64,000 bases of DNA from Cronobacter universalis NCTC 9529. Lineage in GTDB: Bacteria > Pseudomonadota > Gammaproteobacteria > Enterobacterales > Enterobacteriaceae. The translations under genes were made by a program, and so were the position numbers. Shown piece after piece: positions 1-64,000 of this stretch; the first letter of the stretch is position 1, and each line of letters opens with the position of its first letter. A model generated the notes under the pieces. It was not told the origin of the DNA. It made no database searches and was given only the letters and a program-made list of their open reading frames with translations. The DNA is taken from positions 1,612,001-1,676,000 of the forward strand of contig NZ_CP012257.1 in assembly GCF_001277175.1 (NCBI RefSeq), read 5' to 3'.

Positions 1-124
1 GGCGCACCATTTCATAGAGATCGCGCAGCTGCGCGTCGCTGACGGGCGTCTCCCGCCAGGCGCTGTGGGTGCGGGCGTCGGTAAATAAGGTGGCGAGCGC
101 GCTGGCGCTCAGGGCTTCGCTCAT
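1..124 (-). CDS. rutE: RutE, 3-hydroxypropionate/malonic semialdehyde reductase (N-terminal part only)
   Basis: Only the first 41 codons are inside the window; the gene continues past the left edge. The reading begins [20 protein letters not shown] and continues with WRETPVSD, which matches the start of E. coli RutE, a nitroreductase-family flavoprotein. In the Rut pathway it reduces toxic malonic semialdehyde to 3-hydroxypropionate. The ATG overlaps the rutD stop codon by four bases (ATGA), so translation is probably coupled. Identity rests on the N-terminus and on operon position; the catalytic part cannot be seen. Confidence 0.9.
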
Positions 125-924
125 ACGGTCTCCTTGTGGGGCGCGGGCGCAAGTGATGCCAGCCCGGCATAAAGCAGGGAATGAAACAGCTGCGGCGCGG
201 TGACGTTGCAGGCGTGGCCGCCGGCGTCCATCACATCAAGACGGCTGTGGGGCAGCGCCTCGTGCAACGCCTGCGAACAGGTCCACGGCACCAGCACGTC
301 ATCACGGGCGCAGATCAGCTGTACCGGCGTGGTGACGCGCGCGGCGCGTTCGCGATAATCGGCGTTTTTCAGCGCCCACAGCCTGCGCAGCAGGTTTTCG
401 GTCCCCTGAAAATGGGCGTTATGCAGCGCTTCTTCGGCTTCGAGGCGCGGCTGGTTCTCCTGCGCCCACTGCGGCGGGTAGAGAAACAGCGGTTGCGCGG
501 CGATATAGGCCGCTGGCCCGCTGTCGAGCAGCAGCCGCTCGCGGGCTTCAAAGCAGCGGCGCGTCCAGGCGCTCAGCGACAGCCAGCCGTTAATAATCAC
601 CAGCGCGCTTATCGCCTCCGGGAACGCCAGCGCCAGTTCAAGACCGACCAGTCCGCCAAGCGCATGGCCAACCACCGCATAACGGCGCACACCGTGGATT
701 AACAGCGCGCGGTGCAGCTCCTGCGCCATGTCGGCGAGCGTATAGCCCTCCGGCAGCGTATCGGCGTTATCGCCGGTGCCGCGCTGGTCATACACCACTA
801 TCTGATAATCGCGACTCAGCGCGCTCTGCTGCGCCAGCCAGTAGCCGCCAAGCCCGCCGAGGCCCGCAATCATCACCATCGCCGGCGCGCCGGGGAAGGG
901 CGCCTCGCTTACACGCAGTTTCAT
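121..924 (-). CDS. rutD: RutD, aminoacrylate hydrolase-like alpha/beta-hydrolase
   Basis: This 267-residue alpha/beta-hydrolase-fold protein acts in uracil breakdown, where RutD is thought to help remove aminoacrylate or its product. Visible signatures are the oxyanion region [11 protein letters not shown] near the N-terminus, YDQRGTG, and the elbow GHALGG. The usual serine nucleophile of the elbow is alanine, as it is in E. coli RutD. A conserved GGHACNVT carries the C-terminal histidine. Two tandem ATGs are possible; the second, at 924, is chosen because it lies about 6 bases from GGGAGG and overlaps the rutC stop by one base (TGATG). It also overlaps rutE by four bases. The biochemical role of the family is less certain than for its neighbours. 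Confidence 0.92.
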
Positions 925-1322
925 CATGCGCCTCCCGGCTGTCCGATATGGGCGACCGTCGCTATCTCCACCAGCGCCTCCGGCTTTACCAGCCCGCACT
1001 GAATACAAAAGCGCGCTGGTTTATCGCCGGGGAAAAACTCCGCGTAAATCTCGTTAATCGCGGCGTAATTTTTCCAGTCGGTAATAAAGATCGAGTTGAA
1101 CGTCACGTCCTCCATCGTCCCGCCCGCCGTTTCGATAACGCGCCGAATCGTCTCCAGCACATGGCGGGTTTGCGCCTTTGGGTCGCCGGGGTACACCACA
1201 TTATTGGCGCTATCAAAAGGCAGCGTGCCGGAGACATAGACCACGCCATCGGCGAGCGTGCCCGGCACAAAGGGCGCGATGGGCGTGCTGGTGCCGGGCG
1301 GAATAATGACCTGTTTTGGCAT
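924..1322 (-). CDS. rutC: RutC, aminoacrylate peracid reductase/3-aminoacrylate deaminase (RidA family)
   Basis: A 132-residue RidA/YjgF-family protein. It carries family landmarks such as YVSGTLPFD, the segment [12 protein letters not shown], and the C-terminal [14 protein letters not shown] with the conserved Glu. Rut pathway work assigns RutC to conversion of the aminoacrylate released by RutB; later work on the E. coli enzyme supports 3-aminoacrylate deamination. It is the third gene of the operon, nine bases after rutB and overlapping rutD by one base. Length equals the usual family length of about 128-132 residues. Confidence 0.95.
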
Positions 1323-1331
1323 AACGACTCC

Positions 1332-2030
1332 TTAGGCGATGCGGGCGAGGGCTTCCGGGGAGAGCGCGTCGCAGAAACTCTGCACGTCGCTCACCCAGCC
1401 GAAAAAGGTTTCGATATTAAAAAGCGCCGCCTGCTGGGCGAACGGCGGCCCGGCCTGGTGCGTGGCGTCTTCCAGCACCACGCCGAAATACTCCAGGAAA
1501 AAGCCGTCGCGCAGCGTCGATTCCACGCAGACGTTAGTGGCGATGCCGGTCAAGACCAGATGGCGGATATTGCGCGCGCGCAGCATGCTGTCGAGCGGCG
1601 TGTTGAAAAAGCCGCTGTAGCGCGGTTTCGGCAGCACGATATCGCCGGGAAGCGGCGTCAGTTCATCCACCAGCTGATAGTCCCAGCCGCCTTTCGCCAG
1701 CAGTTTGCCGTGCAGCTCCGGGCGGCGGCGCATGGTTTTCAGCGCGTTCGATTTATGGAAGTTTGGCGAGCCGGGGCCGCCCGCTTCGAGATAGTCGCTG
1801 TCCCAGCCGTTCTGGAACCAGACGATGGTCATGCCCGCCTCGCGCGCGGCCGCCACGGCGGTTTTGATGTTCTCAATCACCGGCGCGGTGGCCGAGACGT
1901 CAAACCCCGCCAGATCCAGATAGCCGCCCTGGCTTGCGTAGGCGTTTTGCATATCCACCACAATCAGCGCGCTCTGTTCCGGCGCGAAGGTGAGCGCCTC
2001 GGGGCGCGCCGTCAGCGTTATCGTATTCAT
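1332..2030 (-). CDS. rutB: RutB, ureidoacrylate amidohydrolase
   Basis: This 232-residue cysteine hydrolase of the isochorismatase family releases carbamate and ammonia from peroxyureidoacrylate or ureidoacrylate, the ring-opened uracil. The catalytic triad is visible: Asp26 in VVDMQNAY, Lys135 in LPKPRYSGF and Cys168 in [10 protein letters not shown]. The last motif also holds the family's cis-peptide next to the cysteine. The start overlaps the rutA stop by one base (TGATG), so the two are translationally linked. No unusual features. Confidence 0.96.
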
Positions 2031-3118
2031 CAGGCCACCTCCTGCGTTACGCGCAGATGATCGCGGCAGCGCATCAGCGGCTGAATGTGTTCGCCAAAGG
2101 CGTCGATGCCGGTCAGGAAATCGTCGAACGTCAGCAGCACGCCTTCGGTGCCCGGCACGGCGGCGACTTCATCCAGCATCCGGGCGACGCTCGCGTAAGA
2201 GCCGACCAGCGTGCCCATATTGATATTGACCGCCGAAGTCGGGTCCGCCATCTGACGCACGTTGGTATCCGCGCCGGAGCGGGTATCTTTCTGACTCTGC
2301 TCGGTGAGCCATGACAGCGCTTCTTCATCGGCACCCGCTTTGTAGTGCTCCCATTTGGCGCGCGCCGCTTCGTCGGTTTCGTCGGCGATCACCATAAAGA
2401 GCACGTAGGAGCCCACGTCGCGCCCGGCTTTTTCGGCGGCGGCTTTCATGCGCGCGGCGGTCGGGGCGAACGCGGCGGGCGTGTTCACGCCTTTACCGAA
2501 GCAGAAGTTGTAGTCGGCATGCTGTGCGGAAAACGCCATGCCCGCGTCGCTCTGGCCGGCGCAGATCACTTTCATCGGCTGCTGCGGGCGCGGGCTGACA
2601 CGGCAGTCGTTCATCGTAAAGTAGTCGCCTTTGAAATCGCTCTGGCCGGTGTCCCAGAGGTCGCGCAGCACATGGACATATTCGGTGAGGTAGTCGTAGC
2701 GGCGCGAGAAGTAGTCATCGCCCGGCCACAGGCCCATCTGTTCATACTCTGGCTTCTGCCAGCCGGTCACGAGATTCACGCCAAACCGTCCGCCGGAGAT
2801 GGAGTCGATGGTTGACGCCATGCGCGCCACAATCGCGGGCGGCAGGGTGAGCGTGGCGGCGGTAGCGTAAATCTGTATACGCGAGGTCACGGCGGCGAGG
2901 CCCGCCATTAAGGTGAACGACTCCAGATTGTGATCCCAGAATTCGGTCTTCCCGCCGAAGCCGCGCAGTTTGATCATCGAGAGCGCAAAATCAAACTGCT
3001 GCTGCTCGGCTTTCTGCACGATGGCTTTATTCAGCTCGAACGTCGGCATGTATTGCGGGGCATGGGTGGAGATCAGCCAGCCATTATTTCCGATAGGCAC
3101 AAAGACACCAATTTTCAT
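2030..3118 (-). CDS. rutA: RutA, pyrimidine monooxygenase
   Basis: The first gene of the operon, 362 residues, encodes the flavin-dependent monooxygenase that opens the uracil or thymine ring between N3 and C4, using FMNH2 supplied by RutF. It belongs to the bacterial luciferase-like family; the N-terminal [14 protein letters not shown] and the central [17 protein letters not shown] are typical of RutA and related SsuD-type enzymes. The open frame extends 16 codons upstream, but MKIGVF is chosen because it matches the family N-terminus and follows a GAGAGGTTCG stretch. Expression is expected from the sigma-54 promoter at 3201-3216 under NtrC, with RutR repression. Confidence 0.96.
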
Positions 3119-3200
3119 CACGAACCTCTCTTTTTCGGGTGAAAGAACCGTCGCGTGGCGTTGCATCCTGCACGTCCTGTGCCGCGCTCAGAGAGGGTTT

Positions 3201-3216
3201 TGCAAAGCGAATGCCA
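3201..3216 (-). promoter_or_regulatory. Sigma-54 promoter of rutABCDE
   Basis: On the minus strand the sequence reads TGGCATTCGCTTTGCA. This has the GG (-24) and GC (-12) elements at sigma-54 spacing and matches TGGCAYNNNNNNTTGCA closely. Transcription would begin near 3190, about 70 bases before the rutA ATG. It fits the known NtrC/RpoN control of the E. coli rut operon. Seen by eye; not scored with a matrix. Confidence 0.8.
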
Positions 3217-3278
3217 GTTTTGAAAAGGTCTTTGTTATCATTATGTTGATGAAGTGTGGCTTTTTTGCGCTCAAAAAA

Positions 3279-3294
3279 CGGACTGAATGGTCAA
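3279..3294. promoter_or_regulatory. RutR operator in the rutA-rutR gap
   Basis: CGGACTGAATGGTCAA compares with the RutR palindrome TTGACCANNTGGTCAA. The right half TGGTCAA is perfect and the left half keeps GAC at the right spacing, giving 10 of 14 specified bases. It lies between the divergent rutR and rutA starts, upstream of the sigma-54 promoter, so it could serve autoregulation and rut repression. Inference from the known consensus. Confidence 0.65.
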
Positions 3295-3300
3295 AAACGT

Positions 3301-3338
3301 TGCACAGAAAACAGGCAGCGTTGCGCAATCAAAGTGCA
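3301..3338. promoter_or_regulatory. Two NtrC-like enhancer sites
   Basis: Two 17-base elements with the NtrC pattern TGCAC-N7-GTGCA lie at 3301-3317 and 3322-3338 (TGCGCAATCAAAGTGCA). The second matches 9 of 12 specified bases and the first about 8. Their centres are 21 bases apart, two helical turns, and they sit 110-150 bases upstream of the predicted sigma-54 start, a normal enhancer distance. Confidence 0.5.
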
Positions 3339-3399
3339 GCGAGGTCGAGCCTGGAGCGCGCTTTTGCTATGCTTGGACAAAACAAAAAGGAGAGGGCGC

Positions 3400-4041
3400 A
3401 TGGCACAAGGCGCGCAAAAAGAAGAGACGGGCAAACGTTCCAGGGCGGTGGCGGCGAAGAAACAGGCCATTCTGGACGCTGGTCTGACGCTGTTTTCCCA
3501 GTTCGGCCTGCACGGCACCAGTCTGGAACAGGTCGCGGAGCGCTCCGGCGTGTCCAAAACCAATCTGCTCTACTATTTTCCGTCCAAAGAGGCGCTGTAT
3601 GTCGCGGTGCTGAAGCACATTCTGGATATCTGGCTGGCGCCGCTGCGGGCCTTTCGCGCGGATCTGCAGCCGCTCGCGGCCATCAGCGAATATATTCGCT
3701 TAAAGCTTGAGGTTTCGCGCGATTTCCCCGAAGCCTCTCGGCTGTTCTGCCTGGAGATGCTGCAGGGCGCGCCGCTCCTGATGGCTGAATTGCAGGGAGA
3801 TTTAAAAGCGCTGGTGGAGACCAAATCGGCCATCATCAGCGGCTGGGTGGCAAGCGGCAAGCTCGCGCCCGTCGATCCGCACCATTTGATTTTTATGATC
3901 TGGGCCACGACCCAGCACTATGCTGATTTCGCCACTCAGGTGGAAGCCGTCACCGGCGCGACGCTCGCCGATGAAGCGTTTTTTAACCGCACCGTCGAGA
4001 ATGTCCAGCGGATGATTATTGAAGGTATTCGGGTACGGTGA
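3400..4041 (+). CDS. rutR: RutR, TetR-family pyrimidine-responsive regulator
   Basis: A 213-residue TetR-type regulator that senses uracil or thymine. The N-terminal helix-turn-helix covers about residues 41-63 with the family motif VSKTNLLYYFPSKEALY. The C-terminal ligand domain is close to E. coli RutR throughout, for example LAPVDPHHLIFMIWATTQHYADFA. The frame is open 48 codons further upstream, but MAQGAQKEE is chosen because it matches the family N-terminus and follows AAAAAGGAGAGGG. In E. coli it represses rut and also affects pyrimidine and purine genes. It is transcribed divergently from rutA and ends at a terminator shared with putA. Confidence 0.95.
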   Translation: MAQGAQKEETGKRSRAVAAKKQAILDAGLTLFSQFGLHGTSLEQVAERSGVSKTNLLYYFPSKEALYVAVLKHILDIWLAPLRAFRADLQPLAAISEYIRLKLEVSRDFPEASRLFCLEMLQGAPLLMAELQGDLKALVETKSAIISGWVASGKLAPVDPHHLIFMIWATTQHYADFATQVEAVTGATLADEAFFNRTVENVQRMIIEGIRVR

Positions 4042-4064
4042 GGCATTCGTGTATTACCAAAGAA

Positions 4065-4086
4065 AAAGGCGCCCGCGGGCGCCTTT
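4065..4086. terminator. Bidirectional terminator between rutR and putA
   Basis: AAAGGCGCCCGCGGGCGCCTTT is an almost fully palindromic GC-rich stem with A and T tails on either side. It lies between the convergent ends of rutR and putA, so it can stop both transcripts. Confidence 0.8.
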
Positions 4087-4101
4087 CGTGTTTATTAACC
4101 G

Positions 4102-7100
4102 TCAGCCGATGGTCATCAGGCTGGCGTTGCCGCCTGCGGCGGCGGTGTTGACGCTAAGCGAACGCTCAAGCCACAGGCGCTCCAGCAGCAGGTTGGTTTC
4201 CCCGCGTGCGAAGCCCTGCACCGAAACAATCGCGCCCTCGCGTGCGGCCACTTTTTCGCATAGCGCGCGCAGCTGGTCGGAATCGCCGTGATAAATCACC
4301 GCGTCGAAGAACTGGCTGAACAGCACGTCCGGTATGGCGAAGTCGATAATCGCGTTCACCGCGGCCGGAAGCTGTTTGGCCAGCGTGCGTTGCAGCGGCT
4401 CGTCAACCCACAGTACGCGGCTGCCCGCGCTGGTGGCCGCGGCGAGCTGCACCAGCAGGTCCTGCTCGTTATCCGCCAGGCACAGCACGCGCTCGCGCGG
4501 CAGCAGGGTATAGGTGTTGCGCTCGCCGGTCGGGCCCGGCAGCGTACGCTGCACGCCGCTTTGCGACAGCGCGAGGTAGTGTTCGCACAGCGCTTTGAGT
4601 TCCGGGCGGCCTGCGGCCCATTCGGTGAGCGCCTGGTGCGGACGCGTAATCAGCGTTTTAACCTGCGCGTCCTGGGCGTAGCGGGCGTCGTGACGCTCAA
4701 GCGTCGTCTGCACCGCCGCGTCCGGGCGGCTCGCCAGCAGGCGGTAGAGATAGAGCGGCCCGCCCGCTTTCGGCCCGGTGCCGGAAAGCCCTTCGCCGCC
4801 GAACGGCTGCACGCCGACCACGGCGCCGACCATATTGCGGTTCACATACAGGTTGCCGACGTGCGCGCTGCCGGTTACCTGCGCGATGGTTTCATCGATA
4901 CGCGTGTGCACGCCGAGCGTCAGGCCGTAGCCCGCTTTGTTGATCTGCTCAATCAGCTCCGCCAGGTTGTTGCGGTTGTAGCGCACCACGTGCAACACCG
5001 GGCCGAAGACCTCTTTTTTCATCTCATCAAAGCTTTCCAGCTCAATCAGCGTCGGCGTGACAAACGTGCCGGTCTGCCATTCACGCGCATCGACGCTGTT
5101 GTCGCGCGCGGCCTGGAAGACTTTGCGGCCTTTGGCGCGCATCGCCTGGATATGGCGTTCGATACCGGCTTTGGCCTCGGCGTCGATAACCGGCCCGATA
5201 TCGGTCGTCAGGCGGCCAGGATTGCCCATCCGGCACTCGGCCATCGCGCCTTTCAGCATGGTCAGGGTGTGATCGGCGATCTCTTCCTGGAGGCAGAGCA
5301 CGCGCAGCGCCGAACAGCGCTGGCCGGCGCTGTCGAAAGCTGAGGCGACGACGTCCACAACCACCTGCTCAGTCAGCGCGGAGGAGTCGACAATCATGGC
5401 GTTCAGCCCGCCGGTTTCCGCGATAAGCGGCGTCGGGCGGCCCTGCGGATCGAGACGGTCGGCGATGTTGCGCTGCAACAGCGTCGCCACTTCCGTTGAG
5501 CCCGTGAACATCACACCGCGCACGCGCGGATCGCCCGTGAGCTGCGCGCCCACGGTTTCGCCGCGGCCTGGCAGCAACTGTACCACGCCCTGCGGCACGC
5601 CCGCCTCCAGCAGGATCTGAATGCCCTGGGCGGCGATAAGCGGCGTCTGCTCCGCCGGTTTCGCCAGCACGCTGTTGCCTGCGGCAAGCGCGGCGGCCAC
5701 CTGGCCGGTAAAGATAGCCAGCGGGAAGTTCCACGGGCTGATACAGACCACCGGGCCGAGCGGGCGATGGGTTTCGTTATCGAAATCATCACGCACCTGG
5801 CCTGCGTAATAGCGCAGGAAGTCGACCGCCTCGCGCACTTCGGCGATAGCGTTAGCAAAGGTTTTACCCGCTTCGCGCACCAGAATGCCAATCAGCGTCT
5901 GGGTCTGGTCTTCCATCAGCACGGCGGCGCGCTCAAGAATGGCGGCGCGCTCCTGCGGCGGCGTGGCGAACCAGATAGGCGCGTTGTTCACCGCGCTTTC
6001 CAGCGCCTGCGCCACTTCCGCTTCGGTGGCTTCACGCGCGTAACCGACAATATCGCGCGGCTCGGCGGGGTTAATCACCGGTGCCAGCTCGCCGTCGTCC
6101 ACGGCGTTTTCCAGCATCGGCAGCGCGCGCCATTTTTGCAGCGCGCTGTTCAGCAGCGACGAGGAGAGCGACGCCAGGCGGTGTTCGTTCGCCAGATCAA
6201 GCCCGGCGGAGTTAACGCGGCCTTCGCCGTAGAGATCCTGCGGCAGCGGAATTTTCGGATGCGGCAGACCGACGCGGCCTTCCTGCGCCGCCAGCTGTTC
6301 GACCGCGCTGACCGGGTCGGCCACCAGATCGTCCAGCGACAGCGTGTTATCGGCGATGCGGTTCACAAACGAGGTGTTGGCGCCGTTTTCCAGCAGGCGA
6401 CGCACCAGGTAGGCCAGCAGCGTCTCATGAGTGCCGACCGGCGCGTAGATGCGGCACGGACGGTTGAGTTTGCCGTCGCTGATTTTACCGACCACCTGCT
6501 CGTAGAGCGGCTCGCCCATGCCGTGCAGGCACTGGAATTCATACTGCCCGGGGTAATAGTTCTGGCCCGCCAGGCTGTAGATGGCCGCCAGCGTGTGGGC
6601 GTTGTGGGTGGCGAACTGCGGGTAAATCAGGTTCGGTACCGCCAGCAGTTTCTTCGCGCAGGCGAGGTAGGAGATATCGGTGTAAACCTTGCGGGTGTAA
6701 ACCGGGTAGCCCTCAAGCCCTTCCATCTGGGCGCGCTTGATTTCGCTGTCCCAGTAAGCGCCTTTCACCAGACGGATCATCAGGCGACGGCGGCTGCGGG
6801 TGGCGAGATCGATCAGGTAATCGATAACGAACGGGCAGCGCTTCTGGTACGCCTGAATCACAAACCCGATGCCGTTCCAGCCCGCCAGCTCCGGTTCAAA
6901 GCAGAGTTTTTCCAGCAGATCGAGAGAGATCTCCAGGCGGTCGGCCTCTTCGGCGTCGATGTTGATGCCGATGTCATACTGGCGCGCCAGCAGGGTCAGG
7001 GATTTCAGGCGCGGGTAGAGCTCTTCCATCACGCGGTCGTACTGCGCGCGGCTGTAGCGCGGGTGCAGGGCGGAGAGCTTAATCGAAATGCCCGGCCCTT

Positions 7101-8064
7101 CATAAATGCCGCGCCCGTTGGAGGCTTTGCCGATGGCGTGAATAGCCTGCTGGTAAGAGACCATATATGCCTGCGCGTCGGCGGCGGTGAGCGCCGCTTC
7201 GCCCAGCATATCGTAGGAGTAACGGAAGCCTTTTTCTTCAAGCTTGCGCGCGTTGGCCAGCGCCTCGGCGATGGTTTCGCCGGTGACAAACTGCTCGCCC
7301 ATCAGACGCATCGCCATGTCCACGCCTTTGCGGATCAGCGGCTCGCCGCTCTTGCCGATGATGCGGTTGAGCGAGCGCGACAGGCTGGCTTCGTTGTGCG
7401 TCGAGACCAGACGGCCGGTAAACAGCAGGCCCCAGGTAGCGGCGTTCACGAACAGCGACGGGCTGCGGCCAATGTGCGACTGCCAGTTGCCGTTGCTGAT
7501 TTTGTCGCGGATCAGCGCGTCGCGGGTGGCTTTATCGGGGATACGCAGCAGCGCTTCGGCAAGGCACATCAGCGCCACGCCTTCCTGCGAGGAGAGCGAA
7601 AATTCCTGCAACAGGCTCTGCACCATACCGGCGCGGCCCGAGGCGGTTTTCTGGTTGCGCAGCTTTTCGGCGAGGCTCCAGGCGAGCTGGTGGGTTTTCT
7701 CGGCGACCGGCTGCGGCAGGCGGGCCTGCTCCAGCAGCATCGGCACCGCGTCGGTTTCCGCGCGACGCCAGGCGGCAGTGATGGCCGCGCGGCTGACGGA
7801 CTGCGGCTGGATCTGCTCGGCGAATTCGAGGAACGGCTGGTGGCTCTCTTCCACCGGCGCGGGCGCTTCATCGCTTTCGTTCGCCGCGCCCGCCAGCAGC
7901 GCAGGCAGCTCCGGCAGGCCGTCGCTGTTCTCCAGCTGTTCCAGATAATTAAAGATGGCCTGTTTAATCAGCCAGTGCGGCGTGCGGTCGATTTTCGTCG
8001 CGGCGGATTTAATGCGCTCGCGGGTGGCGTCGTCCAGCTTGACCCCCATCGTGGTGGTGCCCAT
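4102..8064 (-). CDS. putA: PutA, trifunctional proline dehydrogenase/P5C dehydrogenase/repressor
   Basis: At 1320 residues this is a full-length trifunctional PutA. Residues 1-47 form the ribbon-helix-helix DNA-binding domain ([20 protein letters not shown]). The FAD-dependent proline dehydrogenase barrel follows at about 260-610 with [14 protein letters not shown] and QFATHNAHT. The NAD-dependent pyrroline-5-carboxylate dehydrogenase lies at about 650-1130 with [12 protein letters not shown], the GSTEVATLL Rossmann turn and the catalytic Cys of [14 protein letters not shown]-terminal lid domain follows. It oxidises proline to glutamate at the membrane and, when reduced flavin is absent, represses putA and putP. 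The frame is open 50 codons upstream; the start is set by the conserved RHH N-terminus. It is divergent from putP. Confidence 0.98.
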
Positions 8065-8124
8065 GCCCTTACTCCTGTGTCTCGGTCTGTATAAAAAAGG
8101 CGAATGATCGGCAATATCCATCAT

Positions 8125-8301
8125 GTTGCAACTTTGTGCAACCTTGTTAATTGTGACCTCGCCAGCAAGCTTAAAAATGAATGAAATGTTAAATATGAAA
8201 TTGCTATGACGCACCGAAGAAAGGGCGGTTATAAGCTCAGAATTCGGGGCTGGTTAACATTTTTAACAGGTGCAACCGGGAAAAGCGTGAGCGAGTGCAA
8301 C
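8125..8301. promoter_or_regulatory. put control region: PutA operator motifs
   Basis: The PutA recognition hexamer GTTGCA (or its complement TGCAAC) occurs at 8125-8130 (inside the palindrome GTTGCAAC), 8137-8142, 8271-8276 and 8296-8301. They form two pairs about 130 bases apart, one nearer putA and one nearer the middle of the 413-base gap. This resembles the multi-operator put control region of E. coli, where PutA binds GTTGCA sites and represses both genes. The rest of 8065-8477 contains no gene that I can support. Confidence 0.75.
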
Positions 8302-8477
8302 CTCTCAAAAAATGTACAGGTTTCACAGATGCAAAACATGTAAATGGTGTGTTAAATCGATTGTGAATAAAAAACGCTTCCGGCAGGATACTGCCGCCAC
8401 ACGACATGACAATAACGCCACCGCTACGTTCCGGCGGTGATAAACGGGGCGACCCGGCCATAACGCGGAGAAGTGAG

Positions 8478-9986
8478 ATGACGACGAGTACACCGATGCT
8501 GGTGACTTTCATTATTTATATTTTGGGGATGATACTGATTGGGTTTATTGCGTGGCGCTCCACCAAAAACTTTGATGATTACATTCTCGGCGGGCGCAGT
8601 CTCGGGAGCGTGGTGACCGCGCTCTCTGCGGGCGCGTCGGATATGTCGGGCTGGCTGCTGATGGGCCTGCCGGGCGCGGTGTTTCTCTCCGGGATCTCCG
8701 AAAGCTGGATCGCCATCGGTCTGACGCTGGGCGCCTGGATCAACTGGAAGCTGGTGGCGGGGCGCCTGCGCGTTCACACTGAGCACAACAATAACGCCCT
8801 GACGTTACCGGATTATTTCACCGGCCGTTTTGAAGATAAGAGCCGTCTGCTGCGGATCATTTCGGCGCTGGTGATTTTGCTGTTCTTCACTATCTACTGC
8901 GCTTCGGGCATCGTGGCGGGGGCGCGCCTGTTCGAAAGCACCTTCGGCATGAGCTATGAAACCGCGCTCTGGGCGGGTGCCGCGGCGACGATTCTTTACA
9001 CCTTTATCGGCGGGTTCCTGGCGGTGAGCTGGACCGATACCGTGCAGGCGAGCCTGATGATTTTCGCGCTGATCCTGACGCCGGTGATTGTTATCTTCGC
9101 GGTTGGCGGCCTGGACGATTCCCTGGCGGTCATTAAGCAGAAGAGCATCGAAAATATCGATATGCTCAAGGGCCTGAATCTGGTGGCGATTATTTCGCTG
9201 ATGGGCTGGGGACTGGGCTACTTCGGCCAGCCGCACATTCTGGCGCGCTTCATGGCGGCGGATTCCCACCACACCATCGTGAACGCGCGTCGTATCTCCA
9301 TGACCTGGATGATCCTGTGCCTTGCGGGCGCCGTGGCCGTTGGATTCTTCGGCATCGCCTACTTTACTAACCACCCGGATCAGGCGGCGGCGGTGAACCA
9401 GAACGGCGAGCGCGTGTTTATTGAACTCGCGCAGATCCTCTTTAACCCGTGGATTGCCGGTATTCTGCTGTCGGCGATCCTGGCGGCGGTGATGTCAACG
9501 TTAAGCTGCCAGCTGCTGGTCTGCTCCAGCGCGATTACCGAAGACCTCTACAAAGCGTTCCTGCGTAAAGGCGCGAGCCAGAAAGAGCTGGTGTGGGTCG
9601 GGCGTATGATGGTGCTGGTGGTGGCGCTGGTCGCCATTGCGCTGGCGGCGAACCCGGAAAACCGCGTGCTGGGCCTGGTGAGCTACGCGTGGGCGGGCTT
9701 TGGCGCGGCCTTCGGCCCGGTGGTGCTGCTCTCGGTAATGTGGTCGCGCATGACGCGCAACGGCGCGCTGGCGGGCATGATCATCGGCGCGGTGACGGTG
9801 ATCGTCTGGAAACAGTTCGCGTGGTTTAACCTCTACGAAATCATTCCGGGCTTTATCTTCGCAAGCCTCGGTATCGTGGTGGTGAGCCTGATGGGCAAAG
9901 CGCCGTCGGCCTCGATGCAGGCGCGCTTTGAAAAAGCGGACGAGGAGTACCACACGCCCGCGCCGTCTAAGCTTCGCGCCAGCTAA
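8478..9986 (+). CDS. putP: PutP, sodium/proline symporter
   Basis: This 502-residue inner-membrane protein of the solute:sodium symporter family takes up proline using the sodium gradient. The sequence matches E. coli PutP nearly throughout. It includes the functionally critical SAGASDMSGWLLMGLPG in TM2 (Asp and Ser for sodium and proline), GWGLGYFGQPHILARFMA, and STLSCQLLVCSSAITEDLYKAF in TM9. About 13 hydrophobic segments are visible. The upstream open frame is ignored; MTTSTPMLVTF aligns to the family start. It is divergent from putA and controlled by the shared operator region. A strong terminator follows. Confidence 0.97.
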   Translation: MTTSTPMLVTFIIYILGMILIGFIAWRSTKNFDDYILGGRSLGSVVTALSAGASDMSGWLLMGLPGAVFLSGISESWIAIGLTLGAWINWKLVAGRLRVHTEHNNNALTLPDYFTGRFEDKSRLLRIISALVILLFFTIYCASGIVAGARLFESTFGMSYETALWAGAAATILYTFIGGFLAVSWTDTVQASLMIFALILTPVIVIFAVGGLDDSLAVIKQKSIENIDMLKGLNLVAIISLMGWGLGYFGQPHILARFMAADSHHTIVNARRISMTWMILCLAGAVAVGFFGIAYFTNHPDQAAAVNQNGERVFIELAQILFNPWIAGILLSAILAAVMSTLSCQLLVCSSAITEDLYKAFLRKGASQKELVWVGRMMVLVVALVAIALAANPENRVLGLVSYAWAGFGAAFGPVVLLSVMWSRMTRNGALAGMIIGAVTVIVWKQFAWFNLYEIIPGFIFASLGIVVVSLMGKAPSASMQARFEKADEEYHTPAPSKLRAS

Positions 9987-9996
9987 GCGTCTTAAC

Positions 9997-10023
9997 AAAC
10001 CCGCCGCCCGGCGGGTTTTTTCT
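9997..10023 (+). terminator. putP terminator
   Basis: The stem CCCGCC/GGCGGG with a CGCCC-type loop is preceded by A residues and followed by six T residues, beginning about 11 bases after the putP stop. It is a typical Rho-independent terminator. Confidence 0.85.
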
Positions 10024-10103
10024 TTCTCATCAATCCGGTAGCTTGCCAGACGCCGCGATTTACGCTGTTATCTTCGCGTTAACCCATAACAAAAAAGGAC
10101 AGG

Positions 10104-10529
10104 ATGATGGCGATTCGCAAGATTATTGTTTCACTCGCGCTGGCGGCGACGCTCGCCGGTTGCGCGCCGCACGGGGCAGATCAGCAGGCGCCGCGCTGCG
10201 CCGCGCAAAACCGCATGACGCAAACCACGCTGTACTTCGGCCTCAACCGGCCCTCCGGCCCCGTCATTACGGGCGAAGAGTGGCAGCGCTTTGTGGATAA
10301 CGACGTTACGCCGCGCTTTCGCGACGGGCTGACGGTGTTTGACGCGCGGGGGCAGTGGCTCGGTAACGATGGCAAGGTGGCGCGTGAGCCGAGCAAGGCG
10401 CTGATGCTAATCCATGCTAATGACAGCGCGAGCGAGAAGGGGATTGAAGCCCTGCGTGGAATTTACAAATCGCGCTTCGCGCAGGAGTCGGTTATGCGCG
10501 TCGATGAGAGTGTCTGCGTACAGTTCTGA
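10104..10529 (+). CDS. DUF3574-type lipoprotein
   Basis: A 141-residue predicted outer- or inner-membrane lipoprotein. The signal peptide IRKIIVSLALAATLAGC ends in a lipobox with the acylated Cys at residue 20. The mature part contains QTTLYFGLNRP near its start, then EEWQRFVDNDVTPRFRDGLTVFDARGQWLG, which I recognise as the DUF3574 pattern; no function is established for that family. A second ATG one codon downstream is equally possible. It is a single gene between the putP terminator and its own hairpin, and neither it nor the next gene is at this place in E. coli K-12. Confidence 0.75.
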   Translation: MMAIRKIIVSLALAATLAGCAPHGADQQAPRCAAQNRMTQTTLYFGLNRPSGPVITGEEWQRFVDNDVTPRFRDGLTVFDARGQWLGNDGKVAREPSKALMLIHANDSASEKGIEALRGIYKSRFAQESVMRVDESVCVQF

Positions 10530-10530
10530 A

Positions 10531-10554
10531 AAAGGCGGGGGAGACCCCGCCTTT
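10531..10554. terminator. Terminator between the DUF3574 gene and the nupC-like gene
   Basis: AAAGGCGGGG-GAGA-CCCCGCCTTTT is a perfect eight-pair GC stem with A and T runs on both sides. It separates the convergent ends of the two genes and can work in both directions. Confidence 0.85.
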
Positions 10555-10558
10555 TCGT

Positions 10559-11743
10559 TTACAGCACCAGACCGGCGAAGGCCGCGGAGAGCAAACTCAC
10601 CAGCGTCGCGCCATAGACCAGACGCAGGCCAAAGCGCGAGACCGCGTTGCCCTGCGGCTCGTTCAGCCCCTTAATCGCGCCCGCCACAATGCCGATAGAC
10701 GCGAAGTTGGCAAACGACACCAGGAAGACCGACAGGATACCGAGACCGCGCGGGGAGAGCGTCGCGGCGATTTTTTGCAGCTCGATCATCGCCACGAACT
10801 CATTGGCGACCAGCTTGGTGGCCATAATGCCGCCCGCCGTCAGGGCATCCTGCGCCGGGATCCCGATAAGCCAGGCGAGCGGGTAAAACACGTAGCCCAG
10901 CAGTTGCTGGAAGCTCTGACCGAACAGCGTCAGGAACAGCGCATTCACCGCGCTGATAATAGCGATAAAGCCAATCAGCATCGCCAGAATAATCATCGCC
11001 ACCTTAAAGCCCGCCAGGATGTACTCGCCGAGCATCTCGAAAAAGCTTTGTGATTCGTGCAGTTTTTCAAGCTTCACGTCCGGCTCATCCTGCGGGCGCG
11101 TCGGGTTAATAACCGAGAGGATAATGAACGTGCTGAAGAGGTTAAGCACCAGCGCCGCCACCACATATTTCGCCTCAATCATCGACATATACGCGCCGAC
11201 TATCGAGAGCGAAACGGTGGACATCGCGGTCGCCGCCATCGTAAACAGCCGACGCGAGGAGAGATCCGCCAGCACGCCTTTATAGGCGATGAAGTTTTCC
11301 GACTGGCCGAGGATCAGCGAGCTGATAGCGTTAAAAGATTCCAGCTTGCCCATGCCGTTGACTTTCGACAGCAGCGTGCCGATGACGCGAATAAAAACCG
11401 GCAGAATGCGCCAGTGTTGCAGAATGCCGATCAGCGCGGAGATAAACACGATAGGGCAGAGCACGCCGAGAAAGACAAACGCGAGGCCTTTCTGGCTCAT
11501 GCCGCCGAAGACGAAATCGGTGCCCTGGGCGGCGAAGTGCAGCAGCGAAGAGAACGCGCCGGCAATCGACTGGATAACCAGCAACCCGGCCTGCGCATGC
11601 AGAAAGAACCAGGCGAGCGCCGCTTCAATCACAATCAGCTGAAGAATATAACGCAGGCGGATCTTTTTACGGTCAAAGCTTGCAAGCCACGCGAGCAGGA
11701 GGATCGCCACGACGGCGAAAATAAAGTGCAGTATGGTTGTCAT
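10559..11743 (-). CDS. NupC-type concentrative nucleoside transporter
   Basis: A 394-residue inner-membrane protein of the CNT family, which imports nucleosides with protons or sodium. It resembles E. coli NupC (about 400 residues) throughout: [27 protein letters not shown] near the N-terminus, the central [51 protein letters not shown], and the C-terminal [28 protein letters not shown]. The N-terminus is set at MTTILHF; an upstream ATG adds 13 less hydrophobic residues. E. coli nupC lies elsewhere on the chromosome, so this may be a paralog rather than the orthologue, and the symbol is left blank. Substrate range cannot be read from sequence. Confidence 0.88.
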
Positions 11744-11809
11744 AGTTACGCAGGTGTCTGAAAGAAAAATAGTTAGCCACACAAAAACCGGCCGGTAAAC
11801 AGCGCGCTA

Positions 11810-11839
11810 AGCATAATTTCCCGCATCGTTATCTGGCAA
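11810..11839 (-). promoter_or_regulatory. Possible sigma-70 promoter of the nupC-like gene
   Basis: On the minus strand TTGCCA and TATGCT are separated by 18 bases, giving a plausible -35/-10 pair about 70 bases before the start codon. I see no convincing CRP or CytR site, although those control nupC in E. coli. Confidence 0.4.
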
Positions 11840-12023
11840 ATGGAATAAGAAAAAACGATGACAGCTTATTTTCCCGGTGAATGATTTCGGGCGGCCCGGA
11901 AGGCATAACGCGGCGCGCCGGACGGGCTGATTTCGCTTATGGTTTCATAGAGTGACTACTCAACTTCGCAACTTTTACACTTCGTCATAATTATCCCCAC
12001 ATTTCGCTTGTTTTTCTTTTTGC

Positions 12024-12042
12024 GGTAATGATAATCACTTTC
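12024..12042. promoter_or_regulatory. Fur box upstream of efeUOB
   Basis: GGTAATGATAATCACTTTC matches the 19-base Fur consensus GATAATGATAATCATTATC at 16 of 19 positions. It lies 59 bases before the efeU start, where iron-loaded Fur would block transcription. The remainder of the 357-base gap 11744-12100 holds only promoter-like sequence. Confidence 0.85.
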
Positions 12043-12100
12043 ACTCCCATTTACTTTTCTTTGCATCAGTTGACCTGATTTCACATTCACAGGTGCCCGA

Positions 12101-12931
12101 ATGTTTGTTCCTTTTCTGATTATGCTGCGCGAAGGTCTCGAAGCGGCGCTCATCGTCAGCCTTATCGCCAGCTATCTCAAGCGCACTCAGCGCGGCAACA
12201 TGCTTGGCGTGATGTGGGCGGGCGTGTTTCTCGCCGCCGCCCTCTGCTTAGGCCTCGGTATTTTTATCAATGAAACCACCGGCGAGTTCCCGCAAAAAGA
12301 GCAGGAGCTGTTTGAAGGGCTCGTGGCGACGGTGGCCGTCGTGATCCTCACCTGGATGGTGTTCTGGATGCGTAAAGTCTCCCGCAATGTGAAAGGCGAG
12401 CTGGAACAGGCCGTGGATCGCGCGCTGAAACGCCCCGGCGGACACGGCTGGGCGCTGGTGATGATGGTGTTTTTCGCGGTCGCGCGCGAGGGCCTCGAAT
12501 CGGTCTTCTTCCTGCTGGCCGCGTTTGGCCAGGATGTCGGCGTCTGGCCGCCGCTCGGCGCGATGCTTGGGCTTGCGACCGCCGTGGTGCTCGGTTTTCT
12601 GCTCTACTGGGGCGGCATTCGTCTTAACCTCGGCGCGTTTTTCCGCTGGACCAGTCTCTTTATTCTGCTCGTCGCCGCAGGGCTCGCGGCGGGCGCTATT
12701 CGCGCGTTTCATGAAGCCGGTCTGTGGAATCACTTCCAGGCGGTGGCGTTTGATTTCAGCAATGTGCTCTCCACGCACTCGCTCGCCGGCACGCTGCTGG
12801 AAGGCATTTTCGGCTACCAGGAAGCGCCGACCGTCAGCGAAGTGGCGGTATGGTTTATCTATCTGATCCCGGCGCTGGCGTTCTATGCGCTGCCAGCGCG
12901 CGCCGGTGCGCGCGTCTCCGGGAACGCCTGA
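12101..12931 (+). CDS. efeU: EfeU, ferrous iron permease
   Basis: The inner-membrane iron permease of the EfeUOB system (276 residues, same length as the intact E. coli protein), related to the yeast Ftr1 family. Both iron-binding motifs are present: REGLE at residues 10-14 and REGLE at 129-133. Seven hydrophobic segments can be counted. It imports ferrous iron under acidic, low-iron conditions. Unlike E. coli K-12, whose efeU is frameshifted, this copy is intact. It is the first gene of an operon with efeO (55-base gap) and efeB, behind a Fur box. Confidence 0.96.
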   Translation: MFVPFLIMLREGLEAALIVSLIASYLKRTQRGNMLGVMWAGVFLAAALCLGLGIFINETTGEFPQKEQELFEGLVATVAVVILTWMVFWMRKVSRNVKGELEQAVDRALKRPGGHGWALVMMVFFAVAREGLESVFFLLAAFGQDVGVWPPLGAMLGLATAVVLGFLLYWGGIRLNLGAFFRWTSLFILLVAAGLAAGAIRAFHEAGLWNHFQAVAFDFSNVLSTHSLAGTLLEGIFGYQEAPTVSEVAVWFIYLIPALAFYALPARAGARVSGNA

Positions 12932-12986
12932 TTTTTTGCCGCGCCCGTGCGCGTCTTAGTTACAACATACTTTTAGAGGGATGGTC

Positions 12987-14114
12987 ATGACGAAACAACT
13001 TCGCCGTAGCGCGCTTTCCGTGACGCTGCTGGCGCTTATCAGTTCCGCGTTTGCCGCACAGGCCGCGGATATTCCGCAGGTGAAAGTCACCGTAAACGAC
13101 AAACAGTGCGAGCCGATGACGCTCACGGTGAACGCCGGTAAAACCCAGTTCATCATCCTGAACCACAGCCAGAAAGCGCTGGAGTGGGAAATCCTTAAAG
13201 GCGTAATGGTCGTCGAAGAGCGCGAAAACATCGCGCCGGGCTTTAGTCAGAAAATGACTGCTAACCTGGAGCCAGGCGAATATGACATGACCTGCGGCCT
13301 GCTGAGCAACCCGAAAGGCAAGCTTATCGTCAAGGCCGCCGGTGGTGAAAAAGCCGCGGCGAAGAGCGAGCTGATGTCGCTGGAAGGCGCCGTGACCGAG
13401 TATAAGACCTGGGTGAGCGCGGAAACCGCCGCGCTGGTCTCCGGCACCAAAGCCTTTACCGATGCCGTAAAAGCAGGCGACATCGCCAAAGCGAAATCCC
13501 TCTACGCGCCGACTCGCCAGCACTACGAGCGTATCGAGCCTATCGCCGAGCTGTTCTCCGATCTCGACGGCAGCATCGACGCCCGCGAAGACGATTACGA
13601 GCAGAAAGCGGCCGACCCGAAATTCACCGGCTTCCACCGTCTCGAAAAAGCGCTATTTGGCGATAACAGCGTCAAAGGCATGGCGCAGTATGCCGACAAG
13701 CTCAACAGCGACGTGCTGGATCTGCAAAAACGCATCAGCGAACTCGCGTTCCCGCCGGGTAAAGTCGTGGGCGGCGCGGCGGGCCTTATCGAAGAAGTCG
13801 CGGCCAGCAAAATCAGCGGCGAAGAAGATCGCTACAGCCACACCGACCTGTGGGATTTCCAGGCCAATATCGACGGCGCGCAGAAAATCGTGAATCTGCT
13901 GCGTCCGCAACTGCAAAAAGAGAACGCGCCGCTGCTGGCGAAAGTGGACGCGAACTTCAAAAAAGTGGATGCCATCCTTGCGAAATATCGCACCAAAGAT
14001 GGCTTTGAGACTTACGACAAGCTGACGGACGCTGACCGCAACGCGCTGAAAGGGCCAATCACGTCGCTTGCTGAAGATCTCTCGTTACTGCGTGGCGTGC
14101 TCGGACTGGACTAA
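12987..14114 (+). CDS. efeO: EfeO, periplasmic iron-uptake protein
   Basis: A 375-residue periplasmic component of EfeUOB. A Sec signal peptide (residues 1-27, ending SAFAAQA) is followed by a cupredoxin-like domain to about residue 118. This carries Cys41 (DKQCEPM) and Cys103 (YDMTCGLL). Next comes the all-helical M75 imelysin-like domain with its HXXE metal motif, His217-Glu220 (FHRLEKALF). It is thought to bind iron and pass it to EfeU. The second of two in-frame ATGs is chosen because AGAGGG is better spaced to it. It overlaps neither neighbour; efeB follows within six bases. Confidence 0.96.
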
Positions 14115-14119
14115 GCGTG

Positions 14120-15403
14120 ATGCAAGAACATGATACTCACGGCGTGCCGCAACCGGCGCGCCGCCGTCTGCTGAAAGGGCTGGGCGCGCTGACCGGCGCG
14201 CTCGCGGTCACCGGCGGTTGTCCGGTGGCGCATGGCGCGCAGCCGCAAAGCGCGCCTGGCACGCTTCCTCCGGACGCGCGTCAGGAGACGCAGCCGTTTT
14301 ACGGCGCGCATCAGGCGGGCGTGCTGACCCCGCAACAGGCATCAATGATGCTGGTGGCCTTTGATGTGCTGGCAGGCAACAAAGCGGATCTCGAACGGCT
14401 GTTTCGTTTGCTCACCGACCGCATCGCGTTTTTAACCGCGGGCGGCCCGGCGCCGCAGACGCCGAACCCGCGTCTGCCGCCGATGGATTCCGGTATTCTG
14501 GGGCCGGTGATTGCGCCGGATAACCTGACGATCACCGTGTCGCTGGGGCGCTCGCTCTTTGACGACCGCTACGGCCTTGCGCCGCAGATGCCGAAAAAGC
14601 TGCAAAAGATGGAGCGGTTTCCGAACGATTCGCTGGACGCGGCGCTGTGCCACGGCGATCTGCTGCTGCAAATCTGCGCCAATACCCAGGATACGGTGAT
14701 CCACGCGCTGCGCGACATCATTAAGCACACGCCGGATCTGCTGAGCGTGCGCTGGAAGCGGGAAGGATTTATCTCCGATCACGCGGCGCGCAGCCGCGGC
14801 AAAGAGACGCCGGTCAACCTGCTGGGCTTTAAAGACGGCACCGCGAACCCGGATACCCGTAACGCGACGTTAATGGACAATGTGGTGTGGGTGACGCCGG
14901 AGCAGGGCGAGCCCGCGTGGGCGGTCGGCGGCAGCTATCAGGCCGTGCGCATTATCCAGTTCCACGTTGAGTTCTGGGACCGCACGCCGCTCAAAGAGCA
15001 GCAGACGATTTTCGGGCGCGACAAGCAGACCGGCGCGCCGCTCGGCATGCAGCATGAGCACGACGTGCCGGACTACAGCAAAGATCCCGAAGGCAACGTG
15101 ATTGCGCTCGACAGCCACATCCGGCTCGCGAACCCGCGCACGCCGCAGACGCAGTCCAGCCTGATGGTGCGACGCGGCTACAGCTATTCGCTCGGCGTGA
15201 CCAATTCCGGCCAGCTCGACATGGGCCTGCTGTTTGTCTGCTACCAGCACGATCTCGAAAAGGGATTTTTAACGGTGCAGAAGCGGCTTAACGGCGAGGC
15301 GCTGGAGGAGTATGTGAAGCCCATCGGCGGCGGCTATTTCTTTGTGCTGCCGGGTGTTGCGGACAAATCCCGCTTCCTGGCAGACGGCCTGCTGAAAGCC
15401 TGA
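14120..15403 (+). CDS. efeB: EfeB, Tat-exported DyP-type haem peroxidase
   Basis: A 427-residue periplasmic DyP peroxidase, the third component of EfeUOB. The N-terminus has a twin-arginine signal ([17 protein letters not shown], residues 14-30), so it is exported folded with haem. The DyP signature GFKDGTANP is at residues 236-244, and His333 in [10 protein letters not shown] is the likely proximal haem ligand. It oxidises ferrous iron, or in another view removes iron from haem, before uptake. A GTG one codon upstream is an alternative start. It ends at a strong terminator. Confidence 0.96.
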
Positions 15404-15404
15404 C

Positions 15405-15433
15405 AAAACCCCGCCACGACGGCGGGGTTTTTT
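15405..15433 (+). terminator. efeUOB terminator
   Basis: AACCCCGCC-ACGA-CGGCGGGGTT is followed directly by T residues. It begins within five bases of the efeB stop codon and is a strong intrinsic terminator. Confidence 0.88.
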
Positions 15434-15507
15434 ATGTTTCATTTGCTAACAATTTTCGCGCCGCCGTGGCGGAGCGTTTCCGCTGCGGCTATTCTGTTGA
15501 TACATTT

Positions 15508-15527
15508 CTGTAATATTGTTCTGTCAT
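15508..15527 (+). promoter_or_regulatory. Possible Pho-box-like repeat upstream of phoH
   Basis: CTGTAAT at 15508-15514 and CTGTCAT at 15521-15527 are direct repeats resembling PhoB half-sites, and another CTGTTGA begins at 15494. Their spacing is 13-14 bases rather than the usual 11, so the match is imperfect. phoH is a known PhoB target in E. coli, which is why it is listed. Confidence 0.35.
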
Positions 15528-15943
15528 AAAGAGGCATCAGAAGTCAGAAAACAAAAGTTATCTTTTAGTAAATATTATGTTGCAAATATGATAATTTTTG
15601 TTGTACTTAACGTGTCAGCGGTAGTTTCCCCACTGTGGCAGCAGTAGCACGACGGAGAACGCGAATGGTAGCGTCCAGAACTGGACTTAGAAGGAAAGCA
15701 ACCCGCACCACCCGGCGCGGAGGAGACTCCTCCGGCAGCGTTATCTCCACCCCCTCAAACTTGTTCCAGGCTTCTCCCCCTGTTCCAGACGATGCGGTAA
15801 GCGGTGCGCGTAGCCGTACTACCGCGTCTTTTCGACCGGCAATTCATGGCTTAAAAGGAAGCCAAACCTCAAATGTTTGTGCGCATAATCGCGTCCATCA
15901 GCAGGACGCGGCTCATGTAAACCAACTTAACAAGGTGCCATCC
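15528..15943 (+). other. Long phoH leader, open in the phoH frame
   Basis: About 415 bases lie between the Pho-like repeats and the chosen phoH start. From 15635 the frame is open and continuous with phoH for 103 codons. Its translation is arginine-rich at the start and lacks features of the PhoH fold. Small stem-loops are visible, for example GGAGGA-GAC-TCCTCC near 15720. The stretch may be an untranslated structured leader or an N-terminal extension. E. coli PhoH has been annotated in a long form of about 354 residues, which would correspond to a start at 15665 here. Confidence 0.45.
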
Positions 15944-16732
15944 ATGGGAAGACAGAAAGCAGTGATCAAAGCTCGTCGTGAAGCCAGACGCGTTCTCAGA
16001 CGAGATTCACGCAGCCACCGGCAGCGTGAAGAGGAATCGGTCACCACGCTTGTGCAAATGAGTGGCGTTGAAGCAATCGGCATGGCGCGGGACAGCCGCG
16101 ATAACGCGCCGATTGTCGCTCGTACCGACGCTCAGGCGCATTATCTTGAGGCTATTGAGAGCAAACAGCTGATATTCGCCACCGGCGAAGCCGGATGCGG
16201 CAAAACGTTTATCAGCGCGGCGAAAGCCGCTGAGGCCCTGATTCATAAGGATGTCGACAGGATAATTGTCACCCGCCCGGTGCTGCAGGCCGATGAAGAT
16301 CTCGGCTTCCTGCCCGGCGATATCTCTGAGAAGTTCGCTCCGTATTTCCGCCCGGTATATGACGTGCTGGTGCGCCGCCTCGGCGCCTCCTTCATGCAAT
16401 ATTGCCTGCGGCCGGAAATCGGCAAAGTTGAGATTGCGCCGTTCGCCTACATGCGCGGACGTACCTTTGAAAACGCCGTCGTGATTCTGGACGAGGCCCA
16501 GAACGTGACAGCCGCGCAGATGAAAATGTTTTTAACCCGCCTCGGGGAGAACGTGACCGTGATCGTCAACGGCGACATCACCCAGTGCGATTTGCCGGCG
16601 GGCGTACAGTCCGGCCTGAGCGATGCGCTGGCGCGTTTTGAGGAAGATGAGATGATTGGCATCGTGCGGTTCGGCAAAGCCGATTGCGTGCGTTCCGCGC
16701 TGTGCCAGCGGACGCTTAACGCCTACGATTAA
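15944..16732 (+). CDS. phoH: PhoH, phosphate-starvation-inducible ATPase
   Basis: A cytoplasmic P-loop ATPase of 262 residues from the chosen start. Walker A is GEAGCGKT at residues 81-88 and Walker B is VVILDEAQ ending at residue 186. The intervening DLGFLPGDISEKFAPYFRPVYD and the later FLTRLGENVTVIVNGDITQCDLP are hallmarks of PhoH. Its cellular role is not well defined; RNA-related and phosphate-starvation roles have been proposed. The start MGRQKAVIKARREA is chosen because it follows AAGGTG and begins the conserved region; a start at 15665 would give about 355 residues. It is monocistronic, ending at a hairpin. Confidence 0.93.
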   Translation: MGRQKAVIKARREARRVLRRDSRSHRQREEESVTTLVQMSGVEAIGMARDSRDNAPIVARTDAQAHYLEAIESKQLIFATGEAGCGKTFISAAKAAEALIHKDVDRIIVTRPVLQADEDLGFLPGDISEKFAPYFRPVYDVLVRRLGASFMQYCLRPEIGKVEIAPFAYMRGRTFENAVVILDEAQNVTAAQMKMFLTRLGENVTVIVNGDITQCDLPAGVQSGLSDALARFEEDEMIGIVRFGKADCVRSALCQRTLNAYD

Positions 16733-16754
16733 GCCCGCCTGATATCACCATGTC

Positions 16755-16782
16755 AAAGCCCAACGCATGTTGGGCTTTTTTT
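16755..16782 (+). terminator. phoH terminator
   Basis: AAGCCCAAC-GCAT-GTTGGGCTT followed by a T run, starting about 20 bases after the phoH stop. A typical Rho-independent terminator. Confidence 0.88.
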
Positions 16783-16803
16783 GTTTTTGATGTGCAGGTG
16801 AAA

Positions 16804-16881
16804 GGTGGGTGCGCTGCGCTTACTCACCCTAGGGGATATGTCTGCAGGTGTTGTAGGGCAGGTAAGCGGAGCGCGCCTGCC
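16804..16881. repeat. Pair of REP-like palindromes (copy A)
   Basis: Two imperfect palindromes lie side by side: 16804-16829 (GGTGGGTGCGCTGCGCTTAC then CACC) and 16853-16881 (GTAGGGCAGGTAAGCG, then GCGCCTGCC). The motif GGTAAGCG paired with GCGCACC is a very common interspersed repeat of enterobacteria. A closely similar pair stands at the equivalent place beside the second tRNA-Ser (19806-19873). Confidence 0.65.
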
Positions 16882-16904
16882 GTTTTCCTGGCGCGATATA
16901 AAAG

Positions 16905-16933
16905 CAAAAAAGCCCGTACTTACGTACAGGCTC
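16905..16933 (-). terminator. Distal terminator of the tRNA-Ser copy 1 transcript
   Basis: On the minus strand AGCCTGTAC-GTAA-GTACGGGCT is followed by TTTTTTGC. It is the second of two near-identical terminators after the tRNA, so transcripts passing the first could end here. Confidence 0.75.
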
Positions 16934-17094
16934 TTTCTTTGAATATGGCGGTGAGGGAGGGATTGATTCGGCCCGCTGGGCCTCACCCTTCGGGCAGTCA
17001 GCTCGCGTGGCTCGCAGACTGTCCCCCTGGCTGCGCCAGTGGTCGAACCCTGGTCGAGGCTTCTCATCCCTCCCGGGCTGGCGCGATATAAAAG

Positions 17095-17123
17095 CAAAAA
17101 AGCCCGTACTTGCGTACAGGCTC
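17095..17123 (-). terminator. Proximal terminator of tRNA-Ser copy 1
   Basis: On the minus strand AGCCTGTAC-GCAA-GTACGGGCT followed by TTTTTT, beginning about 14 bases after the tRNA CCA end. Confidence 0.82.
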
Positions 17124-17135
17124 TTTCTTTAAATA

Positions 17136-17223
17136 TGGCGGTGAGGGAGGGATTCGAACCCTCGATACGTTGCCGTATACACACTTTCCAGGCGTGCTCC
17201 TTCAGCCACTCGGACACCTCACC
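17136..17223 (-). tRNA. tRNA-Ser(GGA), copy 1
   Basis: An 88-nt class II tRNA with encoded CCA. On the minus strand it starts GGTGAGGTGTCCGAGTGG, has an anticodon loop CTGGAAAG (anticodon GGA, reading UCC and UCU), a long variable arm, the T-loop GGTTCGAATCC, and ends CCTCACCGCCA. It is identical to copy 2 at 20129-20216. Its own promoter lies just upstream. E. coli has two such genes, serW and serX; which of them this represents cannot be decided here. Confidence 0.97.
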
Positions 17224-17264
17224 ATATTGTCTTGCTGCCTCGCGTAGCGGGGCAACGGGGCGCT

Positions 17265-17293
17265 ACTATAGGGATCTGCATGAAAACGGTCAA
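17265..17293 (-). promoter_or_regulatory. Promoter of tRNA-Ser copy 1
   Basis: TTGACC, a 17-base spacer and TATAGT on the minus strand form a near-consensus sigma-70 promoter. It is followed by a GC-rich discriminator (AGCGCCCC), as expected for a stringently controlled stable-RNA gene. The mature tRNA begins about 35 bases downstream. Confidence 0.85.
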
Positions 17294-17469
17294 GCACATT
17301 TTTTTCTTTCTTTATCGTTCGGTTAAGGGTTAAACGAAATGACGTTTTCTCCCGCAAAACCCGCTATCAGCGCCTGTCGCGCCGACAGATAACCCCGCTG
17401 TCGCTTCGCTTATCGCATTTTCTGTACCAGGCTTAAACCACAACTATGAGACAGAGAATGTGGAGCACT

Positions 17470-19794
17470 ATGAAAGAGCGAAATCGTACTATCGGCATCG
17501 CGCCTTATGGCGGATCGGCGGGCGGTTGGGGCGCACTCAAGGCCGTTGCTGACGCTATCCGCGGCCAGATGTCGGTGAAGCAGGACGTGATTGCCCTGTT
17601 CAAAGTCAATCAGCCGCAGGGGTTTGACTGCCCCGGCTGCGCGTGGCCCGACCCGCAGCACGCCTCGTCGTTTGAGTTTTGCGAAAACGGCGCGAAAGCC
17701 GTCTCCTGGGAGGCCACCAGCAAACGCACCACGGCGGAATTCTTCGCGGCGCATACCGTCAGCGAACTGTGGGAGCGCAATGCGTTCGAGCTGGAAGGCG
17801 AGGGGCGGCTGACGCACCCGATGAAATATGATCCCGCGAGCGATACGTATCAGCCCATCGAATGGGAAACGGCTTTTCAGGAGATTGGCGAGCGCCTGCG
17901 CAGCTACGACAATCCTGACAGCGTCGAGTTTTACACCTCGGGGCGCGCCTCCAATGAAGCGGCATTCCTCTGGCAGCTGTTCGCCCGTGAATATGGCACC
18001 AACAACTTCCCGGACTGCTCCAACATGTGCCACGAGCCTACCAGCGTCGGGTTGCCGGAATCTATCGGCGTCGGCAAAGGCACGGTGGAGCTTGAAGATT
18101 TCGACCACTGCGACCTGGTGCTGTGCATCGGCCATAATCCCGGCACCAACCACCCGCGTATGCTCGGCACGCTGCGCGAAGTCTCGAAGCGCGGCGCGAC
18201 TATCGTCGCCATCAACCCGCTGCGCGAGCGCGGGCTGGAGCGCTTTACCTCGCCGCAAAGCCCGATTGAGATGCTGTCGTTAAGCTCTACGGAACTTGCC
18301 TCGACCTACTATAAGGTGCGGGTCGGCGGCGATGCCGCGATGCTTAAAGGCGTGATGAAAATATTGCTTTCTATGCATGACGAGGCGCTGGCGAACGGTG
18401 AGCCGGGCATCCTCGACGAGGCGTTTATTCGCGAGCATACCGAAGGGTTTAAGGCGCTGAAGGCGGATCTTGACGCGACCGAGTGGGATCACATCCTGAA
18501 AGTTTCCGGTATGGAGCGCAAAGAGATCCAGAATGTCGCGCGTCTGTATGCGAAGGCGGAGCGAACCATTATCTGTTACGGCATGGGGATAACCCAGCAC
18601 CAGTACGGCACGCAGAATGTACAGCAGATCGCCAATCTGCTGCTGCTGCGCGGCAATATCGGCAAAAAAGGCGCAGGCATCTGCCCGCTGCGTGGGCATT
18701 CCAACGTGCAGGGCGACCGCACGGTGGGCATCACGGAAATCCCTCCGCAGTCGCTGCTTGACGGTATTGAGCGCGTTTTTGGTTTTAAACCGCCGCAGAA
18801 GCACGGTCATGGCGCCGTCGCCGCGATTCAGGCGATGCGCGACGGCAAAGCCAAAGCGCTGCTGTGCCTGGGCGGCAATCTGGCGGAGGCGATTTCCGAC
18901 CCGCAGGTCACATTCCCGGCGATGCGCAATCTCGATTTAGTCGTGCATATGGCGACCAAACTCAACCGCTCGCATCTTCTGCTCGGCAAGCACAACTATA
19001 TTCTGCCGGTGCTGGGCCGCACGGAAACGGACGTGCAGGCGTCGGGCGAACAGAGTATTACCGTTGAGGATTCGATGTCGATGGTGCATGCCTCGCGCGG
19101 CATGTTGCAACCGGCGTCGCCGCATCTGCGCTCAGAGCCCGCTATCGTGGCGGGGCTTGCCAAAGCGACGCTGCCGGATACGGTGGTGAACTGGGACAAA
19201 ATGATCGGCGACTACAGCTTTATCCGCGACGCCATCGAGGCGGTGTTCCCGGCGTTCGCTAACTTCAATGAGCGCGTGAAGCAGCCAGGCGGTTTTCGTC
19301 TGCGTAACGCGGCCTCGGAGCGCGTCTGGAATACGCCATCCGGCAAGGCGCAGTTTAAGGTGATGCAGGGGATCAATGAGGATCCGCGGTCGCTCAAATG
19401 TCACGATCTGGTGCTGACCACGCTTCGCAGTCATGACCAGTACAACACGACGCTGTATGGCCTGAACGACCGCTACCGCGGCGTGACCGGGCGGCGCGAC
19501 GTGTTGTTTATCAATCCGGATGAGGCAGAAAAACGCGAGCTGCGCGTGGGCGATCAGGTGAATGTGACCGCGCTTGATGCCGACGGCAAGCCGACCTCCC
19601 GGCGGCTCAATAACCTGACCGTGGTGGTAATTGATATGGCGCCTGGCTCGGTGGGTGCCTATTACCCCGAGGCCAACGTGTTGGTGCCGCTGGACAGCCA
19701 CGATACGCAAAGCGGGATCCCGGCTTATAAAAGTATCCCGATCGCGATGGAACGTGTCGCCGAGCCGGTGACGACAGCGGGCGCACGGCGGTAG
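17470..19794 (+). CDS. YdeP/FdhF-type molybdopterin oxidoreductase
   Basis: A 774-residue cytoplasmic protein of the formate-dehydrogenase-like molybdopterin family, closest in my recollection to E. coli YdeP (about 759 residues, linked to acid resistance). [12 protein letters not shown] near the N-terminus has Cys54 and Cys57, too few for a complete 4Fe-4S ligand set of the FdhF type. The Mo ligand region reads [13 protein letters not shown], so Cys187 occupies the selenocysteine position of FdhF, followed by the conserved His. MGT-binding motifs ([25 protein letters not shown]) and the C-terminal dinucleotide-binding domain ([22 protein letters not shown]) are intact. The start is chosen at MKERNR because GGAG precedes it. 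It is a single gene bracketed by the two tRNA-Ser repeat loci. Substrate unknown. Confidence 0.88.
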
Positions 19795-19805
19795 TCGGGG
19801 AGAGC

Positions 19806-19873
19806 GGTGGGTGCGCTGGCGCTTACCCACCCTACAGACGGTTTTGTAGGGCAGGTAAGCGAAGCGCACCTGT
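19806..19873. repeat. Pair of REP-like palindromes (copy B)
   Basis: GGTGGGTGCGCTGGCGCTTA then CCCACC (from 19806) and GTAGGGCAGGTAAGCGAAGC then GCACCTG (from 19846) are imperfect palindromes homologous to the pair at 16804-16881. They begin about 12 bases after the stop codon of the oxidoreductase gene and may shield its mRNA 3' end. Confidence 0.65.
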
Positions 19874-19898
19874 CGTTTTCCTGGCGCGATATAAAAGC

Positions 19899-19926
19899 AA
19901 AAAAGCCCGTACTTGCGTACAGGCTC
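19899..19926 (-). terminator. Distal terminator of the tRNA-Ser copy 2 transcript
   Basis: Minus-strand hairpin AGCCTGTAC-GCAA-GTACGGGCT followed by a T run; the second terminator of this locus. Confidence 0.75.
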
Positions 19927-20088
19927 TTTCTTTGAATATGGCGGTGAGGGAGGGATTGATTCGGCCCGCTGGGCCTCACCCTTCGGGCAGTCAGCTCGCG
20001 TGGCTCGCAGACTGTCCCCCTGGCTGCGCCAGTGGTCGAATCCTGGTCGAGGCTTCTCATCCCTCCCGGGCTGGCGCGATATAAAAGC

Positions 20089-20116
20089 AAAAAAGCCCGT
20101 ACTTGCGTACAGGCTC
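20089..20116 (-). terminator. Proximal terminator of tRNA-Ser copy 2
   Basis: Minus-strand hairpin identical to that of copy 1, with a T run, beginning about 13 bases after the CCA end. Confidence 0.82.
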
Positions 20117-20128
20117 TTTCTTTGAATA

Positions 20129-20216
20129 TGGCGGTGAGGGAGGGATTCGAACCCTCGATACGTTGCCGTATACACACTTTCCAGGCGTGCTCCTTCAGCC
20201 ACTCGGACACCTCACC
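20129..20216 (-). tRNA. serX: tRNA-Ser(GGA), copy 2
   Basis: An 88-nt tRNA-Ser with anticodon GGA and encoded CCA, identical in sequence to copy 1. The name serX is suggested because E. coli serX lies just before ghrA, as this copy does apart from the inserted fimbrial cluster. The upstream flank differs completely from copy 1 beyond about ten bases, so homology between the loci starts at the tRNA 5' end and runs downstream. Confidence 0.96.
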
Positions 20217-20250
20217 ATATTGTCTTCCCGACGCTGTCGGGACGGGCGCT

Positions 20251-20279
20251 AATGTAGGGGAAAGGCCCATAGCCGTCAA
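20251..20279 (-). promoter_or_regulatory. Promoter of tRNA-Ser copy 2
   Basis: TTGACG, 17 bases and TACATT on the minus strand, with a GC-rich discriminator (AGCGCCCG). It is weaker than the copy 1 promoter and unrelated in its spacer, so the two genes are expressed independently. Confidence 0.78.
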
Positions 20280-20778
20280 CGGAAATTTAGCGCTTTTCGG
20301 CGCGTTTAAACAAACTTCATACAAAATGCGTTTAAAACAACCATGAATAGCCTGCCCGCGAGGTCCGTAACAGGAATCAGCCAATGTCAGTCTATGCATC
20401 GAAGACATTTACGTGTCTTTCATTATATGCAGCGTAATAAAAAGCCGCTAAATCACTTGTCAGCCTGATAATGCAACCCCGATTAATTAAAGTTCCATAA
20501 TTACAAAAAGATAAATATTAATACCTGTCTACAGCTCTATATATCTGCGCTGAAAATGTTCATCCTTAAGGTGGTATTGAGTCAATCTATACGTTCATTG
20601 AATGAATTAATGTAATGCGCACCGATTAATTTTTGCTATTTATCTGGCGGAATTAAATAAAAATTCAGTTCGGGAATTGTCAGCCTTTTTGCCAGGGGAT
20701 AATATGCGCTAGCTTCAACCTGTGGCAGGAATTTATTTATTAAACATATGGCTTGGGATAAACAATCATGGAGAAGAT
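20280..20778 (+). other. AT-rich leader of the fimbrial cluster
   Basis: About 500 bases of markedly AT-rich DNA with no supportable gene lie between the tRNA promoter and the fimbrial subunit. It must contain the fimbrial promoter, but I could not pick one with confidence. I looked for the paired inverted repeats and the recombinase gene of a fim-type phase switch and found neither. The base composition contrasts with the surrounding backbone and fits acquired DNA. Confidence 0.5.
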
Positions 20779-21312
20779 ATGAAAAGAAATCTCTGTTTGA
20801 TAATGCTCGCTGGCGCTCTGGCGATGCATGCGGCTTCAGCGCTGGCAGCCGATGGAAAAATCAATTTTACTGGCAAAATTACCGATCAGGCATGTGAAAT
20901 TGATGATGACGATAAAGTGCTGGATGTCGATATGGGTGTCTATTCAGTGAAGCAGTTCAACGCGACCGTGGGCGTAAAAACGCCGCCGATTCCGGTGAAT
21001 ATAAAACTGAAAAACTGTCCGGTTGTTGAAGCGGGCGAAAATCCGCACTTTAGCATCTATCTCACTGGCGATGCCGACCCGGTGAATAAGGATTACCTGA
21101 AAGTGGCGGATGGCGGCGCGACGGGCGTAGCGATTGTGATTACGGATGATGAAGGCACGGTCATTCCGATGAACCAGTTCTCGGCGCGTAAATTCGAAAT
21201 CCCCGATGCGACGATGGATCTTAATCTCATCGCTTATTATGAGTCGACCAGCACCACGGTTGGCGCCGGTGCAGCTAACGGGACGACAGATATTACTTTT
21301 GATTACCGTTAA
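20779..21312 (+). CDS. Fimbrial major subunit (chaperone-usher pilin)
   Basis: A 177-residue secreted pilin. The signal peptide (residues 1-23, ending SALA) is followed by a typical type 1-like pilin domain. It has a conserved disulphide pair, Cys39 (ITDQACEID) and Cys80 (KLKNCPVV), and a C-terminal beta-strand TDITFDYR with the penultimate tyrosine recognised by the chaperone. It is the first gene of a four-gene cluster (pilin, chaperone, usher, adhesin), probably the shaft subunit because of position and size. A GGAGAAG ribosome site precedes the chosen ATG. I do not recognise a named fimbrial type. Confidence 0.85.
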   Translation: MKRNLCLIMLAGALAMHAASALAADGKINFTGKITDQACEIDDDDKVLDVDMGVYSVKQFNATVGVKTPPIPVNIKLKNCPVVEAGENPHFSIYLTGDADPVNKDYLKVADGGATGVAIVITDDEGTVIPMNQFSARKFEIPDATMDLNLIAYYESTSTTVGAGAANGTTDITFDYR

Positions 21313-21337
21313 TTACTGATTCGTTTAACGTGTTATT

Positions 21338-21366
21338 AAGCCGTTAACGCAGGTTAACGGCTTATT
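21338..21366 (+). terminator. Attenuator-like hairpin after the pilin gene
   Basis: AAGCCGTTAAC-GCAG-GTTAACGGCTT is a perfect 11-pair stem followed by ATTGTT rather than a full T run. Located between the pilin and chaperone genes, it probably reduces read-through and protects the pilin mRNA. Confidence 0.65.
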
Positions 21367-21391
21367 GTTCCTCTTTCTACATGAGCTGACT

Positions 21392-22081
21392 ATGCGCGCG
21401 ACGGGAAGAATTATTCTCAGGGCCAATCTTTTTTTGCTCCTGATCTTAATGGTGAATAACGCAACCGCAGGCGGGATTGTGGTGGGCGGCACCCGCGTTA
21501 TTTATGAAGGCAATAAACAAGAAGCGGCGCTGAGCGTAAAAAATAACAGCAGCGCCAGCCCGTTTTTATTGCAATCCTGGGTCGATAACGGCGATGGTAA
21601 AACTCGTGGTCCTTTTATGGTAACGCCGCCGCTGTTTCGTATTGATCCTGAAGAAGACCATGATTTACGCATCGCGAAAACCGGCAGTCTGCCGGGAGAT
21701 CGCGAATCGCTGTTCTATCTGAATATCCGCGCCATTCCGCCGTCATCGGCGGAGGCGGTCAATACCCTTAAGCTGGTGGTCAAAACCCGCATCAAACTGT
21801 TTTACCGCCCGCAGGCGCTGGTGGCCGGGGCCCAAACGGCCTACCAGCAGCTTACCTTTCATCTTGTCGATGGCCATCTGGTGGCCGAAAACCCGACGCC
21901 TTTCTATGTGGTCTTCGACAGTCTGAAGGTGGGCGCAACGCGTATCCAAAGCGCCGACATGCTGGCGCCTTTCGCCAGCCAGCGCTTTGCGCTGCCAGCA
22001 AAGGAAACCGGGCGAGAGGTGAGCTGGCGCGTGATTAACGACTATGGCGGCGTGACGAAGCCTGAGACTCGTCCTCTGTGA
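21392..22081 (+). CDS. Fimbrial periplasmic chaperone (PapD/FimC family)
   Basis: A 229-residue two-domain immunoglobulin-like chaperone with a signal peptide of about 26 residues. The N-terminal GGTRVIYEGNKQEAALSVKN carries the conserved Arg35 that anchors the pilin C-terminus. NTLKLVVKTRIKLFYRP is the family signature in the hinge and G1 strand and includes the conserved Lys. The F1-G1 loop is short, so it is of the FGS type that builds rod-like pili. It delivers subunits to the usher. The start at 21392 is chosen because it gives a clean signal peptide; a TTG nine codons upstream is less likely. The usher coding region begins about 23 bases after its stop. Confidence 0.9.
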   Translation: MRATGRIILRANLFLLLILMVNNATAGGIVVGGTRVIYEGNKQEAALSVKNNSSASPFLLQSWVDNGDGKTRGPFMVTPPLFRIDPEEDHDLRIAKTGSLPGDRESLFYLNIRAIPPSSAEAVNTLKLVVKTRIKLFYRPQALVAGAQTAYQQLTFHLVDGHLVAENPTPFYVVFDSLKVGATRIQSADMLAPFASQRFALPAKETGREVSWRVINDYGGVTKPETRPL

Positions 22082-22104
22082 GCCTTACTGCAAGGAATGC
22101 GCCC

Positions 22105-24647
22105 GTGAAGAAAACGACTGACCTCTTTAATCATGGCCTGGAAAGCGGTATGCGCCGTCTCGCCGCACCCACGGCCGCGCTGGCGTTTGCCCTCGGCGGC
22201 TGTGCTGGCGTTTACGCGCAGGAGAAAGTCTGGTTTGACCCGATATTAATGGAACAGGGCGATCCGGGGCAGCGGGGCGTTGATCTGTCGATTTTCAGTA
22301 CCAAAGATCGGCTGCCGGCGGGCAACTACCCGCTGCGCATCCGGCTAACGGCGGTGAAATGTTTACCCGAACGATCACGCTCACGGTGGATGCGCAAGGG
22401 GAGACCCACCCGGTCATTACGCCCGCGCTGCTGGAGGAGCTCAACGTAAAAACCGACGCGTATCCGGCGCTCGCCGCACTCGCTCCGCTTGCGTCGATTG
22501 AGGATATCGGCGCGCTGATCCCGGCGGCGTCAGTGCGGCTCAACACGCATAAAATGGCGCTGGACGTCAGCATCCCGCAGGCGGCGCTGCGCCGCGCCGC
22601 TCGGGGCTATGTTGACCCGCAGTACTGGGATGACGGGCTTACGGCGCTGTTCAGCAACTACACGTTTAACGGTTCGGATACGCAAAGCGATGCGGACACA
22701 GGGGATTCCTCGCAGTATCTTAACCTGCAAAACGGGCTGAACGTCGGTCCGTGGCGGGTGCGCAACTATTCCACCTGGAGTAAAAGTGACGACGAATCGC
22801 ACTGGGATTCGATCTACACCTTTTTGCAGCGCGATATTAAACCCTGGCGCTCGCAGCTGACGCTTGGCGAGAGCTATTCCCCGTCGATGATTTTTGACAG
22901 CGTGAAATTTAAAGGCGCGCAGCTCGCCACCGACGACAATATGCTGCCTGACAGCCTGCGCGGATTCGCGCCGGTTATCCGCGGTATTGCCAGTTCAAAC
23001 GCGGAAGTGACGGTGCGCCAGAACGGCTACATTATTTTCCAGGATACCGTCGCGCCAGGGGCGTTTGAGATCAGCGATCTCTACCCCACCTCGCATAGCG
23101 GCGATCTGGAGGTGACCATCAAAGAGGCCGACGGCAAAGAGCGGCGTTTTATCCAGCCGTTTTCCGCCGTACCGATTATGCAGCGGCCAGGGCAGATAAA
23201 ATACAGCCTGACGGCGGGGAAGTACGATCCAAACAGTTCTGAAGATGCCACGCCCGCGTTTGCGCAGGGTACGCTGATTTACGGCCTGAATAATCAGCTG
23301 ACGCTCTACGGCGGTGCGATGGGGGCAGACGCTTATCAGGCCGCGGCGCTCGGCGTTGGCGTCGGCCTGGACGAGTGGGGATCGGTCTCGCTTGACGTCA
23401 CGCATGCGCGCAGCCAGTTGCAAAACGACACCACGTCATCAGGCCAGTCGTATCGTTTTCAGTATTCCAAAAATATTGCGCTTACCGATACCGCCATTAC
23501 GCTTGCGGGTTACCGCTACTCCACCAGCGGCTACTTCGATTTTGACGAAGCGAACCACGATGCGTCCTGGTATGACGATCGCTACGGCGGTTATTACCAG
23601 CAGCGCAGCCAGTTGCAAATCAGTATTAACCAGACGCTTAGCGGCCTGGGGTCGTTTTATCTGAATGGCTATCAGCGCGATTTCTGGAACCGCACGGACA
23701 AAGAGCAAAACCTCTCGGCGGGCTTCGCGTTTTCAACCGCGGGCGTCACCTGGACGCTCTCTTCGGCATGGAATAAAACGGACGCTCAGACCGACCGGCA
23801 GATAGCGCTCGGCGTCAGCGTGCCGCTCAGCCGCTGGCTGGCTAACAGCTGGGCGACGTTTAACGTCAGCCAGAATCAGGATGGCGATACGCGCTATCAG
23901 AGCGGCCTCAGCGGCACGCTGATGGATGATGGCAGGCTCAGCTATTCGCTCCAGCAGAGCTATAACCACGCGGGGCAGAGCGGCGATGACACCGCCGACA
24001 GCAGCGCCGATCTTAACTATAAATCGCGCTTCGCCAACCTGAGCCTCGGCTATTACCACGCTGATGATTCGCAGCAGTGGAACTACGGCGCGTCCGGCGC
24101 GCTGGTGATTCACCCGCATGGCGTCACGCTGTCACAGCCGCTCGGCGATGCTTTCGCGCTGGTGGATGCCAATGGCGCCAGCGACATCCGGTTTAAAAAC
24201 CAGTCCGGCGTTTCAACCGACTGGCTGGGCTATGCGGTTATACCCTGGCTCTCCCCTTATGAAAGAAACGAGCTGGCCCTGGATACCACAACGATGCCCG
24301 CTGGCGTCGATGCGGGAAATACGCACCTGACGCTTATTCCCAATAAAGGCGCGCTGGTTTATGCGCGTGTCGATGCCCGTGAAGGGCATCGCGTTCTGCT
24401 AACGTTGCGCCTGGCGAATGGCGAACCGGCGCCGTTTGGCGCGCTGGTGACGCTGGACGGTATCGACGGTTATGAAAGCATTGTCGATGAAGGCGGCGTG
24501 GCGTATCTCTCCGGCGTCAAAGAGAACGGCGTGGCGCAGGTAAAGTGGGGACACCATGCCGATCAGCGCTGCCAGGCGTCCTTCGTTCTACCCGAAGCGG
24601 GGCCAGAGGAGGGCGATCTGCTCTCTCTGGCCGCCGTCTGTCGATAA
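22105..24647 (+). pseudogene. Fimbrial outer-membrane usher, interrupted by a frameshift
   Basis: Together two frames make one usher of about 847 residues. The first part (GTG at 22105, after AAGGA) encodes a signal peptide and the N-terminal domain to DRLPAGNYPLRIRL. There it leaves the usher frame and stops at 22449. The second part continues as NGGEMFTRTITLTV from about 22347. It includes the beta-barrel, the plug region (PVIRGIASSNAEVTVRQNGY) and the C-terminal domain with its cysteine pair. The offset equals one missing base near 22345, in CGGCTAACGG. Without repair, only a short secreted fragment is made, so pilus assembly should fail. Sequencing error, recent mutation or slippage cannot be told apart here. 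Confidence 0.87.
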
Positions 24648-24662
24648 TAAGAGAATACAAAT

Positions 24663-25691
24663 ATGTTTAGAGTCATGTTATGCGGGCTGCTGGTCTGCCT
24701 TGCCGTTATTCCGTCTTATTCACAGGCGGCAACGGGGTTCTGCAATACTACCGGCGGGCCAAAAATATTTAATGTCGATGCGAGTACGACGGTCACCAAT
24801 CCTGACGATAATCAGGCCGGGAAAACTTTTACTGAACGGTTTGGCTCCTCGGAGAGCTACAGCGCGCATTGCGACTGCGATGACAGCGATCTCAATAAAG
24901 ATCCGCGTCCTGGGGTGAATTATAAAGGCGAATATCTGGCCCCGGCGACGCAGTATGGCAGCGGATATTTTATCCGGGTGAATGACAATATCGATCTGGC
25001 TGCGGCCATTAATATCGCCAATGTCGGCGATGTGACGGTGCCGTTTACTGATATCTGGAATAAAAAAAATAATGGCTGTTCGCTGAACAGCTTTACGACA
25101 GGGCAAAGCGGCTCGCTGACATTTCGCATCAGTAAGCCTTTTCTGGGGCAAATCGTCATCCCGCAAATGGCCGTGGCGGCAATCTATGGCACCGTCAGGC
25201 CGGGACAGTATTCCAGCGAACCGATGGCGAAGATCTTTCTGCAGGGCACTATCACCGTGCCGCAAAGCTGTGAAATCAACGCGGGCGAGGTCATCTCCGT
25301 CGATTTCGGCAACATTTTTGCCAGCAATTTTATGACCCGCGGCCATAAGCCTGACGGGTTTGTGGATAAAAAAACAGCCATTACCTATGTCTGCAAAAAT
25401 ATCAGCGACGGGGTTGCGTTAACCATGACGTTTTCCGGCGCGCCAGCGAACGGTATGCCGGAAGCGCTCGCGACCAGTAACCCTGATGTCGGCGTGCTGC
25501 TGAAAAACGACGGCGAGCAGGTGATCCCCATCAATACCGGCGAGGTGCCGATGCCGCTCGATCCTTCAGTTGATATCTCCCGGCGGACGGGGGCGGTGGA
25601 TATCCTCACGGCCCCGGTCAACCTCAGCGGCAAAACGCCGCAGAACGGCGAATTTTCCGGCTCGGCCTCAATAACCGTGAATATTCGTTGA
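24663..25691 (+). CDS. Fimbrial tip adhesin-like protein
   Basis: A 342-residue secreted protein with a signal peptide ending near residue 22 (SYSQA). The length fits a two-domain tip adhesin. The N-terminal half, rich in Asp, Asn and cysteines, would be the receptor-binding domain. The C-terminal half, from about residue 190 (FLQGTITVPQSCEINAGEVISVDFGNIFAS), is a pilin domain with a disulphide pair and a C-terminal strand SASITVNIR. It follows the usher by 15 bases and ends the cluster. The receptor cannot be read from sequence. It is intact although the usher is broken. Confidence 0.82.
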   Translation: MFRVMLCGLLVCLAVIPSYSQAATGFCNTTGGPKIFNVDASTTVTNPDDNQAGKTFTERFGSSESYSAHCDCDDSDLNKDPRPGVNYKGEYLAPATQYGSGYFIRVNDNIDLAAAINIANVGDVTVPFTDIWNKKNNGCSLNSFTTGQSGSLTFRISKPFLGQIVIPQMAVAAIYGTVRPGQYSSEPMAKIFLQGTITVPQSCEINAGEVISVDFGNIFASNFMTRGHKPDGFVDKKTAITYVCKNISDGVALTMTFSGAPANGMPEALATSNPDVGVLLKNDGEQVIPINTGEVPMPLDPSVDISRRTGAVDILTAPVNLSGKTPQNGEFSGSASITVNIR

Positions 25692-25776
25692 CATCATCCG
25701 CTTTTCCGCGCGCCGCCGCCCCAAAGACGGCTGATTTTGTTATGGTTAATGCCTGTCATCTGTCTGGAGAAGCGCC

Positions 25777-26718
25777 GTGGAGATCCTCTTTTACCATCCC
25801 ACCTTTGATGTTGACGAGTGGGCGGCTTTACTGCAACGCCATCTGCCGCAGGCGCGCCTTCGCGCCTGGCAGCCCGGCGATAACGCCGCGGCGGATTACG
25901 CGCTGGTCTGGCATCCGCCGTATGAAATGCTGCGCGGGCGCATGAACCTGAAAGCGATTTTCGCGCTCGGCGCCGGGGTGGACTCGCTCCTAAGCCGCTT
26001 GAACGAACATCCTGATCTGCTGCCGCCCGGCGTGCCGCTGTATCGCATGGAAGATACCGGCATGGCCGCGCAGATGCAGGAGTACGCCATAAGTCAGGTG
26101 CTGCACTGGTTCCGCCGTTTCGATGATTACGCCGCGCTACAGCGTGAAGCGCGCTGGGAGCCGCTGGAAGCGTATCGCCACGGTGATTTCACCGTCGGCG
26201 TGCTGGGCGCGGGCGTGCTCGGCGGCCAGGTGGCGCAGAGTCTCAGCCGCTTCGGATTTCCGGTGCGCAGCTGGAGCCGCAGCCGCAAAACGCGGGCTGG
26301 CGTGGAGAGTTTTGCCGGCGCGGACGAACTGTCCGCTTTTCTGCACGGTACGCGCGTGCTGGTCAATCTTCTGCCCAACACGCCGGAAACGGCGGGCATT
26401 ATTAACGCGCAGTTGCTGGCGGCGCTTGACGACAACGCGTATGTCCTGAACCTGGCGCGCGGCGTTCATCTGGTGGAAGAGGATCTGCTGGCCGCGCTGG
26501 AGCGCGGGAAAGTGAAGGGCGCGATGCTGGATGTTTTTCAGCAGGAGCCGTTGCCGCATGAGAGCCCGCTCTGGCGCCATCCGCGCGTGCGCATTACGCC
26601 GCACGTAGCGGCCGTCACCCTCCCTGAAGAGGCGGCGGCGTTTATCGCACAGACTATTACGCGAATCGAGCGCGGCGATATGCCGCCGAATCAGGTGGAC
26701 GTGGCGCGCGGCTACTAG
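25777..26718 (+). CDS. ghrA: GhrA, glyoxylate/hydroxypyruvate reductase A
   Basis: A 313-residue NADPH-dependent 2-hydroxyacid dehydrogenase that reduces glyoxylate to glycolate and hydroxypyruvate to glycerate. The Rossmann motif [16 protein letters not shown] is at about residues 140-155. Catalytic residues are recognisable as the Arg of [13 protein letters not shown], the Glu of DVFQQEPLP and the His of ITPHVAAVT. The start codon is GTG, preceded by CTGGAGA. It lies in the usual backbone order ghrA-ycdX-ycdY-ycdZ. Confidence 0.95.
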
Positions 26719-26794
26719 CGCGCGCCCCGGCGATTCGGCTAAAAATCGCCGGGGATACCTGTTATCCTTGCACAAAATCACAGAGGAGAGCGCC

Positions 26795-27532
26795 ATGTAT
26801 CCCGTTGACCTGCATATGCACACCGTCGCCAGCACCCATGCTTACAGCAACCTGCATGATTACATCGCCGCGGCGAAGCAAAAAGGCGTCCGGCTTCTGG
26901 CTATCACCGATCACGGTCCGGACATGGGGGATGCGCCGCATCACTGGCACTTTATTAATATGCGCATCTGGCCGCGTGTGGTAGACGGCGTCGGCATCCT
27001 GCGCGGTATTGAAGCGAATATTAAAAACCGTGAGGGCGAGATCGACTGCACCGGCCCGATGCTCGATTCACTCGATCTGATCGTCGCGGGTTTCCACGAG
27101 CCGGTATTCGCGCCGCAGGATAAAGACGCGAATACCGAAGCGATGATCGCGGCGATGGCCGGCGGTACGGTGCATATCATCAGCCATCCCGGCAACCCAA
27201 AATATCCTGTCGACATTCCGGCTATCGCCGCTGCGGCCGCCAAATATCAGGTCGCGCTTGAGATCAACAACTCATCGTTCACCCACTCCCGCAAGGGCAG
27301 CGGGCCAAACTGCAAAGCCATCGCCGCCGCGGTGCGCGATGCGGGCGGCTGGGTGGCGCTGGGGTCTGATTCTCACACCGCCTTTACGCTCGGCGATTTC
27401 CATGAGTGCCGCAAGGTGCTGGATGAAGTGGATTTCCCGGAAGATCGCATCCTGAACGTCACGCCGCGGCGACTGCTCGATTTCCTTGAAACCCGCGGCA
27501 TGACGCCGATTGCTGAATTCGCCGCCCTTTAA
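26795..27532 (+). CDS. ycdX: YcdX, PHP-domain zinc phosphatase
   Basis: A 245-residue PHP-family phosphatase with a trinuclear zinc centre. The metal ligands are visible in DLHMHTVAS at the N-terminus, [14 protein letters not shown], the segment [11 protein letters not shown], and GSDSHTAF near the C-terminus. It is involved in swarming motility in E. coli, where YcdY stimulates its activity. The start [10 protein letters not shown] follows AGAGGAGAG. The next gene, ycdY, begins 24 bases downstream. Confidence 0.95.
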
Positions 27533-27556
27533 TTTTGCCTGAAATGGAATCTTTTA

Positions 27557-28141
27557 ATGAATGAGTTTTCAATAATTTGCCGCCTGCTGGGCTCTCTCTG
27601 GTACCGCGCGCCGCAGGATCCGGTCATGGCGCCGATCTACGGCCTGATCCGTGAGGGCAAACTCGCGCAAAACTGGCCGCTGGAGCAGGATGAACTGCTG
27701 GCGCGGCTGCAAAAAAGCGCGCAGCCTGACGACGTCCAGGCCGATTACCAGGCGCTCTTCGGCCTGGAGGACGCCCGGGTGGCGCCCCTGCGCTCCGCCT
27801 GGGTGGCAGAGAGCAGCGAGCAGGAAGTCCGTAGTTTTTTAACCGCGCGCGGCATGCCGCTCGGCGAGGCGCCGGCGGATCATTTCGGCCTGCTGCTGCT
27901 GGCGGCCTCATGGCTTGAAGATCAGTCTGCGGAAGATGAAATTGAGGCGCAGGAGACTTTATTCGGCGAGTTCCTGATCCCATGGTATGAAACGTTCCTC
28001 GGCAAAGTGGAAGCCCACGCCGCCACGCCGTTCTGGCGCACGCTGGCGCAGGTCACCCGTGAGGCCATTCAGGCGATGTGGGAAGAGTTGCAGGAAGAAG
28101 ACGACCAGGGTGAGGACGAAGACGCTCCCTCTGTAGAGTGA
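27557..28141 (+). CDS. ycdY: YcdY, TorD-family chaperone for YcdX
   Basis: A 194-residue all-helical protein of the TorD/DmsD (NarJ-like) chaperone family. The family region DYQALFGLEDARVAPLRSAW and the later PADHFGLLLLAASWLEDQ are present. It ends in a very acidic tail (EELQEEDDQGEDED). In E. coli it binds YcdX and raises its phosphatase activity, apparently by helping zinc loading. The conserved coupling with ycdX supports the name. Confidence 0.92.
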   Translation: MNEFSIICRLLGSLWYRAPQDPVMAPIYGLIREGKLAQNWPLEQDELLARLQKSAQPDDVQADYQALFGLEDARVAPLRSAWVAESSEQEVRSFLTARGMPLGEAPADHFGLLLLAASWLEDQSAEDEIEAQETLFGEFLIPWYETFLGKVEAHAATPFWRTLAQVTREAIQAMWEELQEEDDQGEDEDAPSVE

Positions 28142-28238
28142 TGCTTGTCACATTTAAAATGTAACTCACTGTGCGTTATTTCATGTGACGTGCGTCAGAT
28201 CGCATTTCTCGGGCGGCGTTTTGCTAAGATACGCCGCC

Positions 28239-28718
28239 ATGAACAGACACTTTTCTCTCGCATTAACGACCGGCCTGCTTTCCGCCCTCTGGGCGTGGGC
28301 CGCCGTCTCGCTGGGTCTGCCTTCCTGGGCAGGCTTTCTCGGCTGCACCGCCTGGTTCGCCAGCCCAAAAGGGGGTCTCACCGGTTTTCTGACTATCCTG
28401 TTTACGCTGTGCAGCGGCGTGCTGTGGGCGCAGGTCATCATCGCCGGTAGCGCCGTGGCGCCCGGTCTTGCCTGGTTAAGCTACGCCATGACCGGCGTGG
28501 TGGCGTTTCTGATGTGCATCCAGTCGCGCCATACGCTGCTCGGTTTCGTCCCGGGGACATTTATCGGCGCCTGTGCGACGTTCGCGGGGCAGGGCGACTG
28601 GAAAAGCGTACTGCCCGCGCTGCTGCTGGGGTTACTGTTCGGCGTGGCGATGAAGTTCACCGGGCAGTGGCTTGCCGGGCGCAGCGAGCCAAAGAAAACC
28701 ACTGCGACGGAGCAATAA
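28239..28718 (+). CDS. ycdZ: YcdZ, DUF1097 inner-membrane protein
   Basis: A 159-residue membrane protein with about four or five hydrophobic segments, matching E. coli YcdZ: SWAGFLGCTAWFA, the segment GVVAFLMCIQSR, and FVPGTFIGACATFAGQGDWK. The function is unknown. The frame is open 18 codons upstream, but the chosen ATG gives an N-terminus that enters the membrane at once, like the E. coli protein. Terminator follows directly. Confidence 0.9.
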   Translation: MNRHFSLALTTGLLSALWAWAAVSLGLPSWAGFLGCTAWFASPKGGLTGFLTILFTLCSGVLWAQVIIAGSAVAPGLAWLSYAMTGVVAFLMCIQSRHTLLGFVPGTFIGACATFAGQGDWKSVLPALLLGLLFGVAMKFTGQWLAGRSEPKKTTATEQ

Positions 28719-28721
28719 AAG

Positions 28722-28746
28722 AAAACCCGCGTGAGCGGGTTTTTTT
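28722..28746. terminator. Terminator between ycdZ and csgG
   Basis: AAAACCCGC-GTGA-GCGGGTTTTTT between convergent genes; A and T runs on both sides allow function in both directions. Confidence 0.87.
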
Positions 28747-28755
28747 ATCTGCCAG

Positions 28756-29586
28756 TCAGGCGGCGGGGGCGGAGAGATCGCGATATTTTTTCAGGACAGG
28801 ATTATTCACCGCGCCTGGATCGTTAAGCTCCCATAATCCGCGCGTGATCCCATCGTTAATTAAATAGATAACGCCCGTTTCAATGGCCGACATGAGACAC
28901 TGCATAACGGGTTCGTTAGCGGTATACCCGACCTCGCCCTCAAGCAGCCGCTGATATTCGATAAAGCGAAAGACGCCCGCCTGCACCTCATAAGAGAGAA
29001 TAGTTTTACTGGTATTTACCGAGGAGAGAACCTCACCGGTGCTGACATTCACGACGCGCAAATTAACGGCGACCTGATCGAGCTGATATTGCGTATCCGC
29101 ACCGATACCGAAATATTTCGCGCCCGCGCCGCCTGACTTCACATTACTTTCATAACCGATAATCGAGCCTTCGATCATGACATTGGCAGACATTAACGAC
29201 TGCAGCGGCATCCGGTTATTATCGCCCACGGTGCCATTTTCCTGCGAGGCGCGAATAATCTTTCGCTCATTGAGCAGATTCTGAAGACCCTGACGCTCCA
29301 GCGGAATGAACCAGCGGGAATCTTTTAATGCCGTCACCAGCATGGCGGTGGCGCTTTGGGGAACTGCGGTGGAGAAGTTACTGGCCGGGTAGGGTTTAAA
29401 CTGCCCGGTTTCATCCTGAATATTATATACCGAGACGTAAAGCTTCCCTTTCGGCTCCGGCAGGTGAATCAGATCCTGATAGCTCTGTCCGCGTGGCATC
29501 AGGGTAGGGCTTGCGGCCTCTTTCGGTGGCGCGGTCAGGCACCCGCTTAACAGTATTGTGGCGATAAGAACGATCAGGCGCTGCAT
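28756..29586 (-). CDS. csgG: CsgG, curli secretion channel lipoprotein
   Basis: A 276-residue outer-membrane lipoprotein that forms the nonameric pore exporting CsgA, CsgB and CsgF. The lipobox LLSGC puts the acylated cysteine at residue 16. The mature protein matches E. coli CsgG almost throughout. It includes the constriction-loop region YNIQDETGQFKPYPASNFST (with the conserved Tyr, Asn and Phe), the pore strands IEGSIIGYESNVKSGG, and LSYEVQAGVFRFIEYQ. The start at MQRL is preferred to one two codons earlier because AAGGA lies eight bases from it. It is the last gene of csgDEFG. Confidence 0.97.
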   Translation of the reverse strand: MQRLIVLIATILLSGCLTAPPKEAASPTLMPRGQSYQDLIHLPEPKGKLYVSVYNIQDETGQFKPYPASNFSTAVPQSATAMLVTALKDSRWFIPLERQGLQNLLNERKIIRASQENGTVGDNNRMPLQSLMSANVMIEGSIIGYESNVKSGGAGAKYFGIGADTQYQLDQVAVNLRVVNVSTGEVLSSVNTSKTILSYEVQAGVFRFIEYQRLLEGEVGYTANEPVMQCLMSAIETGVIYLINDGITRGLWELNDPGAVNNPVLKKYRDLSAPAA

Positions 29587-29614
29587 TGTCATTATCCTTC
29601 TGTTATCACAGCGG

Positions 29615-30028
29615 TTAAAAATTGGTCGAGCCTGACTGCAGGCCGGAGACCTGGATCGTGGAGGTTTTGCCGGTTTTACGATCGGTCACGTTGAGATAAA
29701 GCTGACCGTCGCGATTGGAGATATCAACGATAAAATCGTTGGTGATCATACGACCCGGCTTACCTTTATTGATGTTGGTTAACAGGCCTCCCAGCAGCTG
29801 TGACTGGATCGCCTGCGTAAAATTATCAAGCGCGGAAGGCGTGTCGATTTTATAATCGTCATAAGACGGGTCTTTATATGAGTTTTGCGCTTGCGCGCTG
29901 TTCAGCAGAAAAGGGCCATTATTCGGGTTTCCGCCGAAACTGGGATTACGAAACTGGAAGGTCATATTTCCGGCCAGACCAGGGTGTGACAGCAACAGTA
30001 ACGTCATGACAGCAAATGTCCGCCGCAT
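29615..30028 (-). CDS. csgF: CsgF, curli assembly/nucleator-anchoring protein
   Basis: A 137-residue secreted protein that binds CsgG at the pore and helps hold the CsgB nucleator at the cell surface. The signal peptide ends at GLAG. The mature N-terminus [20 protein letters not shown] is the conserved segment that enters the CsgG channel. It sits between csgE and csgG with gaps of 23 and 28 bases. Confidence 0.96.
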
Positions 30029-30051
30029 AGCAGCCTCCGTCGTTCAGTGAA

Positions 30052-30441
30052 TTAAAATTCATCGCCGGTTAAATCACCGGTACTGAGTAATGCCTTATCT
30101 ATCTGGCGCTGTTTCAGCGCCTCGTTGGCCTGGGCTATCGCAAGCTCAACCGCGTTATCCGCCCCTTTGCGGGAGGGGAATAAAAAGGTCTGGTAAATAA
30201 CGTCCTGATCGAGCGTGAGGGTTATCCAGCTCCCCCAGCGTGCGCTCGGCTTTTCATTTACCGAGAGCGTGCCGTCAAAGGGGGTATCCCATTTTTCGGC
30301 GAAACCGCGATAAAAATCGTGGCCGACCGAAGAGACCGTATGATCAGTCACCAGGCCCGGAATCTCCGGTTCGACAGCACGCCCGCACAATGCCGCGCTC
30401 CAGAGCGTGACAGCCAGTCCACAGAGGAGCCAGCGCTTCAT
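30052..30441 (-). CDS. csgE: CsgE, curli secretion specificity factor
   Basis: A 129-residue periplasmic protein that caps CsgG and gives specificity for CsgA. The signal peptide covers about 20 residues. The mature sequence has the family segments IPGLVTDHTVSSVGHDFYRGF and WGSWITLTLDQDVIYQTFLFP. Length is identical to that of E. coli CsgE. It starts three bases after the csgD stop, so the two are probably coupled. Confidence 0.96.
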   Translation of the reverse strand: MKRWLLCGLAVTLWSAALCGRAVEPEIPGLVTDHTVSSVGHDFYRGFAEKWDTPFDGTLSVNEKPSARWGSWITLTLDQDVIYQTFLFPSRKGADNAVELAIAQANEALKQRQIDKALLSTGDLTGDEF

Positions 30442-30444
30442 GGG

Positions 30445-31095
30445 TCAGCCCCTCATGTGATGGTTTGCCCAGGTCACTGCCTGCGTACGGTTCTTTACCG
30501 CCAGTTTTTTAAACAGGTTATAAAGATGGGTTTTGACAGTGTTCTCACTGATAAACAGCGAGCGTGCGATTTCCATATTGGAGGCGCCGAAGCGCAATTT
30601 ATTGAGGATCTCTTTTTCGCGATGCGTCAGCAGCACGGCGTCGCAGTTCAGAAAATGATAAAATCCGGAGCGGGTAATCAGGTAGCTCGCCAGACGCTGG
30701 TTGAAAAAGCACTCGCCCCGCAGGATGCATCGCATCCCTTCAATGACGCGCTTTTCGTCATCTGTCGCGTAAAATACGCCGCTAATATGCGGCCATTTTT
30801 CTATTTCCTGAAAAGGGTATTCATCCTGCACATTAAGCAGAATGACTTTTGCTGTCTGTGGACGTCGTCCGAGATTATCTTTCCAGTAGGCCATGCTTTT
30901 TTTATCGGCTTCGGCCATATCTAAAAGAATAAGCGTTCCTGTTGTTATCTCTTCCAGAGAGCGCTGGATATTATGGATTTTCCCCTCCAGACTGAGCGCG
31001 CTTTTGAAATTTTGCAATAAAGCACTGGCCTGTAGAGACGGTTTGGTGATCAACAATAATGACTGACCATGTAACGAATGGAATTCATTAATCAT
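30445..31095 (-). CDS. csgD: CsgD, master regulator of curli and biofilm
   Basis: A 216-residue LuxR/FixJ-type regulator. The N-terminal receiver-like domain keeps Asp59 (ILLDMAEAD), the phosphoacceptor-like residue. The C-terminal LuxR helix-turn-helix lies at about residues 155-205 (LTHREKEILNKLRFGASNME and then the recognition helix ISENTVKTHLYNLFKKLAVK). It activates csgBAC and, elsewhere, genes for cellulose and c-di-GMP. The first gene of csgDEFG, divergent from csgB across 703 bases. The N-terminal half is more diverged from E. coli than the DNA-binding domain. Confidence 0.96.
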   Translation of the reverse strand: MINEFHSLHGQSLLLITKPSLQASALLQNFKSALSLEGKIHNIQRSLEEITTGTLILLDMAEADKKSMAYWKDNLGRRPQTAKVILLNVQDEYPFQEIEKWPHISGVFYATDDEKRVIEGMRCILRGECFFNQRLASYLITRSGFYHFLNCDAVLLTHREKEILNKLRFGASNMEIARSLFISENTVKTHLYNLFKKLAVKNRTQAVTWANHHMRG

Positions 31096-31798
31096 GATGA
31101 AACCCCGTTTTATTTACACACGGCTGAGGAAACAAAGACATCAGCCTTCCGTATCGGTAAGCATTGTTATGTGGTAGTCCAAAAAATAAATGTTACACAC
31201 CGCCAGGGATGGCGAGGGAAATAAAGCAAGAAAATTCTTATTAGTCCAATCTAACTACTGCGCTGTTTAAAGCAAGTGTTAAAAAAGTAACCAAATGTAA
31301 CTAAAAATTGTTAAATATTACTTATGCTTTAGGGGGAGTTAACTGTCGATGTAGCAATACAAATGATTTCATGCGGGTTTAGCAAGGTGATGAATTGATT
31401 ATATAACTGATTTATAATGATTTTATTTGGGTTTTTTTATCATCCCGCGCAGAGCTAACGGTGCCCGGACAGCGAGAGCGCTCTCTGACGGTCTGAATAA
31501 GAAACCAGGCCTAGATCTCAGTAATAAGAAAGCTGTGAGGGAGTGGTAATAATGAAGAAAATAAAAAAATAGCATGACAATACTATTAATAATGCCAGAG
31601 CGCCTTAGCCAGATTGTGCATAAATGAATCATGCCTGCATCGCAGTCCAGTTTTTAAAATACGAAAAACAGGTGAGGTCTTTTATAAATGGCGCGAGACA
31701 TACTGCTTGTCGTGGCGTGATGAATAGCCAATGTCTGATATTCATCTGCGCTTATGGCGTGAGGTTTAATCAGCTAAGCCTTAAGGGCCAGGAGTAAT
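31096..31798. other. csgD-csgB intergenic regulatory region
   Basis: 703 bases of AT-rich DNA without a supportable gene separate the divergent curli operons, as in E. coli, where IHF, OmpR, CpxR, H-NS and other regulators bind. A CsgD-like site is noted at 31669-31679, before csgB. I could not assign csgD promoter elements with confidence. Confidence 0.7.
31669..31688 (+). promoter_or_regulatory. Possible CsgD site and -10 element of csgBAC
   Basis: CAGGTGAGGTC at 31669-31679 resembles the CsgD consensus CGGGKGAGNKA at about nine of eleven positions. TATAAA follows at 31683-31688 as a possible -10 element, giving a leader of roughly 100 bases to csgB. Confidence 0.4.
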
Positions 31799-32254
31799 AT
31801 GAATAAATTATTGCTGAGCTGTTGTTTGGGTTGTTTATTCGCGTCATCAGCGGCGTTTGCAGTCAACGCCGATATGGCTGGCGCTGAATATAACTTCGCC
31901 GTAAATGAATTAAGCCGCTCGTCGCTGAATCAGGCGGCAATCATAGGCCAGGAAGGGACGCGCAATAACGCGCTGGTACGCCAGGAAGGAGCAAAGTTAC
32001 AGGCCACGATTGTCCAGAACGGTATCGCCAATCAGGCCGCTATCGATCAGCAAGGGTATGCCAACGTGGCTACTGTCATGCAAACAGGCGCCGCGAATCA
32101 GGCAACGATTAGTCAGGAAGGCTACGGGAATCTCGCCTCGGTGACGCAACAGGGAGTGGGGAACCGCGCGAGTATTATTCAGGCAGGGACGCAAAAAACC
32201 GCAGTTGTTGTGCAAAGGCAGTCAATGATGGCCGTTCGCATCATTCAGCGTTAA
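31799..32254 (+). CDS. csgB: CsgB, curli nucleator subunit
   Basis: The 151-residue minor curlin that nucleates CsgA polymerisation at the cell surface. The signal peptide ends at AAFA. The mature part holds five imperfect curlin repeats with the Q-x-G-x-x-N-x-A pattern, for example GQEGTRNNALVRQEG, DQQGYANVATVMQTG and SQEGYGNLASVTQQG. The last repeat ends in the basic tail AVRIIQR, which in E. coli is needed for surface attachment. The ATG follows AGGAG. Confidence 0.95.
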   Translation: MNKLLLSCCLGCLFASSAAFAVNADMAGAEYNFAVNELSRSSLNQAAIIGQEGTRNNALVRQEGAKLQATIVQNGIANQAAIDQQGYANVATVMQTGAANQATISQEGYGNLASVTQQGVGNRASIIQAGTQKTAVVVQRQSMMAVRIIQR

Positions 32255-32297
32255 CGCCATTTCGTGTTTTTAACATCTTTCCAATGGGGGTTGTCTC

Positions 32298-32714
32298 ATG
32301 AAATTGATTAAAATCGCTGTTATCGCCGCACTGGTTGTTTCCGGTAGCGCAATGGCATTTCCTTTCCATCAGTCCGCTGAAAACTCCACGCTGAAAATCT
32401 ATCAGCAAGGCGTTAATAACAATACGACCGCGCTGCAGTCGGATGCTAAAAACTCAACCACTGAAATTAACCAGCTTGGCACCGCGAATGGCGCGGATGT
32501 CGGGCAGGGTTCTGACGACAGCAAAATTCTGCTTAATCAGAACGGTTTCGCCAACAACTCCACCATCGATCAATGGAACGGTCACGACTCCGGCGTGACG
32601 GTAAACCAGAACGGCGTACAGAACGGCGCGCTGGTCAACCAGACCGCGTCCGGTTCACAGGTCTATGTGACTCAGACCGGCTACGGCAACCACGCCAGCG
32701 CCTCTCAGTATTGA
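32298..32714 (+). CDS. csgA: CsgA, major curlin, with a shortened N-terminal segment
   Basis: The 138-residue main amyloid subunit of curli. After a 20-residue signal peptide (ending SAMA) all five repeats are present at about residues 30-47, 53-70, 75-92, 98-115 and 120-137, each with the S-x5-Q-x-G-x4-N/x-x5-Q pattern. The final residues NHASASQY match the family. The mature N-terminus before repeat 1 is only about nine residues (FPFHQSAEN). E. coli has 22 residues there, rich in glycine, which direct the protein to CsgG. The rest of the family pattern is intact, so this looks like a genuine variant and not a broken gene. Confidence 0.93.
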   Translation: MKLIKIAVIAALVVSGSAMAFPFHQSAENSTLKIYQQGVNNNTTALQSDAKNSTTEINQLGTANGADVGQGSDDSKILLNQNGFANNSTIDQWNGHDSGVTVNQNGVQNGALVNQTASGSQVYVTQTGYGNHASASQY

Positions 32715-32723
32715 TTATCCTGG

Positions 32724-32741
32724 GCAGGGCCGCGGCCCTGC
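32724..32741 (+). terminator. Attenuator hairpin between csgA and csgC
   Basis: GCAGGGCCGCGGCCCTGC is a perfect 18-base palindrome ten bases after the csgA stop, followed by TTTATC. It would cut down transcription into csgC and stabilise csgBA mRNA. Confidence 0.6.
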
Positions 32742-32762
32742 TTTATCAGGAGGGCATCCACT

Positions 32763-33092
32763 ATGCTCGATTTACTCATGATCGCCGCGTTAAGCGGAGA
32801 GGTGGCGTTCAAGGCGCAGCCTCAGGATGCGGGGTGGCAAGTGACGCCTGTCGTGACCGTGGCCCACGCTTGTCTGTGTCGTATTGAGATGGAGCTGCGC
32901 CGGCAGGGCAGATCCGGTAGCGTCGTCACTCAGCAGCGAAAAGTGTTAACCCTCTCGCCTGACGCTCCGCTCGCGCTGTCTACGTTCTTTTTAAGCGTCG
33001 CGGCTGACGACACCGTCACGCTGCGGATCACCGTCAGCGACAGCGGCACGGCGAGTTTTACCGGGCAGTGGTCGCCCCCCGCGCGCACCTGA
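32763..33092 (+). CDS. csgC: CsgC, periplasmic inhibitor of curlin aggregation
   Basis: A 109-residue immunoglobulin-like periplasmic protein that blocks premature amyloid formation by CsgA. It is diverged from E. coli CsgC but has the same length, the CLC motif (HACLCRIEMEL) and the C-terminal VSDSGTASFTGQWSPP. The N-terminal LLMIAALSGEV is a poor fit to a long signal peptide, as in E. coli. AGGAGG precedes the start. It is the third gene of csgBAC. Confidence 0.88.
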   Translation: MLDLLMIAALSGEVAFKAQPQDAGWQVTPVVTVAHACLCRIEMELRRQGRSGSVVTQQRKVLTLSPDAPLALSTFFLSVAADDTVTLRITVSDSGTASFTGQWSPPART

Positions 33093-33232
33093 ACACCGTC
33101 TTCTGATTTAAGACCCTTTTTATGCGCTGACCGGGCGATGGATTTCTTCGGTATCGGCTTTAATTATGTCAATTTGTAATTTATATGTTAATTGCAAGTT
33201 AAAATAATAACGCCTCTGCAGGAGTCATCGCT

Positions 33233-33535
33233 ATGCACAAGCCGCTTTTCGTTACGCTCATTACCGCAGCACTCGTCGGTTTCTCTGGTCCTGGCCTTGC
33301 GCAGGCGGGCGGAACGATTGCCTTTCATGGCGCGATTGTTGAAGAAAGCTGTTCGGTCGCGCAGCAGACGGCGCGCATTGAGGTGTCCTGCCCGCGCGGC
33401 AATCAGGTTCACCGTCAGTCGATTGCACTGCGTTCGTCCGGCGTACGCGAACGCGATTCTCAATGGGTGCACAGCCGCCTCGATTATCTTAATCCTTCGC
33501 ATACGCTCGCTATTCTGACGCTGACCTATCGTTGA
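33233..33535 (+). CDS. ymdA: YmdA-like small secreted protein
   Basis: A 100-residue predicted periplasmic or surface protein with a signal peptide of about 25 residues (ending GLAQA). The mature start GGTIAFHGAIVEESCSVAQQ is like the first strands of type 1 pilins, and a second Cys follows in EVSCPRG. It ends ILTLTYR, resembling a pilin donor-strand end. Too short for a complete pilin domain. Named by position between csgC and ymdB and by similar size to E. coli YmdA, not by strong sequence recall. Function unknown. Confidence 0.65.
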   Translation: MHKPLFVTLITAALVGFSGPGLAQAGGTIAFHGAIVEESCSVAQQTARIEVSCPRGNQVHRQSIALRSSGVRERDSQWVHSRLDYLNPSHTLAILTLTYR

Positions 33536-33607
33536 GCAGGTTTTGGCAGTAATCTCCCGACGGGCTGTTCTACACTTTAGGGAACACAAAATTGTCAGGA
33601 GAGAAGT

Positions 33608-34150
33608 ATGTCCGGACGTATAAATGTGGTGCAGGGTGATATCACCCGCATCGATGTCGACGTCATCGTCAACGCCGCCAACCCGTCGCTGATGGGCGGC
33701 GGCGGTGTGGATGGCGCTATTCATCGTGCCGCCGGGCCGGCGCTGCTGGCCGCCTGCAAAGTGGTGCGCCAGCAGCAGGGCGAGTGTCAGCCAGGCCACG
33801 CCGTGATCACCGACGCGGGCGATCTTGCGGCAAAAGCCGTCATCCATACCGTGGGGCCTGTCTGGCGCGGCGGGCACGACAACGAACCGCAACTGCTGGC
33901 GGACGCCTATCGCAACAGCCTTGAGCTGGTGACGGCCAATGGCTACAGCAGCGTGGCGTTTCCGGCGATCAGCACAGGGATTTACGGTTATCCGAAAGCG
34001 GCCGCGGCGCAAATCGCCTTCGAGACCGTTTCAGACTATCTCACCAGGCGCCCTCAACCGAAGCAGGTATACTTTGTCTGCTATGACGAAGAAAACTTCC
34101 TGCTTTACCAGCGGTTACTGGGACAATACGACGAACAGCCGGGCGCATAA
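33608..34150 (+). CDS. ymdB: YmdB, macrodomain O-acetyl-ADP-ribose deacetylase
   Basis: A 180-residue macrodomain protein. Diagnostic segments are [27 protein letters not shown], with the catalytic Asn and Asp, and [27 protein letters not shown] in the phosphate loop. It hydrolyses O-acetyl-ADP-ribose, and in E. coli it also modulates RNase III and biofilm formation. It overlaps the predicted clsC start by 68 bases. In E. coli, co-expression of YmdB is needed for ClsC activity, so the tight coupling has functional meaning. Confidence 0.96.
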
Positions 34151-35570
34151 TACCCGGCTCGGACGGGCTATTGCGCCGACCACGGCCCAGCACCCTCACC
34201 ACAGCGGCTTACATCCGCTCGATGACAGTCTCGACGCCTTCGCCGCCCGCTACCTGCTGGCGGAGATGGCGGAGCAGACTATCGACGTCCAGTACTATAT
34301 CTGGGAAGACGATATGTCCGGGCGCTTGTTGTTCGGCGCGCTGCTGGCGGCGGCGCGGCGCGGCGTGCGGGTGCGTATTCTGCTGGATGATAACAACACC
34401 GTGGGCATGGACAGCACGCTGCGGCTGCTGAACGCCCACCCGAATATCGAAATCCGCCTTTTTAATCCCTTCTCTTTCCGCACGCTGCGCGCGCTGGGGT
34501 ATCTCACCGATTTCGCCCGGCTCAACCGCCGGATGCATAACAAAAGCTTCACGGTCGATGGCGAAGTGACGATTATCGGCGGGCGTAACGTCGGCGACGC
34601 CTATTTCGGCGCGGGCGAACAGCCGCTGTTTTCCGATCTCGATGTGCTGGCGATTGGCCCGGTGGTGGAGGAAGTCACGCAGGATTTCGAGCGCTACTGG
34701 CGCAGCCGTTCGGTCTCGACGCTGGATAACGTGCTGGATGTCGAGGCGGAAGAAATCGACGCCCGCGTCCAGCTGCCGCCGCACTGGAAGGACGATCCGG
34801 TGGCGCAGCGCTATCTGGAGCGTCTGGAAAGCACGCCGTTCGCGAGCTATATCGAAACCCGCACGCTACCGCTGGTGTGGGCCAAAACCCGCCTGTTAAG
34901 CGACGATCCGCGTAAAGGGCAGGGCAGAGCGCGCCAGCATACGCTCCTGCCGCAGCGCATGATGACGCTTATCGGCGAACCGAAATCGCAGTTCGATATC
35001 ATCTCATCCTATTTTGTGCCGACCCGCGGCGGCGTGGCGATGCTGCTGGCGCTGCGCCGTAAAGGCGTGAAAATCGCTATCCTCACCAATTCGCTGGCGG
35101 CGAATGATGTCGCGGTCGTTCACGCCGGTTACGCGCGCTGGCGTAAGAAATTGCTGCGTCACGGCGTGGAGCTGTATGAGCTTAAACCGACGCGTGACGC
35201 CGGGCGCGTGCCGCACGATCGCGGCCTGACCGGGAACTCCGGCTCCAGCCTGCATGCCAAAACGTTCAGCGTGGATAACAATCAGGTATTTATCGGCTCG
35301 TTTAATTTCGATCCGCGCTCGGCGATGCTCAATACCGAAATGGGTTTTGTGATCGAAAGCGAAACGCTGGCGGGCGCGATTCATAAACGCTTTACGCGCA
35401 CGCGCCGCGAGGCGGCCTGGGCGCTGCGGCTCGACCGCTGGGGACGCATCAACTGGATTGAAGAGAAAGACGGCGAGGAGATTGTCTGGAAAAAGGAGCC
35501 GAAAACGCGCTTCTGGCAGCGCCTGCTGGTGCGCCTGGTGTACCGTCTGCCGGTAGAGTGGATGCTCTGA
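34083..35570 (+). CDS. clsC: ClsC, cardiolipin synthase C
   Basis: A membrane-associated phospholipase D-family enzyme that makes cardiolipin, in E. coli from phosphatidylglycerol and phosphatidylethanolamine. From the chosen start it has 495 residues. The two HKD motifs are complete: His152-Lys154-Asp159 ([10 protein letters not shown]) and His391-Lys393-Asp398 ([10 protein letters not shown]), each followed by GGRN or GSFNFD. The start is uncertain: homology to E. coli ClsC (473 residues) begins near 34149, where no ATG, GTG or TTG exists in frame. The nearest canonical codon is the ATG at 34083 inside ymdB. Confidence 0.92.
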
Positions 35571-35599
35571 AGCCACGCGCCTTTCGGCGCGCGTCAGGA

Positions 35600-36757
35600 T
35601 CACCCCGTCGCGGTGCCCGGCGACGGGGTTTTATTTTGCGGCTTGCCTGAGAAGAGAAACCGCAGCAGCGGAATGCGCAGATGCGCTTCATACAACACCA
35701 CCGCAATCCCAATCACAAACACCAGTCCGGCGATAAAGCCCAGCGCGTTCGAGTGAATGTGCGGCGTGATATAGGCCCCGAAGAACAGCGTCAGCGGGTG
35801 GTGCACCAGATAGATGAACAGCGAAGCGTTAACGAAATAGGTGACGCGCGCCGATTTGAAATTCAGCAGGCGGTGGCCCAGCGAGAACACCACATTCACC
35901 ATCCACAGCCCCATCAGCATGCTGATAACGTTGTCGGTTTCATACATCCAGGCGTCGCCGCTGCCGTAACGCTGGTTCAGCAGATAGGCGACAAAGGCCG
36001 CCGCCGCGCCCAGCGCGCAGCCTGGCGAGAAGGTGGTAAAGCGGTTTTTCAGCGAGGCGTGTTTAAACGCCAGCGCCCCGAGAATAAAGAACGGCGAATA
36101 AAACAGGGTTTGCATCACCACAAAATTGAACAGCCCGTCGCTTAATATCGGCGCGTAAACGATAAAAATAAGCCGCCGCAGCGCGGCGAACGCGACCCCG
36201 AAAAGTAAAAACAGCGCTGAGAGTTTTCCTAATGTCAGGCGCTCCGCCAGCGCCGCGCTTTTTTCTTCCGGGACGTTTTTTATCCACTGAAACATCAGCA
36301 GGCCGAGCGTGGTGAAAACCACCAGCACTAACAAAAACCATAAATGCGAGGTGAGTTCCCACACCAGGGTGTTGTATTTGTCGTAACCGGAAAGCGTATG
36401 CCAGGTATCGGCGCGGCCTTTAACATATTGCAGCATCAAAAATTGCGGCAGCGTCAGCAGCGGAATGGCGGTCAGCATCGGAATGCCGACGCGCTCCACG
36501 CGCACTTTCCACCAGCGCTTGCGCGGGTAGCGCAGGAACAGCATGTAGGAAAAATATCCTGAAATAACAAAGAAGACCTGCATGCGGAAGGCGTGGATGA
36601 AATCGTTGAACACCGTCAGACCCACAGACGGGGTCAGGCTGTTGACATGCCACTGGTGCGTGGAATAAATCAGCGAAATATGAAACGGGATGCCAAGGAG
36701 CATCAGCCATGCGCGTATGGAATCGAGAAAAAATTCTCTCTGTGTCGATGTCGTCAT
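35600..36757 (-). CDS. opgC: OpgC, succinyltransferase for osmoregulated periplasmic glucans
   Basis: A 385-residue inner-membrane acyltransferase-3 protein with about ten transmembrane segments that adds succinyl groups to periplasmic glucans. The N-terminus [26 protein letters not shown] contains the conserved catalytic His of the family, and [15 protein letters not shown] and [13 protein letters not shown] are further landmarks. It is transcribed divergently from opgGH, as in E. coli. The 3' end overlaps the clsC terminator. Length matches E. coli OpgC. Confidence 0.95.
35602..35637 (+). terminator. clsC terminator lying inside the end of opgC
   Basis: CCCCGTCGC and GCGACGGGG form a nine-pair stem followed by TTTTATTTT on the plus strand. 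It overlaps the last codons of the convergent opgC gene, so one sequence serves as terminator and coding region. Confidence 0.75.
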
Positions 36758-36937
36758 ATCACTCCATAAAATCTCGGACTATTCGCCTTATCCCTCAGGC
36801 TGATTCTGTTTTAGATTCGGCCCCCACCCTACAGGAAGGCCGACATACAGTCTCCAGGACAAATTCGCAAAGCGAAAATAGCGCGCATTCATTTGCTTAA
36901 TCACTGAGCCGACGTGCTGAACAAAGCGGGGATTGTG

Positions 36938-36967
36938 TTGTCGGAAACCGCAAGTTTCCATTAAAAT
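36938..36967 (+). promoter_or_regulatory. Possible opgGH promoter
   Basis: TTGTCG, 18 bases and TAAAAT form a plausible sigma-70 promoter about 40-50 bases upstream of opgG. It is the best candidate in the opgC-opgG gap; the spacing is slightly long. Confidence 0.4.
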
Positions 36968-37012
36968 GGATCGGATTGATTTAAGCACACAAAGGGGGAA
37001 GTGCTTAGTTAT

Positions 37013-38566
37013 ATGAAACATAAAACACAGATGATGAAAATGGGTTGGCTGGGTGCAGCAGTAATGTTGTCACTTTATACCACTTCGGGTTGGGCCTTCA
37101 CTATCGACGACGTCGCAAAACAGGCGAAATCCTTAGCGGGCAAAAGCTATGAAGCGCCGAAAAGCAACCTGCCCTCCGTTTTCCGCGATATGAAATACGC
37201 GGACTACCAACAGATCCAGTTCAATCATGACAAAGCCTACTGGAGCAAAATCAAAACCCCGTTCAAGCTTGAATTCTACCATCAGGGTATGTACTTCGAC
37301 ACGCCGGTTGCCCTTAACGAGGTGACGGCCAATACCGTTCGCAAAATTAAGTACAGCCCGGATTATTTTAATTTCGGCAACGTGCAGCACGACAAAGACA
37401 CCGTCAAAGACCTGGGCTTCGCCGGTTTCAAAGTGCTTTATCCGATCAACAATAAAGATAAAAACGACGAAATCGTCAGCATGCTGGGCGCGAGCTACTT
37501 CCGCGTGATTGGTCAGGGCCAGGTGTACGGGCTTTCCGCGCGCGGTCTGGCTATCGACACCGCGCTGCCGTCCGGCGAAGAGTTCCCGCGCTTTCGCGAG
37601 TTCTGGATTGAGCGTCCGAAACCGACCGACAAACGTCTGACGATTTACGCGCTGCTGGATTCTCCACGCGCGACAGGCGCCTATCGCTTCATCATCACCC
37701 CCGGTCGCGATACGGTCGTGGACGTGCAGTCGAAAGTCTATCTGCGCGATAAAGTGGGCAAACTGGGCGTCGCGCCGCTGACCAGTATGTTCCTGTTCGG
37801 GCCGAACCAGCCGTCGCCGGCCACCAACTACCGCCCGGAACTGCACGACTCCAATGGGCTCTCCCTGCACGCCGGCAACGGCGAGTGGATCTGGCGTCCG
37901 CTGAATAACCCGAAACACCTCGCGGTCAGCGCGTTCACCACCGAAAACCCGCAGGGCTTCGGTCTGCTGCAGCGCGGCCGCCAGTTCTCCCGCTTTGAGG
38001 ATATCGACGACCGCTACGATCTGCGTCCAAGCGCGTGGGTTACCCCGCAAGGGCAGTGGGGCAAAGGGAAAATCGAGCTGGTGGAAATTCCGACCAACGA
38101 CGAAACCAACGATAACATCGTGGCTTACTGGACGCCTGATCAGCTGCCGGAGCCAGGCAAGGAGATGAATTTCAAATACACCATCACCTTTAGCCGCGAC
38201 GAAGACAAACTGCACGCCCCGGAAAATGCGTGGGTACTGCAGACGCGCCGCTCCACCGGCGACGTGAAACAGTCCAACCTCATCCGTCAGCCGGACGGCA
38301 CCATCGCGTTTGTGGTGGATTACACCGGCGCCGAGATGCAGAAGCTGCCGGATAACACGCCGGTGACCGCTCAGGCGAGCATTGGCGATAACGGCGAGAT
38401 CGTGGAAAACAGCGTGCGCTACAACCCGGTCACCAAAGGCTGGCGTATGACGCTGCGCGTGAAAATCAAAGACGCCAAGAAAACCACTGAAATGCGCGCT
38501 GCCCTGATGAATGGCGATCAGCCGCTGAGTGAAACCTGGAGCTATCAGCTACCTGCCAATGAATAA
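37013..38566 (+). CDS. opgG: OpgG, periplasmic glucan biosynthesis protein G
   Basis: A 517-residue periplasmic protein with a signal peptide ending near SGWA (about residue 28). It is needed for branching or release of osmoregulated periplasmic glucans. The sequence is highly conserved, for example [22 protein letters not shown] at the start of the mature part and [33 protein letters not shown] segments in the middle. Several in-frame ATGs are possible; the first after GGGGGAAG is used, and MMKMGW six residues later matches the shorter E. coli annotation. The stop overlaps the opgH start by eight bases. Confidence 0.96.
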
Positions 38567-41087
38567 GTCTACTGAGTATATCGACCTGCTGCCGCTTTCC
38601 GATGCTGAGAAAGCGGCGCTGCCGACATCGGACATGCAGGCCCTTCATCAGGCGCTGGACGCTGAAGGGCGCGTCTGGGCCCGCGAGGATGACTCCCCGC
38701 TGGGCTCGGTGAAAACGCGTCTGGAAAAGCGCTGGTCAGACTCGCTCAAGGGCGATCAACTGATCAAAGATGATGAAGGCCGCACCCAGATCCAGGCCAT
38801 GCCCAAGGCTACGCGTTCCTCCATGTTTCCGGACCCGTGGCGCACCAACCCGATTGGGCGCTTCTGGGACCGTCTGCGCGGTCGCGAAGTGCTGCCGCGC
38901 TACATGGCGGGGCTGACGAAAGAAGAGCGCGCCGCGGAGCAGAAATGGCGTACGGTCGGCACCATCCGCCGTTACATCCTGCTGCTGCTGACGCTGTCTC
39001 AGACCGTCGTCGCCACCTGGTATATGAAAACCATTCTGCCGTATCAGGGCTGGGCGCTGATCAACCCGGCGGACATGATGGGCCAGGACTGGCTGGTGTC
39101 GCTGATGCAGCTGCTGCCGTATGTGCTGCAAAGCGGCATCCTGATCCTGTTCGCCATCCTGTTCTGCTGGGTAAGCGCCGGGTTCTGGACGGCGCTGATG
39201 GGCTTTTTGCAGCTGCTTATCGGTAAAGATAAGTACAGCATCTCCGCCTCGACGGTGGGGGATGAGCCGATAAATCCCGAGCATCGCACCGCGCTTATCA
39301 TGCCTATCTGTAACGAAGACGTGGATCGCGTCTTCGCGGGCCTGCGCGCGACCTGGGAGTCGGTGAAAGCCACCGGTCAGCAGGCGCACTTCGACGTCTA
39401 TATCCTGAGCGACAGTTACAATCCGGATATCTGCGTCGCCGAGCAGAAAGCCTGGATGGAACTGATTGCCGAAGTGCAGGGCGAAGGGCAGATTTTCTAT
39501 CGCCGCCGTCGTCGTCGCGTGAAGCGTAAAAGCGGCAACATCGACGATTTCTGCCGCCGCTGGGGCAACCAGTACAGCTACATGGTGGTGCTGGACGCCG
39601 ACTCCGTGATGACGGGCGACTGTCTGACCGGCCTGGTGCGTCTGATGGAAGCGAACCCGAACGCCGGGATCATCCAGTCGTCGCCGAAAGCCTCCGGCAT
39701 GGACACGCTCTATGCGCGCTGCCAGCAATTCGCGACACGCGTCTATGGACCGCTGTTTACCGCCGGTCTGCACTTCTGGCAGCTGGGCGAATCGCACTAC
39801 TGGGGCCATAACGCGATTATCCGCGTGAAGCCGTTTATCGAGCACTGTGCGCTGGCGCCGCTGCCGGGCGAAGGCTCTTTCGCAGGCTCTATCCTCTCCC
39901 ACGACTTCGTGGAAGCGGCGCTGATGCGCCGCGCGGGCTGGGGCGTGTGGATTGCCTACGATCTGCCAGGCTCGTATGAAGAGCTTCCGCCGAACCTGCT
40001 GGATGAGCTCAAGCGCGACCGCCGCTGGTGTCACGGCAACCTGATGAACTTCCGTCTGTTCCTGGTGAAAGGGATGCACCCGGTTCACCGCGCGGTGTTC
40101 CTGACCGGCGTCATGTCTTATCTGTCGGCGCCGCTCTGGTTCCTGTTCCTGGCGCTCTCGACGGCGTTGCAGGTGGTTCACGCGCTCACCGAGCCGCAAT
40201 ACTTCCTGCAACCGCGCCAGCTGTTTCCGGTATGGCCGCAGTGGCGTCCTGAGCTCGCGATAGCGCTATTCGCCTCGACCATGGTGCTGCTGTTCCTGCC
40301 GAAACTGCTGAGCGTCATTCTCATCTGGTGTAAAGGCCCGAAAGAGTACGGCGGCTTTTTCCGCGTCACGCTCTCTCTGCTGCTGGAAGTGCTGTTTTCG
40401 GTACTGCTGGCGCCGGTGCGTATGCTGTTCCATACGGTGTTTGTGGTGAGCGCGTTCCTCGGCTGGGAAGTGGTCTGGAACTCGCCGCAGCGCGACGACG
40501 ACTCCACCCCGTGGAGCGAAGCGTTCCTGCGTCACGGCTCTCAGCTGCTGCTGGGTCTGGTGTGGGCGGTCGGCATGGCGTGGCTCGATTTGCGCTTCCT
40601 GTTCTGGCTGGCGCCTATCGTGTTCTCGCTGATCCTGTCGCCGTTCGTGTCGGTGATTTCGAGCCGCGCGACCGTAGGCCTGCGCACCAAACGCTGGAAG
40701 CTGTTCCTGATCCCGGAAGAGTATTCGCCGCCGCAGGTGCTGGTGGATACCGACCGCTATCTGGAGCTCAACCGCAGCCGTTCGCTGGAAGATGGCTTTA
40801 TGCACGCGGTGTTCCATCCGTCGTTTAACGCGCTGGCGACCGCTATGGCGACCGCGCGTCACCGCGCAAGCCATGTGCTGGAAATCGCCCGCGATCGTCA
40901 CGTCGAACAGGCGCTGAACGATACGCCGGAGAAACTCAACCGCGACCGCCGTCTGGTGCTGCTGAGCGACCCGGTCACCATGGCGCGTATGCACTACCGC
41001 GTCTGGGCGAATCCGCAGAGATACTCGTCCTGGGTGAGCCACTACGAGACGCTGAAGCTTAATCCGCAGGCGTTAAGTACGCCGTAA
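38559..41087 (+). CDS. opgH: OpgH, glucan glucosyltransferase H
   Basis: An 842-residue inner-membrane GT2-family glycosyltransferase that polymerises the glucan backbone from UDP-glucose. In E. coli it also inhibits FtsZ when UDP-glucose is high. The cytoplasmic N-terminal region is followed by two membrane segments at about residues 130-210. The glycosyltransferase domain follows with [41 protein letters not shown] and the DRRWCHGN form of QxxRW. Several C-terminal membrane segments complete it. The start overlaps the opgG stop by eight bases, as expected for coupled translation. Confidence 0.97.
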
Positions 41088-41110
41088 GAGCATCAGCGCA
41101 ATGAAATGAA

Positions 41111-41140
41111 AATGCTGGCCACGAAGGCCGGCATTTTTTT
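41111..41140 (+). terminator. opgGH terminator
   Basis: AATGCTGGCC-ACGA-AGGCCGGCATT followed by T residues, about 25 bases after the opgH stop. Near-perfect stem with one G-T pair. Confidence 0.85.
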
Positions 41141-41194
41141 GCCCGTCTGACGGGCTGTTATACTGAAGATATTACGTTAAAAGCGAGGTCGCAC

Positions 41195-41422
41195 TTGAGA
41201 ATTATCGCCGTTCTGCTTGCCGTCTGGATGCTCTGCGGATGTGGCAGCATTATCAGTCGCGCCGTGCCGGGGCAGGGGCATGGCAACCAGTATTACCCCG
41301 GCGTGCAGTGGGACGTGCGGGACAGGCCGTGGCGTTTCATCCTGATGCTCGACCTGCCGTTTTCGCTTATCTTCGATACGCTGCTGCTGCCGGTCGATAT
41401 GCATCACGGCCCGTATGAGTGA
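41195..41422 (+). CDS. yceK: YceK, small lipoprotein
   Basis: A 75-residue predicted lipoprotein, same length as E. coli YceK. The signal IIAVLLAVWMLCGC ends in a lipobox with an acylated Cys, then GSIISRAVPGQGHGNQYYPGVQWD, which is characteristic. The C-terminus LIFDTLLLPVDMHHGPYE is conserved. The start codon is TTG at 41195 with GCGAGG upstream; no ATG in frame fits. It ends three bases before the convergent mysB. Function unknown. Confidence 0.88.
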   Translation: MRIIAVLLAVWMLCGCGSIISRAVPGQGHGNQYYPGVQWDVRDRPWRFILMLDLPFSLIFDTLLLPVDMHHGPYE

Positions 41423-41425
41423 CGC

Positions 41426-41803
41426 TTAGCGGGTGGTGTCCCACTCATCCGCCGCGGTGCGTCCTTCTTCGGTATCCAGCGGGGGCTCCAGCTGAAACTC
41501 GCCCTCATCCCATTCGTGCAGGGTATTTTCTTCCTGCCACTCCTGGCGCAGTTCGATCTCATCGAAGTCGCCGTCAAACACGCTCTGTGCGGCGTCGCCG
41601 GTTAACACGGTCAGGCACTCGCCTTCGTCGGTTTCATCGGCGAAGAACTCCACCTGCCACATGATTTCCCCATCCTGCAGCACATACTTTTGCATGTTGA
41701 ACAGCCCGACAACCGCGTCCTCTTCCTCAATCCCCGGATTCGCGGCGAGGAACTCTTCGCGTGCTGCGTCAATGGCTTCTTCAAGCGTGGCGTACATAGT
41801 CAT
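41426..41803 (-). CDS. mysB: MysB, acidic protein
   Basis: A 125-residue very acidic cytoplasmic protein, close to E. coli MysB: MTMYATLEEAIDAAREEFLA at the start and QEENTLHEWDEGEFQLEPPL near the end. MysB was found as a multicopy suppressor of protein-export mutants and as an acid-tail protein; its precise job is unknown. The frame is open 37 codons upstream, but the conserved N-terminus sets the start. It lies downstream of lpxL on the same strand. Confidence 0.94.
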   Translation of the reverse strand: MTMYATLEEAIDAAREEFLAANPGIEEEDAVVGLFNMQKYVLQDGEIMWQVEFFADETDEGECLTVLTGDAAQSVFDGDFDEIELRQEWQEENTLHEWDEGEFQLEPPLDTEEGRTAADEWDTTR

Positions 41804-41931
41804 AGCTTTCTCCCTGAACGGACATGGTTGTTTCAGGAAAGAATAGTCGAAGTTTGCGATTTGCAAGAATGAATGGAAAAAAATGGCGCAAGAAGCGGTG
41901 CCCGCGCGCGACACGCGGCGGGCGAAAAGGA

Positions 41932-42852
41932 TCAGTAGCGCGACGGCACGCCTTCCGGGCGGGTTTTAAAGCGGCGGTGCAGCCACATGTACTGATCGGG
42001 CGCCATCAGGATGCACTTCTCGACGACTTTATTCATCCAGGCGGCGGTCTCTTCGGCGCTGTCGATGGGCGGCGAACATTCCGGCTCAAGGGCAATCAGT
42101 TCGTAACCGCTGCCATCCGCTTTGCGGCGCGGCACAAACGGCACGATACAGGCTTTCGACATCTTCTCCAGCATCCAGGTGCCGGATGTCGTGGCGGCCT
42201 GGTCGACCGCGAAAAACGGCACGAACACGCTGTTGCGCGGGCCGTAGTCGTGGTCAGGGGCGTACCAGATGATCTCGCCGCCTTTCAGCGCTTTGATCAT
42301 GCCTTTGAGATCTTTTCGGTCGAGCATGGTTTTATTGGAGCGCAGGCGTCCCCAGGTTTGCAGCCAGTCGAGCAGCGGGTTGTCGTTCGGGCGATAAACC
42401 CCGATGCCCGGCGTATGCATCCCGAAGATGCGCGCCCCAAGTTCCAGCGTCAGGAAATGCACGCCGATCAGCAAAATGCCTTTCTTTTCCGCCAGCAGCG
42501 CTTTAACCGGCTCCAGGCCGGAAACTTCCGTCCAGCGCGCGACGCGCCAGTCGGGCCAGAACCAGGCCATGCCGGTTTCCATCAGCCCCATGCCGACCGA
42601 TTCGAAGTTCTTTACCACCAGCGCCTCTCGCTCGGTCTCGCTCATTTCCGGAAAGCAGAGCTCAAGGTTGCGGTGGGCAATGCGCGCGCGACGTCTCATC
42701 AGCCGCAGCGCGAGGCGGCCCATCCCGCGGCCAAGCCGCCAGATAACCGGGTAGGGCAGCAGCACGACGAGATACAGCAGGCCAATACCAAGCCAGGTCA
42801 GCCAGTAGCGGGGGTGCAGCAGTGCGCGAGAAAATTGCGGTAAATGCGTCAT
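41932..42852 (-). CDS. lpxL: LpxL, lipid A lauroyl acyltransferase
   Basis: A 306-residue inner-membrane enzyme (formerly HtrB) that adds the secondary lauroyl chain to Kdo2-lipid IVA. One N-terminal membrane segment ([20 protein letters not shown]) is followed by the HX4E catalytic motif at His132-Glu137 (VHFLTLELG), a lysophospholipid-acyltransferase-type fold, and [12 protein letters not shown] and [16 protein letters not shown]. Length equals the E. coli enzyme. It is divergent from trhO. Confidence 0.96.
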
Positions 42853-43077
42853 GAAAATTCCATTAATTGCAGGCGAAGCCCTTTCACGGCCCGTATTGTG
42901 ACATTTTTTTGCGAACGACCAAAATTCTCTGCCCTTCGCGCCGCGACGCCTGTCTGAAGATGAATCATCGATAAGGTGTGGAAAATGTAGCGCAAAATGT
43001 AGGGATGTAAATTAACGGTAATTGCTATATGATGCCGGCCGTTATTTATTCCCCCACCGATAGCAGGAACGTACACC

Positions 43078-44127
43078 ATGCCAGTGTTACACAACCGCAT
43101 ATCGAATGAGGAACTGAGGGCGCGCATGCTCGCCGAAACCGAGCCGCGCACCACCATCTCATTCTATAAGTATTTCACCATCGACGATCCGAAAGCCACG
43201 CGCGACGCGCTCTGGCAGGCGTTCACCGCGCTGAATGTCTTTGGCCGTATCTATCTTGCCCACGAAGGCATCAACGCGCAGATAAGCGTTCCTGAAAGCA
43301 ACGTCGAGGCGTTTCGCACCGCGCTATATAATTTTCATCCGGCGCTCGACGGCGTGCGTCTGAACATCGCGCTGGATGATGACGGCAAATCCTTCTGGGT
43401 GTTGCGCATGAAAGTGCGCGATCGCATCGTGGCGGACGGCATCGACGATCCGACGTTCGACGCCAGCGACGTGGGCGACTATCTCAAGGCGGCGGAAGTG
43501 AACGCCATGCTTGACGATCCGGACGCGGTGTTTATCGATATGCGTAACCACTATGAGTATGAAGTGGGTCATTTCGAGAACGCGCTGGAGATCCCGGCGG
43601 ACACGTTCCGTGAACAGCTGCCGAAAGCCGTTGAGATGATGCAGGAGTACAAAGACAAGAAAATCGTCATGTACTGCACCGGCGGCATCCGCTGTGAAAA
43701 AGCGAGCGCGTTCATGCGCCATAACGGTTTTCAGAAAGTCTGGCATATCGAAGGCGGCATTATCGAATACGCCCGCAAAGCGCGCGAGCAGGGGCTGCCG
43801 GTACGTTTCGTCGGTAAAAACTTCGTCTTTGACGAGCGTATGGGCGAGCGCATCTCTGACGACGTGATCGCGCACTGCCACCAGTGCGGCGCGCCGTGCG
43901 ACAGCCACACCAACTGTAAAAACGACGGCTGCCACCTGCTGTTTATCCAGTGCCCGGCGTGCGCCGAGAAGTTTTCCGGCTGCTGCAGCGAGCTGTGCCA
44001 GGAAGAGATGTCGCTGCCGGAAGAGGAGCAGCGCCGTCGTCGCGCAGGGCGTGAGAACGGCAATAAAATCTTTAATAAATCCCGCGGTCGCCTTAACACC
44101 ACGCTTGGCATTCCGGACCCGGAATAA
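43078..44127 (+). CDS. trhO: TrhO, tRNA uridine-34 hydroxylase (rhodanese family)
   Basis: A 349-residue protein formerly called YceA. It catalyses oxygen-dependent formation of 5-hydroxyuridine at position 34 of some tRNAs. The N-terminal ferredoxin-like domain is followed by a rhodanese domain ([19 protein letters not shown]) with active-site Cys200 in [11 protein letters not shown] cysteine-rich C-terminal domain follows ([15 protein letters not shown] and several further Cys pairs), probably binding metal. The C-terminus is basic ([10 protein letters not shown]). No anomalies. Confidence 0.95.
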
Positions 44128-44138
44128 CCCGCAGGCAT

Positions 44139-44169
44139 AAAAAAACCGGTCAGTTGACCGGTTTTTTTT
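44139..44169. terminator. Bidirectional terminator between trhO and yceI
   Basis: AACCGGTCA-GT-TGACCGGTT is a perfect stem with A and T runs on either side between convergent genes. Confidence 0.88.
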
Positions 44170-44185
44170 CGTGCCTGAAGGGCGA

Positions 44186-44761
44186 TTACTTCTGCTTCAC
44201 GCCTTCTACCGAGATAATCAGATCCACGTCCTGAGACGCCGGGCCGAGATCGGTCGTGATGTTGAAGTCTTTGAGTTTGATTTTGCCTTCCGCTTCAAAG
44301 CCCGCGCGCTCGCCGCCCCACGGATCTTTACCCTGGCCCAGCAGTTTGGCTTCCAGCGTTACCGGTTTGGTCACGCCGTTCAGGGTCAGATCGCCGGTGA
44401 TATCCAGTTCATCGCCCTCTTTCTTCACGCTGGTGGAGGTGAAGGTCGCTTTCGGGAATTTGGCCACGTTCAGGAATTCCGCGCTGCGCAGGTGTTTGTC
44501 GCGCTCGGCGTGGTTGGTGTCAACGCTGTTGGTATTGATGGTGACGCTGACTTTATCCGCCGCCGGGTTTTTCTCATCGAAGGTGAACGAGCCGTCGAAA
44601 TCGCGGAACGTACCGTACAGCCAGCTGTAACCCAGGTGCTGGATACGGAAGTTAACGAAGGCGTGCTGGCCTTCTTTATCGATCTTATAGTCGGCAGCAA
44701 CGGCTGAGCCGGTGGTGAACAGCAGGGCACCCAGAGTGACCCCCAGCAGGCTTTTCTTCAT
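44186..44761 (-). CDS. yceI: YceI, periplasmic lipocalin-like protein
   Basis: A 191-residue secreted protein of the YceI family, an elongated beta-barrel that binds isoprenoid-type lipids. The signal peptide ([20 protein letters not shown]) is followed by [20 protein letters not shown] at the mature start, nearly identical to E. coli. It is induced by osmotic stress and high pH in E. coli. It forms a two-gene unit with the upstream yceJ cytochrome (14-base gap). The frame is open 44 codons upstream but overlaps yceJ, so the signal-peptide ATG is used. Confidence 0.95.
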
Positions 44762-44775
44762 ATTTCGCTCCATGG

Positions 44776-45330
44776 TTAGTGTGACGCTTTCCCGAGCATC
44801 CGCTTCAGGGTGACGTCTTTGTCGACAAAATGGTGTTTCAGCGCGGCGGCGGCGTGCGCGACCGAGAGCAGCACGACAATCCAGGCGAGCCACAGGTGGA
44901 TATCGCCGGCGAGATCCGCCTGTTCGCCCGCGCCGCTCACCAGCGCTGGCACGTCAAACAACCCGAAGACGGAAATCGGTTTGCCTTCGGCGGTGGAAAT
45001 CAGATAGCCGCTGATAAGAATCGTGAACAGGATCAGGTACAGCATGACATGCACCGCGACGGCGCTGTAATGCGTAAGCCGGGAATAGCTGGCCAGCGGC
45101 GGAGGCGGTGGCGAGATAAAACGCCAGACCACGCGCACCAGCAGGAAGACAAACAGGATAATGCCAATGCTTTTGTGAATTTCCGGCGCCTGGTGATACC
45201 AGACATCGTAATACCCGAGCGACACCATCCACAGTCCGAGCGCAAACATCCCATAAACCGTCAGCGCCATCAGCCAGTGAAGCAGTACCGAGAAATGTCC
45301 ATATCGTGTTGGGGAGTTACGCCACTGCAT
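44776..45330 (-). CDS. yceJ: YceJ, cytochrome b561-type membrane protein
   Basis: A 184-residue di-haem cytochrome b561 homologue with four hydrophobic segments. Candidate haem-ligand histidines are His18 (VLLHWLMAL), His52 (EIHKSIG), His94 (AVHVMLY), His145 and His159 ([12 protein letters not shown]). It probably moves electrons from quinone to an unknown acceptor. The conserved pairing with yceI suggests a joint role, possibly linked to quinone-like lipids carried by YceI; that is inference. Confidence 0.92.
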
Positions 45331-45654
45331 GGTTATGCATCCGTCAGTAAGAATGACTCAAACAGTGGCGTTTAGGGGCACGAAAAGCAAACCAAAAAAA
45401 CAAAACAAATTAGTCAAATAATTTGAATGAGAGGATATATCGCATAAAAACCGGTAATTGATTGGTGAAATCGCTATGCCGCAGGCGAATAAGGCCATAC
45501 AGCCGAGTTATAACAGGCGGCCAGCGCGGCCTGGCGATTATTTAGCAGTAAAATAGTTCAGGGGTTTATCAGGTTTTGTCAGGCTGTTATCAATAATTTT
45601 GACAATCAGATAACGGTAAGCGGGGCCGGTACGCTTACCCGGCCCGCTGAGAAA
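45331..45654. other. yceJ-solA intergenic region
   Basis: 324 bases with no gene that I can support. The half near yceJ is AT-rich and should hold the yceJI promoter. A GC-rich hairpin at 45619-45648 (AGCGGG...CCCGCT) stands just after the solA stop but lacks a T run, so it may only protect the mRNA end. The small gene yceO of E. coli is not seen. Confidence 0.5.
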
Positions 45655-46779
45655 TCACGCAGAGGCGGCGAAACGCGCGAGCGAAAAGGGGCTCAGATCG
45701 AAATCATAAGGTTTATCGGCTGCGAACTGCGTGGCGATTTCACCGAGCGCCGGGGCGAATTTAAAGCCGTGGCCGCTCAGCCCCGTCACCAGCAACACGT
45801 TGGGCGCGTCCGGCAGGGTGTCGATAATAAAATCTTCATCCGGCGTGTTGTCATAGGTGCACGACGCGCCATACAGGCAGCCGCCGATGCCTGGCAGGAA
45901 ATGACGCAGGAACGGGAAGGCTTCTGAACCGTCGGTCGCCACCGCGCCAAACGGGACGCGCTCTTCCGGGCGCGAAATGACCTTACCGCCGTTGTGTTTG
46001 CCGATTTTCAGCTCGTTATTTTCCGCCGGGAACCCGTAAAACTGGTCGCCGTTCGGCATTTCGCCGGTAAAGGCCGGGAAGCGGTTATTGGCGCTGTAGC
46101 GCCCGTCGGCCTGATACCAGGCGAAGATTTTACGCACCGGCGTCACGGGAAGGCCTGGCACCAGGCGCGACACCCACGTACCGGCGCTGACAAGCGCCTT
46201 GCGGGCGCGATAGACGCCATCGGCGGTCGTCACGCTTACGCCGTCCTCGGTGGCCTCAAAACCGCTCACGGGGCAGTTAAAGAGCTGCGCGCAGCCCGCT
46301 TCTTCGGCAAGACGGATATAAGTGGCGATGGCTTTTTCGCTGCGCAGCACGCCGGAGTCCGGCTCAAACAGGCCGAGGTAGTTTTCCGGCAGCCGGATTT
46401 CAGGCCAGCGCGTCATTACTTCTTCGCCGGTCATTTTCTCCAGCGGCAACTGCCAGCGTGCGGCGCTGTCAGCGACATTCGCCAGAAATTCAGAATCAGC
46501 CGGGCCGAGATTGACAACGCCAGTACGCTCGAAAATACGCTCGCCGCCGAGCTCGTTCAGCTCATCCCACAGCGCCTGCGCGCGCAGCACCAGCGGCACA
46601 TAACGCTCGCCTTCACCATAGGCGTGACGGATAAGACGCGTGTCGCCGTGATGGCTGCCTTCCTGATGGGGCGGGTGGGCGCTGTCTGTCATTAATACGT
46701 TAAGCCCGGCGCGGGTCGCGTAATAACCGGCCGCTGCGCCTGTTGATCCGCTGCCGATGATAATCAGATCGTATTCCAT
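45655..46779 (-). CDS. solA: SolA, N-methyl-L-tryptophan oxidase
   Basis: A 374-residue flavoenzyme of the monomeric sarcosine oxidase family, which demethylates N-methyltryptophan with release of formaldehyde and peroxide. The FAD-binding motif GSGSTG is at residues 9-14. The covalent-flavin cysteine is Cys307 in [14 protein letters not shown]. The C-terminal [15 protein letters not shown] closes the FAD site. The open frame upstream is ignored because MEYDLIIIG is the family start. Monocistronic. Confidence 0.95.
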
Positions 46780-46842
46780 GAAATTACTCCGTGAAAACCA
46801 TTGGTTAGCAGAGTAATTAAGAGCAGGACAATTCACAAGCAG

Positions 46843-46874
46843 GAAAAAATAAAGGCACCCCGGAGGATGCCTTT
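46843..46874 (-). terminator. bssS terminator
   Basis: On the minus strand AAAGGCA...TGCCTTT with a GC-rich inner part is followed by ATTTTTTCC, about 22 bases after the bssS stop. Confidence 0.75.
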
Positions 46875-46896
46875 GAGTTATAAGAAAAGCACGCTA

Positions 46897-47148
46897 TCAG
46901 TGCTTGCGATAATCGCTTTCCTGGTACTCACCGGATTCAATTTTTGCAATGCCGGCTTCTAAGATAGAAATAAATTGTCTTGCTACATCGGTCGTCAGCC
47001 ATAATGTCTGGCCAACTTCGGTCGCTTCGCGATCCACCTGCGGAGAGGATTGATAGTGCAACCGCAGCATCAGTGCGTCATAGCTGTCGACGGTGCTGAT
47101 GTCCCATCCAACAAGGGGATGCGTCTGTATTACTTCATTTTTTTCCAT
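46897..47148 (-). CDS. bssS: BssS, biofilm regulator
   Basis: An 83-residue protein close to E. coli BssS (YceP): EVIQTHPLVGWDISTVDSYD at the start, LWLTTDVARQFISILEAGIA in the middle. It affects biofilm formation through indole and AI-2 related signals, by an unknown mechanism. Of two tandem ATGs the second is taken because GGGGG is five bases from it. A short single-gene transcript. Confidence 0.94.
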   Translation of the reverse strand: MEKNEVIQTHPLVGWDISTVDSYDALMLRLHYQSSPQVDREATEVGQTLWLTTDVARQFISILEAGIAKIESGEYQESDYRKH

Positions 47149-47476
47149 CATAACCCCCTTTATACGTGTTTATAGACAACGACTCATGAGGTTCAATGCG
47201 GCTTTTCTTATCTCTGAAGCAAATAAAGTATATCAACCAATAAAGGAAAATGGGGCAGAAATAAATACCCTGACACACATTTTTTTGCGATTTTGAATTA
47301 ACTGAACAATAAAACGGCAGATTATTCGCAAATTTTTGTTAAGAATCGGGATCAATGAGATAAAAGCTGAAAAGGAAAAAAATAGGCTATCGCAGAAAAA
47401 GGCGGCATAAATATTAAAAAAAACCGGGCGGCGAAGCCCGGAAAAACTGACACCATAGAGAAGACAGTAATGAGGG
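47149..47476. other. bssS-dinI intergenic region
   Basis: 328 AT-rich bases with no supportable gene. It contains the dinI terminator at 47415-47446 and presumably the bssS promoter. A 119-codon open frame crosses it on the minus strand out of frame with dinI; its sequence shows no family resemblance and it is treated as chance. Confidence 0.55.
47415..47446 (-). terminator. dinI terminator
   Basis: On the minus strand CCGGGC-TTCGCC-GCCCGG is followed by eight T residues. Typical intrinsic terminator after dinI. Confidence 0.85.
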
Positions 47477-47722
47477 TTAATCAGCGGTAAACCAGTCGTC
47501 AGCGCTCTCCCAGGTTTCCTGGAGAATTTCGCTGATGCGATCTTTATCTTCTTTCGCGCCACCCAGAACCGACAGTTGGTTAGCGGCGGCATAACGCACG
47601 CTCACATGATTCGGCATTTCCGGATAATGGCTTTCAATACGGCGGGATAGCTCGCAGGCCAGTGCGTCGATAGCGCCCGGCGGCAGCGGCGTGGTTTTGG
47701 CGATAGTCACTTCAATACGCAT
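47477..47722 (-). CDS. dinI: DinI, DNA-damage-inducible modulator of RecA
   Basis: An 81-residue SOS protein that binds and stabilises RecA filaments and limits LexA and UmuD cleavage. It matches E. coli DinI along its length: MRIEVTIAKTTPLPPGAIDA, VSVRYAAANQLSVLGGAKED and the acidic end QETWESADDWF, which mimics DNA in its contact with RecA. It is preceded by a perfect LexA box. Confidence 0.97.
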   Translation of the reverse strand: MRIEVTIAKTTPLPPGAIDALACELSRRIESHYPEMPNHVSVRYAAANQLSVLGGAKEDKDRISEILQETWESADDWFTAD

Positions 47723-47743
47723 AACAACCCCCTGTTAATCATA

Positions 47744-47759
47744 CTGTATATATATACAG
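47744..47759. promoter_or_regulatory. LexA (SOS) box of dinI
   Basis: CTGTATATATATACAG matches the LexA consensus CTGT-N8-ACAG perfectly, with an alternating TA core and a T before and T after. It lies 22 bases before the dinI start, the usual repressor position. Confidence 0.95.
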
Positions 47760-47808
47760 TTTTGCCGTGCGGCATGCAACAGGGGGCCGTGATTTTTTTA
47801 GCGCAAGC

Positions 47809-48855
47809 TTAGCGTTTTACCGTCCAGCGTACCGCTTCGCCCGCCAGGAACGGCACCAGCGTGTCGTCGGCGATAGCGATAGTTTCCGGCATAACGCTCT
47901 CCTCGCGCACCAGCGTCACGGTGCCTTCATTCACCGGCAGGCCGTAAAACCGCGGGCCGTTCAGCGAGGCGAACGCCTCAAAGTGCGCCAGCGCGTTCAT
48001 CTCTTCAAACACGGTGGCGTACGCGCCGAGCGCGGAAGGCGCGTTAAAGCAGCCCGCGCAGCCGCAGCTGGTCTCTTTGCGATGACGCGCGTGGGGCGCG
48101 GAGTCGGTGCCGAGGAAGACGCGATCGCAGCCGCTCGCCACCAGCTCGCGCAGCGCCTGCTGGTGCACGTTACGCTTGAGGATCGGCAGGCAGTAGAGAT
48201 GCGGGCGAATGCCGCCTGCGAGCATATGGTTGCGGTTAAACATCAGGTGCTGCGGCGTGATGGTCGCGCCGAGCAGCGAATTCCCGTCGCGTACGTAGTC
48301 GGCGGCGTCTTTGGTCGTAATGTGTTCAAACACCACTTTCAGGCCCGGCAAGCGCTGTCTGAGCGGCTCCATGACCGTCTCGATAAACCGCGCTTCGCGA
48401 TCGAAGATATCGACCTCGCTGTGCGTCACTTCGCCATGCACCAGCAGCGGCATGCCGAGTTTTTCCATTCGCTCCAGCACCGTCATGATGTTATCGACGC
48501 TGGTGACGCCGTGGCTGGAGTTGGTCGTGGCGTTTGCCGGGTAGAGCTTGGCGGCGGTAAAGACGCCCTGCTGAAAACCGCGCTCCAGTTCGTCCGCGTC
48601 CAGCGTATCGGTCAGGTAGCAGGTCATCAGGGGTTCAAACGAGTGGTGTTCCGGCACCGCGTCGAGAATGCGCTGGCGGTAGGCGATAGCGGCTTCCACG
48701 GTCGTGACCGGCGGTGCCAGGTTTGGCATGACGATAGCGCGCCCGTAAGTTTCGCTGGTGTAAGGCACGACGGTTTGCAGCATGTCGCCATCACGCAGAT
48801 GTACATGCCAGTCGTCAGGGCGGCGGATAGTTAAAACCTGGGGTTGTGCAGTCAT
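47809..48855 (-). CDS. pyrC: PyrC, dihydroorotase
   Basis: The third enzyme of de novo pyrimidine synthesis (348 residues, same as E. coli), interconverting carbamoyl aspartate and dihydroorotate. Zinc ligands are visible as His17 and His19 ([11 protein letters not shown]), the carboxylated Lys103 ([13 protein letters not shown]), and the histidines of LLVHGEVTH and [10 protein letters not shown]; the catalytic Asp is in FLGTDSAPH. Upstream are a PurR box and a leader hairpin that can hide the ribosome site. It complements the rut genes, which break pyrimidines down. Confidence 0.97.
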
Positions 48856-48862
48856 GGAAGGC

Positions 48863-48917
48863 TCCGGCTTGAGGAAACAGTCAGTAATGGCTGGTTTTAT
48901 GCCGGGCACTAAGGATA
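48863..48917 (-). promoter_or_regulatory. pyrC promoter and start-site-switch leader hairpin
   Basis: On the minus strand TATCCT (48917-48912) is a -10 element. The start region reads GTGCCCGGC, so transcripts can begin at G (48907) or at the C residues 48906-48904. The 5' CCGGC can pair with GCCGG at 48868-48864, which overlaps the ribosome site GGAG (48866-48863). This is the layout of the known CTP/GTP-sensitive start switch of E. coli and Salmonella pyrC. Confidence 0.75.
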
Positions 48918-48918
48918 A

Positions 48919-48934
48919 GCGTAAACGTTTTCGT
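48919..48934. promoter_or_regulatory. PurR box of pyrC
   Basis: GCGTAAACGTTTTCGT matches the PurR operator ACGCAAACGTTTTCGT at 14 of 16 positions and lies just upstream of the -10 element. PurR represses pyrC in E. coli. Confidence 0.8.
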
Positions 48935-48949
48935 TTGCATCCTTTTCCT

Positions 48950-48976
48950 GAAAATTCGGGGGCGTCGCGCCCCCGG
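48950..48976 (-). terminator. yceB terminator
   Basis: CCGGGGGCG-CGA-CGCCCCCG on the minus strand followed by AATTTTC, eight bases after the yceB stop and before the pyrC promoter region. Confidence 0.7.
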
Positions 48977-48983
48977 TATGATG

Positions 48984-49544
48984 TTAATCGGTCAGCGGGA
49001 TGACGATTTCGCCAGGCTTCACCTCAAGCCCCTTGGCGAATTTCTTCGCCAGCGCTTCGCCCTGGGTGCGATCTTCGCTCAGCACGTAAGCCGGGCGCTG
49101 TTCAAAGTAACTGCGCAGCGATTTATTCAGATACGGCATCAGGGTTTCGAGCACCGGGGCCATTTTGTTCGGCGTGATGCTGCTGTCGACGACTTCCATC
49201 TCGCGCAGATAGATAGCGCCTTTTTCTTTATCAAACGTCGGCAGCGCTTTCAGTTTGAGTTTCACCAGCGCTTTCTGGTTACCGAAAAGCGACGTCATAT
49301 CGAGACTCGCGTCGCCGTTGAGCGTGATTTTATTCGGCTCTTCGCGGCCAATCGCGCTGTTGAGGTTGGTTAAGACGATATGCGCGTCGGCAAGGCCCGG
49401 CACGCCGATATCTTTGGCGTAGTTATTGCGCTTTTGCAGCGCCTGGTTAATGTCCTGTTCGGTGACGGTGTATTGCGTGAGCTGGTTACATCCCACCAGC
49501 AAGCCACTGACGATAAGCGCCGCGGCGACTAACATTTTTTTCAT
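48984..49544 (-). CDS. yceB: YceB, DUF1439 lipoprotein
   Basis: A 186-residue lipoprotein, same length as E. coli YceB. The signal [19 protein letters not shown] carries the lipobox. The mature region has the family segments [19 protein letters not shown] and the later [20 protein letters not shown]. The fold is a lipid-binding-like tubular domain; the function is unknown. It lies just upstream of pyrC on the same strand but has its own terminator. Confidence 0.93.
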
Positions 49545-49631
49545 GAGCTTCCCTCGTTCTGGTGCTGTCGGGCGATCCTGACACAAAGCAGGATGCCCCG
49601 CCAGTGGAAGCGGCAAAAGCGGATTCGGCTT

Positions 49632-49656
49632 AAAACGCCGGTGGAGGCCACCGGCG
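49632..49656 (-). terminator. grxB terminator
   Basis: Perfect nine-pair stem CGCCGGTGG/CCACCGGCG with a three-base loop. On the minus strand it is followed by TTTTAAG, a short T run. Confidence 0.6.
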
Positions 49657-49662
49657 GGATCG

Positions 49663-50310
49663 TCAGATAGCCATTTTTGAGAGCAGATTTATTTGCGTCT
49701 GCTTGGCCATGTTGTCGCGGTAATCGGCGACGCGGGTAGGGTAGTTGACGCCAGCGACCAGCGTCAGGTTACGCAGCAGCGGGAAGAGATGAATATCATC
49801 TTCAGAGAGTTCGCCGTTCACGGCGTTCGGCTGGACGATAAGCTTGTCGAGCGCGCGCAGGTCGTCGCTGATGTTTTTAATCAGCCCGGCGGAGTGGGCC
49901 ATATGCTCCTCGAAGGAGCCGATCGCCGCCTCTTTTTTCTCGGTAAAGTAACGACGCGCTTCAGGCGTGGCGAACTCATCGAACGCGGCTTTGGCGAAGC
50001 GCGGCAGCAGCAGGCAGTTAACGTAGCCGTTAACGCGGCGCAGCCACTCTTCTATGGCCGGGTTGCGCTTGCCGGTGAGCAGCGGTTTGCCGTCGAGTTT
50101 ATCGACGTAGTGAACGATATCCATGCTTTCAGGCAGGTAACGGCTGTCGTCTTTTTGCAGAATCGGGGCCATTTTCTGGCCAATCATGCGGGTGGGGGTG
50201 GCCTCGTCATCACTGGACATCACGATAAGCTCCACCGGAAGGTTTTTGAGCCCGAAAATCATGCGCGCTTTCACACAGAACGGACAGTGATCGTAAATAT
50301 ATAACTTCAC
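49663..50310 (-). CDS. grxB: Glutaredoxin 2
   Basis: A 215-residue glutathione-S-transferase-like glutaredoxin that reduces protein-glutathione mixed disulphides. The N-terminal thioredoxin fold holds the active site Cys9-Pro-Phe-Cys12, whereas E. coli Grx2 has CPYC. The glutathione-binding PESMDIVHYVD is intact. The C-terminal helical domain matches the family (IKNISDDLRALDKLIV). The start is GTG, with AGGAGGAG five bases upstream. Confidence 0.95.
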   Translation of the reverse strand: MKLYIYDHCPFCVKARMIFGLKNLPVELIVMSSDDEATPTRMIGQKMAPILQKDDSRYLPESMDIVHYVDKLDGKPLLTGKRNPAIEEWLRRVNGYVNCLLLPRFAKAAFDEFATPEARRYFTEKKEAAIGSFEEHMAHSAGLIKNISDDLRALDKLIVQPNAVNGELSEDDIHLFPLLRNLTLVAGVNYPTRVADYRDNMAKQTQINLLSKMAI

Positions 50311-50386
50311 GTTTCTCCTCCTGCTCAGGTTACTGATTTTTCAGTATGGTGGAGAATGCGCAGGGGAGCAAATCGCTCCCCGGATC

Positions 50387-51595
50387 TTAGCTTTCCTGCT
50401 CCACCAGCCCCGGCGCGAGCCGTTTCTGGCTGAACTGCCACCAGAGCATCAGGAACGTCGCGACGCCTATCACGCCAAGCATCGCCCAGGGCAGCTCGGG
50501 CGTATTCAGCGCGCGGCCGACGTCAAACAGCCAGCCGCCGCCCGCGTAGCCAAGCGCGCCGCCAAAGGCGAGGCCGAGACGGCTGAAGCCCATATAGCTG
50601 CCGCGCGCGCGGGCGTCCGCCAGCGACGCGCTCAGAGTTTCACGCGCCGGCTCGGCGATAATCGAGCCGATATAAAAGAGACAAATTAACGTAAACAGCT
50701 GTTGCAGGTTGCTCGCAAGACCGATCGGCACCAGGCTGAACGTCATCACCAGCAGCCCGGCCATCAGACGCTGTTCAAGGCGAAAGCGCTTTTCGCTCCA
50801 GCGCGCCAGCGGATAGAGCAGCGTCAGCGACAGCACGGCTTCAATGGCGTACATCCATTTCACGGCCGTCGGTTCCCCCGCGATATCGTTCACCATGACC
50901 GGCAGCATCAGCATCACCTGCACCGCCAGCATGTAGTAGCCGGTCAGCGTCAGCACATAGGTGACGAAGCGCTTATCGCGCAGCACACGGCCCATGCCTT
51001 CGCGCAGCGGCGTGCGCACCGTGGAGAGCTTCCAGTCCGGCAGCAGCCAGGCGTTAAAGCCCGCGCAAAGCACGAACAGCAGCGCGCCGACGCCGCACAC
51101 CAGCCGGAAATCATATTGCAGCAGCCAGCTGCCGATAAGCGCGCCCGTTACGGCGCCGGCGCTGTCCTGCATCATCAGCAGTGAGAAAAAGCGGCCGCGT
51201 TCCTGGGGGCGCACCAGCTTCACCACCAGGGCCGAGCGCGGCGGGTCGAAAAGCGTGCCGCCAAGCCCGGAGAGCACGCAGGAGAGCCACAGCACCCACG
51301 GCTCGTGGGCCACCGCCATCGTCGCAAAACCCGCCGCGCGCAGCAGCATGCCGGTCACGATCATCGGCCGCGCGCCGAGGCGGTCGGCGATGGCGCCGCC
51401 GAAAATCCCCAGCCCTTGTTGAACGAGCTGGCGCAGACCGAGCGCGATCCCCACCATCAGCGCGGCCCAGCCGAGGCTGTCGACGAAGCGAATTGAAATG
51501 AGCGGAAAGACGACGAAAAAGCCCAGAACCACGAGCATGTTATCAATTAGCAGGAAATATTTACCCAGGCTCCTTGCCTGCGAGACGCGGGACAT
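50387..51595 (-). CDS. mdtH: MdtH, major facilitator multidrug transporter
   Basis: A 402-residue MFS exporter with 12 hydrophobic segments, the same length as E. coli MdtH, whose overproduction gives quinolone resistance. The N-terminus [20 protein letters not shown] and the motif A-like [16 protein letters not shown] between TM2 and TM3 are conserved. The frame is open 26 codons upstream without family resemblance. Natural substrate unknown. Divergent from rimJ. Confidence 0.95.
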
Positions 51596-51860
51596 TTCCC
51601 CTCCCGGGAAAAAGCGAAGTGACCGCACTATCTTACGGCCTGACGGGCGCGGTGGTGATGTTTTGCGCGACAATATTTTTTTATCGATCGCTATGATTGA
51701 TAGATGAAATTCATCGTCAGGCCGCGCGGCGCGTCAAAGAATGGCATGTTGCTGTTTTCACTGTTTTGTTCGGCGCGGTTATAGTAAAACGTAATGCCCG
51801 CGGCGGCGCGCTGTCCGGGGCAGGAATGAGGAATAACGCCGGGAAAGGAGCAGGGTATCG

Positions 51861-52445
51861 ATGTTTGGCTACCGAAGTAACGTGCCGAAAGTGAGATTAA
51901 CGACAGATCGCCTGGTGGTGCGCCTGGTGCACGATCGCGACGCATGGCGGCTGGCGGATTACTACGCCGAGAATCGCCAGTTTCTGAAGCCCTGGGAGCC
52001 TGTTCGCGATGAAAGCCATTGCTACCCGTCGGGCTGGCAGGCGCGGCTTGGCATGATTAACGAACTTCACAAGCAGGGCAACGCCTTCTACTTTGCGCTG
52101 CTCGATCCGGACGAACATGAAATCCGCGGCGTCGCCAACTTTTCCAACGTGGTGCGCGGCTCGTTCCATGCCTGCTATCTCGGCTATTCGCTGGGCGAAA
52201 AGTGGCAGGGGCAGGGCATGATGTTTGAAGCGCTCACCAGCGCCATCCGCTATATGCAGCGCAGCCAGCATATGCACAGGATAATGGCCAACTATATGCC
52301 GCATAACCAGCGCAGCGGCGACCTGCTGGCGCGGCTCGGGTTTGAAAAAGAAGGCTATGCCAAAGATTACTTACTGATTGACGGCGTCTGGCGCGATCAT
52401 GTGCTGACCGCGCTCACCGCGCGCGAATGGACGCCGGGGCGTTGA
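51861..52445 (+). CDS. rimJ: RimJ, ribosomal protein S5 N-alpha-acetyltransferase
   Basis: A 194-residue GNAT-family acetyltransferase that modifies the N-terminus of ribosomal protein S5 and helps 30S assembly. The acetyl-CoA motif region reads [20 protein letters not shown], followed by [17 protein letters not shown]. Length is the same as in E. coli. The start ATG follows AAAGGAG. Next gene yceH is ten bases downstream. Confidence 0.96.
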
Positions 52446-52455
52446 GGAGAAAACC

Positions 52456-53109
52456 ATGAAACATCAGTTCAGCGCGCTGGAAGCGCGCGTCATCGGCTGC
52501 ATGCTGGAAAAACAGGTCACCACGCCGGAGCAATACCCGCTTTCGGTCAACGGCGTGGTCACCGCCTGCAACCAGAAAACCAATCGCGAGCCGGTAATGA
52601 ACCTGAGCGAGGCGCAGGTGCAGGAGACGCTGGATCAGCTGGTAAAGCGCCATTATCTGCGCACCGTCAGCGGTTTCGGCAACCGCGTGACGAAATATGA
52701 GCAGCGCTTCTGTAATTCCGAATTCGGCGATCTGAAATTCTCGCCCGCCGAAGTGGCGCTGGTCACGACCCTGCTGCTGCGTGGCGCGCAGACGCCGGGC
52801 GAGTTGCGCAGTCGCGCGGCGCGTATGCATGAGTTCAGCGACACGGCCGCGCTTGAAAACACGCTTGAGACGCTCGCAACCCGTGAAGATGGCCCGTTTG
52901 TCACGCGGCTGGCGCGCGAGCCTGGCAAGCGCGAAAGCCGCTATATGCACCTTTTCTGCGGCGAGCCGGATACCGCGACGCTTGCCGCGCACGACGAAAA
53001 CACCGGCGCGGATACCGACGCCTTAACGGCGCGCGTCGACGCGCTGGAGCGTGAGGTGGCGGAACTGCGCGAGCGCCTCGAATCACTGTTAGGTCACCTG
53101 GGAGAATAA
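52456..53109 (+). CDS. yceH: YceH, DUF480 protein
   Basis: A 217-residue protein of the UPF0502/DUF480 family with two winged-helix domains ([20 protein letters not shown] and [22 protein letters not shown]). It ends in a predicted coiled coil (about residues 190-213, heptads of [17 protein letters not shown]). The function is unknown; a DNA- or RNA-related role is only suggested by the fold. It lies in the rimJ-yceH-yceM-murJ order of E. coli, two bases before yceM. Confidence 0.94.
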
Positions 53110-53111
53110 TC

Positions 53112-54035
53112 GTGGCGAAATTACGCGTTGGGGTGGTCGGCCTTGGCGGCATTGCGCAAAAAGCCTGGCTGCCGGTGCTGTCACAGGCGACGGACTGGAC
53201 GCTCACGGGGGCGTTCTCCCCGACGCGCGCGAAAGCGCTGCCGGTCTGCGAGGCGTATCGGATGCCGTATATCGATTCGCTAAAGGCGCTGGCCGCGCAG
53301 TGCGACGCGGTCTTCGTGCACAGCGCCACCAGCAGTCACTATCAGGTGGTGAGCGAGCTCCTGAACGCGGGCGTCCATGTCTGCGTCGATAAACCGCTGG
53401 CGGAAAACCTCGCCGACGCCGAACGTCTGGTCACGCTCGCGAAACAGCGCAACCTGACGCTGATGGTCGGCTTCAACCGCCGTTTCGCGCCGCTCTATCG
53501 CGATCTGAAAAACGCGCTGGGCGCGGGGGCGTCGCTGCGTATGGATAAACACCGCGCCGACAGCGTCGGCCCGCATGACCTGCGCTTTACGCTGCTGGAT
53601 GACTACCTGCATCTGGTGGATACCGCGCTGTGGCTCGGCGGCGGCGAGGCAGTGCTTGCGAGCGGCGCATTGCAGACCACCGCGCAGGGTGAAATGTGGT
53701 ACGCCGAGCATCATTTCCGCCGCGGCGATCTGTCCATCACCACCAGCATGCACCGTCGCGCCGGCAGCCAGCGCGAGTGGGTGCAGGCGGTGACCGACGG
53801 CGCGCTGATTGACGTGACCGATATGCGCGAGTGGCGCGAAGAGCGCGGCGCAGGCGTGGTGCAGCGCCCGGTGCCCGGCTGGCAGAGCACGCTGGAGCAG
53901 CGCGGTTTCGCCGGCTGCGCGCGTCATTTTATCGACTGCGTGCAGAATCAGACGGTTCCTGAAACCGCGGGCGAGCAGGCGCTTCTCGCCCAGCGCGTGG
54001 TGGAGCGGCTGTGGCGCGAGGCGATGCGCGAGTAA
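53112..54035 (+). CDS. yceM: YceM (MviM), Gfo/Idh/MocA-family oxidoreductase
   Basis: A 307-residue NAD(P)-dependent oxidoreductase homologue. The Rossmann motif GVVGLGGIAQKAWLPVL is at the N-terminus, and VCVDKPLAENLADAE holds the conserved Lys-Pro of the family (here DKP in place of EKP). HDLRFTLLDDYLHLVDTALW is the substrate-side segment. The substrate is unknown. The start is GTG, two bases after the yceH stop. Named from conserved position before murJ. Confidence 0.92.
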   Translation: MAKLRVGVVGLGGIAQKAWLPVLSQATDWTLTGAFSPTRAKALPVCEAYRMPYIDSLKALAAQCDAVFVHSATSSHYQVVSELLNAGVHVCVDKPLAENLADAERLVTLAKQRNLTLMVGFNRRFAPLYRDLKNALGAGASLRMDKHRADSVGPHDLRFTLLDDYLHLVDTALWLGGGEAVLASGALQTTAQGEMWYAEHHFRRGDLSITTSMHRRAGSQREWVQAVTDGALIDVTDMREWREERGAGVVQRPVPGWQSTLEQRGFAGCARHFIDCVQNQTVPETAGEQALLAQRVVERLWREAMRE

Positions 54036-54150
54036 CGGCGGCGCGCATCTGCCAGTAGTATTTCCCTTTCAGTCGAGTAGACTAAGCGCTTCGCTGAAAA
54101 GCCCCTGACGCCTGCCCTGCAGGCGTCGGTGTTTATGGGAAAGAACAATA

Positions 54151-55686
54151 ATGAATTTACTGAAGTCGCTGGCTGCGGTCAGCTCGATGACCATGTTTTC
54201 CCGCGTGCTCGGGTTCGCGCGCGACGCCATTGTGGCGCGGGTGTTCGGGGCCGGGATGGCGACCGACGCCTTTTTCGTGGCGTTCAAGTTGCCGAACCTG
54301 CTGCGACGCATTTTTGCCGAAGGCGCGTTCTCGCAGGCGTTTGTGCCGATCCTCGCCGAATATAAAAGCAAGCAGGGCGAAGACGCCACGCGGGTGTTTG
54401 TGGCCTATGTGTCCGGCCTGCTGACGCTGGCGCTGTTTATTGTGACGATAGCCGGTATGCTGGCCGCCCCCTGGGTGATTCTGGTGACGGCGCCGGGCTT
54501 TGCCGATACCGCGGATAAATTCGCGCTCACCTCGTCGCTGCTGCGTATTACCTTTCCTTATATTCTGCTGATTTCGCTGGCCTCGCTCGCGGGCGCCATT
54601 CTTAACACCTGGAACCGCTTTTCGGTGCCGGCGTTCGCGCCCACGTTTCTTAATATCAGCATGATTGGCTTTGCGCTTTTCGCCGCGCCGTACTTTAACC
54701 CGCCGGTACTGGCGCTCGCGTGGGCGGTCACGGTCGGCGGCGTGTTGCAGCTTGTTTACCAGCTGCCGCACCTGAAGAAAATCGGCATGCTGGTGCTGCC
54801 GCGCATTAACTTTAAAGATGCGGGCGCGATGCGCGTTATGAAACAGATGGGGCCTGCCATCCTCGGCGTCTCGGTCAGTCAGATCTCGCTTATCATCAAC
54901 ACGATTTTCGCCTCGTTTCTGGTTTCCGGCTCGGTCTCCTGGATGTATTACGCCGACCGCCTGATGGAGTTTCCGTCCGGGGTGCTGGGCGTGGCGCTCG
55001 GGACCATTCTGCTGCCGTCGCTGTCGAGAAGCTTCGCGAGCGGCAACCATGACGAATATTCTCGCCTGATGGACTGGGGGTTGCGCCTGTGCTTTTTACT
55101 GGCGCTGCCAAGCGCGGTGGCGCTTGGCATTCTGGCGAAACCGCTGACCGTCTCGCTGTTCCAGTACGGCAAATTCTCCGGTCACGACGCGCTGATGACC
55201 CAGCAGGCGCTGGTGGCGTACTCGGTCGGGCTGATGGGGCTGATTGTGGTGAAAGTGCTGGCGCCAGGATTCTATTCGCGCCAGGACATCAAAACGCCGG
55301 TGAAAATCGCCATCGTGACGCTCATCATGACGCAGGTGATGAACCTGGCGTTTATCGGGCCGCTGAAACACGCGGGGCTGGCGCTCTCCATCGGTCTTGC
55401 GGCCTGTCTTAACGCGAGTCTGCTCTACTGGCAGCTGCGCAAGCGTAAAATTTTCCAGCCGCAGCCGGGGTGGGGCGCATTTTTAACGCGGCTGATAATC
55501 GCGGTGCTGGTGATGTCCGCGGCGCTTATCGGCGTGATGCACTTCATGCCGGACTGGGCGCAGGGCAGCATGCCGCTGCGTCTGCTGCGCCTTGCGGGCG
55601 TGGTGGTCGCGGGCGTTGTCGCGTACTTCGCGACGCTGACGTTACTGGGCTTCCGCGTGCGGGATTTCGCGCGCCGTACGGTGTAA
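54151..55686 (+). CDS. murJ: MurJ, lipid II flippase
   Basis: An essential 511-residue inner-membrane protein (MviN) of the MOP exporter superfamily with 14 predicted membrane segments. It flips lipid II to the periplasmic face for peptidoglycan synthesis. Landmark segments are [50 protein letters not shown] with functionally important arginines, and [22 protein letters not shown]. Length is identical to E. coli MurJ. A terminator follows. Confidence 0.97.
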
Positions 55687-55715
55687 ACCGAACGGCGGTT
55701 AACGCCGTTACACAA

Positions 55716-55750
55716 AACGCGCCGCAGGATTTCTCCCCGGCGCGTTTTTA
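55716..55750 (+). terminator. murJ terminator
   Basis: AACGCGCCG and CGGCGCGTT form a nine-pair stem around a 13-base loop, followed by TTTTATAT, about 30 bases after the murJ stop. Confidence 0.75.
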
Positions 55751-55784
55751 TATGCCTGGTTTCCAGCACGCGTTTTTCAGACGC

Positions 55785-55816
55785 AAAAAACCTTCCAGCA
55801 GGTTTACCCTGCCGGA
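55785..55816 (-). terminator. flgMN terminator
   Basis: On the minus strand TTCCGGCAGG-GTAAA-CCTGCTGGAA is followed by GGTTTTTT, about 30 bases after the flgN stop. Confidence 0.7.
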
Positions 55817-55846
55817 ATGGCGTTTTTTTAACCCATGACCTTGCGG

Positions 55847-56272
55847 TCAGATGGCGATTTTCTTCCCGCCGCGATGCATATTCGCGGCAGTCTGGCCGTT
55901 AGCGCCGTACAGCGCCGGCTCCTGAAGCGGTTTTAACACCGCCAGGGCCTGCTGGTTACGCGCCATTTGCCCTTCGAGCAACCAGCCGTTATGCAGATTC
56001 AGATCGCGCAAATGCAGGGTTTTCTGAGTAATCGTCTGCCAGCGCTGCGCCATATCCGGCGGCGCGTCGCGGTGCGTTTTCTGTTCGCTGCGGCGCTGCT
56101 GTTCCAGATAGTCCAGCGTGGCCAGCAGCGAGCTTTTCTCTTCGGTGATGCGCTGAAGCGCACTACTGTTGAGACTGCCCGCGGATAACTGATGCTGTTC
56201 CGCATCCATCACCGACTTCAGCGAATTCAGTACAGTTGTCATTTGGTCTAACAGTTCTGACAGACGGCTCAT
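55847..56272 (-). CDS. flgN: FlgN, flagellar export chaperone
   Basis: A 141-residue helical chaperone for the hook-filament junction proteins FlgK and FlgL. The sequence is mostly amphipathic helix, with MSRLSELLDQMTTVLNSLKS at the start and the substrate-binding C-terminal LVLKPLQEPALYG-like segment. It follows flgM by three bases, and both are served by the sigma-28 promoter before flgM and by read-through from flgA. Confidence 0.94.
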   Translation of the reverse strand: MSRLSELLDQMTTVLNSLKSVMDAEQHQLSAGSLNSSALQRITEEKSSLLATLDYLEQQRRSEQKTHRDAPPDMAQRWQTITQKTLHLRDLNLHNGWLLEGQMARNQQALAVLKPLQEPALYGANGQTAANMHRGGKKIAI

Positions 56273-56275
56273 AGA

Positions 56276-56569
56276 TTATTTATCCTGCAAGAAACTCTGA
56301 GCTTCCTGGATAAGCGCATCGGCGATTTTGCCGGTATCCATTTTCAGCTCGCCATTACGAATGGCGGCCTTCAGCGCTTCCACACGCTCAACGTTGATAT
56401 CATCAGCGCCTGGCTTCATCAGTTTTGCCTGGGCGCCGCTTAAGGTGACGCTGGCGCTGCCAGCCGCCGCGGTTTCCGTCGGGCGGGCTTTCGGTGCCTG
56501 CGGTTCACTGTTTTCGCGCGGTTGCACCGTACTCACCGGTTTCATGGATGACGTGCGTTCAATGCTCAT
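56276..56569 (-). CDS. flgM: FlgM, anti-sigma-28 factor
   Basis: A 97-residue regulator that holds FliA (sigma-28) inactive until the hook-basal body is finished and FlgM is exported. It matches the family: [20 protein letters not shown] at the N-terminal export region, and a C-terminal sigma-binding region with [20 protein letters not shown] and [13 protein letters not shown]. The start is set by this homology. It has its own class 3 promoter. Confidence 0.96.
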
Positions 56570-56632
56570 TGATTTTTTCCTCATAGAGGGGCTCGCGGCG
56601 TAGAGCCGATATTCATCGTTAGTTGATTAACT

Positions 56633-56659
56633 ATATCGGCAGCCACAATGAATTCTTTA
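56633..56659 (-). promoter_or_regulatory. Sigma-28 (FliA) promoter of flgMN
   Basis: On the minus strand TAAAGAAT, an 11-base spacer and GCCGATAT fit the consensus TAAAGTTT-N11-GCCGATAA at 13 of 16 positions with exact spacing. It lies just after the flgA stop and about 65 bases before flgM. Confidence 0.85.
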
Positions 56660-56665
56660 TAAAGA

Positions 56666-57325
56666 TTACAGGTTAATCAGAATAATCCCATCAGAACCCA
56701 CGATGCCGCTTACCACCTGGCCTGAGGCCATTCTGACCCGGGCGTTTTGCGCCACCGCCGCATTGTTCAGGGCCCGGCCTTCGCCATTAATGCTAAAGCC
56801 TTCGCCGTTGGCGATAATCTGTACCTGCTGACCCGCTTTTACCCGCCAGGACTGACGTACCATCGACAGCATTACCGGCTGATTTGGCGCGAGGTCACGC
56901 AGGGTAACAGCTTCGCGCGCCTGGTCAAGATTGAGCATAGCGTTTGGGGGCAGGAGATCCAGCCGGCCGCGCTCCAGGCGGACGTTAGACTCATCCAGCG
57001 TGCCGCCGCGCGCGACAGGCTGGCTTGCCACCACATAGTTCCCGAAAGCCTGAACATTCACCTGCATATACCGTTTCTGATCGCCGCAACGCACCTGCAC
57101 GCTGAGGTTTCCCCACAGACGCGCGTTGCCCGGCAGGCTGAAATCAGGGGTATCGCAAGTCAGTCTCTGCGGCTCCGGCGTTTTCACCGTCACCACCACC
57201 GCATCGCTAATTCCCGCCAGACGCTGCAGAAAGAACGGCGTCAGCTGCGCATTGAGCGCATCGGCGAAAATGCCGGGGCTTAACAGCAGCAAACCCGCGG
57301 CGAGACAGAATTTCAGGCTCTTCAT
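56666..57325 (-). CDS. flgA: FlgA, P-ring assembly chaperone
   Basis: A 219-residue periplasmic chaperone that helps FlgI form the P ring. The signal peptide ends near GIFADA. The C-terminal SAF-like domain is recognisable ([20 protein letters not shown], then [20 protein letters not shown] and [18 protein letters not shown]). It is transcribed divergently from flgB across 153 bases that hold a probable FlhDC site. flgM and flgN lie downstream. Confidence 0.95.
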
Positions 57326-57379
57326 TGCACATCTCCACTTTCGGAACAGGGAGGATTCTACTCTGCTCTGTTTTTGTTC

Positions 57380-57421
57380 AAGGCAACAAATAGCGACGCA
57401 TTTTGCGTTTATTCCGGCGAT
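57380..57421. promoter_or_regulatory. Probable FlhDC binding region between flgA and flgB
   Basis: AAGGCAACAAATAGCG at 57380-57395 is a good FlhD4C2 half-site (consensus AAYGGNNNAAATARCG). A weaker inverted half follows after an 11-base gap. The place fits the class 2 control of the divergent flgAMN and flgBCDEFGHIJ operons. Confidence 0.6.
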
Positions 57422-57478
57422 AACGCACGCGTGAGGAACAGTAAGCTGTGCACACTCACCAGACTAAGTGGAGGCACC

Positions 57479-57892
57479 ATGCTCGATAAACTGGACGCCG
57501 CGCTGCGCTTTCAACAGGAAGCTATCAATTTACGCGCTCAGCGTCAGGAGATTCTGGCGGCCAATATCGCCAACGCCGATACCCCAGGTTATCAGGCGCG
57601 CGATATTGATTTCGCCAGCCAACTGAAAAAAGTGATGGATCAAGGCCGCGCGTCAGGCAGCACCATGACGCTCGCCATGACGTCATCACGCCATATACCG
57701 GCTCAGGCGTCGACCGGCGCTTCTCTTGATTTGCTGTACCGCGTGCCGGATCAGCCGTCGATGGATGGCAACACCGTCGATATGGACCGTGAGCGTACCC
57801 AGTTTGCCGACAACAGCCTGAAGTATCAGACCGATCTGCAGGTTCTTGGCGGCCAAATCAAGAGCATGATGTCCGTGCTGCAGCAACAGTAA
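57479..57892 (+). CDS. flgB: FlgB, proximal rod protein
   Basis: A 137-residue rod subunit and the first gene of the large flg operon. The N-terminal helix contains the rod/hook signature ([28 protein letters not shown]), and the C-terminal helix ends [16 protein letters not shown]. The frame is open 35 codons upstream; [12 protein letters not shown] after GTGGAGG is the family start. Confidence 0.96.
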
Positions 57893-57905
57893 GGGTTAAG
57901 AAGCG

Positions 57906-58310
57906 ATGGCGCTTTTAAATATTTTCGACATTGCCGGTTCCGCGATGACCGCGCAATCCAAACGCATGAACGTGGCGGCAAGTAACCTTGCCAACGCCGA
58001 CAGTGCGACCGGGCCGGATGGTCAGCCTTATCGCGCAAAGCAAGTGGTTTTCCAGGTTGACGCCGCGCCAGGCGCCGCCACCGGCGGCGTGAAGGTGACG
58101 GATGTCGTGGAAAGCCAGGCGCCGGACAAACTGGTTTATGAGCCAGGCAACCCGCTGGCGGACGCCAAGGGGTATGTCCGTATGCCGAACGTTGACGTGG
58201 TCGGCGAGATGGTGAACTCCATGTCCGCCTCGCGCAGCTACCAGGCCAACGTAGAAGTGCTGAACACCGTGAAAAGCATGATGCTGAAAACGCTCACGCT
58301 CGGTCAATAA
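57906..58310 (+). CDS. flgC: FlgC, proximal rod protein
   Basis: A 134-residue rod subunit. [26 protein letters not shown] is the N-terminal rod signature, and the C-terminal helix [25 protein letters not shown] is typical of axial proteins. It lies 13 bases after flgB and 11 bases before flgD. Confidence 0.97.
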
Positions 58311-58321
58311 AGGAGAGAGTT

Positions 58322-59002
58322 ATGTCGGTTACGTCCAGCATTAACGAAAGTTACAGTCCCAGCAGTGCCAGCAGCGCGACCTCCAGCACCAGTCTGACCG
58401 GGAGCAATGCCTCGGACCTGCAAAGCAGCTTCCTGACGCTTTTGGTGGCGCAGCTGAAAAACCAGGACCCGACCAACCCGATGCAGAACAACGAGCTGAC
58501 CACGCAGCTTGCGCAGATCAGCACCGTGAGCGGCATCGAGAAACTGAACACCACGCTCGGATCTATCTCCGGCCAGATCGATAACAGCCAGTCGCTTGCG
58601 GCGAGCGCGCTTATCGGTCACGGCGTGATGATCCCGGGCAGCACCATTCTGACCGGCAAAGACACCACGACACCGTTTGGCGTCGAGTTGCAACAGGCCG
58701 CAGATAAAGTTACCGCCACTGTCACTGATAAGAGCGGGAAAGTCGTTCGTACCATCGAAATCGGCGCGCTGAGCGCTGGCGTCCATACCTTCTCTTGGGA
58801 TGGCACGATGAGCGACGGCACCAAGGCGCCGGATGGCTCCTACAACGTCTCCATTGCCGCAAGCAACGGAGGCACCCAGCTGGTCGCACAGCCGCTTAAC
58901 TTCGCGCTGGTGAACGGCATTACGCGAAGCAACGGTTCGAACCTGCTGGATCTGGGCACCTACGGGACCACGACACTCGACCAGGTACGGCAAATTATTT
59001 AA
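58322..59002 (+). CDS. flgD: FlgD, hook cap/scaffold protein
   Basis: A 226-residue hook-assembly scaffold that is lost from the finished structure. The conserved N-terminal segment FLTLLVAQLKNQDPTNPMQNNE is followed by TQLAQISTVSGIEKLN. The C-terminal half has the FlgD tudor and fibronectin-like domains (FSWDGTMSDGTKAPDGSYNV). Confidence 0.97.
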   Translation: MSVTSSINESYSPSSASSATSSTSLTGSNASDLQSSFLTLLVAQLKNQDPTNPMQNNELTTQLAQISTVSGIEKLNTTLGSISGQIDNSQSLAASALIGHGVMIPGSTILTGKDTTTPFGVELQQAADKVTATVTDKSGKVVRTIEIGALSAGVHTFSWDGTMSDGTKAPDGSYNVSIAASNGGTQLVAQPLNFALVNGITRSNGSNLLDLGTYGTTTLDQVRQII

Positions 59003-59028
59003 GCCTTCAATCTTATCAGGAGTAAGAA

Positions 59029-60261
59029 ATGGCCTTTTCACAAGCGGTCAGCGGTCTGAATGCTGCCAGCACCAACCTCGACGTTATCGGCAACAACATT
59101 GCCAACTCCGCCACTTATGGTTTTAAGTCTGGCTCCGTCTCTTTCGCCGACATGTTTGCCGGTTCGAAAGCGGGCCTGGGCGTTAAAGTCGCGGGTATTA
59201 CCCAGGACTTCGGCGACGGCGTGACCACCAACACCGGCCGTAAGCTGGACGTGGCTATCAGCCAGAACGGTTTCTTCCGTCTGCTCGACAGCAACGGCGG
59301 CGTGTTCTACAGCCGTAACGGCCAGTTCAAACTGGACGAAAAAAGCAACCTGGTGAACATGCAGGGTATGCAGGTGACCGGCTATCCGGCAACCGGCACC
59401 CCGCCGACCGTTCAGCAGGGCGCAGACCCGATTCCGCTGACCATTCCGACCGCGCAGATGCCGGCAAGCCAGACCACCAGCGCGAATTTCGTCATGAACC
59501 TGAACTCCTCTGACGATGTTCCGGCGCAGACCCCATTCGATCCGGCTAACTCCAGCACCTTTAACAAAAGCGTGCCGCTGACCGTTTACGATAGCCTGGG
59601 TAACGAACACAACCTGAAGCTGTACTACGTGAAAACCGCGGATAACAAATGGGATGTCTACAACATGGACACCAGCGTTAGCTCCGCGACGCCGACCACC
59701 CCGCTGACCAGCCTGACCTTCAGCGACAGCGGCGCCCTGACCGGCATCACCAACGCCGCACCGGCGGGCTCCCAGCAGGTGCCGATTTCCGTGGCGTCCC
59801 TGAACGGCTCCGCGGCATTCAACTTCAGCATGAACCTGACGGGCACCACCCAGCAGAACTCCGGCGCTAACGTCCTGCTGACCTCCAACCAGAACGGCTA
59901 CAAGCCGGGCGACCTGGTGGGTTATCAGGTGAACGAAGACGGCAGCCTGGTGGGTAACTACTCCAACGAGAAGAGCCAGCTGCTGGGTCAGATCGTGCTG
60001 GCGAACTTCGCCAACCCGGAAGGTCTCTCTTCTCAGGGCGACAACGTCTGGTCTGCAAGCACCGCCTCTGGCGTGGCGCTGCTGGGCTCTGCCGGCACCG
60101 GCAACTTCGGCAAACTGACCAGCGGCGCGCTTGAAGCGTCCAACGTCGACCTGAGTAAAGAACTGGTCAACATGATCGTCGCGCAGCGTAACTACCAGTC
60201 GAACGCGCAGACCATCAAGACTCAGGACCAGATCCTCAATACCCTGGTTAACCTGCGCTAA
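59029..60261 (+). CDS. flgE: FlgE, hook protein
   Basis: A 410-residue hook subunit. The N-terminal axial signature is MAFSQAVSGLNAASTNLDVIGNNIANSATYGFK and the C-terminal axial helix LVNMIVAQRNYQSNAQTIKTQDQILNTLVN. The central domains (about residues 70-360) form the exposed hook surface. Length is near that of Salmonella FlgE (403) and E. coli (402). Strong ribosome site CAGGAG. Confidence 0.97.
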   Translation: MAFSQAVSGLNAASTNLDVIGNNIANSATYGFKSGSVSFADMFAGSKAGLGVKVAGITQDFGDGVTTNTGRKLDVAISQNGFFRLLDSNGGVFYSRNGQFKLDEKSNLVNMQGMQVTGYPATGTPPTVQQGADPIPLTIPTAQMPASQTTSANFVMNLNSSDDVPAQTPFDPANSSTFNKSVPLTVYDSLGNEHNLKLYYVKTADNKWDVYNMDTSVSSATPTTPLTSLTFSDSGALTGITNAAPAGSQQVPISVASLNGSAAFNFSMNLTGTTQQNSGANVLLTSNQNGYKPGDLVGYQVNEDGSLVGNYSNEKSQLLGQIVLANFANPEGLSSQGDNVWSASTASGVALLGSAGTGNFGKLTSGALEASNVDLSKELVNMIVAQRNYQSNAQTIKTQDQILNTLVNLR

Positions 60262-60281
60262 TTGTCTGAAGGGATGGCTTA

Positions 60282-61839
<1,558 letters not shown>

Positions 61840-61846
61840 AGCCTGT

Positions 61847-61873
61847 TTCGGTGTGGCGTAACGCCACACCGAA
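61847..61873. repeat. Perfect inverted repeat between flgG and flgH
   Basis: CGGTGTGGCG-TA-ACGCCACACCG with one further pair outside, about eight bases after the flgG stop and without a T run. It could slow transcript decay from the 3' side or set flgG and flgH levels apart; it is not a standard terminator. Confidence 0.7.
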
Positions 61874-61895
61874 CGCCACTACGAAGATGAAAGCA

Positions 61896-62594
61896 ATGCA
61901 AAAGACCGGTGCGCAACTCTGCCCTATCGCGATAGCTCTCGCATTAACCCTGTCGGGCTGTGCGTGGGTGCCTTCTACTCCGCTGGTTCAGGGCGCGACG
62001 ACCGCGCAGCCCGCGCCTGCCCCCGCGCCGGTGGTTAACGGTTCCATTTTCCAGTCCGTACAGCAGATTAACTACGGTTATCAACCGCTGTTCGAAGATC
62101 GTCGTCCGCGTAACGTCGGCGATACGCTCACGATTGAGCTGCAAGAAAACGTCAGCGCGAGCAAGAGCTCGTCGGCGAACGCCAGCCGCGACGGCAAGAC
62201 CAATTTCGGTCTCGACACCGTTCCGCGCTATCTGCAGGGCCTCTTCGGCAATGCGCGCGCCGATATCAGCGCATCCGGCGGCAATACCTTTAATGGCAAA
62301 GGCGGCGCTAACGCCAGCAACACCTTCAGCGGCACGCTGACCGTGACCGTCGATCAGGTTCTCGCCAACGGCAACCTGCATGTGGTCGGTGAAAAACAGA
62401 TTGCCATCAACCAGGGCACAGAATTTATCCGCTTCTCGGGCGTGGTTAACCCTCGCACCATCAGCGGCAGCAACACGGTACCGTCCACCCAGGTGGCGGA
62501 TGCCCGAATCGAATATGTCGGCAACGGCTACATCAACGAAGCGCAGAACATGGGATGGCTACAGCGTTTCTTCCTTAATTTATCGCCGATGTAA
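61896..62594 (+). CDS. flgH: FlgH, L-ring lipoprotein
   Basis: A 232-residue outer-membrane lipoprotein that forms the L ring. The signal [16 protein letters not shown] has a lipobox and the mature start [18 protein letters not shown] is like E. coli. The rest is very close to the family ([21 protein letters not shown] and [20 protein letters not shown]). Three in-frame ATGs are possible; MQKTG is chosen since it matches the E. coli length of 232. Confidence 0.96.
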
Positions 62595-62606
62595 CAGAGG
62601 TGAAAA

Positions 62607-63704
62607 ATGTTTAAATCGCTCCCAGGACTCCTGCTGCTGCTCGTCGCGACTTTCGCGCAGGCTGACCGCATTCGTGACTTAACCACCGTACAGGGCGTGC
62701 GTGAAAACTCCCTGATCGGCTACGGCCTTGTGGTGGGCCTTGACGGCACTGGCGACCAGACGACCCAGACGCCGTTTACCACCCAGAGCCTGAACAACAT
62801 GCTCTCTCAGCTGGGGATCACCGTTCCGGCGGGCACCAACATGCAGTTGAAAAACGTGGCGGCGGTCATGGTTACCGCGTCCTACCCGGCGTTCGCGCGC
62901 CAGGGGCAGGCCATCGACGTGGTGGTCTCCTCCATGGGTAACGCCAAGAGCCTGCGCGGCGGTACGCTCCTGATGACGCCGCTGAAAGGCGTCGATAACC
63001 AGGTCTACGCGCTGGCGCAGGGCAACATTCTGATCGGCGGCGCGGGCGCTTCCGCAGGCGGCAGCAGCGTGCAGGTGAATCAGCTTAACGGCGGGCGTAT
63101 CACCAACGGCGCGGTGATTGAGCGCGAGCTGCCGACCCAGTTCGGCAACGGCAACACCATTAACCTGCAGCTGAACAATGATGACTTCACGCTGGCGCAG
63201 CAGATCTCCGACACCATCAACCGCGCGCGCGGTTATGGCTCCGCGGTGCCGCTGGACGCCCGTACCGTTCAGGTGCGCGCGCCGAGCGGCGGCAGCTCTC
63301 AGGTGCAGCTGCTGGCAGGTATCCAGAACCTCGAAGTGAATGTCGCGGTACAGGACGCCAAAGTCATTATTAACTCACGCACCGGCTCGGTCGTGATGAA
63401 CCGCGAAGTGTCGCTGGACAGCTGCGCGGTCGCGCAGGGCAACCTCTCGGTGACGGTTAACCAGCAGGCCAACGTCAGCCAGCCGAATACGCCGTTTGGC
63501 GGCGGCCAGACTGTCGTGACGCCGCAGACGCAGATCGATATGCGCCAGAGCGGCGGCGCGCTGCAGCGCGTAACCTCCAGCGCCAACCTGAACAGCGTCG
63601 TGCGCGCGCTTAACGCGCTGGGCGCCACGCCGATGGATCTGATGTCGATTCTGCAATCCATGCAAAGCGCGGGGTGTCTGCGCGCAAAACTGGAAATCAT
63701 CTGA
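62607..63704 (+). CDS. flgI: FlgI, P-ring protein
   Basis: A 365-residue periplasmic P-ring subunit, same length as E. coli FlgI. A signal peptide of about 19 residues (ending FAQA) is followed by [33 protein letters not shown]. The C-terminal segment [25 protein letters not shown] is conserved, and [24 protein letters not shown] ends the protein. Its stop overlaps the flgJ start by one base. Confidence 0.98.
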
Positions 63705-64000
63705 TGCTGACTGATAGCAAATTACTGTCCAGCGCCGCCTTTGACGCGCAATCGCTTAATGACCTGAAAACTAAGGTCGCAAAGGATCCGAACGGCAACC
63801 TGAAATCGGTTGCCCGTCAGATGGAAGGGATGTTCGTGCAAATGATGCTGAAAAGCATGCGCGAAGCGCTGCCCAAGGATGGGCTGTTCAGTAGCGATCA
63901 GACCCGGCTTTACACCAGCATGTACGATCAGCAAATCGCCCAGCAGATGACGGCGGGCAAAGGCTTAGGCCTCGCGGACATGATGGTGAAACAGATGGGC
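63704..64000 (+). CDS. flgJ: FlgJ, rod-cap and peptidoglycan hydrolase (N-terminal part only)
   Basis: The first 99 codons are present and the gene runs off the right edge. [20 protein letters not shown] is followed by the rod-cap region VARQMEGMFVQMMLKSMREA and FSSDQTRLYTSMYDQQIAQQM, which match FlgJ. The C-terminal muramidase domain lies outside the window. Start and flgI stop share one base (TGATG). Confidence 0.95.
   Translation, partial: MLTDSKLLSSAAFDAQSLNDLKTKVAKDPNGNLKSVARQMEGMFVQMMLKSMREALPKDGLFSSDQTRLYTSMYDQQIAQQMTAGKGLGLADMMVKQMG

Follow-up and report, generated by a model that had tools for sequence, protein, structure and literature searches.

Both tRNA-Ser(GGA) genes in a 64,000-nt stretch of the Cronobacter universalis NCTC 9529 genome (the window, to which the coordinates below refer) are followed by a repeat unit which, judged by its sequence, is a tRNA-linked repeat (Rfam RtT) at a duplicated serX-type tRNA-Ser gene. 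The find is an ordinary member of a known enterobacterial repeat family, and the equivalent tRNA gene of Escherichia coli K-12 has the repeat too. The two tRNA genes, located on the minus strand at 17136..17223 (ARAGORN; Rfam tRNA, 54.1 bits) and 20129..20216 (ARAGORN), are identical to each other at 88 of 88 nt, and a 190-nt unit lies 3′ of each of them in the same orientation; between the two loci the units differ at 2 of 190 positions. The last 19 nt of the unit, AATCCCTCCCTCACCGCCA, equal the 3′-terminal 19 nt of tRNA-Ser at all 19 positions at both loci, CCA included, an exact 19-mer in 190 nt being expected by chance with a probability of about 7e-10. These copies occupy 16946..16964 and 19939..19957 (minus strand), which bears out the first-pass annotation, where they were said to end at 16946 and 19939, to lie 190 bases downstream of the original and to be accompanied by a second terminator. 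The near-identity of the two loci claimed there also stands; its extent does not, since the homology covers 387 nt at 98.2% (16847–17233 versus 19840–20226) instead of about 420 bases. As direct repeats of tRNA-Ser plus unit, these 387-nt stretches flank an open reading frame for an FdhF/YdeP-family oxidoreductase (17446..19794, plus strand; NCBIfam TIGR01701, 1020 bits), which is context only; recombination between them could delete or amplify that gene. Nearby, an Rfam Ysr251 match (16534–16727, minus strand, 169.7 bits) lies antisense to the 3′ end of phoH and may have its source in conserved phoH coding sequence.

In 1991, Bosl and Kersten are said to have described the RtT RNA of the tyrT operon. 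The Rfam model of this RNA (RF00391) matches both window units over its whole length, positions 1–130, with 61.3 bits for the unit of the first tRNA (16946..17088, minus strand) and 57.6 bits for that of the second (19939..20081, minus strand). Both scores exceed the gathering score of 45 bits, and the likeness to the rtT plan of tyrT to which the first-pass annotation had pointed is therefore more than an analogy. The closing stem is the same, and the Rfam consensus structure already has such a stem onto a copied tRNA end. The differences are that the end and the stem of the window units are those of tRNA-Ser, not tRNA-Tyr, and that their central region is longer (33 versus 22 positions in the stretch that the alignment leaves out). 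According to the parts of PMC8144298 used here, the class is named tRNA-linked repeats (TLRs) and comprises 22 copies at ten loci of E. coli K-12; they are found in operons for tRNA or rRNA, with between one and five at a locus, and each has 18–19 bp at its 3′ end identical to the end of the upstream tRNA or rRNA. The original sources named there are Egan and Landy 1978 and Rudd 1999. The window units agree with this description in end identity (19/19), in position and orientation within a tRNA operon and in number, one per locus.

The E. coli K-12 record holds four annotated RtT units at 181-bp spacing behind the orthologous serX-type tRNA-Ser between ghrA and ycdU, and the 19-nt end of the tRNA-Ser recurs there four times; the window differs in that it has two serX-type loci, separated by about 3 kb, and a single 190-nt unit at each. 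The serine version had been presented as a novelty, and absence of the unit next to serine tRNA genes in all other genomes had been named as a ground for abandoning the reading. Since the K-12 tRNA-Ser has four RtT units and the class already has its name, the version is not new, and the unit is plainly present beside a serine tRNA gene elsewhere. Another E. coli strain has one annotated RtT unit, and in 2937 of 5426 E. coli genomes the tRNA-plus-unit query is matched at one place over 80% of its length or more. Northern signals are reported for RtT RNAs of Actinobacillus pleuropneumoniae, which that account places upstream of tRNA genes (PMC4986893). Passages of other papers note that BIME elements resemble RtT (PMC2965389) and that RtT has a tandem GA motif (PMC7657543).

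Each unit is bracketed by two terminator-like hairpins, all recognized on the minus strand by a consensus scan. T1 lies directly 3′ of the first tRNA at 17096..17127 and after the second tRNA at 20089..20120, and T2 follows the copy at 16906..16937 and at 19899..19930. All four have a 14-pair stem and T1 and T2 are nearly identical; the scan found seven such sites in the region versus 3.9 expected. At locus 1 the stretches after the tRNA and after the copy agree at 56 of their first 58 nt, and tRNA end plus terminator recur as a direct repeat of about 77 bp; compared across loci, with the tRNA side taken from one and the copy side from the other, it is 98.7% identical. Promoter-like sites, TTGACC-17-TATAGT at 17265..17293 and TTGACG-17-TACATT at 20251..20279 (both minus strand), are located upstream of the first and second tRNA, respectively; they are consensus matches only, three having been found in the region versus 1.6 expected by chance.

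The arrangement is probably best explained as a TLR/RtT unit at duplicated serX-type tRNA-Ser genes that is made by read-through as an RNA with a tRNA-like processed end, its arrays being shaped by recombination. A fraction of the tRNA transcripts would read past T1 into the unit and stop at T2; RNase E would cut just beyond the tRNA CCA and likewise beyond the copied end, which exonucleases would then trim. The products would be the mature tRNA and an RNA of about 170–190 nt ending in CCA, whose production would parallel that of the tRNA. Such a read-through RNA with its tRNA-like end is plausible by analogy, because read-through is the reported origin of the RNAs from the sister repeats behind the E. 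coli rRNA operons rrnA, B and D (PMC8144298, in the parts used). In the same parts, the 173-nt form of the rRNA-linked repeat has its 3′ end 3 nt beyond the repeat and cutting by RNase E is suggested. The small RNAs rrA, rrB and rrF described there resemble the window units in that the 3′ end of the upstream RNA is repeated between T1 and T2, and differ in being linked to 5S rRNA instead of tRNA-Ser. They bind Hfq and CsrA, whereas the other 19 TLRs were scored as unlikely CsrA binders. A further RNA derived from a tRNA transcript, the trailer sRNA 3′ETS-leuZ, base-pairs to the sRNAs RyhB and RybB, and its description in those passages does not mention a copied tRNA end; a claim that the tyrT repeat acts in recovery from starvation is noted there as later retracted. 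Against the read-through model, most transcripts may be halted at T1.

The distribution of the family was followed with the Rfam RtT model at an E-value of 0.001 or better. Matches were obtained in 113 of 198 genomes of the same family and in 39 of 197 genomes of the same order (9 within the family and 30 outside it), both searches having been run with stricter filters by which weak matches are lost; among 14 control genomes, a match was found in E. coli only. In the relatives, units stand behind Tyr, Ser, Lys, Pro, Arg and Glu tRNAs. Two loci from other families of the order (L267 and L269) have a repeat with the 3′ end of tRNA-Glu(TTC) after tRNA-Glu, in arrays that also hold tRNA-Ala. The C. 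universalis genome itself has five matches, namely the two tRNA-Ser units, two at tandem tRNA-Lys genes, with which they overlap, and one a short way upstream of two tRNA-Tyr genes. In the tRNA-Lys cluster (locus L003, 1501–1669 and 1897–2062), shorter units lie between tandem tRNA-Lys genes; the core and the tRNA-Lys end are retained in them, the T-arm-like hairpin is not. Comparable short forms also occur behind tRNA-Arg(ACG) in L250, L273, L278 and L286. The tRNA-Tyr locus (L001, about 1489–1650; C1:2436862-2437002), the only one of the five matches near tRNA-Tyr, has a degenerate tRNA-Tyr-like sequence ahead of two intact tRNA-Tyr genes; it passes from the T-arm GAAGGTTCGA directly into the RtT core and ends AATAATCCTTCC without CCA. 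This form looks like the outcome of a deletion between the T-arm of the tRNA and the T-arm-like copy of the unit.

Within the genus, all seven genomes searched have tRNA-Ser(GGA) plus unit at two places with about 3 kb separating them, and in all six congeners a sequence 95–98% identical to the YdeP-like protein lies in the interval (tblastn). The numbers of exact-ended units per pair of loci are 1+1 in C. universalis and 1+5, 1+2, 3+2 and 2+3 in four congeners, and the other two have copies with 1 or 5 mismatches; with degenerate copies counted, array length runs from 1 to 5 units across the six congeners. The variable array length and the like ends fit recombination between direct repeats: because tRNA end and terminator together form the repeat of about 77 bp, arrays can grow or shrink while their ends stay alike, and recombination at these repeats would both expand or shrink the arrays and keep the ends alike. 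Seven tRNA-Ser(GGA) loci from other genera or families (L200–L206) show no copy in the downstream stretch fetched, and the unit is therefore dispensable; an eighth locus (L199), cut by a contig end, was left out of the unit-less loci. The same observations lend themselves to another account, in which the unit has no function as RNA and is DNA amplified by recombination of tRNA end plus terminator, tolerated or kept only as a back-up terminator insulating the tRNA gene. The terminator-like hairpin that each unit owns, the 77-bp direct repeat, the exact 181-bp spacing in K-12, the varying copy number among congeners and the seven loci without a copy all agree with it, as does the modest effect on CsrA-regulated traits of deleting the rRNA-linked repeats, reported in the parts of PMC8144298 used. 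It is nevertheless judged unlikely, though worth serious weight, and the point that speaks against it comes from the strand that faces the copied end.

In relatives the end of the unit is, as far as the compared sequences go, usually that of the tRNA it follows. A search with the core motif CCCGNAGGG in loci L001–L076 and L187–L291 gave 251 distinct matches behind a tRNA in 181 fetched loci, 25 matches with no upstream tRNA in the stretch being set aside. This search is independent of the ends, so that a match to the own end is not built in; all loci had been picked from RtT or serX matches and do not make an unbiased census. Compared over tRNA positions 61–73, the copied end matched its own tRNA more closely than that of every other amino acid represented in 227 of the 251 (9 ties, 15 worse), the share being 95/104 for Tyr, 46/53 for Ser, 44/46 for Lys, 29/31 for Pro, 10/14 for Arg and 3/3 for Glu. 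In a second list of 256 distinct units, identified by the end of the own tRNA with at most 5 of 19 mismatches, the own match averaged 12.0–12.8 of 13 and that to other tRNAs 3.0–9.3, a result partly built in because the units were found by that end. Four variants of the Ser tRNA, TCCCTCCC, TCCCCGCC, TCCCTTCC and TCCCCCCC, have a corresponding copy and opposing strand; in L257, L263, L290 and L291 the fit is poorer. The isotype counts do not include the units called after tRNA-Ala(GGC) and tRNA-Arg(TCG), which are apparently spurious.

In each unit a stem closes off a core. The 3′ strand of this stem is the copy of the tRNA end, comprising the last T-loop bases, the 3′ strands of T-stem and acceptor and CCA, and its 5′ strand is complementary to that copy. 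In the first window unit the 5′ strand is GGGAGGGAT (17066..17074, minus strand), complementary to tRNA positions about 60–68 and recognized by sequence, fold, inverted repeat and covariation in relatives. Folding of the window units is only modestly better than that of shuffled sequences (z of −2.44 for the unit of 130 nt, −1.65 when 18 nt are added and −1.70 at the second locus). A set of 72 units was formed from those of the 256 with a TGAGAA-like loop, taking one per locus and isotype and removing near-duplicates; 50 of them (16 Tyr and 34 others, the 22 omitted being all Tyr) were aligned. Over closing stem and inner hairpin, with shuffles that ignore relatedness among the units, 85.4% of the cells were paired versus 74.2% when shuffled, 77 cells had changed on both sides versus 25.1, and the covariation score was 0.373 versus 0.187, each value reached by 0 of 500 shuffles. 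The number of pair types was reached by 3 of 500; in the count of pairs that had any change on both sides, these 50 units did not stand out, 146 of 500 shuffles being as high. Moving the partner by 1–3 columns lowered pairing to 44–70%.

Among the 72 units, the opposing strand makes 7.00 of 8 Watson–Crick pairs with its own end versus 5.03 with the ends of other amino acids' units, and 1000 swaps of ends, which likewise take no account of relatedness, gave at most 5.36. Within single isotypes and with two registers, the observed pairing was reached by 0 of 2000 shuffles for Ser and 4 of 2000 for Tyr; the signal was weak for Lys (227 of 2000) and absent for Pro (1987 of 2000). For Ser the register matters: 209 of 1000 shuffles reached the observed value with a single register, and the 0 of 2000 was obtained with two registers allowed in own and shuffled ends alike. 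When covariation was scored on a fixed 14-position target, the own tRNA stood strictly above the best other in 90/107 Tyr, 35/53 Ser(GGA), 12/47 Lys, 8/20 Pro(CGG) and 0/11 Arg(ACG) units; under the revised scoring, it stood strictly above all others in 77/107 Tyr, 20/57 Ser, 26/47 Lys, 4/25 Pro, 7/11 Arg and 3/3 Glu units. In Tyr, Ser, Lys, Arg and Glu units, the opposing strand has on average a better fit to the own tRNA than to others; in Pro units it does no better on the own tRNA (6.40 of 9, versus up to 6.84 for others). In these comparisons the opposing strand of the stem thus tends to follow the tRNA type, Pro units excepted. This covariation is not stated in the passages of the TLR literature used here, a scope outside which the original descriptions (Rudd 1999; Egan and Landy 1978) fall. 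It bears on the account in which the unit is amplified DNA with no role as RNA, since amplification homogenizes the copied end and not the opposing strand in the core; yet the latter matches its own end, in a comparison that does not model relatedness and from which Pro units deviate. Recombination of ends leaves this match unexplained, which suggests selection on pairing in the RNA.

Two readings would give the matched strand a role towards the tRNA. In one, tRNA-linked repeats are re-tailored RNAs, in which the copied end and the opposing strand, partly also an inner hairpin that repeats the 5′ strand of the T-stem and TTCGA, change with the tRNA; each unit would be a structured partner of its own tRNA, a T-arm with the core inserted in its loop, which would act on tRNA maturation or on tRNA fragments and would not be a generic spacer or terminator. 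This idea is speculative and its probability is put low. The other, in which the unit acts on its own tRNA through pairing of its antisense strand with the 3′ portion of the cognate pre-tRNA or with a tRNA fragment, the copied end competing for this pairing, is regarded as very improbable. The average fit in five isotypes agrees with it; the Pro units do not fit. Where copy and tRNA differ (28 units), the strand fits the tRNA better in 17, the copy better in 7 and both equally in 4; however, as read from the alignment rows, an indel displaces the copy in 11 of these 17, which a fixed register therefore misreads. In the folded tRNA, moreover, the segment concerned is hidden, and the antisense strand also closes the repeat's own stem, so that the match is explained without any action on the tRNA.

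The 3′ ends of tRNA genes are common att sites. The copied end might accordingly be the remnant of an att site or a decoy for elements that integrate at such ends, a possibility that appears scarcely credible here. Seven of 40 sampled E. coli records do lose homology at serX 4–7 nt past the 3′ end of the tRNA. In one of these seven (L293, 4302–4389) the repeats expected after the tRNA-Ser are replaced by other genes (DUF4942, CbtA/YeeU family), and in another E. coli record (L294, 1462–3019) a gene for a tyrosine recombinase adjoins the RtT array next to ycdU; the tRNA seems to be separated from its repeats by islands at serX. However, the copied end (query position 570) is a breakpoint in none of the 40 records sampled from 5400, and with the breakpoints at the tRNA and not at the copy, an integration decoy was rejected as the main explanation. 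In one sampled E. coli record the match begins exactly with the 19-nt end; this reflects array structure and no junction, because the place is the end of another RtT copy. In the window, no integrase gene lies between tRNA and copy, the gap of 171 nt being too short for one, and the pattern is not that of an att-site duplication; the conserved core and the matched stem would also be left unexplained.

The preferred reading remains that of a tRNA-linked repeat transcribed by read-through at duplicated serX-type genes. The window locus in itself adds little, since it shows in a related genus the serX repeat already known from E. coli. The comparison across relatives could be of use for the question of what TLRs do, because it separates the share of recombination, seen in like ends and variable copy number, from what would need selection on RNA pairing, namely an opposing strand that tends to follow the tRNA type.
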